Notes under the pieces: generated by a model
Databases searched by the model: none
Seen by the model: only the letters and a program-made list of their open reading frames with translations
Told to the model about the DNA's origin: nothing
DNA from: a virus
Length of the DNA: 36,487 bases
Direction: 5' to 3' (one strand)
Virus record (IMG/VR): IMGVR_UViG_3300046680_000838
Span: 1 to 36,487 of that record
Shown here: positions 1 through 36,487 of the stretch, one piece after another
How the letters are laid out: the number at the start of each line of letters is the position of its first letter
Position numbering within the stretch: position 1 is the stretch's first letter
Translations under genes and position numbers: made by a program

Positions 1-651
1 CTACGGTCTATCTGAATCCCATTTGATTACACGGTTTCGGATCAGCTCCATAGCCTCCTCAACCGACTGAGTAATTGCGTTCTGATTTTTCGCAGCATTT
101 TCCCAGTACTCCATGAGTCCCTCGCTTTTGAAAGGGTCTTTTATCCTGTATTCGATCGATTCTAGGTGCGTGACTTTTAAAATCGCTTGGATGGAGTCAT
201 AGATGTCGTCAGGGTAAAAAGGTCGTTTTTTTTCGCTTTCCAAATACACCGATATACCAGCCTCATATAAACGGGCTAGACGTTGTTGCTTGACCTGGTC
301 CGCCGAAAGCACAGGGTCTCTAACGTCGACCACCGGCCTCAATCCCACACTCGCGTCTCGGAGCTCGACCAGCAGCTCAGTGAGTCGACCAAGGACATCG
401 TATTCCTTCTCGTAACGAAAACTGTGCTGGGTCACCAAGGTTGAGAGATCGGCTTTGGCGCACTCGAGTTGCGTCGCATATTCGTGCCTGACGGTTTCAA
501 TCTTGTGGGTGATATCTGCGATGTCCTCTTTCGTCGCCAAATTCTCACCCTTCTTTTTGAAGTACTCCGGGAGAAAGGATTTCAACAAGAGACCCGCGAC
601 GAATCCAACGACAGCCCAACCGACGCTCTGGATATCCATTTTTATCTCCAA
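1..651 (-). CDS. Hypothetical single-TM protein with coiled coil (216 aa)
   Basis: Function unknown. The N-terminus (about residues 8-27) is one hydrophobic segment (VGWAVVGFVAGLLLKSFLP) followed by lysines, so it is probably anchored in the inner membrane with a cytoplasmic body. Residues 38-75 (ATKEDIADITHKIETVRHEY) are heptad-like and predict a coiled coil; the rest is a soluble helical domain rich in charged residues. The stop codon lies at the window edge but the frame is complete. A short inverted repeat and iterated GGTAATT motifs lie upstream. The gene is in the flank outside the att core, so it is probably chromosomal or part of an older element. Membrane anchor plus coiled coil is a layout found in some phage-exclusion proteins, but nothing here proves that role. 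Confidence 0.75.
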   Translation of the reverse strand: MEIKMDIQSVGWAVVGFVAGLLLKSFLPEYFKKKGENLATKEDIADITHKIETVRHEYATQLECAKADLSTLVTQHSFRYEKEYDVLGRLTELLVELRDASVGLRPVVDVRDPVLSADQVKQQRLARLYEAGISVYLESEKKRPFYPDDIYDSIQAILKVTHLESIEYRIKDPFKSEGLMEYWENAAKNQNAITQSVEEAMELIRNRVIKWDSDRP

Positions 652-746
652 TTACTTGAGGTCCGCCTGATTAGGATTGGCATCCGTTCACTTCGGAAAG
701 CAGCCATGCAGGTGATGGCATCATGCCTTTACAGTAGTGCCGCGGC

Positions 747-856
747 AAAAAGGTAATTTCGGTCAGGAGACTGAGGCCAGTGGCTGTAGCCCTTGTCGGG
801 CTTGGTTTTTAGCAATTACCAGAGAAGGTGATTTGGGGTAATTAAAAAGGTAATTT
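747..856. repeat. Iterated GGTAATT motif upstream of the 216-aa gene
   Basis: The 13-mer AAAAAGGTAATTT occurs exactly at 747-759 and 844-856. Further copies of the core are AATTACC at 814-820 (inverted) and GGTAATT at 837-843. Four copies in 110 bases ahead of a gene suggests binding sites for a regulator, but no such regulator is identified. Confidence 0.45.
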
Positions 857-890
857 TTTCTTAACTAGCTGATTTTAAAAGCTTTTATAA

Positions 891-905
891 GGTTAGAATC
901 TAACC
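891..905. promoter_or_regulatory. Perfect 7+7 palindrome, candidate operator
   Basis: GGTTAGAATCTAACC has two perfect 7-base arms around one A, in an A/T-rich stretch between the divergent sides of the intergenic region. Too short a loop for an RNA terminator, so a dimeric repressor site is more likely. Partner unknown. Confidence 0.35.
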
Positions 906-996
906 CTATTGGGAAAAAGGTGACGGATATATTTATCCTAGCCGGTTGGGCGAACGCAAAGGACGCCCCGAAAGGCGCCCCAGATTCACGTCACAA

Positions 997-1260
997 CTAT
1001 TCCGCATCCATGCGTCGAGCAATGACATCCAGCACATCGCAACCGTCGCGCAAGGGCACGCAGCAGAGCAACGCAAAGTCGCTGAGGATCACCGAGTCAG
1101 ACGTGATGTCGCCTCGCATCGCGAGGTTTTCAAGAAGCTGCGTGACAGCCCGGATTCTGTAGCTGGCGGTGCTCAGCAGGGAATGCAGCGGTTGGGTGGT
1201 GTTTACGTAGAGCGAGGGAAGGTCGTCGGCGTTGCTGGTTAAAGCCATGTATTCGTTCAT
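997..1260 (-). CDS. Small hypothetical protein (87 aa), Pseudomonas DUF3077/DUF6124-like
   Basis: Unknown function. The start is supported by GGAG placed 8 bases before the ATG. The body (LYVNTTQPLHSLLSTASYRIRAVTQLLENLA) has the feel of small Pseudomonas proteins of the DUF3077/DUF6124 type, with a short strand then two helices; this assignment is from memory of family style, not a search. No signal peptide or TM segment. The gene is monocistronic with a long 5' leader that contains a UUCG-type hairpin at 1365-1378. It lies outside the prophage att core and is likely a chromosomal accessory gene. Confidence 0.6.
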   Translation of the reverse strand: MNEYMALTSNADDLPSLYVNTTQPLHSLLSTASYRIRAVTQLLENLAMRGDITSDSVILSDFALLCCVPLRDGCDVLDVIARRMDAE

Positions 1261-1763
1261 GCGTAGAGCTCCATTGGGTTAAGAGGTCTACCACTCAATC
1301 GTCGCCAAACGAATAGGGTGGCAGCTGTACGCAGGTTGGCGAACCGGACAATGGACAACCCGGCAGACCCGAAGGTCTCCCGCGCACAGCCACCAAAAAG
1401 CAGGCAGCTAAGTGCTTAAAGCGATCCGAAAACTGCTCGGAAGCTCTTGTTCATTGGATCGAGTCGCCAAACCCGAAGCGCCATTTTGGCGCCGGCTCGA
1501 CTATAGGCCTCGATGCAAATGGACAGCAATGCGCAAGTCTACGGACAATTCCCACCGTAGTGTAGGACCTTGCCTTTTCGAAAACTGGCCACTTTCGTGC
1601 CACTAGCGAATGGGATCTCGATAGCTAATGGCTACGCGTTGATCTGGTCATACAGGGTAAAGGGGGCAGAGAAAACCGTTACCGGGGCAAGAAAAACGCT
1701 AACAAAACACCTGTTTTGCGCCAAAACGTTAATTTCCACCCTTGAAACACAAACCCCAGACAT
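1261..1763. other. Intergenic region; structured leader of the 87-aa gene
   Basis: No gene I can support; two overlapping rightward frames (1412-1606 and 1570-1827) lack ribosome sites and recognisable protein character. Read leftward, 1365-1378 forms AGACC-TTCG-GGTCT, a stable tetraloop hairpin about 105 bases ahead of the 87-aa start. Near 1334-1345 GGTT-GGCG-AACC forms another small stem. The leader may control the small gene. Confidence 0.4.
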
Positions 1764-1793
1764 AAAAAAACCGGCCATCAAGGCCGGTTTTTT
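1764..1793 (-). terminator. Bidirectional rho-independent terminator
   Basis: CCGGCC (1771-1776), loop ATCAA, GGCCGG (1782-1787), flanked by seven A on the left and six T on the right, so it works in both directions. Leftward it lies about 50 bases past the tRNA-Gly 3' half at 1842, exactly where the terminator of the intact tRNA transcript would be expected. This supports the region left of 1842 being the original chromosome downstream of the tRNA. Confidence 0.85.
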
Positions 1794-1841
1794 CTTTACC
1801 TGCATCCCCCGTCAAAAAACAACGTGAGACCTAAATTCGAT

Positions 1842-1887
1842 TGGAGCGGGTGAAGGGAATCGAACCCTCGTTATCAGCTTGGGAAGC
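1842..1887 (-). other. attachment core: 3' half of tRNA-Gly(CCC)
   Basis: Read on the minus strand, these 46 bases begin with anticodon-loop sequence GCTTCCCAAGC and run through TGATAACGAGGG, the T-loop GGTTCGATTCC and the acceptor end CACCCGCTCCA. That is the 3' half of tRNA-Gly with anticodon CCC. The 5' half (D arm, GCGGGTG) is absent to the right, where phage sequence begins, so this is not a working tRNA. Many tyrosine integrases use tRNA 3' halves as crossover sites and the integrase gene starts 150 bases away. The whole tRNA should lie at the other prophage end, beyond the window. Confidence 0.85.
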
Positions 1888-2038
1888 TTTTACTAGTGCA
1901 GTCTCAGTACGTCACAGGGGATATCAATTTCTCTCTGTAGCCCAGTAGAATCGCGCCTCTCAGAGGGTGGTGTTCAATCGTGTTGTTTCACGCGGTATCA
2001 CCTTAGATCTGGCCGACTGTCACCAGGAACTGTCACCA
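1888..2038 (+). promoter_or_regulatory. Region between att core and int with phased repeats
   Basis: Should hold the int promoter and arm-type or excision-factor sites. GTGTTCAATC (1970-1979) followed directly by GTGTTGTTTC (1980-1989) is a 10-base-phased repeat. The 17-mer GTGTTCAATCGTGTTGT here recurs exactly at 10664-10680 over the cro start. In P2 the Cox protein controls both the int side and the early switch through iterated boxes; the same logic may apply, but the binding protein is unknown. Confidence 0.5.
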
Positions 2039-3265
2039 ATGCTCACGGAAAAGCAGATTCAGGCGCTGAAACCCCGCGAAAGGGACTACGTCATCTCCGA
2101 CGGCCGCACAGCCAAAGGCGAAGGGGTGCTCGTTCTCAAGGTCCGCCCTAGCGGGACTAAGGAGTTTTATTTTCAGCGGCATGTCGCTGGTAAAAAGAAG
2201 CTGGCCAAGCTCGGTACATGGCCTGAGATGAAACTCACGATCGCCCGGGACAAGTGCCGTGAGGAAAAGGGAGTACAAGCTTCACCAGGTACTTTTCAGG
2301 ATCTGCTCGATCTGTATGTGAAGAAGCTCGAAACCGAAGAGGCTGCATCAGCCGGCGATGTTAAGTGGTCGCTCAAGCATTACGTCAGCGACCCATTTCC
2401 CGATCTGGTCAGCAAACCCGCCTCGCTCATCGGCCCGGTTCAAATACGCAATATCATCGTGAAAATGATCGATGCCGGCATTACCACATATTGCAATCGC
2501 GTCCGCTCACAGCTCCATGCCGCGTTTCAGGTTGGGCTGGAGCAGGAGTACAACCCGCGCAGTTACCTAGGCGTTCAAGTGCGGTTTGGCCTGGTCAGTA
2601 ACCCGGTGGCCAGTGTGCCGGTCCAGGACGACTGGGAACAACCTGGTGATCGGGCTCTTTCTACGGAGGAACTGGCGACGCTTTGGCAGTTACTACCTGA
2701 GCATTTGAGTCTGGTGACATCCGAACTGTTGAAATTTCTCATTGCATCCGGTGGTCAGCGGCCGGAGCAGGTCCTGGCAACGGAGCGGCGCCAATACCTG
2801 AAGGATCATTTGATAATCCGAAATAGGAAGGGGAAAAGCGGGGGCAAGGGTATCGAAGGAGAGCGGTCATTACACGTCGTCCCCTTCAACAAGTTGATGC
2901 GCCAAAGCCTGAAAGCGATGGATGAAGTCAGTGAGTCCAGCGCTTATCCCTTTATGGGCAAGGCCGACGGCAAGTCGCTGCACACGCAGTCTCTGTCCCG
3001 CGCAGTGACAAAGCTCTATGGTCGACACGCGAACAAATTCAACGGACCGTTCACACTGCGCGACATCCGCAGGACGTGTAAAACGTTGATGGGCGTCGCG
3101 GGTCTCAACAAAGAATTGAAGGATCGAATTCAAGGGCACGCCTTCGGTGATGTAGGCTCGAAGCATTACGACCGGTATACCTATTTTAAGGAAAAGAAGG
3201 TGGGGCTTCAGCGATGGTCAGTTTGGTTGCAGAAAAATATTCTTTCCAAAAAAAATGACTTATGA
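2039..3265 (+). CDS. int: Tyrosine-recombinase integrase (P4-type)
   Basis: Catalyses site-specific integration of the prophage, here into tRNA-Gly(CCC). The N-terminus (residues 1-80, MLTEKQIQALKPRERDY...) is the arm-DNA-binding domain typical of P4-like integrases (DUF4102 type). The catalytic part shows the first arginine in SGGQRPEQVL, the second arginine cluster in TLRDIRRTCKT, and the nucleophile region SKHYDRYTY near the C-terminus. The usual HxxR histidine appears as R in RDIRR, a substitution I believe occurs in related integrases. I chose ATG 2039 (408 aa, AGGA upstream, normal family start) over GTG 1967, which would add 24 atypical residues and cover the phased repeats. Confidence 0.92.
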   Translation: MLTEKQIQALKPRERDYVISDGRTAKGEGVLVLKVRPSGTKEFYFQRHVAGKKKLAKLGTWPEMKLTIARDKCREEKGVQASPGTFQDLLDLYVKKLETEEAASAGDVKWSLKHYVSDPFPDLVSKPASLIGPVQIRNIIVKMIDAGITTYCNRVRSQLHAAFQVGLEQEYNPRSYLGVQVRFGLVSNPVASVPVQDDWEQPGDRALSTEELATLWQLLPEHLSLVTSELLKFLIASGGQRPEQVLATERRQYLKDHLIIRNRKGKSGGKGIEGERSLHVVPFNKLMRQSLKAMDEVSESSAYPFMGKADGKSLHTQSLSRAVTKLYGRHANKFNGPFTLRDIRRTCKTLMGVAGLNKELKDRIQGHAFGDVGSKHYDRYTYFKEKKVGLQRWSVWLQKNILSKKNDL

Positions 3266-3352
3266 CCCCGTAGCGCTATATTTCGAATTTCCTTCGATAG
3301 CAGTGGTGTTGAACCTGGTTAATCCAAGCGGCACCGCTAAGAGAGTTAAGCG

Positions 3353-4189
3353 ATGGATTTTTTGTATCTTATAGGATCAGTTCCAGATGTCGTTTGGTCT
3401 GGCTTGTTAGCATCAGCTTTGACGCTTGGAGGCGTTCTAATATCCAACTGGAGCAATACCTCAAGGCTGGAGTTGCAACTACGGCATGATTCGAATATGA
3501 AAACTCAAGAGCGAACAGCGTCGCTCAGAAAAGAGGTCTACCTGGATGCGGCAAAAAAAATGCCTGCGGCGTTGAGTTCGCTAATTAATTTTTCCGATAG
3601 GGAAGAGTCCATGATAGTGAGCCCTGATCTGAGCGATTTTTTCTCCACTGCAGCGCAGATTCAACTTGTGGCGGAGCCTATGACGGCGTCATTGGTCCGT
3701 GAGCTCGTGTCAAAATACAGCGACCTCATGAAGAAATCTTCTTTCACCAGAGAAGGGCTCGGTAAAGCGATCAGTGATAGAAACAAATTGGAAAAAAAGC
3801 GTGACAATTCACGTTTAGAGTCTGAGCGACTGTTAATGGAAATCAATAAGTTGAAGGGGATATCTTCTTCAGATTCGATATTGGTTGGAGCTGTTACTGA
3901 ATCGTATAAGCTTCACATTGTCGAGGCAGAAAAAGCCGAGCTGGAACTGTCCGATGCCGAGGTAAAAATAGCAATTGAGAGATTTCGTTTGCTTAAGAGT
4001 TTGCTGCCAGATGTTAAGGAAATTTCGGAGTTTCAGAATGTTGTTCTTGTAGGCATCCGCAAGGATCTGGGCTTGACGTCGAATGTTAAACTAATGGAGC
4101 TTCAAGTGAAAAGAGACTTGGCTGCTATTGAACATCTAATTAAGTTTTTGGGTGAGATAATAGAAAAACATCATAGCAATAATGATTAA
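3353..4189 (+). CDS. Hypothetical membrane-anchored coiled-coil protein (278 aa)
   Basis: Not recognised. Residues 10-31 (VPDVVWSGLLASALTLGGVLIS) form one hydrophobic segment, so the protein is likely a signal-anchored inner-membrane protein. The remainder is helical with a long charged coiled-coil stretch at about residues 140-185 (SDRNKLEKKRDNSRLESERL). It is AT-rich compared with the phage structural genes, lies just after int on the same strand, and has no structural-gene counterpart in P2. That pattern is typical of a lysogenic-conversion (moron) gene, with superinfection exclusion or host defence as plausible but unproven roles. Confidence 0.7.
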   Translation: MDFLYLIGSVPDVVWSGLLASALTLGGVLISNWSNTSRLELQLRHDSNMKTQERTASLRKEVYLDAAKKMPAALSSLINFSDREESMIVSPDLSDFFSTAAQIQLVAEPMTASLVRELVSKYSDLMKKSSFTREGLGKAISDRNKLEKKRDNSRLESERLLMEINKLKGISSSDSILVGAVTESYKLHIVEAEKAELELSDAEVKIAIERFRLLKSLLPDVKEISEFQNVVLVGIRKDLGLTSNVKLMELQVKRDLAAIEHLIKFLGEIIEKHHSNND

Positions 4190-4203
4190 GACTGAGAATG
4201 AAT

Positions 4204-4411
4204 GAGGCCGAATACGCGGCCTCGGCGGGCTTCCATCCTGCAGGATTCTGTTGCCAAGCGACGATTGCAGATTCCCGCCAGCCAACCCGACCTGGTGAAA
4301 TTGATGCCGGGCGAGGGAAACGCCCGCTCTTCATTGCCCGCAACAGCGTTGCGCGCGACAGGGATGTAACAGCGATAACATCCCGTTCCCTTATAAAACG
4401 ATCCAGCTGAC
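4204..4411 (-). pseudogene. Decayed alpA copy
   Basis: The minus strand reads DRFIRERDVIAVTSLSRATLLRAMKSGRFPRPASISPGRVGWRESAIVAWQ in one uninterrupted frame, closely matching the intact AlpA at 5358-5561. However, the GTG start of the good copy is TGG here, an in-frame TAG lies shortly upstream with no start between, and the stop codon is lost so the frame runs into unrelated sequence. The only remaining start is an internal TTG before RAMKSG, which would drop most of the helix-turn-helix. The hairpin at its end (GAGGCCG/CGGCCTC, 4204-4223) survives without a good T tract. Confidence 0.75.
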
Positions 4412-4481
4412 TCCAATACGGACGCTCACGACATCTCTATCTTCGGATGGGAGCGAGAATAATGAAATGCATATTTAGCAT

Positions 4482-5237
4482 TTAGCAGTTTAGCTGCCTA
4501 CGCCCGAACTGCACGAATGCGCGATAATGGTCCCAGCACTGATCTGCAAGGTCGTTCAGTTCTTTTAGTTTGTCGTCCACATGCTCTGGCCAGTCATCAG
4601 TCCCACGATATTGGTCTGGGATGCAACTATAAATCTCGCTATGAAGATTATAGGCGCCCAGTGACAGTTTGTAATCGAATTGAGCACAGGCCTGCCAAAG
4701 CTTTTTTCGCTTATCCTCCAGTTCTTCGTTGAGGAATTCTCGCTCCAGCGTGTTCCAATCTGCAACGAATTCTTCCAGCTCCTTGAGGTTTTTCATATTA
4801 AATGCGCTGCCCCAATCATGAGTTTTCAGCATATGGATAGATGAAGAGCTACTCGGGAATTCAGCCAGAAACTTCTCGAAAAGGGCTTTATCTATCGGAT
4901 TAATATTTTCGAGGGCGGGTTCCTGTATTGTTTTTTCTTTGAATAGTAAAAACCTGTACGCTATGTTATGGGCAAGCCCTGCAACTACAATCCATGCGCC
5001 AATCATGTAGTCTGCAGAGTCAGGTTTAAGATCTGCAAGTGTAAATTTTCCTGCTGAGTTTAAATTTGCTGTATCTATTATCCAGTTGTAAAAAATCACT
5101 TTCAGTGGGGTTGGTGTTAAAAGTATTGTTGCTCCAGCCCCCACAACAAGCCATGTAACTTTATTTGTGAAGTCAGGAAATAAATATTTGGTCCCGTATT
5201 CTTTAACTAAATCTTTTATTTCCTGTTTCTTAAACAC
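4482..5237 (-). CDS. Hypothetical two-TM membrane protein (251 aa), cargo
   Basis: Not recognised. Two hydrophobic segments are visible: about residues 28-52 (TWLVVGAGATILLTPTPLKVIFYNW) and 77-100 (MIGAWIVVAGLAHNIAYRFLLF). The C-terminal 150 residues are soluble, acidic and rich in W, E and L. The start is GTG with GGAG about 10 bases upstream. The gene is AT-rich and lies exactly between the decayed and intact alpA copies, so it looks like a cargo cassette brought in by recombination between alpA-like sequences. Membrane protein plus cytoplasmic domain fits an exclusion or abortive-infection effector, which is inference only. Confidence 0.7.
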   Translation of the reverse strand: MFKKQEIKDLVKEYGTKYLFPDFTNKVTWLVVGAGATILLTPTPLKVIFYNWIIDTANLNSAGKFTLADLKPDSADYMIGAWIVVAGLAHNIAYRFLLFKEKTIQEPALENINPIDKALFEKFLAEFPSSSSSIHMLKTHDWGSAFNMKNLKELEEFVADWNTLEREFLNEELEDKRKKLWQACAQFDYKLSLGAYNLHSEIYSCIPDQYRGTDDWPEHVDDKLKELNDLADQCWDHYRAFVQFGRRQLNC

Positions 5238-5340
5238 TGCAATTCGCTCCGTAAATTGAAAAAAGGTCTAAAGGAGATGCAACTATCAGGGTGTCAGGTC
5301 GCATATTGCCATACAGGGCTGTGCGGCAGGTTATGCTTAT

Positions 5341-5368
5341 AGAAATAAAAAGGCCGCTTAAGCGGCCT
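5341..5368 (-). terminator. Rho-independent terminator after alpA
   Basis: On the minus strand AGGCCGC-TTAA-GCGGCCT is followed by TTTTTATTT. The alpA stop codon TAA lies in the loop. It should end the leftward early transcript and insulate the cargo gene beyond it. Confidence 0.85.
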
Positions 5369-5561
5369 CGGTGGGCTTCCATTCAGCAGGATTCTGCTGC
5401 CAAGCGACGATTGCAGACTCTCGCCAGCCAACTCGGCCAGGTGAAATAGAGACCGGGCGTGGGAATCGCCCACTTTTCATTGCTCTCCACAGCGTTGCGT
5501 GTGACAGAGACGTCACGGCGATAACATCCCGCTCCCTCATGAAACGATCTAGCTTACTCAC
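5358..5561 (-). CDS. alpA: AlpA-family phage transcriptional regulator
   Basis: 67-residue single-domain MerR-like helix-turn-helix protein. Residues 13-30 (DVIAVTSLSHATLWRAMK) are the HTH and SGRFPRPVSISPGRVGWRESAIVAW is the classic AlpA signature with the wing. In E. coli cryptic elements AlpA activates integrase expression and promotes excision; here it is the last gene of the early operon and lies near int, which fits an excision-control or Cox-like role. The start is GTG. A diverged decayed duplicate is found at 4204-4411 across the cargo gene. Confidence 0.85.
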   Translation of the reverse strand: MSKLDRFMRERDVIAVTSLSHATLWRAMKSGRFPRPVSISPGRVGWRESAIVAWQQNPAEWKPTEAA

Positions 5562-5598
5562 TTTCCACTGTCTCCCCAGCAGCTCTTTTCGCGGATCT

Positions 5599-5736
5599 TT
5601 AACTCAGGATCCAAATGAGCAGATCCGGCACCTGGACCGCAACAATGGCGATCAACGCCGCCGTCACGATCGCGCCAATGAATTGCCGAAGCATGGCCCC
5701 GCGCTCAGTCTGTTCAAGTTGTTCTGTGTTGCGCAT
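5599..5736 (-). CDS. Small membrane protein (45 aa)
   Basis: Reads MRNTEQLEQTERGAMLRQ followed by one hydrophobic helix (FIGAIVTAALIAIVAVQVPDLLIWIL) and a short tail. AGGAG sits about 7 bases before the ATG, the same leader design (GAAAGGAGAGAAC) as the next gene upstream, which supports translation. Function unknown; single-TM mini-proteins in the early operons of temperate phages can be exclusion factors, but there is no direct evidence here. Confidence 0.65.
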   Translation of the reverse strand: MRNTEQLEQTERGAMLRQFIGAIVTAALIAIVAVQVPDLLIWILS

Positions 5737-5773
5737 AGTTCTCTCCTTTCAAAAGTGCCGGTTGCAGCCGGCG

Positions 5774-6070
5774 TTACAGGTTGCTGTCTGGCAGTCGCAC
5801 CAGGTGCAGCACCAGGTCTTCAAATTCGTTCGTGTCTTCGGTGCATGAACGCCATTCCAAAACCGCCTGGATCTGGAGCCTTGAACAATTCAGCACCAGG
5901 ATCTCGTGCTGACCGTCTGTGGCCCGCACCTCCAAAATATCGACCAGGCCGTTGGCGCCGTATGCCTCGGCCTGCACCGTTTTGCGGTGATCGTTTCCGA
6001 GCTCGTTGAGCAGGTGGGTGGTGCGGTCCTGCAGGATTTTCGCAGTGCCGGCAACGACTTGAATTTGCAT
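5774..6070 (-). CDS. Hypothetical early protein (98 aa)
   Basis: Not recognised. Acidic, soluble, mixed alpha/beta pattern beginning MQIQVVAGTAKILQDRTTHLLNELGND, with no TM segment. AGGAGAG stands just ahead of the ATG. It lies 40 bases after the primase stop in the early operon, and the next gene downstream (5599-5736) shares the same ribosome-site sequence. Probably an accessory replication or host-takeover protein; function not assignable. Confidence 0.65.
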   Translation of the reverse strand: MQIQVVAGTAKILQDRTTHLLNELGNDHRKTVQAEAYGANGLVDILEVRATDGQHEILVLNCSRLQIQAVLEWRSCTEDTNEFEDLVLHLVRLPDSNL

Positions 6071-6110
6071 GGTTCTCTCCTTTCAGGGCTGTTCGACTTC
6101 GGTTGCCGCC

Positions 6111-8921
6111 CTACGCCTGGAACATCCAGCACTTGACGGTGGGTGACTTGGTAATCGTGTTGTTATTCCGCGTGGCCTGATACGCACGCACCGCGCTGTC
6201 GACGGCTTTGTTCGATTCCAGGAATTTGCGGCAGCGGGATTCCTTCAGGCGATCGCGCAGCTCGCTGACGTCGGCGAGCTTCTGCCGGTGTTCTGCAGCT
6301 CGCTCGACGAACTCGTTGAGGTTGATGGCGATGACGTTGTCTTTTTTGCTGTGATTGACCACAGGCCCATCGGCATCGAGACCTTGCAGGTAGTCGTAGA
6401 CTTCCCAAAATTCAGCTACGACCGGATGGTCTGCGCTGATTGAGCTCTGGCGCTCGATCGCCATTGCGATGATGCAGCGATGGGTGGCGCTGATCTGGGT
6501 ATCGCTCAGGGGTACAAGCGAGCGAATGCAGTCGACCAGGCCTAGCAGCTGAGCATGGTTTTTAACGATGCGCTCGACGCGGATATAGCCTCTCAGCTGA
6601 TTGCCACATTGTTGGCACGCGGCCTTTTCGTTGGTGGCTGGGTATTCGGTGTCGCAGCTGATGCAGTGAGTGTGCAGCCGACGCAGGCGAGCCTCGTGAG
6701 CTGGAATTTTGTCGGCAAGCGTTGCCATGACGTCGGCTTCACGCTTCACCGCCTGCAGCAGGAAGTGGCTAAGCTGATTACCGTCCAGGGCCGTCAGTCG
6801 GTCAGCCGCGGCTCGGCTTTCTGGCGTCACGTTTGGCCGCACGAAGTGCAGCTTTACAATCCGCGTCATGATGGCTTCGGAAGCAATCACTGGCGCGTTT
6901 TGGCTAATGGCGATCGTCCCTCGGAAGGGTGGCTCGTAGGTTTCGTTGCCGGAGGTTTTAACGCCCTTTGTTGCCAGAGTGCCGCCGCCGAAGTAGTCCT
7001 TCAGTTCGTCCCACTCGAAGTTTTTCGCGTGGGATTTGTCGTCTCCGCTCCGATCGGACTCCAGCAGCACCACTGGCATGCCGGACACTTGCCCCATCAG
7101 CCGGCTACGCCCGGCCTTGGTAGACTTCGATGGGTCAAATCCCTCGTAGCTTGCACGGCCGAGCAATTTCCACAGCAATTTGAGCAGGGTGGTTTTTCCT
7201 GCGCCGGCTTCGCCCGTGGCTTCCAGGAAGGGGAACGACTCATATCTAGAGCGGATCTGCTCGGCAAACAGCGAGCCGAACCAGAAGGTCAGCGCGACAA
7301 CGCCCTGGGCACCGAAACACGTCCACAGCAATTTCGCCCATTCGTTGCTGTATTCCTTCGGATCACGCTGAATTCGCACCGGCACAGCGCGCTGCAGGGT
7401 TTTCAGTCGCAGCTTGCCGAACTCGAAGAATTCCTCGTCATTGACCTCGACCACCTGGCCATCTTTGATGGCCACGTCGCCGTACACGTAGCAGCCGTAT
7501 TCCTTGCTGTACCCGACGAAGTCGATCGTCTGAACCGTTTTGATCGCGAACAGCTGGTCCTTCATGATTTTGTCCAGCTGCTGGCCACTGCCGGTGAAAA
7601 CCGCTCCGGCGGCCATGCCGAGCAGACGTTTCTTGAATTCGCTCGCAGCGGCTACCTGACCACCGGTGAAGGTGTTTTTTACCGAACCGCCGTCGTGCGG
7701 AAAATCAACACGGAAGAAATACCAGGACTCGTCAGTGATCTCATTGCGCTGGAAGTACAGTGCCTGGGGGTAGCAGTTCGCGATCTCGACCACACAGCCC
7801 GACATGCGCAGTGCTTTCTCACGCATGGCTTTGCTGTTCAGCTGCTGCTCTTCGTGGTTTTCGCTCGTTTCCAGGGCCTGCATGGCGTTGTTGAATTTGC
7901 TGATGTCCAGCTTCCACCAATAAAGGCGCGACTCAAACCCGAAGTGGAATTCCTCGCGCTCGCGCCAGTTGTACATCAGCAGCGCTTTTTCTGACGCGCT
8001 CTCGGCGATAAGTAGGGCACCGTGGTGGCGGGCTTCGTCGAGGTCCTTTTCGGTGCGCTGGCGGCGATCGGCTTCATCACTGATAAAGGCCCAACGCTGA
8101 TGCAGGTCGTTCCAGTCCACTTTTCGCACATCGCGTTGTGGAATCTGAGCGGCAGTGCATTCAAAGCCCAAAGCCCGGGCCATCGCGACCCATTTGCGCG
8201 TGTACCGGTGCGCGCCAGGCTCGTTGTCCAGTGCCCACACCAGTCTCGGCAAATTACCTGCTCGATCAGCGGCAAGTGCTTTCAGTGAGGCCTCAGGAAA
8301 GGCATTCGACGACATCGCGGCAACAGCATCGATCGCGTTGTGCTCGAGAGCGATCGCATCAAAAATGCCTTCGACGATCCACAGCTCTTCGGTCTGGGAA
8401 AGATCGATGTTAGGCGAACACCACCAGTAGCCTTTGTACGACTCTCCGGGTTTGAAACGGGCTTTCTTTTTCCCGAAGCGCTGAGGCTGGTCGATCAATC
8501 GCTCCCAATACCCACCGTGCTCGAGCGGAAATCGGACTGTGGCCGAACCGATATTCAGGACGCGATCGAAATAGTTTTCCTGGGTGAACAGTCCTGCGAC
8601 CAGCTCGATCTTGAATCCGCGAGCAAATTCCATATAGGCGCGGGCGCTTGCGGTCGGTTGATCATCTGTCGCCGGCGCACGTTTGCTCCAGTCGTCGAAC
8701 AGATCGGCATACAGCTCTTTGACATGCCATTGCTGACCGCATTTGCTCTCGCGACCGCACTTGATGAACCACGGGTTTTCGAAGCTGGAATACAGTTCCT
8801 TCTTGTTGCAGGCAGGGCAGGTGCCACCGCGCATAAAGTCGGTGCCCGCGCGGTGCCGCAAGCCGTAGTCGAATTCGAGTCGGGTCAGTATGTCGCCCCG
8901 GATTTGCTTTTCCATCTTCAC
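6111..8921 (-). CDS. Bifunctional TOPRIM primase / helicase replication protein
   Basis: 936-residue replication protein expected to prime and unwind DNA at the phage origin. Domains in order: N-terminal zinc finger with cysteines near 35, 38, 56 and 61 (CPAC...KCGRESKCG); TOPRIM domain about 178-275 with VEG at 183-185 and ALDNE at 230-234; a middle linker domain; a helicase-like ATPase with Walker A GEAGAGKTT at about 570-578 and Walker B-like VVLLESD at 617-623. A second zinc ribbon has cysteines at 753, 756, 769 and 772, then a C-terminal domain follows. The GTG start overlaps the upstream stop by four bases (GTGA). It takes the place of the P2 rolling-circle gene A, so replication mode probably differs from P2. 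Confidence 0.9.
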   Translation of the reverse strand: MKMEKQIRGDILTRLEFDYGLRHRAGTDFMRGGTCPACNKKELYSSFENPWFIKCGRESKCGQQWHVKELYADLFDDWSKRAPATDDQPTASARAYMEFARGFKIELVAGLFTQENYFDRVLNIGSATVRFPLEHGGYWERLIDQPQRFGKKKARFKPGESYKGYWWCSPNIDLSQTEELWIVEGIFDAIALEHNAIDAVAAMSSNAFPEASLKALAADRAGNLPRLVWALDNEPGAHRYTRKWVAMARALGFECTAAQIPQRDVRKVDWNDLHQRWAFISDEADRRQRTEKDLDEARHHGALLIAESASEKALLMYNWREREEFHFGFESRLYWWKLDISKFNNAMQALETSENHEEQQLNSKAMREKALRMSGCVVEIANCYPQALYFQRNEITDESWYFFRVDFPHDGGSVKNTFTGGQVAAASEFKKRLLGMAAGAVFTGSGQQLDKIMKDQLFAIKTVQTIDFVGYSKEYGCYVYGDVAIKDGQVVEVNDEEFFEFGKLRLKTLQRAVPVRIQRDPKEYSNEWAKLLWTCFGAQGVVALTFWFGSLFAEQIRSRYESFPFLEATGEAGAGKTTLLKLLWKLLGRASYEGFDPSKSTKAGRSRLMGQVSGMPVVLLESDRSGDDKSHAKNFEWDELKDYFGGGTLATKGVKTSGNETYEPPFRGTIAISQNAPVIASEAIMTRIVKLHFVRPNVTPESRAAADRLTALDGNQLSHFLLQAVKREADVMATLADKIPAHEARLRRLHTHCISCDTEYPATNEKAACQQCGNQLRGYIRVERIVKNHAQLLGLVDCIRSLVPLSDTQISATHRCIIAMAIERQSSISADHPVVAEFWEVYDYLQGLDADGPVVNHSKKDNVIAINLNEFVERAAEHRQKLADVSELRDRLKESRCRKFLESNKAVDSAVRAYQATRNNNTITKSPTVKCWMFQA

Positions 8922-9151
8922 GCCTGCTTTCTGATGGCGACCTGGAGGGCGCCGAGAGTTGTCTTTTGAGCCGCCAGAGCGGGGTAGGCGGAGAGAATCG
9001 CGCCGGTGCGCAAACCATCAGGAACCCGACGAAATTCGTCCGAGTACCAATGCTCCTGAATGCCTATTCGCAGGCGCTCACGGAGCTCCTGTTGCAACGC
9101 TTCTGCGAGGCTTTCGCTCAGGTTCATCCGGATGGAAAGTGCTGTACTCAT
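8918..9151 (-). CDS. Hypothetical early protein (77 aa)
   Basis: Not recognised. Residues 1-35 form an amphipathic helix (NLSESLAEALQQELRERLRIGIQ). The stop overlaps the primase GTG start, so the two are translationally coupled. AGGGAAA precedes the ATG. A small replication accessory role is possible from position only. Confidence 0.65.
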   Translation of the reverse strand: MSTALSIRMNLSESLAEALQQELRERLRIGIQEHWYSDEFRRVPDGLRTGAILSAYPALAAQKTTLGALQVAIRKQA

Positions 9152-9219
9152 GGCTATTTCCCTGTTTTTGGGCGCAGTTCACCCAAACCCACACGCAAGC
9201 GGTGGAGCAGTTCGGTCAG

Positions 9220-9591
9220 TTAAAAGGGGGCTTTTGGTCGGGGCCCCGAGGCGTCGACCAGGTGTTGAAAGATCAGTGTGACGGGTATGGCAAAGGTCTT
9301 GCCGCGGGCTGGGTCAGTGAGAACCGCAACCGATTCACTGCTGCTGTTCAGGTCGAGGCGTCGCTGGCCAGCGTCCGAGCGTAAGTCGCCGTATGCCAAT
9401 CCCGTCAGGTTTTCGGCAAGATAGGCAGGCACTTTCAAGGTGACTTCGAGATAGGAAGCCGTGCGGATGAACAGCTGTTGATCATTGCCCAGGTGCTCTG
9501 CCTGATGGCGCTGCATGTAGCAGAGCGCGGCGACCTGCATAGCGGCGCGGTATTCGCGCTCGGGTTTTTGCTCGCTGATCGTGGTGTTCAT
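9220..9591 (-). CDS. Hypothetical early protein (123 aa)
   Basis: Not recognised. Starts MNTTISEQKPEREYRAAMQVAALCYMQRHQAEHL, helical first half, then a strand-rich second half (SVAVLTDPARGKTFAIPVTLIF). I chose ATG 9591 because it overlaps the upstream Ogr stop as TGATG; a longer frame to 9684 would overlap Ogr for 90 bases. No membrane segment. Part of the early operon between ogr and the primase pair. Confidence 0.65.
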   Translation of the reverse strand: MNTTISEQKPEREYRAAMQVAALCYMQRHQAEHLGNDQQLFIRTASYLEVTLKVPAYLAENLTGLAYGDLRSDAGQRRLDLNSSSESVAVLTDPARGKTFAIPVTLIFQHLVDASGPRPKAPF

Positions 9592-9872
9592 CAGGCCGTC
9601 TCCAGTCCAAGTAGGTCCATCTGATTCTCTCCTTCCTTTTTCATCGCTTGCCGGCGAATCGCAACAGGTGCCACTGGCAAACAAACGGACGGATTTGGCA
9701 TGCCCGAAGGGCTCATTTCATGAGTCATTTCGAACTGAGCCCGAACAGACCAACCGCAGGCCTCGTTGATGCATTGCAGATAGGCAATGCGCAAAAAGAT
9801 GTGCGTGCCTTCACTAGTTCGGATACGCATGCGCTCCCGGCAGTGCGGGCATACCAGTTTGTAAGTGCTCAC
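9591..9872 (-). CDS. ogr: Ogr/Delta-like zinc-finger late-transcription activator
   Basis: 93-residue protein with the P2 Ogr pattern: CPHC at residues 8-11 and CINEAC about 22 residues later, in MSTYKLVCPHCRERMRIRTS. The C-x2-C-x(22)-C-x4-C arrangement binds one zinc. Ogr-family proteins activate the late promoters by binding dyads upstream and contacting RNA polymerase alpha. In P2 ogr follows gene D; here it is inside the early operon between the CII-like and replication genes, so late activation would be tied to early transcription. Start is GTG with GGGGAG 5-6 bases upstream. Candidate targets are the dyads near 18275, 23222 and 29599. Confidence 0.85.
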   Translation of the reverse strand: MSTYKLVCPHCRERMRIRTSEGTHIFLRIAYLQCINEACGWSVRAQFEMTHEMSPSGMPNPSVCLPVAPVAIRRQAMKKEGENQMDLLGLETA

Positions 9873-9936
9873 TTTTTCTCCCCGCCGCTATTCGCGGCTT
9901 TCGGCTGACGCCGAGAAATGGCGACGCTTCCAGCGT

Positions 9937-10422
9937 CTACTTCGATTCCTGGTTGCCCGGGGTTTCCCGGTGCAGAACGATCACTGCAGTGATCTCTTCA
10001 TGTCTGGCTGCTACGTGCGCTCGGTGCGCCGCGAGAATGGCCTGCACCTCGTCGTCGTCGATAACGCCGTCTTGCAGTGCTTTGGAAATGATGGCGTCGA
10101 CGAGCCCACGTTTTACTGCGGTGTTGATCGAACGGGCATACAGGTCGAGGTTGTCGAGTTGTCCAGCCTCAGCGACCGGGACAAAAACGCCGCCGTACAG
10201 ATTGCAAACGAAGTCAGGGAGGTGAGTGGTCCCGGTTTGCGACTCTAGTAAGCAGATTTGTTCATCTGTAAGCGGGCGGCTGCCAGCGTTTTCATAGGCG
10301 TGGTTGTCGAATTTTTTCACCGACATACCTAAGCGTGGTGCTGCGCAATCACGACCACCTGGATATGAGCAAATGACTGCGCTTACAACCTGCCTCCGGG
10401 TTTCTAGAACGGTGCGTTTCAT
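9937..10422 (-). CDS. CII-like / YmfL-type phage regulatory protein
   Basis: Starts MKRTVLETRRQVVSAVICSYPGGRDCAAPRLGMSVKKFDNHAYEN, matching the opening of phage regulatory CII/YmfL proteins: an N-terminal helix-turn-helix with the conserved CAAPRLGM recognition region, followed by a helical C-terminal half that may oligomerise. It probably sets the lysis-lysogeny balance or stimulates repressor or early transcription. The frame is open upstream to an ATG at 10452 that overlaps the cro stop (TAATG), giving 10 more residues; I prefer 10422 because family members begin MK(R/K). Second gene of the early operon. Confidence 0.8.
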   Translation of the reverse strand: MKRTVLETRRQVVSAVICSYPGGRDCAAPRLGMSVKKFDNHAYENAGSRPLTDEQICLLESQTGTTHLPDFVCNLYGGVFVPVAEAGQLDNLDLYARSINTAVKRGLVDAIISKALQDGVIDDDEVQAILAAHRAHVAARHEEITAVIVLHRETPGNQESK

Positions 10423-10451
10423 CTTCTGGTTTCTCGCTGAGCCAACTGCCA

Positions 10452-10661
10452 TTAATTTGAGATCACGCCGTCTTTGATTCTCAGAAGCACAGCTGCTCGT
10501 CGGGCTTCGCCTCGTACCCCCTTCTTGCGGCCGTTTAACAAATCGCTGACCAAATTTTTGTTCAAGTCGTGTTTACGGCAGAACTCCGCAATAGTTATCC
10601 CGTTGCGGTCAAGTTCTGCGCGGGCTTGCTCGGCTGTAAGGAGGACGGGCATAGTGTTCAT
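10452..10661 (-). CDS. Cro-like DNA-binding protein (BcepMu gp16-type)
   Basis: 69 residues. MPVLLTAEQARAELDRNGITIAEFCRKHDLNKNLVSDLLNGRKKGVRGEARRAAVLL matches the small phage DNA-binding proteins of the BcepMu gp16 type, with a helix-turn-helix at about 24-44. As the first leftward early gene, divergent from cI, it takes the Cro/Ner position and probably represses the repressor promoter. Its start codon lies inside the phased GTGTTCA repeats at 10654-10683. Confidence 0.8.
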   Translation of the reverse strand: MNTMPVLLTAEQARAELDRNGITIAEFCRKHDLNKNLVSDLLNGRKKGVRGEARRAAVLLRIKDGVISN

Positions 10662-10683
10662 GTGTGTTCAATCGTGTTGTGTG
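10654..10683. repeat. Three phased GTGTT repeats across the cro start
   Basis: GTGTTCATGT, GTGTTCAATC and GTGTTGTGTG lie end to end with a 10-base period, one helical turn. The last 17 bases of the first two-unit block recur exactly upstream of int (1970-1986). A related pair lies at 32698-32717. Candidate site for an early regulator such as the Cro-like, AlpA-like or CII-like protein. Confidence 0.5.
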
Positions 10684-10690
10684 TGCCATC

Positions 10691-10739
10691 ATTATGCCCA
10701 AAACTTTGTGTGTGTAAAGCTGCGCATGCCAAAAATTTG
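10691..10739 (-). promoter_or_regulatory. Early promoter with CAAANNTTTG operators
   Basis: On the minus strand TTTACA (10718-10713) and CATAAT (10696-10691) are separated by 16 bases, a good sigma-70 promoter driving cro and the early operon. The spacer contains the palindrome CAAAACTTTG (10699-10708). A second, CAAAAATTTG (10730-10739), lies 31 bases to the right, about three helical turns, ahead of the cI start. These are the likely binding sites of the CI repressor; occupation of the first would block the promoter directly. Confidence 0.65.
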
Positions 10740-10755
10740 TGTGTCTGGAGATTCC

Positions 10756-11112
10756 TTGGAAAAAACTTTGGGCGAGCGGCTCCGGGAAGAGCGCGACCGG
10801 CTTGGCATAAATCAGAACGAGTTCGCTGATATAGGCGGTGTGAAACGCAACTCCCAAGGCAATTACGAGAATGATCGACAAAGGCCGGACACGGCTTATC
10901 TGTTGGCGATCTCGAAAATCGGCGTGGACGTTATGTATGTGCTTTTCGGTCGCAGGGATACGACGGTGGGAACGCAGACCGCTATAGAAAACGAGGTGCT
11001 GAACTGCTTTCGTTCGTTGAGTCCTGGTGATCAGATTGTGGTTCACCGGGTTGCAACCGGCCTCGCTGAAATGGCAGCGAAAGAGTCGCAGGGCACGCTG
11101 CCGCTGGAGTGA
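10756..11112 (+). CDS. CI-like prophage repressor
   Basis: HTH_3-type repressor: EKTLGERLREERDRLGINQNEFADIGGVKRNSQGNYENDRQRPDTAYL carries the helix-turn-helix at about residues 16-40, then a short oligomerisation region (VDVMYVLFG...). It lacks the C-terminal LexA-like autocleavage domain, so induction is unlikely to depend on RecA cleavage of this protein, as in P2 C. I prefer the TTG start at 10756, with GGAG five bases before it, over ATG 10726 which has no ribosome site and would place an operator inside the gene. Divergent to the cro-like gene. Confidence 0.85.
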   Translation: MEKTLGERLREERDRLGINQNEFADIGGVKRNSQGNYENDRQRPDTAYLLAISKIGVDVMYVLFGRRDTTVGTQTAIENEVLNCFRSLSPGDQIVVHRVATGLAEMAAKESQGTLPLE

Positions 11113-11216
11113 AACTGCATTGCCGCTTCCAGCACAACCATACGAAAGAGTGCTCACCTGGTACTTCAGAAAATCTCGATTTCGCCGATGCTCTGCGGCT
11201 TTAAGGAGTATTGAGC

Positions 11217-11390
11217 ATGTTGGATCGAGGCGTTTTGGAGCAACTTGAACAGGACGTTCGGGACAGGGAGTGTTCCGCACCTCAGCTGACGCAGCTGGAG
11301 TGCATTTTGCTTGGCATGTACCGAAAGATGTCGGAGGCGGACAAGAACCACCTACGACGCTTGGCGGAAATGATGGCCGATACGGAGTAG
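11217..11390 (+). CDS. Small hypothetical protein after cI (57 aa)
   Basis: Reads MLDRGVLEQLEQDVRDRECSAPQLTQLECILLGMYRKMSEADKNHLRRLAEMMADTE: acidic, helical, no membrane segment. AAGGAG is 9 bases before the ATG. It follows cI by about 100 bases on the same strand, so it would be expressed in the lysogen. The end (YRKMSEADKNHLRRLAEMMA) resembles the C-terminal helix of phage repressors, so it could be an accessory to CI; that is a guess. Confidence 0.6.
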   Translation: MLDRGVLEQLEQDVRDRECSAPQLTQLECILLGMYRKMSEADKNHLRRLAEMMADTE

Positions 11391-11410
11391 CTCCCGGCCA
11401 ATGTTCCGCG

Positions 11411-11431
11411 CCCCGGCTGATCACGCCGGGG
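11411..11431. terminator. Hairpin between convergent cI operon and gene D
   Basis: CCCCGGC, loop TGATCAC, GCCGGGG: seven perfect G/C pairs at the meeting point of the rightward lysogenic and leftward late transcripts. The stop codon of gene D lies in the loop. There is no T tract on either side, so it may act weakly or only as an RNA barrier. Confidence 0.45.
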
Positions 11432-12707
11432 TTCCTGTGGCGGCTGCACCATTTTTCGCCTTCAGCCGTTTGTACTCTCTGTCCACCGCGCGTTTTGCCG
11501 AAGTCTTGCTCTCGAACAGGTGCGTCAGCCGTTTGGGCTTGCTCTGGTCACCCTCGGTGAGTTTTTGTTGTTTTCCACTCTTGTCCCGGTACCACGCGAC
11601 GATACCCGTGTAGTCCTTGGCATCGTCAGCCAGCTCGGCTACCTCATCGCCATCAGGCAACTTCGATTCAAGTTCAAGGCTCGTGGTGAATGAGTCCGAC
11701 GTGAAGCTGTGTTTGATGTTGCCCCCCAGCCAGATAATGTCCGCGATTTCCTGCTTGATGCCTGTCAGGGAGTAGGTGAGCTCCGGTGTTAGATCCGGAC
11801 GACCACGCGCCAGCGAGTAGCTGAGAGTTGCCGTTCCCCGCTGCAGCTTGTTCCACTCAGCCCGGGCAGCGACCAGTGCGGTTTTCTGATCGGTATAGGA
11901 ATGCCGCAGGTCCTTAATGTTGTCGCCGCCGCCGGAAATTGCCTCTTTTTTTTCGGCGCTGTTGACGTCGTAATAGAACGCTCGCACGCCCGTGTAACTG
12001 TCCCGGTCCGCTTGTAGGAAACGGTGCTGGTCGCCGTCCCGGCGGGTCAGGGTGATGTGCGGCAGGTTCAATCCGCTGGCGCTGGTTGCATTGCCGATTG
12101 GCATGAACAGCAGCTTGCCGGCTTTCACTGTGGCGATAGCATCGTGCTCTTGTCCCAGGCGGGAGAGCAGGTTCGCGTCTGATTCATTGGCCTGGTCAAG
12201 ATGCACCAATTTGATCGCACTGAGAGCGGCGCTTACCAGCGGGCCAAGGCCGTATGCGCCCGCAATGGCTTGTACGACTGACTCAATTGTTTCGTCATGC
12301 CAGCTTCGTTCCCGTTTGACCTTCAACCCAGCACTCAGGTCCACGCTGCGCGCTCGGATGTTCAGCTGGTCCGGCGCGCCGCTGTGTTCGGTCTCGTCGA
12401 CCGTATACGAACCTTTATCGACCAAGCCAGTATCGCTCCAGCCAAGCCACAAGCGCAGGGTTGCGCCTTTCGGCGGAATAACCAGACGCCCGTCATGATC
12501 CGAGAGCGTGACATCGAGCTGGTCTGCCGTGAGTCCGCGGTTGTCGGTCAGTTCGATGCTCATCAGGCGCTGCTCGATCGCCGCTGTGATGTCGCGTCCG
12601 TCGACCTCGATCCGGCAAATTGGGCGCGGGTAGGCGTTCGCTTCTCGCATGGCGGCCTGCGCATCATTCAGATAGCTATCGATCTGACTCAGTGCCTGGT
12701 CAATCAC
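11421..12707 (-). CDS. D: P2 GpD-like tail/baseplate hub protein
   Basis: 428 residues, related to the P2 late protein D (phage late control/VgrG-like hub family). It begins MIDQALSQIDSYLNDAQAAMREANAYPRPICRIEVDGRDITAAIEQRLMSIELTDNRG, typical of the family, and ends with a charged region holding TRAVDREYKRLK-like sequence. It should form the hub at the tail tip that holds the membrane-piercing spike. It is the last gene of the leftward tail operon and its ATG overlaps the U stop by four bases (ATGA). Confidence 0.9.
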   Translation of the reverse strand: MIDQALSQIDSYLNDAQAAMREANAYPRPICRIEVDGRDITAAIEQRLMSIELTDNRGLTADQLDVTLSDHDGRLVIPPKGATLRLWLGWSDTGLVDKGSYTVDETEHSGAPDQLNIRARSVDLSAGLKVKRERSWHDETIESVVQAIAGAYGLGPLVSAALSAIKLVHLDQANESDANLLSRLGQEHDAIATVKAGKLLFMPIGNATSASGLNLPHITLTRRDGDQHRFLQADRDSYTGVRAFYYDVNSAEKKEAISGGGDNIKDLRHSYTDQKTALVAARAEWNKLQRGTATLSYSLARGRPDLTPELTYSLTGIKQEIADIIWLGGNIKHSFTSDSFTTSLELESKLPDGDEVAELADDAKDYTGIVAWYRDKSGKQQKLTEGDQSKPKRLTHLFESKTSAKRAVDREYKRLKAKNGAAATGTPA

Positions 12708-13144
12708 AGGATCTTCCTTAGAATGTTGCCGGCTGTACTGACGGCGGCGCCGAGCAGGTCAACGCGCCCATCATCGATCCGCTTGAGCGCAATGGTGAAT
12801 TCAATTCGCCGTGCTGCACCATCCTGGAAGAACAGGGTCTTGGTCTCGCTGATGTTCTCGATCACCCAGATGCCCAAGATCCTGCCGGTGCCTTCAATCA
12901 ACGGCCAGGCCTTGCCGGTATCCGCCATGGCGCGAAGGGTGTCGAGGCTGAGCGTGGTTCCGGCGAGTGCCGGCAGAAGAATTCCAGGCATGCTGATTGA
13001 GTCCTCCCCACGCCCCAGGAACTGGCGTGCTGGGTTGGTACCAATGCGGGAGGTCGAGCCGTGACGCCATTCTGTCTGCCGCTGCAGTTCCTGATACGCC
13101 AGCGTCTCGAGGCTGAAAATGAACATGCCCAGTGACATCATCAT
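12704..13144 (-). CDS. U: P2 GpU-like tail terminator protein
   Basis: 146 residues, close in length to P2 U. The text MMMSLGMFIFSLETLAYQELQRQTEWRHGSTSRIG and PALAGTTLSLDTLRAMADTGKAWPLIEGTGRILGIWVIENI is characteristic of the U family. It caps the end of the tail tube to fix tail length. AGGAG lies 9 bases ahead of the first ATG of an ATGATGATG run. Placed between T and D as in P2. Confidence 0.92.
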   Translation of the reverse strand: MMMSLGMFIFSLETLAYQELQRQTEWRHGSTSRIGTNPARQFLGRGEDSISMPGILLPALAGTTLSLDTLRAMADTGKAWPLIEGTGRILGIWVIENISETKTLFFQDGAARRIEFTIALKRIDDGRVDLLGAAVSTAGNILRKIL

Positions 13145-13150
13145 GTCCGT

Positions 13151-15934
13151 TTACTCCTGGTCAAAAAGGGCGCTGCGTCCCTTGGCTTGTTTTGCATGCT
13201 GCCGCTTGTCCAGCTCTGCAGACACGGCGCGCGCGATCGCAGCGGCATCCATCCCAGGGGCGGGGTGAATGTTGATAACGATTTGATCGGGCGCCATCTG
13301 CATCGCCGCTGGAGCTGCTGCTGCTGCACCAATTGGCGGACGGTTGTCGACCGCGATAGCGCCTTGAGCCCCGCCCATACCTACGGCCATCGCGCCCACT
13401 TGGGCCAGTCGTTTGCCTATGCCCATGATCGAATCAAGCATGCCGCCACTTTCAGCTTGGGCCCCGGGCACGGCCCCGGCTGAGTTCAGAGCGGCGGCGG
13501 TGGCTTCGGGCATTGCAGCGGCTGGATTCAGCGCTGCACCGGCGCTGGTGATGGCTCCGATGGTCACGGTTCCTGCTTGGGTCATGAGGTCGCCCACAGC
13601 CTTGACGGCTTCCAGAGGCCCGCTCTGACCGTCAGCCACGCCCTGCGCCAACCCGGCCATGGTGAAGCCGCCAAGCTCGGCGAAAACCCGGGAGGGGCTA
13701 TGAATACCCAACTTCTCCTTGAACCAGTCGACGGTGTTGCTACCGGCGTCGGTGATCGCCGTCTTCACAGAACCCATCGCGTTCGTGATGCCATTGACGA
13801 GTCCCGCGATGATCATTCCCCCGAACTCGGTGAATCGGCCTGGCATCTCGACACCCATGTAGTTCATCACCGCCGAGAAGGCCTGGTAGATCAATCCAAT
13901 AGGGCTAAAGTTGGCGAGTGTTTGCAGGATGCCGCTGATCCCGCCGCTGAACCCTGCTTTGATTTCCGCCCAGGCACTGACGAAGTAAGCCTTCACCTTG
14001 TCCCAGTTCGCGTAGATCAGATACGCAGCAACGGCAATTGCCGTGATGGCGAGGCCAATTGGGTTGGCCATGAACAATCGGCCAACCCACATGAATGCCT
14101 GGCCGACAAAGGGCAGGACCTTCGAGCCAAGGTTGAATAGCAGCCCGATCACAGAGGGTAGACGGATCCCGATCAGTGATAACCCGTAACGCACCGCGAG
14201 GAATGGTCCAAGGGTTGTCGCCAGCGAGAGGGCCACGGTGCTGAAGCCGATCGACAGTGCAGCAATGCCGGCGGCGACTTTGAGGATACCCAGCACCAGC
14301 CCCGGGTTAGCGTTCGCCCACGCGTTGACGCGTTCTAGGACACCGTTAAATCCGGTGACCAGTTGGATCAGCGCCGGTCGGAGAGTGGCGCCCAGGGCGC
14401 TGCTCAGGTTGAACATGCGGTTCTGCGACATTTCCCATCGGGCGGACAACTGGTCTGCGCGGATATCACCCTCACGCTGCATCGAGCCGTCGCGTTTGGG
14501 CGCGTTGTCCGCTCCATTCACCAGGTCAAGTTGGCGCCGGTATTCGCCGATATTGGACGCCAGTTTCGCCGCGTCGTCGCCGTATTCTTTACCGAACAGC
14601 TGGGTCATCACACCGAGCTGCTGATTTTTGGGCAGTTTGTTCACCGCTTCCAGCACCTTCTGGATGGTGCCCGTCGCGTCCTTGCTCATGCCATCCTGAA
14701 CCGCTTTCGCTTCCAGACCGATCGACTTGAGGCCCGTGACAAATCGCTTTGGTTGCTGCGTCGCGATGGCCAGTTCTCGGATCATCGCGTTGGTTGCGGT
14801 GGCGGCGATTTCCGACGATGCACCGAGCGTTAGGAAGGTCGAGCCCAGAGCTGCTGCGTCCTTGAACGACATGCCAACCGACGCGGTGATGCCTGCTGTG
14901 CGCTGCATGACGTCAATGATGTCTCCACCCTTCGACATCGCGTTGTCGTCCAGGTAGTTGATCGCGTCGCCGAGTTGGCTGACGTTTTTGATGGGCAATT
15001 TGTAGAGGCTGGCGATGCGCGCCAAGCTCTCGCCGACCTGGTCCGCAGGCAACTCGAAAGCCGTTGCGGCAGTCGCCGCGACGCGGGCGAACTCCAGAAG
15101 GTCGTCTTTGCCCTGGATGCCCATTCGCGCACCGCCTTCCACCAGCGCGGCGATATCAGTCGTCGCCATGGGAATGGTTTCGGACATCTTCTTGATGGCC
15201 GCGCCCATGTCGTAATAGGTCTGAGTGAGCTGACCGTTGTCATCCCGGGCGCCGTTGACCTGTTTGGCAACACCCGCCATGGCATCTTCAAAACGGGAAT
15301 AGTCTTTGACCATCCCAACGATCGGCAGGCCGACCGCTGCACCCACCGCACCTGCGCTCGCGCCTGCTACAGCGGCGTTGCCGGCGAGCTCTTTGCCCTT
15401 GGAATAGTTTCTCTGTGCCTTCGAGACCCGTTCCTGCTGCTTGGCAAGTGCAGAGAGGCGGTCTCGTTGAGCCTGGATGGCTTTATTCGCAGCCTCGATC
15501 TCGGTTTTTAAACGGCGTTCGGTGGTGCCGAGGTTGCGGGTATCAGCACCGGTCGATTTCATGAGGGGGATCAGGCGCTGCAGCTCCGATCGCTGAGCTG
15601 TGTGTTTGTTTGTCAGCTTTTCCACCGAGGTGGAGGCGTTGACGAACGCCTTCTGGAAAGCCGCAGTAGGGGCGTCCATTTTCTGCAGCTGCTCACGCAG
15701 CCCGCGAAGCTTGTCCTGTGCCTTGGCCAGTTCTTCCGAGGATTGGCGGACGGCTTCCCGCTGCCGGGTGTAACTGGAGATGTTGGACTGCTGGGCGTTG
15801 AGCTCCTTGAGCTGGTCCCGCGCCGCTTTCAAGGCGCGAGACGTAGCATTGCTCCCGGCGCTGATCTGTTTGAGGGGCGCGGTGACCTTGTCGATCGCCG
15901 ACAGCAGAAATTCCAGCCGCAGCTTGTCAGTCAT
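13151..15934 (-). CDS. T: Tail tape measure protein (GpT)
   Basis: 927 residues. The N-terminus (residues 1-190) is a long coiled coil (KQISAGSNATSRALKAARDQLKELN). A GA-rich hydrophobic segment follows at about 195-215 (ELAGNAAVAGASAGAVGAAVG), then the TP901-type tape-measure core, then membrane-active helices near 560-670 (GLVLGILKVAAGIAALSIGFSTVALSLATTLG begins one). It sets tail length and enters the host envelope on DNA ejection. I chose ATG 15934 (MTDKLRLEF) because the E' stop overlaps it by eight bases; a start four codons earlier is possible. Confidence 0.92.
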   Translation of the reverse strand: MTDKLRLEFLLSAIDKVTAPLKQISAGSNATSRALKAARDQLKELNAQQSNISSYTRQREAVRQSSEELAKAQDKLRGLREQLQKMDAPTAAFQKAFVNASTSVEKLTNKHTAQRSELQRLIPLMKSTGADTRNLGTTERRLKTEIEAANKAIQAQRDRLSALAKQQERVSKAQRNYSKGKELAGNAAVAGASAGAVGAAVGLPIVGMVKDYSRFEDAMAGVAKQVNGARDDNGQLTQTYYDMGAAIKKMSETIPMATTDIAALVEGGARMGIQGKDDLLEFARVAATAATAFELPADQVGESLARIASLYKLPIKNVSQLGDAINYLDDNAMSKGGDIIDVMQRTAGITASVGMSFKDAAALGSTFLTLGASSEIAATATNAMIRELAIATQQPKRFVTGLKSIGLEAKAVQDGMSKDATGTIQKVLEAVNKLPKNQQLGVMTQLFGKEYGDDAAKLASNIGEYRRQLDLVNGADNAPKRDGSMQREGDIRADQLSARWEMSQNRMFNLSSALGATLRPALIQLVTGFNGVLERVNAWANANPGLVLGILKVAAGIAALSIGFSTVALSLATTLGPFLAVRYGLSLIGIRLPSVIGLLFNLGSKVLPFVGQAFMWVGRLFMANPIGLAITAIAVAAYLIYANWDKVKAYFVSAWAEIKAGFSGGISGILQTLANFSPIGLIYQAFSAVMNYMGVEMPGRFTEFGGMIIAGLVNGITNAMGSVKTAITDAGSNTVDWFKEKLGIHSPSRVFAELGGFTMAGLAQGVADGQSGPLEAVKAVGDLMTQAGTVTIGAITSAGAALNPAAAMPEATAAALNSAGAVPGAQAESGGMLDSIMGIGKRLAQVGAMAVGMGGAQGAIAVDNRPPIGAAAAAPAAMQMAPDQIVINIHPAPGMDAAAIARAVSAELDKRQHAKQAKGRSALFDQE

Positions 15935-16046
15935 CTTTCGCCCCACTTCGTTTTCGAGCGCGTTCGCGCCATTCCATCAGTTCGGTCAGGGGGAGCGGAT
16001 CCATCTCCGCTGGGCCCCAGTGAAAAATCACGGCGATATCCGCCAT
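15927..16046 (-). CDS. E': GpE' extension of the tail assembly chaperone
   Basis: 39 residues, MADIAVIFHWGPAEMDPLPLTELMEWRERARKRSGAKDD, the conserved GpE' domain. In P2 this domain is made mainly as a C-terminal extension of E through a -1 frameshift. Here the -1 frame entered at the slippery site at 16097-16103 is open without interruption into this frame, giving an E-E' fusion of 157 residues; the internal ATG at 16046 may also be used. The fusion acts with E as chaperone of the tape measure during tail assembly. Confidence 0.85.
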   Translation of the reverse strand: MADIAVIFHWGPAEMDPLPLTELMEWRERARKRSGAKDD

Positions 16047-16054
16047 CGCGTCAT

Positions 16055-16399
16055 CTACGCAACGAGGGATGCATCCACCTTCGCCGACTTCGGCAGCAAA
16101 AAACCGGCAACCTCGGTGGCCATCTGTACCAGGTCGGCCGGATCCATCTGGCCGATGTCGTGATCGGTCAGAGTCGGCGTGGTGATCCGTGGCAAGACCT
16201 TGCGCAAAGCGAGGACGTCCATCTGCAGCAGGTCGGTCAGCGAGACGCCGCGCAGCTCGCCGGAGACGGGCTTGCGCAGCGTCACCTCGGTGATTTCAGT
16301 CGAGCCTCTGACGATCGGAGTGTCCAGGGTGATTACAGGGCGGTTCGGGTTCTTCTCAACGGGTACGTCTGCAGCGTCGTTTTTCTGGGAGGTGCTCAT
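16055..16399 (-). CDS. E: Tail assembly chaperone GpE
   Basis: 114 residues with the family core VITLDTPIVRGSTEITEVTLRKPVSGELRGVSLTDLLQMDVLALRKVLPRITTPTLTDHDIGQMDPADLVQMATEVAGFL. It is a soluble helper of tail assembly, not expected in the virion. AGGAT lies 9 bases before the ATG. The slippery heptamer is at codons 100-101, so roughly the first 100 residues are shared with the longer E-E' product. Confidence 0.9.
   Translation of the reverse strand: MSTSQKNDAADVPVEKNPNRPVITLDTPIVRGSTEITEVTLRKPVSGELRGVSLTDLLQMDVLALRKVLPRITTPTLTDHDIGQMDPADLVQMATEVAGFLLPKSAKVDASLVA
16097..16103 (-). promoter_or_regulatory. Programmed -1 frameshift site TTTTTTG
   Basis: In the zero frame the codons are GGT TTT TTG CTG, so the heptamer T-TTT-TTG meets the X-XXY-YYZ rule. 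Slipping one base back gives TTT TTT GCT GCC GAA, and that frame is open through to the E' stop at 15927. The P2 E/E' shift uses the same heptamer. Confidence 0.85.
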
Positions 16400-16453
16400 T
16401 TCGAAATCCTATGAAAGAGAGGGTGCCGGACGAGCCGGCGGGGAAAGCTGGCA

Positions 16454-16969
16454 TTACAGGCCGATCGCCTTGCGGTGTTCAGCCAGCATGTCTTTGCCAT
16501 CGACCTTGAAAATGAAGTTGAGCAAGTCGATCTCGACCTCTTCATTGCCGTCGATCGTCAGCTTGTAATAGCTGCAGGTGGTGGTGAACTTGTGCTCGGT
16601 GTCTTCACCGCTTTCCGAGTCGCCCATGTCGATTTCTTCGTGCCGACCGCGCACGACGACCTCGACGGCTGAAACCTCTCCGGTGTCGTCGCGCTGAATA
16701 GAGCCCGCCCAACGCAGCATGACGCCACTTGCCGACACCGCTCCGTACTGACGCAGTGCCGTCAGGTCCCAGCCACCGAGGGTCCATTCGAGCTGGATAC
16801 CGTCGTCGCCATGACCCAGGTCGACCTTTACACCACCGTCCATGCCGCCGCCCCGGAAGGATTCGAGCTTGCGGGCGAGTTTGGGCAGGGTGACGCTCTT
16901 GCACGCACCGACGTAGCTGACACCGTCGTTGTACAAGTTCATGTTCTTGAGCTTTTTGGGTAGAGCCAT
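16454..16969 (-). CDS. FII: Major tail tube protein (GpFII)
   Basis: 171 residues, matching the P2 FII family in length and sequence: MALPKKLKNMNLYNDGVSYVGACKSVTLPKLARKLESFRGGGMDGGVKVDLGHGDDGIQLEWTLGGWD. It polymerises into the inner tube through which DNA passes. AGGAGA stands 9 bases upstream of the ATG. The gene follows the sheath gene with a 49-base gap and is co-transcribed with it. Confidence 0.95.
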   Translation of the reverse strand: MALPKKLKNMNLYNDGVSYVGACKSVTLPKLARKLESFRGGGMDGGVKVDLGHGDDGIQLEWTLGGWDLTALRQYGAVSASGVMLRWAGSIQRDDTGEVSAVEVVVRGRHEEIDMGDSESGEDTEHKFTTTCSYYKLTIDGNEEVEIDLLNFIFKVDGKDMLAEHRKAIGL

Positions 16970-17018
16970 ATGGGCGCTCTCCTAAAGGCGCGGCCGATGC
17001 CGCGCGGATGAATGAATA

Positions 17019-18191
17019 TCAGGCGCCGACGCGGCTGGCGAAGTCGATCAGGTAGCGATCGGTGATGCGCTGGCGCAGGTTCAGGTTCTCCAGCGGCGGT
17101 ACCGGGGTGTAGTCGTAGTCCAGATACAGCTTGCCGGCCTTGAGGGTGTCCTTGTCGTTGGCGGCTTCGTCGTACCAGCACTCGCCGCCGATCAGGTAGC
17201 CCAGGCGTACCAGCTCGCGGAATTTGGCGTTGATGCCTTCAACGATGTCGCGCACCAGGCTCGCGTGCATAGGCTTGTCGACCGCCCAGAATTGGCCCTC
17301 GGCCATGGTATCCGCCAGCACCTGCGCGGTCCGGGTGTAGTTTTCGAACGCGAACAGTGGGTCGTCGCTGCAAGTACGGGAGCCCCAGAAGCGGAAGCCT
17401 TCGCGACGAATCAGCGTGGTGACATCCGCCGCGTTGAGGAGGCCTGCATCGGTAGCTGGGTTTTGCAAATCCCAGTAGATGTCCTTGCTTAGCCCGGACA
17501 CACCGTTGACCGGCACGTTGGACAGGGTTTTGTGCCAGCCGACCTGCTCGTCGAGCTTGGCGCGCAGCCCGAGGGCGCGAGCGATGGAAGAGGCGGGGGC
17601 ATCGGCATTCGCTGCGGTGTCCCAGTTGATGAAGTCCGGCCAAATGGTCATCAGTTCGCGTGCACCGAAATTTTCCCGGTACGCGATCGCTTCGGACACG
17701 GTTTCGCATTCCCAGGCATTGGCATAGGCAAAGCCGCGAAGCTTCTGTGCGATGACAACCAACTCGGTGGCGACGGCCAGTGAGTCCAGACCTGGTACGC
17801 CGAGGATGCGTGGACGCACGCCCAGTTGAGCTTCCGCAGCGAGCAGCGCCTTGAGGCCTCTGTATTGGCCGTTGGTGCTCACGCTGCCGATGATGTTGGA
17901 CGTAGTTTCCGCGTCAGTTGCGCCTTCCTCCACCCGCACCACGACCGTGACTGGGCTGGACTGATCTGCGATGGCGTCCAGACTCTTGGCCAGCGTGCCG
18001 AGCTCACCGGCCTTGCCGCTGGCAGTCAACACGTCGGTGAGCAGCACGGGCCTGTTCAGTGGGAATGCAACCGGGTCTGCGTCGCTGGCGGTGCAGACCA
18101 TGCCGACGACTGCTGTGGCGATAGTACGGATGGGGCGGGTGCCCTCGTTGATTTCTACGACTCGGACGCCGTGATGGTAATCAGTTGGCAT
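17019..18191 (-). CDS. FI: Tail sheath protein (GpFI)
   Basis: 390 residues, the usual length for P2-like sheath. It begins [39 protein letters not shown], the family start, and ends with the conserved C-terminal region around [19 protein letters not shown]. It forms the contractile outer tail. AGGA lies 7-10 bases before the ATG. It is the first gene of the tail operon FI-FII-E-T-U-D; a TTGT-N13-ACAA dyad is about 84 bases upstream of its start. Confidence 0.95.
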
Positions 18192-18264
18192 GCGGAATTC
18201 CTGCGCGTTGGTGGCGATGAAGAGCAGGGTGACGCGCGCGCGATGCAGCGGCGAGCAACTGGGG

Positions 18265-18285
18265 TTGTAGGACGGGCTGGCACAA
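18265..18285 (-). promoter_or_regulatory. Candidate Ogr dyad upstream of FI
   Basis: TTGT (18265-18268), 13 bases, ACAA (18282-18285), in the gap between the terminator at 18336-18365 and the FI start. P2-type late promoters are activated from a TGT...ACA dyad near -55. The same arms and spacing occur at 23213-23231 and 29590-29608. Confidence 0.6.
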
Positions 18286-18335
18286 CAAGCACGCAGCGAT
18301 ATCGACGTAACTGGACTTGTGACGATGCACTCTCA

Positions 18336-18365
18336 GAAAAGAAAAAGCCCCGCACGGGCGAGGCT
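18336..18365 (-). terminator. Rho-independent terminator of the V-to-tfa operon
   Basis: On the minus strand AGCCTCGC-CCGT-GCGGGGCT (one G-U pair) followed by TTTTTCTTTTC, 32 bases past the tail fibre assembly stop. It separates the baseplate/fibre operon from the FI operon. Confidence 0.88.
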
Positions 18366-18396
18366 GAATGGAAAGCTATCCGACAGAGCGGAGCGT

Positions 18397-18957
18397 TTAT
18401 TGGGGTTGGTCAGCGATCCAGCTCGGAGGAACCGGCCGGTCTTTTTGATCCGGGAACTGCCCGGCTTCCGGCCAGTTGCGCAGAGCCTGTCGATAGGCAT
18501 ACAGCTCCGCGCGTTGATCGGCGCTTAGCGGGTAATCCGGCATGACCAGATAATCGGTGCTCGCAATTTGCGCATTGCGCCACGCTCGCTCGCCCGCTTG
18601 CGCCGCTGCAATCTGCGCCGCCTCATCCAGAACCCAATCGCCACCAGCCCACGCGTAGAACTGACCTGGCCAGCGCTTGGCGGTCAGTCCTTCCGGCAGA
18701 TCGCCCAGCTCGACATGCTCTTCTTCGGCGCCGGTATCCGTGTGGTAAACCACGCCGCGATAGTCGGCCAATAGTTGCGGCTTCCCCTCGACCAGCGCCC
18801 ATACGTGGCCAGCCTCGGGTTGGCTCAGAGGCTTTACCAGCTGGACGGTATTGCCCGGCAGATATTGGCCAAATCCCGGGACCTCTGGAAAATCAGACAA
18901 CTCAAACGGCCCGGTCAGGATGCCGAGCGGGTCGAACACATAGATATTCATTAGCAC
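18397..18957 (-). CDS. Tail fibre assembly chaperone
   Basis: 186 residues. The N-terminus MNIYVFDPLGILTGPFELSDFPEVPGFGQYLPGNTVQL and the C-terminus STDYLVMPDYPLSADQRAELYAYRQALRNWPE (a typical closing module in caudovirus fibre assembly proteins) place it in the Tfa/gp38-like group. It should help the fibre trimerise and probably stays specific to the neighbouring fibre. The start is best at the second M of MLMNIYVF but both are close. It starts two bases before the end of gene H. Confidence 0.85.
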   Translation of the reverse strand: MLMNIYVFDPLGILTGPFELSDFPEVPGFGQYLPGNTVQLVKPLSQPEAGHVWALVEGKPQLLADYRGVVYHTDTGAEEEHVELGDLPEGLTAKRWPGQFYAWAGGDWVLDEAAQIAAAQAGERAWRNAQIASTDYLVMPDYPLSADQRAELYAYRQALRNWPEAGQFPDQKDRPVPPSWIADQPQ

Positions 18958-18958
18958 C

Positions 18959-20755
18959 TCAGATCACTTTAATTCGGCCCGGATAGGCAATGTTTTTCGG
19001 AACCGTCTCAGCACCGCCAGCGGCGCCAGTGCCACCACCGGCCCAGGTGGCATAGGTGATGCTCCCGCCGCCCATCGCCTGCGTGCCGTAACCGCCGGAA
19101 CCGACATAGTGGTTGTGACTCTTGAAGTCATCGAGCCGATAGCTACCCGCAGGACGGCCCGGATCGATCCCGGCAGCCTCGTCAAGGTGTCGGACGAATT
19201 TACCGCGCGGATCTGGACTCCGGAACGTGGTCGCACCATCGCCCGAGGTCCAACCGCCCTCCATACCCGCGCGAGCGGCTTCCGTGGTCAGCATTCCCGA
19301 CTGCTGAGCGTGGTCCCACAACCATGGCCAATCGGCACGAACAAAGAGGGCATTGCCCAACGGGACGTGCCCCCCCGGATTCAATACGGTCGTCGTTTCA
19401 AGCACGGGCCGCCCGAGTGCCGTACCGTCTAGGCGCGCAATCGGTATCCAGTTGCCCTTGCCATCACTGCGCAAATGCCAATAATCCCCGGCCCCCATCA
19501 GGTATAAAAACGAATAGCCGGCCGCATTCAGATGGGTATGAAACTTGATTTTGTTGCTGCCGGCCGCCTTGATTGTCAGTCGGTTGCTGGTGTTATCGAC
19601 CCGTCGCACAACCACACTACGAACGCCCAGCGCTGAGTTGGCATCGGGCAGATCAACCGTCAACGTCCCCGCGCTGGCATCAATCAGGACAAGCCCCAAC
19701 TCGTTCGCCACCAGGGGCCTTGAGGTGTTGACCTCCACCAAAGGGACTTGGCTCGTCCCGTTAATCAAGTCGAGTGTTTCAGCTTTGGTGAAGGCGTCCG
19801 TGATCGCATAACCGGCCAGCGTGGTCGGGTTGGTCCCACCCACCACCCGACCGTATTTGTCCACGGTCACACTGCGGTATGTGCCGGCGTTGATACCGGT
19901 GCGCCCGGCCGCCATTTCAAACAGCAGATCCGTCACGCCCAGGGCAATCGGCGCATCCGTCACCAGTTGCCAAATGCTGTCGCCGTTGGTGGTGCCGCGC
20001 TCGACATGCACAAACAGCCCGGGCGTTACTTCCAGACTGCTGTCGGCATCCGCGCTACGCGCCCACACACCCGCAGCCGCCACGTAAAGGCCATTGTCTT
20101 TGGCCACGGCCTGGTTTTTCACCAGCACGCGATCACCGGCAACCAGGGCGACCCCGTCAATGGTCTGAAGGCCGCTCAGCACCACAGGGGCGGTGGTCGC
20201 CACCCGTACCGAGTGCTTAAAGTCCTGCTTGCCCAGCTCCTCCAACACCTTTAGATCGACGTACTCCCGCACCCCCAGCGTCTTTTGATCGACGTAGTCA
20301 CGCGATGCCAACACCACGCTCGGATCGATCTTAAGCGTGATGTTGCCGGTACTAGTGACAATGAAATTCATCCGCACAATCTGCGTGCGGCCTGAACCTT
20401 GCGACAGGATCGGCTTGAAACTCGGCGCGCAGTTGGCCACCGCGACCAGATCGCCGTCGATGTCGTACAGACCAATTTCGCGAATCCACTTACCGCCTTC
20501 ATCGGCCGGGATAATCTGCTCGGCGATCAGCACCGTCGGGTTGGCCGGGTCAGTCTTGAGCTGATTCAACGGCCGGCGGCGCCATTCGCTGATCAGCTGG
20601 GTTTGCGTTGCGCTGGGGATAGGGTCGGTGCCGTTGGCATCCCCCACGCCCATTTCGGTGATCTTCCAGGGAATGCCGAGCGCGTCGGCGTTCGCCTGTT
20701 TGGCCATCCCCACGTTTGTGAGGATCGCTAAAAACTGCGAATTCGCATCAATCAT
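18959..20755 (-). CDS. H: Tail fibre protein (GpH-like)
   Basis: 598 residues, the receptor-binding fibre. Residues 1-160 (MIDANSQFLAILTNVGMAKQANADALGIPWKITEMGVGDANG) are the conserved fibre N-terminal domain (DUF3751 type) that docks on the baseplate. A repetitive middle follows, with SVRVATTAPVVLSGLQTIDGVALVAGDRVLVKNQ, a common fibre segment. The C-terminus holds a tail-collar-like domain and the motif RLDDFKSHNHY, with a glycine-rich end and AYPGRIKVI. The C-terminal third is likely the host-range module. Start overlaps the I stop by eight bases. Confidence 0.92.
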   Translation of the reverse strand: MIDANSQFLAILTNVGMAKQANADALGIPWKITEMGVGDANGTDPIPSATQTQLISEWRRRPLNQLKTDPANPTVLIAEQIIPADEGGKWIREIGLYDIDGDLVAVANCAPSFKPILSQGSGRTQIVRMNFIVTSTGNITLKIDPSVVLASRDYVDQKTLGVREYVDLKVLEELGKQDFKHSVRVATTAPVVLSGLQTIDGVALVAGDRVLVKNQAVAKDNGLYVAAAGVWARSADADSSLEVTPGLFVHVERGTTNGDSIWQLVTDAPIALGVTDLLFEMAAGRTGINAGTYRSVTVDKYGRVVGGTNPTTLAGYAITDAFTKAETLDLINGTSQVPLVEVNTSRPLVANELGLVLIDASAGTLTVDLPDANSALGVRSVVVRRVDNTSNRLTIKAAGSNKIKFHTHLNAAGYSFLYLMGAGDYWHLRSDGKGNWIPIARLDGTALGRPVLETTTVLNPGGHVPLGNALFVRADWPWLWDHAQQSGMLTTEAARAGMEGGWTSGDGATTFRSPDPRGKFVRHLDEAAGIDPGRPAGSYRLDDFKSHNHYVGSGGYGTQAMGGGSITYATWAGGGTGAAGGAETVPKNIAYPGRIKVI

Positions 20756-21362
20756 AATAAACGTCCAGGGTGTCTATGGAGTGTTCGCTGCCGACAACAC
20801 CGAAGCGGCCCGTGACCTCGATGTCACGCATCACTGGCGGGTACACGTCGATTTCGTCGCCTTCGGAGAGGGATACGGCAATGTTCAAAGCGCCTTGGGT
20901 TTCCAGGCTGATCGCCAGGCCGGTCAGATGACGGGTCAGGGGCTTGGCGTCTTCGATCAGCCAGGTCAGCTCTTGGTACATCTCTTCGGTGATGCCGGTG
21001 TCGAGTACTCCGACCTTTATGGCGAAGGTGCCCGGTACACCTTCCGGGACGGTCTGCCACCACTCCAGCACCTCGATTAGGTAGCCCAGCGGTTCGACGA
21101 CACGGCGCAGGGCGCCGATGGTGCCCTTGCGTGAATGGACGTAATACGAGGTCTTGATGACCTGGCGCTTGGCCGCTTCCGACCAGTTGGAATCCCAACG
21201 GTCGACCGAAAATGCCCACGCGAGGTAGGGCAGCAGGTCGACCGGGCAGCGATCTGGATTGACCAAGTCGCGAATCGGAATGGGAACACGCTCAATACGA
21301 GCCAATGCCTGGGCCGCGAGCTGTTCCAGCTGGCTGGCACTGGGCGGCAACAAAGTGCTCAC
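20748..21362 (-). CDS. I: Baseplate protein GpI
   Basis: 204 residues using GTG 21362, which overlaps the J stop as GTGA; a further upstream ATG would overlap J more. The sequence STLLPPSASQLEQLAAQALARIERVPIPIRDLVNPDRCPVDLLPYLAWAFSVDRWDSNW is diagnostic of P2 I. It is a baseplate wedge component, linking J and the fibre. Confidence 0.92.
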   Translation of the reverse strand: MSTLLPPSASQLEQLAAQALARIERVPIPIRDLVNPDRCPVDLLPYLAWAFSVDRWDSNWSEAAKRQVIKTSYYVHSRKGTIGALRRVVEPLGYLIEVLEWWQTVPEGVPGTFAIKVGVLDTGITEEMYQELTWLIEDAKPLTRHLTGLAISLETQGALNIAVSLSEGDEIDVYPPVMRDIEVTGRFGVVGSEHSIDTLDVYYD

Positions 21363-22273
21363 AGATGACCCCCGACCATGACGGAAACGCCGGTGCAAAA
21401 GGCTGCCTGCGCGGTCGTTGGAGCCAAGTCAGTCCAACCATTGAGCACTACCTTTCGAACACCTTCGACATGCAGGGCGGCATGAATGGCGGACTCCGAC
21501 ACTTCAACACCCAGGCGCCGACGTTGCGAGACGAAAGCGGCCAACTTGGCCTCGGATGCTGCGCGAATAGGCTCAGCTTCCGGGCCAGTGGTGGCCAGGT
21601 ACAGCACGGCGTCGACTGAGTACGGCAGAATTTCAGCGGCTTGCACGGTGAGACGATCAGCAACTGGGCGCCGATCCTCGTCGCTCAGATAATCAAAGAC
21701 GATATCGAGCAGCTCTTGGGAGGCAGTGCCATCGCCCAACAACGCCTGAACAGTCACCACTGCCACTGCAGGGGACGGGCTTTCGGCCGAAGCATCGGCG
21801 ACACGACCATCTGCGCTGCGCGCGTGCAGGATGTAGCTATTTCGCGGACCTGCGGTGGACAGGCCTTCCCACGCCATTTGTGCACGTTCACGCAGGCTGT
21901 CGTCCGACTCCATCACTGCTGTGACGGGTGGAACTGCAGTGGGATTTGCAGGAATGACAACGAGTCGGTGAACGTTGACGTTGGCCGCCAGTTGCACCAG
22001 GTCATTATTTTTCGCCTTGGCCAATAAAGTGGCCAGGCAAGCCTCATTGACCCGCTGACGCCAGATGGTTTCGCGGTAGGCGTTTTCCTGCACCAGTTTG
22101 GTTAACGGCTCAGATTCGAGCGCGAGCGTTGCAGCAACTTCTGCCTGCTGTTCGACGGGCCACAGACTGACGGCGTAAGCCTTGCGCTCGGCGAGGATCT
22201 GCTCGTAGTCGATCTGTTCAACCACGTCTGGATCCGGCAGTTGAGTCAGGTTAATGGGCGTGAAGGTTTTCAT
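21359..22273 (-). CDS. J: Baseplate assembly protein GpJ
   Basis: 304 residues, baseplate J family: PINLTQLPDPDVVEQIDYEQILAERKAYAVSLWP at the start and GLSTAGPRNSYILHARSADGRVADASAESPSPAVAVVTVQALLGDGT in the core. It forms the outer wedge of the baseplate. Four-base overlaps (ATGA, GTGA) with W and I show tight coupling. Confidence 0.94.
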   Translation of the reverse strand: MKTFTPINLTQLPDPDVVEQIDYEQILAERKAYAVSLWPVEQQAEVAATLALESEPLTKLVQENAYRETIWRQRVNEACLATLLAKAKNNDLVQLAANVNVHRLVVIPANPTAVPPVTAVMESDDSLRERAQMAWEGLSTAGPRNSYILHARSADGRVADASAESPSPAVAVVTVQALLGDGTASQELLDIVFDYLSDEDRRPVADRLTVQAAEILPYSVDAVLYLATTGPEAEPIRAASEAKLAAFVSQRRRLGVEVSESAIHAALHVEGVRKVVLNGWTDLAPTTAQAAFCTGVSVMVGGHL

Positions 22274-22623
22274 GCTGTTGCTCCCAAGCTGAGAGGAACG
22301 CGCAGGCTCAACGGCTCATTGGTGTCGACCAGGCTGCCCTCGATGTCGAGAAAGGCCTGACCAGCAACATCACCCAATGTCAGCTGCACCCGGCTCAAGC
22401 GAATGCGCGTCTCCCACCGCATCAGAGCGATGGCCGTGGCCGCGTAAGCCTGTAGCCGGGTTGAACTGTTCAGCGGCCAATCAATCAGGTCGGCGAGCTG
22501 ACTGCCGTACTCGCGCCGCATTACCCGGGTCCCAATAGGTGTGGTCAGGATGTCGGCGATCGATTGCACCAGGTGCGCGTCGCCGGCAACGCTACGGCCG
22601 GAATTGCGATTCATGCCGATCAT
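22270..22623 (-). CDS. W: Baseplate protein GpW (gp25-like)
   Basis: 117 residues, related to the gp25/lysozyme-like baseplate family: DAHLVQSIADILTTPIGTRVMRREYGSQLADLIDWPLN is the diagnostic core. It sits in the baseplate wedge close to the sheath. ATGA overlaps at both ends with V and J. Confidence 0.94.
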   Translation of the reverse strand: MIGMNRNSGRSVAGDAHLVQSIADILTTPIGTRVMRREYGSQLADLIDWPLNSSTRLQAYAATAIALMRWETRIRLSRVQLTLGDVAGQAFLDIEGSLVDTNEPLSLRVPLSLGATA

Positions 22624-23165
22624 GGGACTGGCCCGTCGGAAATAGCACTGCCACGCAACACACCTGAGGTGCGGTGGTTGACCAGGCTGATTTTTGGATC
22701 TCCGGCCACGACGTCCTTGGTGACAGTGACCAAACCATCGATCACGACATCACCGGTGATGTGAACTCCACCTGGTGCAGTGAGATTGGCTTTGCCGCCG
22801 GCGGGCAGCGTGGCATTCAGTGTGTGGGTTGCGGTGTCGTAGTCGACGATTGCGCCATCGCGGTACCGGCGCAGGCGGCGTGTCGGCACGTTGTCCGGAG
22901 CCGGAAAGCGGTCGCTGTACAGGCCGAAAATGACAAAGCCATGAGCCGGGTTGCCGGAAGGCGAGAGCACAAGGCACTGCTCGTCGACACTCGGCGGATC
23001 CCAGTCGCTGTCCTCGCCGGCACGCAGGGCGAAGAACGGCAGCCAGTCAGTCAGCAGGCCGCCGGTTTTCACGCGACAACGCGGCTTCTCCGGATCGAGC
23101 TCGGCGATGGTGCCGGCACGGATCAGGTTTTCAAGGCGTCGGGTTAGTTCAGTAAGAGAGTCCAT
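22620..23165 (-). CDS. V: Baseplate assembly / spike protein GpV
   Basis: 181 residues from ATG 23165 (MDSLTELTRRLENLIRAGTIAELD), which aligns with the start of P2 V; an ATG 12 codons earlier exists. The core PRCRVKTGGLLTDWLPFFALRAGEDSDWDPPSVDEQCLVLSPSGNPAHGFVIFGLYSD is the V/gp5-like OB-fold, and the C-terminal part should form the beta-helix spike that pierces the outer membrane. First gene of the baseplate operon; a candidate activator dyad is centred 57 bases upstream. Confidence 0.92.
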   Translation of the reverse strand: MDSLTELTRRLENLIRAGTIAELDPEKPRCRVKTGGLLTDWLPFFALRAGEDSDWDPPSVDEQCLVLSPSGNPAHGFVIFGLYSDRFPAPDNVPTRRLRRYRDGAIVDYDTATHTLNATLPAGGKANLTAPGGVHITGDVVIDGLVTVTKDVVAGDPKISLVNHRTSGVLRGSAISDGPVP

Positions 23166-23212
23166 GCCGCCGATGTTGCAGGTCGCGCGTGCGAGCTGCA
23201 TCGGCGGTGGGC

Positions 23213-23231
23213 TGTAGCACGAGTGCGTACA
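23213..23231 (-). promoter_or_regulatory. Candidate Ogr dyad upstream of V
   Basis: TGT (23213-23215), 13 bases, ACA (23229-23231) between the S stop and the V start. Same arms and spacing as the sites at 18265-18285 and 29590-29608. It implies a separate late promoter for V-W-J-I-H-tfa, as in P2. Confidence 0.6.
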
Positions 23232-23239
23232 GGAGAAGG

Positions 23240-23692
23240 TCAGCCTGCGAGGTGATCGATGAACAAATTACGGATGTTCTCCAGCTCGTCGCCGCTGAAT
23301 CCCAGCAGCTGCCGCGTTTCGTATTGCACATCGGCTTGCCCGCGTTCAGGTCGATCCTTGAGGCCGTACTGATGAACCCGGGCAATGCGGCTCACGCGCC
23401 CAACGAATCCTACGGACAAACCGTTCGCTGTGACCTCGGTGCGCAGGTAACGGGCCGTTTTCAACTTGCCGAACATCTTGCCCTTGATCCGGCCTTTCTT
23501 CCCACGCAGGTCCTTGGGCTTGCGAGGTACAAACGCCGAACCGTCAGGATTGCGCTGCGTTGTGATGCGTTTCGACTGGCTTCGACGCAGATCCCGGGCG
23601 ACAGCGCCCAGCAACTTGCGGCGTTCACCCTCATCCAGTTTGGCCAGCAACACTGAAACCCATGTTTCCAGCGTCTGCAGGTCATTACTCAT
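23240..23692 (-). CDS. S: Tail completion protein GpS
   Basis: 150 residues of the phage virion morphogenesis family (P2 S): SNDLQTLETWVSVLLAKLDEGERRKLLGAVARDLRRSQSKRITTQRNPDGSAFVPRKPKDL. Basic and helical. With R it completes the tail end for head joining. Starts inside the R stop (ATGA). Confidence 0.93.
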   Translation of the reverse strand: MSNDLQTLETWVSVLLAKLDEGERRKLLGAVARDLRRSQSKRITTQRNPDGSAFVPRKPKDLRGKKGRIKGKMFGKLKTARYLRTEVTANGLSVGFVGRVSRIARVHQYGLKDRPERGQADVQYETRQLLGFSGDELENIRNLFIDHLAG

Positions 23693-24171
23693 GGTTTACC
23701 CCACTGCGAAATTAACTCGCCGCTGGGAGTCCTGAGCTCAAGTCCAGGCGTGAAGAACAGCTCATCATCGACGACGGGCTCCGGTGGGTGATTGACGAGC
23801 AGGGTGCCGTCGTCCTGACGTTTGACGATCACGCGCTCTGTGAGTGGCAACTTGATCGACAGGTCGACCTTGCTGTTGTCCAGGACATCAGCTTCGAACG
23901 CGACGGCTGTTTTACTGCGCTCGACGTTTTCCATCAGCTCTCGCTGATTGACGAGGATCCAGGCGAACAAGGGAATGGCGATCGCGTCGGGGTGGCCAGC
24001 GTAATCGGTGAAGATCAGGTTCAGCGTGTAGCTGTATTCAAACGACAACCCAACGGCAGCGGTGCTGCGCATGGTGCCGTTGTCGATGAACACCATCAGG
24101 CGGTCCGGGTTTTTCTTTAACTCCGGTACCGAGGCGAGCAGGTGAGCGCGTAGCGATTCTGGTTTGTTCAT
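23689..24171 (-). CDS. R: Tail completion protein GpR
   Basis: 160 residues from ATG 24171 (MNKPESLRAHLLASVPELKKNPDRLMVFIDNGTMRSTAAVGLSFEYSYTLNLIFTDYAGHPD), the normal start of P2 R; the frame is open further upstream but would overlap the spanin gene. It acts with S at the head-proximal end of the tail. Its start overlaps the lysC stop as ATGA. Confidence 0.92.
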   Translation of the reverse strand: MNKPESLRAHLLASVPELKKNPDRLMVFIDNGTMRSTAAVGLSFEYSYTLNLIFTDYAGHPDAIAIPLFAWILVNQRELMENVERSKTAVAFEADVLDNSKVDLSIKLPLTERVIVKRQDDGTLLVNHPPEPVVDDELFFTPGLELRTPSGELISQWGKP

Positions 24172-24434
24172 GGTCGGTCTGCCTGGGACTGCTGATGCTG
24201 GTAAACCATATCGACCTGCGCAGCGCATTGGGCCCAATCGTTCTCGGTGACGTCCTGGTCGATGAGCAGGGCGCCGTTCTTGTCCGGTTTAGTCGCCGAC
24301 AGGGTGCAGGGCACCACGGCCGGACAACCAGTCGCGATAAGCAGCGGCTCCGGTGATGGCGGGGCGCTCGCGCATCCGGCGAGCAGCGTCAGGCAGAGGC
24401 TGATCAGCCCAAAAGCGAAGTTCGGCATTCTCAC
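24168..24434 (-). CDS. lysC: Outer-membrane spanin subunit (LysC/Rz1-like lipoprotein)
   Basis: 88 residues with a lipoprotein signal: hydrophobic MPNFAFGLISLCLTLLAGC, lipobox LAGC, then a proline-containing linker (ASAPPSPEP). It should be lipidated and anchored in the outer membrane to fuse with the inner membrane at lysis through the partner spanin. The gene is largely nested in another frame of lysB (24289-24434 shared), the usual Rz/Rz1 layout. The start is GTG, with an ATG two codons later. Confidence 0.88.
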   Translation of the reverse strand: MRMPNFAFGLISLCLTLLAGCASAPPSPEPLLIATGCPAVVPCTLSATKPDKNGALLIDQDVTENDWAQCAAQVDMVYQHQQSQADRP

Positions 24435-24720
24435 GTTTCAAGTCCTCAATCGTTCGTTGACGGGTGGCGAGCCCTTGGCGCAGCTGGTTTTGAACGCCGC
24501 GCAATACGGTTTGGGCGTTCCGCTCTTCCTGCAGAGATGCCTGAAGTTGGTTGGCCGTCGCCTCGCTGCGCGTTGCCCTATCACGAGCAACATCGGCCGC
24601 TTGATTCGCCAGCTCGGCATTTTTGTCAGCGACCTCGATCCGCTGGGACTGGGCCCAGATCAGGAGCGCGATCGAGCCGAGCAAGGCGATGCCGTAGATC
24701 GCCTGGCGCAGGGTGCTCAC
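24289..24720 (-). CDS. lysB: Inner-membrane spanin subunit (LysB/Rz-like)
   Basis: 143 residues from GTG 24720 (VSTLRQAIYGIALLGSIALLIWAQSQR), giving one N-terminal TM helix. The periplasmic part is a long coiled coil (IEVADKNAELANQAADVARDRATRSEATANQLQASLQEE), as expected of i-spanins. The start overlaps the upstream 68-aa gene as GTGA. It pairs with the nested lysC lipoprotein for the last step of lysis. Confidence 0.87.
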   Translation of the reverse strand: MSTLRQAIYGIALLGSIALLIWAQSQRIEVADKNAELANQAADVARDRATRSEATANQLQASLQEERNAQTVLRGVQNQLRQGLATRQRTIEDLKRENAELRFWADQPLPDAARRMRERPAITGAAAYRDWLSGRGALHPVGD

Positions 24721-24923
24721 GCGCGGTACCAGCCAGCTGCATTCATCGCGGCGACATCGAGCTTGCGCACATCGCCGCACATGATCATGACCTTCACTCC
24801 CGGTTTTGCGATTGCGATCGCTTCGCCGAGCTGTCGGGCCAGGTCATACGGCGAGTCCGCCGGCAGTAGAAAAATGTCGCCATCGGCGGGGCTGAGCTTG
24901 CGGATTTGCTCGTGGTCAATCAT
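24717..24923 (-). CDS. Hypothetical protein in the lysis cassette (68 aa)
   Basis: Reads MIDHEQIRKLSPADGDIFLLPADSPYDLARQLGEAIAIAKPGVKVMIMCGDVRKLDVAAMNAAGWYRA: a small alpha/beta protein without signal or TM segment. Four-base overlaps at both ends (endolysin ATGA, lysB GTGA) show it is part of the lysis operon. Not present in P2. It could control endolysin activity or timing, but nothing in the sequence proves this. Confidence 0.7.
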   Translation of the reverse strand: MIDHEQIRKLSPADGDIFLLPADSPYDLARQLGEAIAIAKPGVKVMIMCGDVRKLDVAAMNAAGWYRA

Positions 24924-25759
24924 GCGGCCTCCGGAATGGGGCAGCCTGCAGCGTGACGCTGATAGGCGCGCTCCAGCTTGGTGTCGTACAGGTTGCGGGC
25001 GTAGTTGGGGCCGTTGTAGGCCTTGGCGAACGCCGCCCATTTTTTGCCCTTCAGCGCCTTGAGCAGCGCCGGGTCAGCTTCGATAAAACGCACGAAGGCT
25101 TCGAATTGCTCGTTCTCGTCTCGGGCCATCCGATCGGTAAAGTCCGAAACGCTTGCGTATCCAAGGCGCTCGGCGTGATAGCCCATCACCTGGAACGCGC
25201 CCCAGCTGGCCGACTCCAGCGCGCAACGATCGTCAATCAGTCGGGCATTCGCCAGGCGTTGGTGCTCTGCCGTTCCGCCGGCGTAACCACCTGATTTCGG
25301 ATTGACCAGGTTGGGTTGGACCACAGCCAGTTGGTCGGCGTGGGTTTTCAAATCGGCTGCATCATCACCAGGTGCGCGCGGCGTGCTGAGCTGGCGATAC
25401 ATGATGTGTCGCTCGAAAAGAATCTTCGGCTTGCCGTTGTCCAGGAAACCGCTGCCTTCGCTTTCGACTTCGTTGACCGCCATGACTGCCGCGAGCTCAA
25501 CGCCAAGGCGCGCAGCCGCGTTTACCAACCGTTCGTGCTGCAGCAGGTTCGAACAATCCGCGCCGGCCAGCGCCAAAGCGGTTTTCGAGCCGGCAATGCC
25601 GTCAATTACCAGTCCAACCTTGCGCTGGTAATTTCGCACCGCGGCCTCGGTGGCATCACCGAAATCACCGTCCGGATCCAGACCAGCGCCGTGCAGGTTG
25701 AGGCGCTGCTGCAGTGTGCGGACCTCTTGCCCGCGATCGCCGTGGCGTAAAACTGTCAT
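24920..25759 (-). CDS. Endolysin: peptidoglycan-binding domain + N-acetylmuramidase
   Basis: 279 residues. Residues 1-70 are a peptidoglycan-binding domain type 1 (LRHGDRGQEVRTLQQRLNLHGAGLDPDGDFGDATEAAVRNYQRKVGL). The remainder is an N-acetylmuramidase of the DUF3380 type, with the catalytic-region glutamate in AVNEVESEGSGFL and FERHIMYRQL downstream. It cleaves glycan strands after holin action. No N-terminal signal, so release depends on the holin encoded just upstream, whose stop overlaps its ATG. It replaces the unrelated lysozyme K of P2. Confidence 0.9.
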   Translation of the reverse strand: MTVLRHGDRGQEVRTLQQRLNLHGAGLDPDGDFGDATEAAVRNYQRKVGLVIDGIAGSKTALALAGADCSNLLQHERLVNAAARLGVELAAVMAVNEVESEGSGFLDNGKPKILFERHIMYRQLSTPRAPGDDAADLKTHADQLAVVQPNLVNPKSGGYAGGTAEHQRLANARLIDDRCALESASWGAFQVMGYHAERLGYASVSDFTDRMARDENEQFEAFVRFIEADPALLKALKGKKWAAFAKAYNGPNYARNLYDTKLERAYQRHAAGCPIPEAA

Positions 25760-26070
25760 AGCTGATCCACCTTGCGGTTGAAGAATTGCTTGGCCAGTGC
25801 GCGGGTCCCCTCAACGCCGAGCAGTCCGATCACACCGCCGAAGAAAGGGCCGGTAGTGGCGGGAATGCCCAGCAGAAAAAGTCCGTGGCTCGCTGAGAGT
25901 GCCAGGGCGCCACACAGCGGCGCCTCGAGCAAAACCCGGCGCCAGGTGCCGCCGCCGTAGATGATCCGCAGTGCAGCGATCACACAGGCAAGCCCGCCAG
26001 CGTAAAAGGCAGGCCAGTTCAGTTCGAGCCAGGCAGCTAACCAGGCCCATGTATCCGGTTTGTCAGGCAT
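25756..26070 (-). CDS. Phage holin
   Basis: 104 residues from ATG 26070 (MPDKPDTWAWLAAWLELNWPAFYAGGLACVIAALRIIYGGG). Three hydrophobic stretches are seen at about 18-36, 44-62 and 66-88, with a basic C-terminus (KQFFNRKVDQL), fitting a class I/lambda-S-type holin. An in-frame ATG at 26142, with GGTGA five bases upstream and overlapping the X stop, would add a 24-residue hydrophilic N-terminus (GLIHRTAHTDAPPPSTSDSG). Dual starts in lambda S make the holin/antiholin pair, so both products are worth considering. Confidence 0.82.
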   Translation of the reverse strand: MPDKPDTWAWLAAWLELNWPAFYAGGLACVIAALRIIYGGGTWRRVLLEAPLCGALALSASHGLFLLGIPATTGPFFGGVIGLLGVEGTRALAKQFFNRKVDQL

Positions 26071-26132
26071 GCGCGTGATTCCGCTGTCCGAGGTTGAAGG
26101 TGGTGGAGCGTCTGTGTGTGCGGTCCGGTGGA

Positions 26133-26345
26133 TCAATCCCATAGGTTCACCATTTGCAGCTCGGGGGCTTGCGGTGCGATATCCGGAAGTGCCACCAGGG
26201 TGCCGTGCGGAATGATCGTGCCGAGATCCGACAGGCCAGGGTTTGCCTCGAGTACTGCCTCCGTAATGCCGGCGGTGCGGCCGTAGACCCGCCAGCAAAT
26301 GGCGTCGACGGTGTCGCCCTGATTCGCATACACGGAGGTCGTCAT
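26133..26345 (-). CDS. X: Tail protein X (LysM-like)
   Basis: 70 residues: VYANQGDTVDAICWRVYGRTAGITEAVLEANPGLSDLGTIIPHGTLVALPDI is the short tail-X/LysM-like family. It is a tail component near the tail tip or hub. TGATG overlap with the L stop. Confidence 0.9.
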   Translation of the reverse strand: MTTSVYANQGDTVDAICWRVYGRTAGITEAVLEANPGLSDLGTIIPHGTLVALPDIAPQAPELQMVNLWD

Positions 26346-26809
26346 CAGATGAGCTCCACAGTCGAATGACCGACGCCCAACAGATCGCGAATGGCGAAGC
26401 GGGCGTCGCGGCGGTATTCGTCGACCGAAGGCGTCAGTTCGTCCGCGTTCTTGTTGCCGTCGACGCTGGTGTCGTAGCTGCGATATCGCTCAGCGAGCTC
26501 CGCTCCGACGCTGCAATAGATCGAGCGGCGGTAAAGATGGATGAAGTGGCTTTCGCCATTGATTTCAAACGCCGGCACTGCCGCGATGGTGGTGTATCCG
26601 TTCGCCACATGGTTCGACTTCACCTTGGCCAGTTCGCCGTTCACCTGGATCAACGCGTTGACGGTCACGACTTCAATGCGTGCGTCAGTGATGCTGCCAT
26701 CCAGGCGGATGGATCCGCGCAGGTGTACGACATCGATGTCAGGCCAGAACCCATCGTTGGTGATAACGAAGGGTTCGTCGGTGCCGCCGGTGGCAATAAA
26801 TCCGCTCAT
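26345..26809 (-). CDS. L: Head completion/stabilisation protein GpL
   Basis: 154 residues, P2 L family: SGFIATGGTDEPFVITNDGFWPDIDVVHLRGSIRLDGSITDARIEVVTVNALIQVNGELAKVKSNH. It closes the filled head at the portal before tail joining. Preceded by a 100-base gap to M that holds only a short GC-rich hairpin (CCCCGGGCCGCCGGGG region near 26877). Confidence 0.92.
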   Translation of the reverse strand: MSGFIATGGTDEPFVITNDGFWPDIDVVHLRGSIRLDGSITDARIEVVTVNALIQVNGELAKVKSNHVANGYTTIAAVPAFEINGESHFIHLYRRSIYCSVGAELAERYRSYDTSVDGNKNADELTPSVDEYRRDARFAIRDLLGVGHSTVELI

Positions 26810-26909
26810 GGTTCAGCCCTCAGTCGGCGGTGGCCGGGGCGTCACAGCAAGGAAAGGAGAGAAACCTGCTGTTCAGCCCCGGGCCGCCGGGGTTGCGGGG
26901 TACGCTCGG

Positions 26910-27614
26910 TCAGCTCCCTGGTGGGGGAGCAATCTTTTTCAGGAGGCGTTCGGCGCCTTCCAGATCCTTCTTGCCGCCGCAGCTGTTGTTCAGCTCAATG
27001 GCGCGTTTCAGCAGTTCAATACCGGCCATTACCTGACCGGGTTGGCCCGGGTTATCGGCATTCAGACCGGCCACAGTGGCGCGTCCTGTAGCCAGGTACA
27101 GCTTGGCCCTGGCTTCATCCGGCATGTCTTGTTCAGCGGTCAGCTCCATCGTCCGGTGCAAGGTGGCCAGGTCGAATCCACCACCGGTTTTCTGTGAGCT
27201 CAACGCCGCTTCGGCGACTTCTTCGGCGACCAGGCAGCCGGTGGTCCGTTCGAAGCGATCGGGCATCAATAGGCTGTGCTGCAACACGTAGTCCGCGATG
27301 TCGAGCGCGCCGCTGTAATCGGAAGCATCGATCCGCCAGATCATGATGGTGGTGAGCACTTCGTCCTGAGCGCCGTTGCCCGTTGCCAGAACACCGTCGA
27401 CGTAAGGCACATAAGCCGGCAAAAGCTGCAACTTGAGCGCGGCTTTACCTTCGTTCGACTGGATCTGTTTCAGGCGCAGACGATCCTGCAGCAGCTGGGC
27501 CAGCTGCATTTCGTAGGCCGTCCCGCCCGCCATCGAAACGGCGGGCGAAGCGGCAGCAGCCTCCTGCGAGGCAAGCACCTGCAGCCGGTGACGTTGAGCG
27601 AGGGAGAGGGCCAT
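26910..27614 (-). CDS. M: Small terminase subunit / endonuclease GpM
   Basis: 234 residues. MALSLAQRHRLQVLASQEAAAASPAVSMAGGTAYEMQLAQLLQDRLRLKQIQSNEGKAALKLQLLPAYVPYVDGVL is the P2 M start. M recognises and cuts cos with the ATPase P. It lies directly after the capsid gene N with a two-base gap. Confidence 0.93.
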   Translation of the reverse strand: MALSLAQRHRLQVLASQEAAAASPAVSMAGGTAYEMQLAQLLQDRLRLKQIQSNEGKAALKLQLLPAYVPYVDGVLATGNGAQDEVLTTIMIWRIDASDYSGALDIADYVLQHSLLMPDRFERTTGCLVAEEVAEAALSSQKTGGGFDLATLHRTMELTAEQDMPDEARAKLYLATGRATVAGLNADNPGQPGQVMAGIELLKRAIELNNSCGGKKDLEGAERLLKKIAPPPGS

Positions 27615-27616
27615 TG

Positions 27617-28621
27617 TTACGCGGCCTCTTCGATGTTTTCGACCAGAGCGCCGAGACCGAAGTCTTCGATCACGTAGTCTTCGTTCGACGATTGATAGTC
27701 GGCGATGCGATCACGCTCTGGCTCGTCCTTGGTCATGCGGCGGCGGCTGCTGATCTGGAAGTAGATCGACAGATTCTTCAGCGTGGTGATCATGATGCCG
27801 CCGTCGATGAAGAATGGTGCGTCTTCGATCGGCAGGCCGCCCAGTGTGCCGTTGGCAAGGATTCGCGCAGCTGCCAGCTCGTTTTCGTTGTCGGCGGCGC
27901 CTTCGATATTGGCCAGGAATTTCGCGTGCAGCAGGTTGCGATCGACCAAAACGACCAGATCCGGACGTTTGCGGTGCCATGGGTCCAGCAGCTGGATGGC
28001 GTCGTAAACCAGACCGTCGAGGGTCTTGTAGTCGCCAGTCGGGCCGATGGTGACTTTACCGGCGACCTTACCGCTGCTCAGCACACGCTCTGGCGCTTTG
28101 GTGCGGTATTTCTCCAGCCAGCCCACGTTTACGTCTTCCAGCAACGGATGTGCGGTCCGATCGGTAGTCGCCGCAACGCTTGTGCCGTTGAAGCCGATCA
28201 TGATTCGGTCAAGCGCCTGACGCTCGACGATCGCGCCGGACAGCCGAGCCTGGAAGTCCGGAAATTTAGCCCAGGCATCCAACAGCGCGTAAGGGATCGC
28301 GGTGTCGAAGTCGGTTTTCTTGCAGCTGTAAGTGTCGTTCTTGAGCGAACTCACACCGCGAGGGTTTCGGGCGGCTTGGCTGGTGTCAGTGCGGCCGGCA
28401 ATGGTCGAGCCGACCCCGAGAATCACTGCCTCGCCGTCTTTTTCGTCGACGCCCAGCACGTTGATTTTTTTCAGGAATGCACTGGATTCCTGAATAGCGG
28501 TTTCCAGCTTCTGCTGAACAGAAGGGGTGACGGTGAATTTCTCCGCCACCGACCCGACGGCGTTGATCGCGGCAACCTGTTTGGTGAAGCCGTTGAAGGC
28601 AAGTCGTGTTTCGTTACGCAT
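27617..28621 (-). CDS. N: Major capsid protein GpN
   Basis: 334 residues, HK97-fold P2 capsid: MRNETRLAFNGFTKQVAAINAVGSVAEKFTVTPSVQQKLETAIQESSAFLKKINVLGV at the start and EDAPFFIDGGIMITTLKNLSIYFQISSRRRMTKDEPERDRIADYQSSNEDYVIEDFG at the end. Matured by O-mediated removal of the N-terminus in P2. Good ribosome site GGAGAACACC. Confidence 0.95.
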   Translation of the reverse strand: MRNETRLAFNGFTKQVAAINAVGSVAEKFTVTPSVQQKLETAIQESSAFLKKINVLGVDEKDGEAVILGVGSTIAGRTDTSQAARNPRGVSSLKNDTYSCKKTDFDTAIPYALLDAWAKFPDFQARLSGAIVERQALDRIMIGFNGTSVAATTDRTAHPLLEDVNVGWLEKYRTKAPERVLSSGKVAGKVTIGPTGDYKTLDGLVYDAIQLLDPWHRKRPDLVVLVDRNLLHAKFLANIEGAADNENELAAARILANGTLGGLPIEDAPFFIDGGIMITTLKNLSIYFQISSRRRMTKDEPERDRIADYQSSNEDYVIEDFGLGALVENIEEAA

Positions 28622-28657
28622 GGTGTTCTCCTGGGGAGCTTGTAAGGGACGGCGTGA

Positions 28658-29500
28658 TCAGTAGGGAGTCAGCACTGCGCCGTCGCCGCCAGGCATTGCT
28701 GGGCGGGTGGGCTGGCTGTGGTCCTGGGTTTCGCCCAGGCGCTTGATCAAGTCCGCGAAATCGGTGGTCAGCTTTTCGTGTTTGCCGGTGAGGGACTTCA
28801 ATGCTTCATCGGCTGAGGCGACGACTTTGGCCTGATCGGCGGCGTGACCGGCCAGCGCCTCGACGGCTTCGTTCAATTCGGAAAACTGAACTTCGTCCTT
28901 GCTAGCCTTGGCCTTGCTGCGGCCGAGCAAATCGGAAACGCGGGAGAACAGGCCGTCAATCACGCTCGGGGTTTCGACGACTTCATCAAACTCCAGCTGC
29001 GCTTCGACGAGCTCCGAGAACAAGTTGTCCGGTTTGCTCTTGCGTGCCTTCAGCGGTGAGGCGTCGGGGTTTTGTGCGCTGAATGTGAGCATCTCGGTGC
29101 CCAGGCTCGCCGGCGAATCGGTGACAGCTAACCCGTCAAGGTAAGCGCGGCCGGTGTCGGCAAACTTCGGCGAGATCTCGATACTGGTGTACAGCTTCTG
29201 GCGTGCCTTGTTCATGGCGATCAGGTCGTCGGTCGGCTCGATCTGAACGAACAGGGCCAGCTTCTTCACACCATTGACGTCGACTTCTTCAGTCTTCGCC
29301 GCAAGCACGTCGCCGTAAGCTCGGAACGGGCTGTCCGGCAGGACGCTGCGGTAGTGCTCAACCCAGACGCGAGCGCCATAGGTGTTCGGGTTGTAAGTTT
29401 CGGCAGCATCGACCAGCCATTGGCGCTCGATCTGACGACCATCGGTGGTCGCACCTTCTACGGCGACGCGGAACCATTTGGAGCGAAACTTTTTCTTCAT
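28658..29500 (-). CDS. O: Capsid scaffold / prohead protease GpO
   Basis: 280 residues from ATG 29500 (MKKKFRSKWFRVAVEGATTDGR), with GAGG 9 bases upstream. The N-terminal half is the serine protease: VEHYRSV holds the catalytic histidine and YTSIEISPKF the catalytic serine in the usual positions. The C-terminal half (DEVQFSELNEAVEALAGHAADQAKVVASADEALKSL) is a coiled-coil scaffold. It guides N assembly and then processes it. Divergent from P. Confidence 0.93.
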   Translation of the reverse strand: MKKKFRSKWFRVAVEGATTDGRQIERQWLVDAAETYNPNTYGARVWVEHYRSVLPDSPFRAYGDVLAAKTEEVDVNGVKKLALFVQIEPTDDLIAMNKARQKLYTSIEISPKFADTGRAYLDGLAVTDSPASLGTEMLTFSAQNPDASPLKARKSKPDNLFSELVEAQLEFDEVVETPSVIDGLFSRVSDLLGRSKAKASKDEVQFSELNEAVEALAGHAADQAKVVASADEALKSLTGKHEKLTTDFADLIKRLGETQDHSQPTRPAMPGGDGAVLTPY

Positions 29501-29589
29501 GGAGCGGATCCTCAAAGCGGTGCTGCTGGGTGCAGTTGCGTTGAGGTACATCGTCGGCAGTAGCGTAATTGCGGGCAATCAGCGCCAGT

Positions 29590-29608
29590 TGTAGGCCCAT
29601 TTGCTACA
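29590..29608. promoter_or_regulatory. Candidate Ogr dyad between O and P
   Basis: TGT (29590-29592), 13 bases, ACA (29606-29608) in the divergent gap. Its left half TTGTAGG is the same as in the FI site read on the plus strand. The centre is 58 bases from the P ATG and 99 from the O ATG, so it could serve the leftward O-N-M-L-X-lysis-R-S operon, the rightward P-Q operon, or both. Confidence 0.55.
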
Positions 29609-29656
29609 TGGCTCATCGCTACGCCTTCACGCGCGCGAGGCGTCAGCATCGCCGCC

Positions 29657-31417
29657 ATGACAACAACCGACGCCACTCCCATCCGCGATAACCGCCGTCA
29701 GGCCAAGTTCCTCTACTGGACCGGTCTGCGGATCTGCGCGATTGCAGAAATGCTGGATGAAAAGGAAAAGACCGTTCATGCGTGGAAAACGCGTGATGAA
29801 TGGGATAGGGCCGATAACGTCGAGCGCATAGGCGGTGCCCTGGAAGCGCGCCTGGTGCAACTGATCCTTAAGGACGGTAAGACCGGTGGTGATTTCAAGG
29901 AAATTGACCTGCTGCACCGTCAGTTGGAACGGCAGGCCCGGATCGAGCGGTACAAGGCCGGCGGTACCGACACCGACCTCAACCCGAACCTGGCCAAACG
30001 CAACGAAGGTCCGAAGAAGAAAGCGGCTCGAAACGAGTTCAGTGAAGAGCAGATTGAGCAACTGACCGAGGCGTTCAAAGACGGCTGCTTTGGCTATCAG
30101 TTGGACTGGTACCGAGCGAGCAATCAGCGCACCAGGGCAATTCTGAAAAGCCGGCAGATCGGCGCCACCTACTACTTTGCCCGAGAGGCGTTCATTGATG
30201 CCCTGGTCACCGGACGCAATCAGATTTTCCTGTCAGCGTCGAAGAACCAGGCACACATATTCAAGGCATACATTCAAGGCTTCGCCCGCGAGGTGTGCGG
30301 TGTTGAGCTCACCGGTGACCCGATCATTCTGGCCAATGGCGCCGAGCTGCATTTCCTTGGTACCAACGCCCGAACCGCTCAGGGTTACCACGGTAATTTT
30401 TACTTCGACGAATTCTTCTGGACGTTCAAGTTTAACGAGCTGAACAAGGTCGCCAGCGGCATGGCGATGCAGAAGCAATACCGCCGCACCTACTTCTCGA
30501 CACCATCGAGCATGGCGCATGAGGCCTACACATTCTGGACCGGCGAGCGATTCAACAAGGGCAAGCCGGTGGCGCAGCGGCTGAAACTCGACGTTTCGCA
30601 CGACGCGCTGCAGCAGGGCCGGCTGTGCGAGGACCGGATCTGGCGCCAGATCGTCACGATCCTTGATGCCGAGCAGCGCGGCTGTGATCTGTTCGACCTG
30701 GAGGAGCTGCGCCTTGAGTACAACGCGGACGCCTTCGCGAACTTGCTCATGTGCCAGTTCGTCGACGACGGGGCGAGTATCTTCCCGCTCAACGTCCTGC
30801 AGCCTTGCATGGTCGACAGTTGGGTCGAGTGGTCCGAGGACTACAAACCTTTTGCTGCAAGGCCGTTTGCCGATCGGCAGGTTTGGATTGGCTATGACCC
30901 AGCGGAAACAGGCGACAGCTCCGGTCTGGTGGTCGTGGCCCCGCCAACTGTTCCAGGTGGAAAATTCCGCGTGCTCGAGCGCCACCAGTTCCGCGGTATG
31001 GACTTCGCCGCGCAGGCCGAGGCGATCCGCTTGGTCACGATGCGCTACTGGGTGACGTACATCGGAATCGACATCACGGGCATGGGCTCTGGCGTCGCCC
31101 AGCTGGTGCGCCAATTTTTCCCCAACGTGACGACCTTCAGCTATTCCCCCGAGGTCAAGACGCGGCTGGTGCTCAAGGCCTACGACGTTATTCACAAAGG
31201 ACGCTTGGAGTTCGACGCCGGCTGGATCGACATGGCCCAGTCGCTCATGGCGATTCGCAAAACCATCACGGCCAGTGGCCGGCAGTTCACTTACACGGCA
31301 GGCCGCACCGACGAGACCGGACATGCGGATCTCGCATGGGCGCTTTTCCACGCATTACAGAACGAACCGCTTGAGGGGCAAACCTCAACGAATACCGGTT
31401 TCATGGAGATTTATTGA
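29657..31417 (+). CDS. P: Large terminase ATPase GpP
   Basis: 586 residues. N-terminal helix-turn-helix at about 15-45 (RQAKFLYWTGLRICAIAEMLDEKEKTVHAWKTRDEWD). ATPase with variant Walker A ILKSRQIGATYYFAREAF and Walker B FYFDEFFW. C-terminal nuclease-like domain with VWIGYDPAETGDSSGLVVVAPP. It drives DNA into the prohead with M. It runs opposite to the rest of the head genes, as in P2. Confidence 0.95.
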   Translation: MTTTDATPIRDNRRQAKFLYWTGLRICAIAEMLDEKEKTVHAWKTRDEWDRADNVERIGGALEARLVQLILKDGKTGGDFKEIDLLHRQLERQARIERYKAGGTDTDLNPNLAKRNEGPKKKAARNEFSEEQIEQLTEAFKDGCFGYQLDWYRASNQRTRAILKSRQIGATYYFAREAFIDALVTGRNQIFLSASKNQAHIFKAYIQGFAREVCGVELTGDPIILANGAELHFLGTNARTAQGYHGNFYFDEFFWTFKFNELNKVASGMAMQKQYRRTYFSTPSSMAHEAYTFWTGERFNKGKPVAQRLKLDVSHDALQQGRLCEDRIWRQIVTILDAEQRGCDLFDLEELRLEYNADAFANLLMCQFVDDGASIFPLNVLQPCMVDSWVEWSEDYKPFAARPFADRQVWIGYDPAETGDSSGLVVVAPPTVPGGKFRVLERHQFRGMDFAAQAEAIRLVTMRYWVTYIGIDITGMGSGVAQLVRQFFPNVTTFSYSPEVKTRLVLKAYDVIHKGRLEFDAGWIDMAQSLMAIRKTITASGRQFTYTAGRTDETGHADLAWALFHALQNEPLEGQTSTNTGFMEIY

Positions 31418-32469
31418 TGAGCAAGCGCCGTAGCAGGACCCAGCAGTTGACCGCTTCTGCCCAACCCGTGATCGAGGGGGAGCTACTGCCGGCAGCGGGC
31501 GGCAAGATGGAGGCCTTCACCTTCGGAGACCCCACTCCAGTGCTTGATGAACGGGGGATTCTCGACTACCTGGAGTGCTGGCTGAACGGTCGGTGGTACG
31601 AGCCGCCGATGTCCCTTGACGGGTTGGCCAAGTCTTCCCGGGCCAGCGTGTTTCTGCAGTCGGGCCTGAACTTCAAACGCAACATGCTGGCTCGCACCTT
31701 CATTCCGCACAAGTTACTCTCACGTCAGACCTTCGAGCAATTCGCCCTGGATTTCCTCTGGTGCGGCAACGGTTATTTGGAAAAGCGGGAAAACATGCTG
31801 CGCAGCACGTTGGGCCTGCAGCCCGCCCTGGGCAAGTACATGCGACGCGGTGTGGACCTTGAAACCTATTACCAGGTTCGCGGCTGGCGAGATGAGCACG
31901 AATTCAAGCGAGGGACCGTTTACCACCAGCGCGAGGCGGACATTAACCAAGAAATCTACGGCCTGCCGGAGTGGCTGCCAGCACTGCAGAGTGCGCTGCT
32001 CAACGAGTCCGCCACCTTGTTCCGGCGCAAGTACTACAACAACGGGAGTCACGCCGGTTTCATCATGTACATGACCGACACCGCGCAGAACGAGACGGAC
32101 GTTGCCGCGTTGCGTAGCGCGCTGAAGTCCGCCAAAGGGCCAGGGAATTTCCGGAACCTGTTCATGTACGCCCCGGGAGGCAAGAAGGACGGCATTCAGT
32201 TGATTCCCGTCAGTGAGGTCGCGGCGAAAGATGAATTCGGCTCGATCAAGAATATCAGCCGCGACGACATGCTCGCAGCGCTACGCATTCCCCCTCAGTT
32301 GATGGGCATCGTGCCGCAAAACGCAGGCGGTTTCGGCTCGATTAAAGAGGCCGCGCAGATCTGGGCAATGAACGAGCTCGAGCCGATCCAGGCACGTTTG
32401 CAGCAGGTCAATGAATGGTTGGGGGAAGAGGTAATTCGCTGGAAACCACTGGAGCCAGGCCCGGACTAA
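31414..32469 (+). CDS. Q: Portal protein GpQ
   Basis: 351 residues, P2 portal: PTPVLDERGILDYLECWLNGRWYEPPMSLDGLAKSSRASVFLQSGLNFKRNMLARTFIPHKLLSRQTF and IPPQLMGIVPQNAGGFGSIKEAAQIWAMNELEPIQARLQQVNEWLG. Forms the dodecameric portal ring at the head vertex. Start overlaps the P stop (ATGA); ends with a double stop TAATAA. Confidence 0.95.
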   Translation: MMSKRRSRTQQLTASAQPVIEGELLPAAGGKMEAFTFGDPTPVLDERGILDYLECWLNGRWYEPPMSLDGLAKSSRASVFLQSGLNFKRNMLARTFIPHKLLSRQTFEQFALDFLWCGNGYLEKRENMLRSTLGLQPALGKYMRRGVDLETYYQVRGWRDEHEFKRGTVYHQREADINQEIYGLPEWLPALQSALLNESATLFRRKYYNNGSHAGFIMYMTDTAQNETDVAALRSALKSAKGPGNFRNLFMYAPGGKKDGIQLIPVSEVAAKDEFGSIKNISRDDMLAALRIPPQLMGIVPQNAGGFGSIKEAAQIWAMNELEPIQARLQQVNEWLGEEVIRWKPLEPGPD

Positions 32470-32564
32470 TAAAAACCGGATGGCCCTTCGGTTACATGCA
32501 TTGCTTCTCATCGATCTCGCGGCTTGGACCAGCGGGATGATCTACCTATTTATAGCTGGGCGTT

Positions 32565-32659
32565 GATAGGATTTCTTATGGGCAGAGGGTCGTCTTACCG
32601 CGATCTCCTGCTTATTGGTCCTGCGGTCATGGCTCTGCCCCTTTCTATTTTCTCCTATC
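32565..32659. repeat. Nested inverted repeats, structured element
   Basis: Three arms nest: GATAGGA (32565-32571) with TCCTATC (32653-32659); GGGCAGAG (32580-32587) with CTCTGCCC (32633-32640); ACCGC (32597-32601) with GCGGT (32623-32627). TCCTGC is also directly repeated in the core. The result is one long cruciform or RNA stem with bulges. It could be part of the packaging (cos) site, a terminator for Q, or a small structured RNA. Confidence 0.55.
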
Positions 32660-32689
32660 ATCAAAGCTGTTGCTGAAAACGAGGAGCGC

Positions 32690-32717
32690 CGGGCATAGTG
32701 TTCATTCGTGTTCAAGC
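32690..32717. repeat. Second copy of the cro-start repeat
   Basis: CGGGCATAGTGTTCAT (32690-32705) is identical to 10646-10661, the start codon region of the cro-like gene. It continues as GTGTTCATTC-GTGTTCAAGC with the same 10-base phase. On the minus strand MNTMP can be read but the frame then departs from Cro, so it is either a gene-start remnant or a shared operator. Confidence 0.5.
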
Positions 32718-32822
32718 GTAATGTACGCGGCATTCAAAGCCTCTGCGCACATGCTGAGCGGGCTCGCGGGCCGATTGCAATTTGCGGTTCAGCGCTGATC
32801 AATTTTCTACAAGGGTTATGGT

Positions 32823-33938
32823 ATGGCGGATCCAAAGACTAGGGACATTAAACGAGTACCACTTAAGGATTTGAACTTTGACCCTCATAACCCCAGGTTC
32901 GCCCGTTATTTCGCTGATGGTGAGCAGCCTGTAGAGCAAGTCATTGATCGAATGATCAAGGCTGAAAATGTCCAGGAGCTCATGGGCTCTATTGGCGAAC
33001 AAGGGTATTTTTCCGGTGAGCCTTTGTTGGTAGCCAAAGTTTCGGGAAAATTGTACGTTGTGGAAGGCAATAGGCGTTTAGCTGCACTAAAGCTGCTTGC
33101 CGGAATTATCATTCCTGAAAACCTGCTTCCATCCATCGAGGCCTTGAAAAGTGAGGCCAAAGAGATACCTACTGAGGTCGAATGCATAATCTTTGAAGCT
33201 CGTGAAGATATCCTTAGGTATTTGGGGTACCGACATATTACAGGCCCAAAACGATGGGACTCTTTGTCGAAAGCTAGATATCTGAAACAGCTAAAAGATA
33301 CTTTTTATAATGGTCTGCCAGAGGATGAGCAGTTAAGGGCTATAGCCAAAGAAATTGGCAGTCGTAAGGATTATGTAGCCCAGATGCTTACCGGTTTAGC
33401 GGTATTTGACAGGGCGAGCGAAAAAGATTTTTACGGACTTCAGCGCGTTAAGGCAAATGACGTTGATTTTAGCGTTTTAACTACCGCGCTCTCATACAGC
33501 AATATTTCAAAGTTCCTAGGGCTGGAAAGTCGAACAGACATAACTGCAGCGAACCTCGATGACACTGCCTCTCATGACCTTTTTTCATGGATGTTCGCGC
33601 AGGATCAACAGGGCGATACAATCCTTGGCGAGTCGCGCAACCTTCGCAAACTTTCAGCGGTAGTGGCGAATGATGTTTCACGCGATGTCCTCAGAAGAGA
33701 TAAGAATCTTGCTGTCGCCTACTTGCACACAGAAGGCCCGTCAAACGCATTTACTAAAACTGTTGATGCATCTTTAAAAAAGCTAAACGAGGCGTACGCT
33801 CTTGTTCCAACAGTTGATAGTTTTTCTGAGGAAAATAGAGCGGCTTTAAATAAAATAACGACTTTGTCAGAAGACTTAGTGGGTATGATTACCAGGGCGT
33901 TGAGAAAGCAAAAAATGGAGCGGGATTCTGATGACTGA
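32823..33938 (+). CDS. ParB-domain protein with HTH (cargo module)
   Basis: 371 residues. The N-terminal ParB/Sulfiredoxin-like domain is at about 10-95, with NPRFARYF and the signature VVEGNRRLAALKLL at 79-92. A ParB-like helix-turn-helix follows at about 171-190 (LRAIAKEIGSRKDYVAQML). The C-terminal half is helical and not recognised. ParB-type domains bind and hydrolyse CTP or act as nucleases in partition and several defence proteins. No ParA gene is adjacent, so plasmid-style partition is unlikely. AT-rich and overlapping the next gene by eight bases, it forms a translationally coupled pair. Confidence 0.8.
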   Translation: MADPKTRDIKRVPLKDLNFDPHNPRFARYFADGEQPVEQVIDRMIKAENVQELMGSIGEQGYFSGEPLLVAKVSGKLYVVEGNRRLAALKLLAGIIIPENLLPSIEALKSEAKEIPTEVECIIFEAREDILRYLGYRHITGPKRWDSLSKARYLKQLKDTFYNGLPEDEQLRAIAKEIGSRKDYVAQMLTGLAVFDRASEKDFYGLQRVKANDVDFSVLTTALSYSNISKFLGLESRTDITAANLDDTASHDLFSWMFAQDQQGDTILGESRNLRKLSAVVANDVSRDVLRRDKNLAVAYLHTEGPSNAFTKTVDASLKKLNEAYALVPTVDSFSEENRAALNKITTLSEDLVGMITRALRKQKMERDSDD

Positions 33939-34935
33939 TCTTTTTCAGAAGTTAGATATTCCACCTAAAGATGCAAAAGGCTTTCTCTGGACTGATTACG
34001 TTGAGTTGAGGTGTTTAACTAGTCTCGACGGATTATACGGTGAAGGTCAGGTGGTGGACCTTGAAACCGAGTCGGACGAACTTATGGTTGACGAGGAAGC
34101 TGATAATGACGATTTTTTTGAGGGTGAAGATGAACCAGTTGATGTAGCTGGGGAGTTCCTTAAAAATAATGAAGCTGTAGCACGAAAGTGGGCTGACATT
34201 AGCGCTAGATTAAGTTCTCGTAAAATTTCGATGGAAGGTTATTGGCCCTTCGATATCCGTGAAGGGATTTTATACCGGAAGTTTGATGTCGCTAATCGGC
34301 GGCACGTCCTCTATGTCGCGTTGTTGGTAGCATCTGCATTGCGGTATTGCGTGAAAACACGTCAGAGTGAGGTGACTGCGAGCTTGGAAGAAATTGGCTT
34401 TCACCTTTTCAAGTCGTTGATGCCTTCTGGATGGCAGGTGCGGCCATTTGGTGCTCATCAAAATATTGCGGATGGATTCACAGGTACGTTGGGACAGAAG
34501 TTTGCCAGCCTCGCAGCGGAAGTGTATCCAAGATATGTGAGGCCAGAAAATCAGTTCGCTCCGAGTAATACTGGTGACGGTGGTTTAGATATTGTAGCTT
34601 GGCACTCGCTAGGGGACGCCACTAGAGGCCATATTCCGGTCGCATTTGCTCAGTGCGGATGTTCCCCTGGAGATTGGGAGCACAAACAGTTTGAAGGCTC
34701 CCCTGCAAATATGGATCAGAAAATTAGCCTGCAACATCCAGCGTCTAATTTTTATATCATGCCTCATGATATGCGAAGTTTGACAGGAGGTTGGGAGCGA
34801 GGCGATCACATCGGAACGGTAATATTACTCGACCGAGTTAGGATTATCCGGTTAGTAGAGCAGTATGCTTTGCCGGATACATTTCCCATTTGGCCGTTCG
34901 TGCAGGAAGCTGCTCAACTCAGGTTAGCAATTTAG
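33931..34935 (+). CDS. Putative restriction-endonuclease-like protein (334 aa)
   Basis: Not identified with a named family. Residues 42-72 are a highly acidic linker (ETESDELMVDEEADNDDFFEGEDE). The second half holds GDGGLDIVAW at 215-224 and VAFAQCGC at 237-244, about 20 residues apart. GDGG(I/L)D followed by a hydrophobic strand ending in Q/E-x-K/C is the layout of PD-(D/E)xK endonucleases such as Mrr-like enzymes; here the third position reads QC rather than QxK, so the active site is non-canonical and the call is inference. The neighbouring methyltransferase supports a restriction role. Its stop overlaps that of the convergent methyltransferase gene by four bases. Confidence 0.65.
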   Translation: MTDLFQKLDIPPKDAKGFLWTDYVELRCLTSLDGLYGEGQVVDLETESDELMVDEEADNDDFFEGEDEPVDVAGEFLKNNEAVARKWADISARLSSRKISMEGYWPFDIREGILYRKFDVANRRHVLYVALLVASALRYCVKTRQSEVTASLEEIGFHLFKSLMPSGWQVRPFGAHQNIADGFTGTLGQKFASLAAEVYPRYVRPENQFAPSNTGDGGLDIVAWHSLGDATRGHIPVAFAQCGCSPGDWEHKQFEGSPANMDQKISLQHPASNFYIMPHDMRSLTGGWERGDHIGTVILLDRVRIIRLVEQYALPDTFPIWPFVQEAAQLRLAI

Positions 34936-35873
34936 GTCCAGATGTCTGGCAGAGCTCTCGCCACTGCTTCGAATAGCGGTGGCGGAACTGCATTCCCGAC
35001 CACTGTGTATCGCATATTAAGGGAGGCAGTCTTCGTGTCGGGGAAAATCAGATCGCCAAATCCTTGTAGTCTTGCTGCTTCGCGATAACTGAATCGACGC
35101 GCAGCACCATCGTGCTCAAACTTCCAAACATTATGTTCAAGCTTCACCATTGGTGGGCTCATTGGATGAAGGGGCATATGGCGGGGGTTCGCTACAATCG
35201 TTCTGGACTGCTGTTCCCATGCGTTTCTGCGATCGCGGGATAGGTAATACCAGTGGAAAGGCAAATCATAGAACTCGCCCGCAGGCCACTCTGGCATATC
35301 GCCGATTGCGTCGCGCATCGTTACGCCAGCATGTAGTTTGTCTTCACCATGAGTCGCTTCTGGAAAAGCATATTTAATGCCGAAGTCTTTACGAATTCCA
35401 ACGATAAAGATTCTTTTGCGTTCCTGAGCTACGCCGTATTCCGCAGCGTTTAAGATCTCTGCGCTGACTTCATAACCCGCTTCTGTAAAAACCTTGAATT
35501 GGTCCTCCAAAAGGTGGCGAAAGTTTTTTCGGAACATTCCAGACACATTTTCTACAATAAAAGCCTTTGGTTTTATCTGCCGTAATGCCCTAGCAAATTC
35601 GAGGTAGAGAGTGTTGATTTTACGGTCGGGATTACGTTGTCCGCCTTGACTAAACCCTTGGCACGGATAGCAACCAACGAGCAGCTCCGCATTAGGGAAG
35701 TTTTCAATCGTGGTGACGCTTCCCCGAATATAATCAGTTTCGGGATGGTTCGCTAAGTAGACATCGCGAGCGTAATGCATGACGTCATTGGCCATCAATA
35801 CGTCAAACCCAGCTCGCAGAATACCTGCGTCTGAACCCCCACAACCTGAAAACAAAGATACAGCTGATGGCAT
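34932..35873 (-). CDS. DNA cytosine-5 methyltransferase
   Basis: 313 residues with the full set of C5-methylase motifs: I, VSLFSGCGGSDAGILRAGF (5-23, AdoMet site); IV, CYPCQGFS (68-75, nucleophile Cys71); VI, FIVENV (105-110); VIII, QERKRIFIVG (150-159); IX, RRFSYREAARLQGF (259-272); X, YTVVGNAVPPPL (289-300). The target-recognition region between VIII and IX is short, about 100 residues; the recognised sequence cannot be read from it. No degeneration is seen, so it should be active. GAGGGG lies 8 bases before the ATG. It probably protects self DNA from the convergent neighbour. Confidence 0.93.
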   Translation of the reverse strand: MPSAVSLFSGCGGSDAGILRAGFDVLMANDVMHYARDVYLANHPETDYIRGSVTTIENFPNAELLVGCYPCQGFSQGGQRNPDRKINTLYLEFARALRQIKPKAFIVENVSGMFRKNFRHLLEDQFKVFTEAGYEVSAEILNAAEYGVAQERKRIFIVGIRKDFGIKYAFPEATHGEDKLHAGVTMRDAIGDMPEWPAGEFYDLPFHWYYLSRDRRNAWEQQSRTIVANPRHMPLHPMSPPMVKLEHNVWKFEHDGAARRFSYREAARLQGFGDLIFPDTKTASLNMRYTVVGNAVPPPLFEAVARALPDIWT

Positions 35874-35891
35874 TTATGAACCCCTCTGAGC

Positions 35892-35935
35892 GACGGCGAT
35901 TATACGGGTTCATGAGGTTTTATACAGTCCACCTA
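35892..35935 (-). promoter_or_regulatory. Promoter of the methyltransferase gene
   Basis: A perfect -10 TATAAT lies at 35904-35899, giving a leader of about 20 bases. The -35 is weak at the usual distance (CTGTAT). Upstream the stretch from GTATAAAACC to ACCCGTATAA is an imperfect palindrome around CATG covering the -10, which could be a control site, for example methyltransferase autoregulation. Having its own promoter allows methylase expression independent of the ParB/nuclease operon. Confidence 0.55.
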
Positions 35936-36019
35936 TCCATAAACCCTGGGAGAAAACCTAGCTTTCACGATCTGGTCAGCTGCTCCTGCATAGATCCGCG
36001 CAGGGCAGGATAGCAATCG

Positions 36020-36049
36020 CCTTACCGTCTGCTTACCAAGACGGTAAGG
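36020..36049 (-). terminator. Perfect 11-bp hairpin after the second primase gene
   Basis: CCTTACCGTCT (36020-36030), loop GCTTACCA, AGACGGTAAGG (36039-36049), 12 bases beyond the primase-like stop. No T tract follows, so rho-independent termination is doubtful; a third CTTACC in the loop hints at a protein-binding repeat. Placed here as a possible transcript end. Confidence 0.45.
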
Positions 36050-36061
36050 GCTGGCGTCACT

Positions 36062-36487
36062 TCATTGGCCTTGAATCGGGGCGACTTTCTTGAACACCCA
36101 GCACTTGGTGGTGGTTTTCCGAATAATGCTGTCTACCGCCTTCATCCCCAAAAACTGAGGTTCCTTGCAGCGTTTAAGTGCGTTGGTGACGTCGGTGCCG
36201 ATGATGGACTGAATGCCATTGGCAGCGAACAGTTCGACCAGGTGCTGCATGTTCAGGGCGATCAGTTGCGAGTCCTTGGAGTGGTTATAGATGATGCCCT
36301 TGGTCTCCAGCTGCAGGAGCGCGCCCCAGAAGTCTGCGACCACGTCAGCTTGTGGCGGCTCGACGGTTCCGATGGCGTCCAGCTCGGGGACGGGCAGGCC
36401 CATAGCTTTGGAGAGGTTTTTGATCTCGACGCCAAGCAGATCCCGCATCGACCGATTGCGGCTGCGCATCAACTCTTTCAGCAACAC
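36062..36487 (-). CDS. Second primase-like protein, C-terminal part (cut by window edge)
   Basis: At least 141 residues, open to the right edge. The C-terminus (NHSKDSQLIALNMQHLVELFAANGIQ...FLGMKAVDSIIRKTTTKCWVFKK) aligns with the end of the primase-helicase at 6111-8921 (NHSKKDNVIAINLNEFVERAAEHRQ...FLESNKAVDSAVRAYQ...VKCWMF). The two are clearly related but diverged, so this is not a recent duplication. It shows a second replication module of the same family on the same strand just right of the cargo. The domains with catalytic residues, if present, lie outside the window. Confidence 0.8.
   Translation of the reverse strand: MLLKELMRSRNRSMRDLLGVEIKNLSKAMGLPVPELDAIGTVEPPQADVVADFWGALLQLETKGIIYNHSKDSQLIALNMQHLVELFAANGIQSIIGTDVTNALKRCKEPQFLGMKAVDSIIRKTTTKCWVFKKVAPIQGQ

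Follow-up and report, generated by a model that had tools for sequence, protein, structure and literature searches.

The IMG/VR virus record IMGVR_UViG_3300046680_000838, a P2-like prophage analysed here over its whole length of 36,487 bases (the window), carries near its end a three-gene cassette that, on balance, probably encodes an immunity system of the restriction-modification (RM) type. Two of its products, a ParB-fold protein (A) and a nuclease-like protein (B), would act together as one two-protein, probably NTP-gated restriction effector, and the third, a C5-cytosine methyltransferase (C5-MTase; M), would mark self. The genes themselves have long been sequenced (coliphage Wphi; PHROG families 3694 and 3984); the system is undescribed. 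PADLOC, Pfam and NCBIfam yielded no named system that combines A, B and M, keyword searches of surveys on BREX, Dnd and ParB-fold proteins (PMC12839542, PMC10853773, PMC12704722) met no description of it, and the literature searched, excluding subscription papers, preprints and supplements, gave no name for it. To that extent the earlier sequence-only reading of this DNA, which knew of no named defence system with these genes, stands.

Gene A (32823-33938, + strand, an ORF of 371 aa) is followed by gene B (33931-34935, + strand, 334 aa), the first 8 nt of which overlap gene A; gene M (34932-35873, - strand, 313 aa) lies tail-to-tail with B, with a 4 nt overlap. GC content falls from ~0.60 before the cassette to 0.44-0.49 across it. 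Outside the module, the portal gene Q (31414-32469, + strand; phrog_68 portal, 2e-152) forms the hotspot boundary, and the terminase large subunit gene (29657-31417) stands one gene before the portal; this upstream order places the cassette in the P2 defence hotspot, home of tin, old and further defence genes (PMC9519451). The three ORFs, the AT-rich character of the cassette and its position at the tin/old site had been described in the sequence-only reading, and all were recovered here. No shared operator or parS-like inverted repeat common to close relatives was found 5' of A, and promoter and terminator scans returned chance level only. Elsewhere in the window, an AT-rich stretch between integrase and primase (3353-6009) holds three ORFs (3353-4189, +; 4482-5237, -; 5371-6009, +) with no Pfam match and at most a marginal PHROG one (7e-4), and is possibly a second cargo site. 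At the record end, a - strand ORF (36062-36487) shows similarity to the C-terminal region of the phage primase family phrog_1139 and phrog_20645; the full primase gene is found at 6111-8921, and the terminal ORF is possibly a leftover primase copy or a small relative.

Protein A belongs to PHROG 3694 (6e-102) and is predicted to consist of a ParB-fold NTP-binding domain (residues ~8-145, with an EGNRR box-II motif at 81-85), an HTH region (residues ~146-200) and a helical C-terminus. By sequence alone its likeness to ParB is weak, and phmmer of A, as of B, against the PDB gave no usable match; a profile built from 115 A homologues matches ParB structures with an E-value of 8e-5. The AF2 model (pLDDT 94) resembles KorB (Z 10.7) and Noc (Z 10.2) over ~199 residues, and its Foldseek match to ParB/KorB/Noc (E 1e-5) spans both the nucleotide domain and the HTH region. 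Residues E66, G82, N83, R85, H138, G141, W145 and K150 are invariant in the 115 homologues, among which the EGNRR motif is invariant or nearly so. A thus combines the ParB N-terminal fold with the box-II nucleotide motif, as expected of a ParB-type CTPase, and the "ParB plus HTH" description of the sequence-only reading agrees with the model. A ParABS partition protein was considered and rejected: the canonical ParB model TIGR00180 scores 23.6 bits against a cut-off of 58, and the cassette has no ParA.

Protein B had been called nuclease-like and described by a GDGGLD...AQC signature, which is indeed present and strongly conserved. The putative catalytic core (34564-34689, + strand; residues 212-253) reads G-D216-G-G-L-D220 ... 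F-A-Q241-C ... W-x-x-K252; D220 and Q241 are found in 114 of 114 homologues, D216 in 108 (with E in 5) and K252 in 112. PHROGs of no assigned function (phrog_3984, 3e-52) are its only database matches, with none in Pfam, NCBIfam or PADLOC. In the AF2 model (pLDDT 93) an N-terminal helical domain precedes a domain of the PD-(D/E)xK nuclease fold (model residues ~120-314), and a Foldseek search with this model found the predicted nuclease fold: the top match is MspJI (E 7e-3, probability 0.98-0.99; VIA-align Z 7.3), followed mostly by other PD-(D/E)xK enzymes (FokI, Nt.BspD6I, NgoMIV, EcoT38I, NucC and Can2). Since the structural Z is below 8, the evidence for this fold is moderate, and so is the strength at which the superfamily core is recognised in the predicted structure. 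Independently of the model, the B profile has MspJI as its sole PDB match, at the MspJI catalytic motif (E 0.17), where the B core aligns with RSSGDGGVDFIG...LGQAKC. MspJI, the nearest solved fold and catalytic motif to B, requires 5-methylcytosine and has an SRA-like reader domain; it also has a QAK motif, whereas in B the Lys position of QxK is occupied by G, A or T (Q241-C-G/A) and no reader domain was recognised. The catalytic Lys must therefore be K252, a residue that may have migrated into that role, or B may be inactive. We consider B a PD-(D/E)xK nuclease on moderate evidence, and it would cleave DNA.

The product of gene M is a complete C5-cytosine DNA methyltransferase, as had been proposed. 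PF00145 covers residues 5-308 (1.2e-62), the catalytic domain with PCQ and ENV motifs is accompanied by a target-recognition region, and the alignment with M.HaeIII extends end to end (residues 4-308, 4e-50), target-recognition region included. From this similarity the site of M is predicted to contain GGCC. DruM-like models also match M, at 1e-110; an assignment of the cassette to Druantia type II was rejected, since no Dru component was matched by A, by B or by the gene that follows.

The cassette also occurs outside this record. Coliphage Wphi has it at the same site (genes gp98, gp96 and mth), the laboratory strain E. coli W, a Wphi lysogen, carries the Wphi cassette intact at the P2 hotspot, and the cassette also occupies that site in a second P2-type record and in vB_EcoM-12474III; in Pseudomonas phage D14A it lies beside a tail gene. 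Among complete E. coli genomes it is present in 139 of 5426 (2.6%), 103 with the Wphi allele and 36 with the 12474III allele, under the PGAP labels "ParB N-terminal domain-containing protein", "hypothetical protein" and "DNA cytosine methyltransferase". The hotspot location, the Wphi cassette and this frequency in E. coli are counted as points for the RM-like reading. For a putative anti-phage role, the pointers are the hotspot location and the genes present. Searches of viral contigs yielded 80 loci with A; in almost all of them B follows immediately and a C5-MTase is present. In genome contigs 508 stretches were confirmed, of which the 80 best belong to Pseudomonadota, Bacteroidota, Actinomycetota, Chloroflexota, Bacillota, Verrucomicrobiota and others; these loci came from the A alignment, a single-sequence B query of the genome contigs having returned nothing. 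Phylum-wide, counting the seed genome, the B profile was detected in 10 of 395 genomes in the phylum of a Bacteroidetes locus, 5 of 398 in that of Pseudomonas, 2 of 396 in that of Gordonia and 1 of 199 in that of Clostridium. In the genus Methylomonas, only 3 of 37 genomes have B; a tentative lead there is the C5-MTase of Methylomonas sp. DH-1 that modifies TGGCCA and raises transformation efficiency (PMC7720504). The sequence-only reading, which treated the cassette as a single phage module, was in this sense too narrow, since it is scattered over many bacterial phyla. Its recurrence in ~100 non-redundant loci argues that the A-B-M arrangement is not due to chance.

The gene neighbourhood was evaluated for a non-redundant set of 107 A-B loci flanked by 1.3 kb or more on both sides, partners being sought within 1.5 kb. 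A or B, and in no case M, served as the query, so that M was not selected for in the set. Bulk assignment of the partners relied on phmmer and profile matches, which makes the counts approximate; the types were confirmed on examples with Pfam/PADLOC. A modification gene lies beside A-B in 99 loci: a C5-MTase in 87, an N6/N4-MTase in 8 (D12-class or N6_N4_Mtase in the Pfam examples) and dnd phosphorothioation genes in 4 (dndC, dndD and dndE directly upstream of A-B in the Pfam examples). A methyltransferase beside a nuclease gene, as in type II RM systems, is thus the usual state in these unrelated genomes, and a methylase-free majority was not seen. In one further locus, which encodes a NaeI-like enzyme, a C5-MTase lies at a distance of 1.8 kb, and no modification gene was recognised within 1.5 kb in the remaining 7. 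Type II-like restriction-enzyme genes (NaeI-like, NotI-like, HNH_2 and REase_II) occur in 7 A-B loci as well, so that A-B is not the sole restriction component everywhere; most loci have no other recognised nuclease gene next to A-B-M, which leaves A-B as the sole candidate restriction component there. In three dnd loci of Bacteroidota/Ignavibacteria type (L179, L183 and L185), A-B comes right after dndE, either overlapping it or separated by 9-19 nt, and the few kb read around these loci showed no DndFGH. In a Vibrio locus, a large HerA-type gene flanks one side of an HNH gene and A-B, and dndD/dndC/dndB, in convergent orientation, flank the other. Two side observations concern these surroundings: in L183 (4363-5961) and L179 (293-1891) DndE is fused to a HerA/FtsK-type ATPase, and a gut phage contig (4986-9864) has two divergent A-B pairs facing each other, with no methyltransferase found.

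Throughout the phylum-wide sample, wherever the contig permits the test, A is directly upstream of B; the ParB-like protein is therefore the obligatory partner that the sequence-only reading had suspected. The methylase, which that reading took as a defining part, proved exchangeable: A-B is the conserved core, and its partner is swapped for N6/N4-MTases or dnd genes. Divergence follows the same division. A and B identities correlate across 87 loci (r = 0.89), and pairwise identities indicate that M does not follow them: between Wphi and 12474III, M is 98% identical, A 33% and B 27%, and several further pairs combine M above 90% with A near 30% and B near 21%. Either A-B was exchanged beside a standing M, or M was exchanged by recombination. 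If A-B had to read precisely the M site, one would not expect near-identical M proteins to go with A-B pairs of only ~30%/25% identity. Disrupted copies are scarce. In one MAG locus A-B is intact and M broken; three E. coli IS insertions were found (IS5 in B twice, IS1 in A once), and their absence from M, with a chance of ~0.3, comes from too few cases to show that M is protected. These disruptions in B and A fit the RM-like reading, but are few.

Under this RM-like reading, M would methylate cytosines of host and prophage DNA. A and B, whose genes are inseparable, overlap in the window and diverge together, would form a single effector, in which A, as a ParB/KorB-type DNA-binding NTPase, may load on or scan DNA; the CTP-dependent loading proposed in the sequence-only reading is likewise putative. 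The NTP state of A would decide whether B cuts, as suggested by its fold, by its intact EGNRR motif and by the DndI, SspE and GmrSD precedents. B would then cut unmodified invading DNA, and the modification laid on self DNA by the partner enzyme may reset or block the A-B complex. The closest experimentally known mechanism is, by analogy, that of DndI, in which a ParB-like ATPase domain detects phosphorothioate and, hydrolysing ATP, departs from self DNA; unmodified DNA is nicked (PMC11662687).

Several known systems share parts of this arrangement, and by sequence comparison the putative RM-like system with a ParB-NTPase-gated nuclease belongs to none of them. DndI, SspE and GmrSD/BrxU also couple a ParB-superfamily NTPase to a nuclease; of these, DndI and SspE work alongside a DNA modification (PMC11662687). 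They are of DUF262 type with a His-Me finger (HNH) nuclease, mostly in a single chain, whereas the cassette has a KorB/Noc-type ParB with HTH, a separate PD-(D/E)xK protein and mostly C5-MTases; GmrSD_N scores 16.2 bits against a cut-off of 33.2, and identity with these DUF262 plus DUF1524 HNH systems was rejected. PD-lambda-5, an E. coli prophage defence described as compacted RM and Abi (Vassallo 2022, PMC9519451), starts with the ParB-like domain of A (PD-Lambda-5_A; hhalign 98%, residues ~10-165), but this protein of 430-590 aa has an unrelated C-terminal part and no separate PD-(D/E)xK partner; the match is limited to A residues 9-160, B shows no similarity to PD-Lambda-5_A, and the two were not equated. 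In one locus (L220, 5427-11048), two ParB-headed systems adjoin: a cassette of D12-methyltransferase, A and B is the direct neighbour of genes for a full-length PD-Lambda-5_A and an HNH_2 nuclease. The PADLOC candidate PDC-M38 holds in PDC-M38A the full A-like region (residues 8-360), fused, as read from one of its sequences, to an ABC/OLD-like ATPase and without a separate B; A stops where the fusion starts (8-363 of 715 aa), and this identity was likewise rejected. Such fusions (loci L234-L237) suggest that A may be a reusable front end for different effectors.

Among other explanations, a guard or suicide function is unlikely, yet deserves to be taken seriously, because A-B also stands beside apparently self-sufficient type II enzymes and in a dnd island. 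A-B would monitor the neighbouring modification system and destroy DNA, cellular or invading, upon loss or inhibition of modification, like PrrC guarding EcoprrI. Its neighbours do include NaeI-like and NotI-like systems and a dnd locus with a DndH-like HerA protein, it accepts partners of differing chemistry, and PD-lambda-5, with its common ParB domain, carries the compacted RM and Abi description cited above. The fold of B is, however, of DNase type, not that of an RNase or toxin, and most loci offer no second recognised nuclease gene beside A-B-M. We regard as distinctly improbable an ordinary type II RM system, in which B on its own would cleave specifically at the M site and A would be a DNA-binding regulator of the operon. 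A classical system with an M.HaeIII-like methylase would share the C5-MTase, the predicted GGCC-containing site and the adjoining nuclease gene, B resembles MspJI/FokI-type catalytic domains and A has an HTH region; here, however, the nuclease is obligatorily paired with a ParB-fold protein and the MTase is exchangeable. Unlike an optional controller, A is never apart from B and diverges with it, which makes this explanation less likely; moreover, A-B partners differ in chemistry, 27%-identical B proteins accompany a 98%-identical M, and the HTH segment of A is near-constant across C5-MTase and dnd loci. That M is a protective anti-restriction phage methyltransferase and A-B unrelated cargo, e.g., for partition or exclusion, is hardly credible: phages often carry orphan MTases and ParB-like proteins partition plasmids, but the cassette has neither ParA nor a canonical ParB, and the co-occurrence of A-B with modification genes, found across many phyla without M as query, argues against it.

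Within the RM-like reading, we tentatively put forward a further step, which is possible rather than probable: A-B may be a modification-agnostic effector able to recognise self by 5-methylcytosine, by N6/N4-methylated bases or by phosphorothioate, the mark being swappable and the cutter constant. The GSRxDYV segment of the A HTH is near-constant between C5-MTase and dnd loci, and recognition by A is therefore not simply set by the chemistry of the mark; the segment is different in the loci with N6/N4-MTases and in a small number of divergent C5 loci.

If the RM-like reading is true, the cassette would represent a widespread, unnamed class of restriction system, in which an NTP clamp of the chromosome-segregation type controls a restriction nuclease. 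C5- and N6/N4-methylation and phosphorothioation would be linked via one common effector, and the family would offer a direct test of how restriction enzymes come to know self when their cognate methylase is not fixed. The exchangeable mark, if right, would mean more than RM-like immunity with a ParB-NTPase-gated nuclease.
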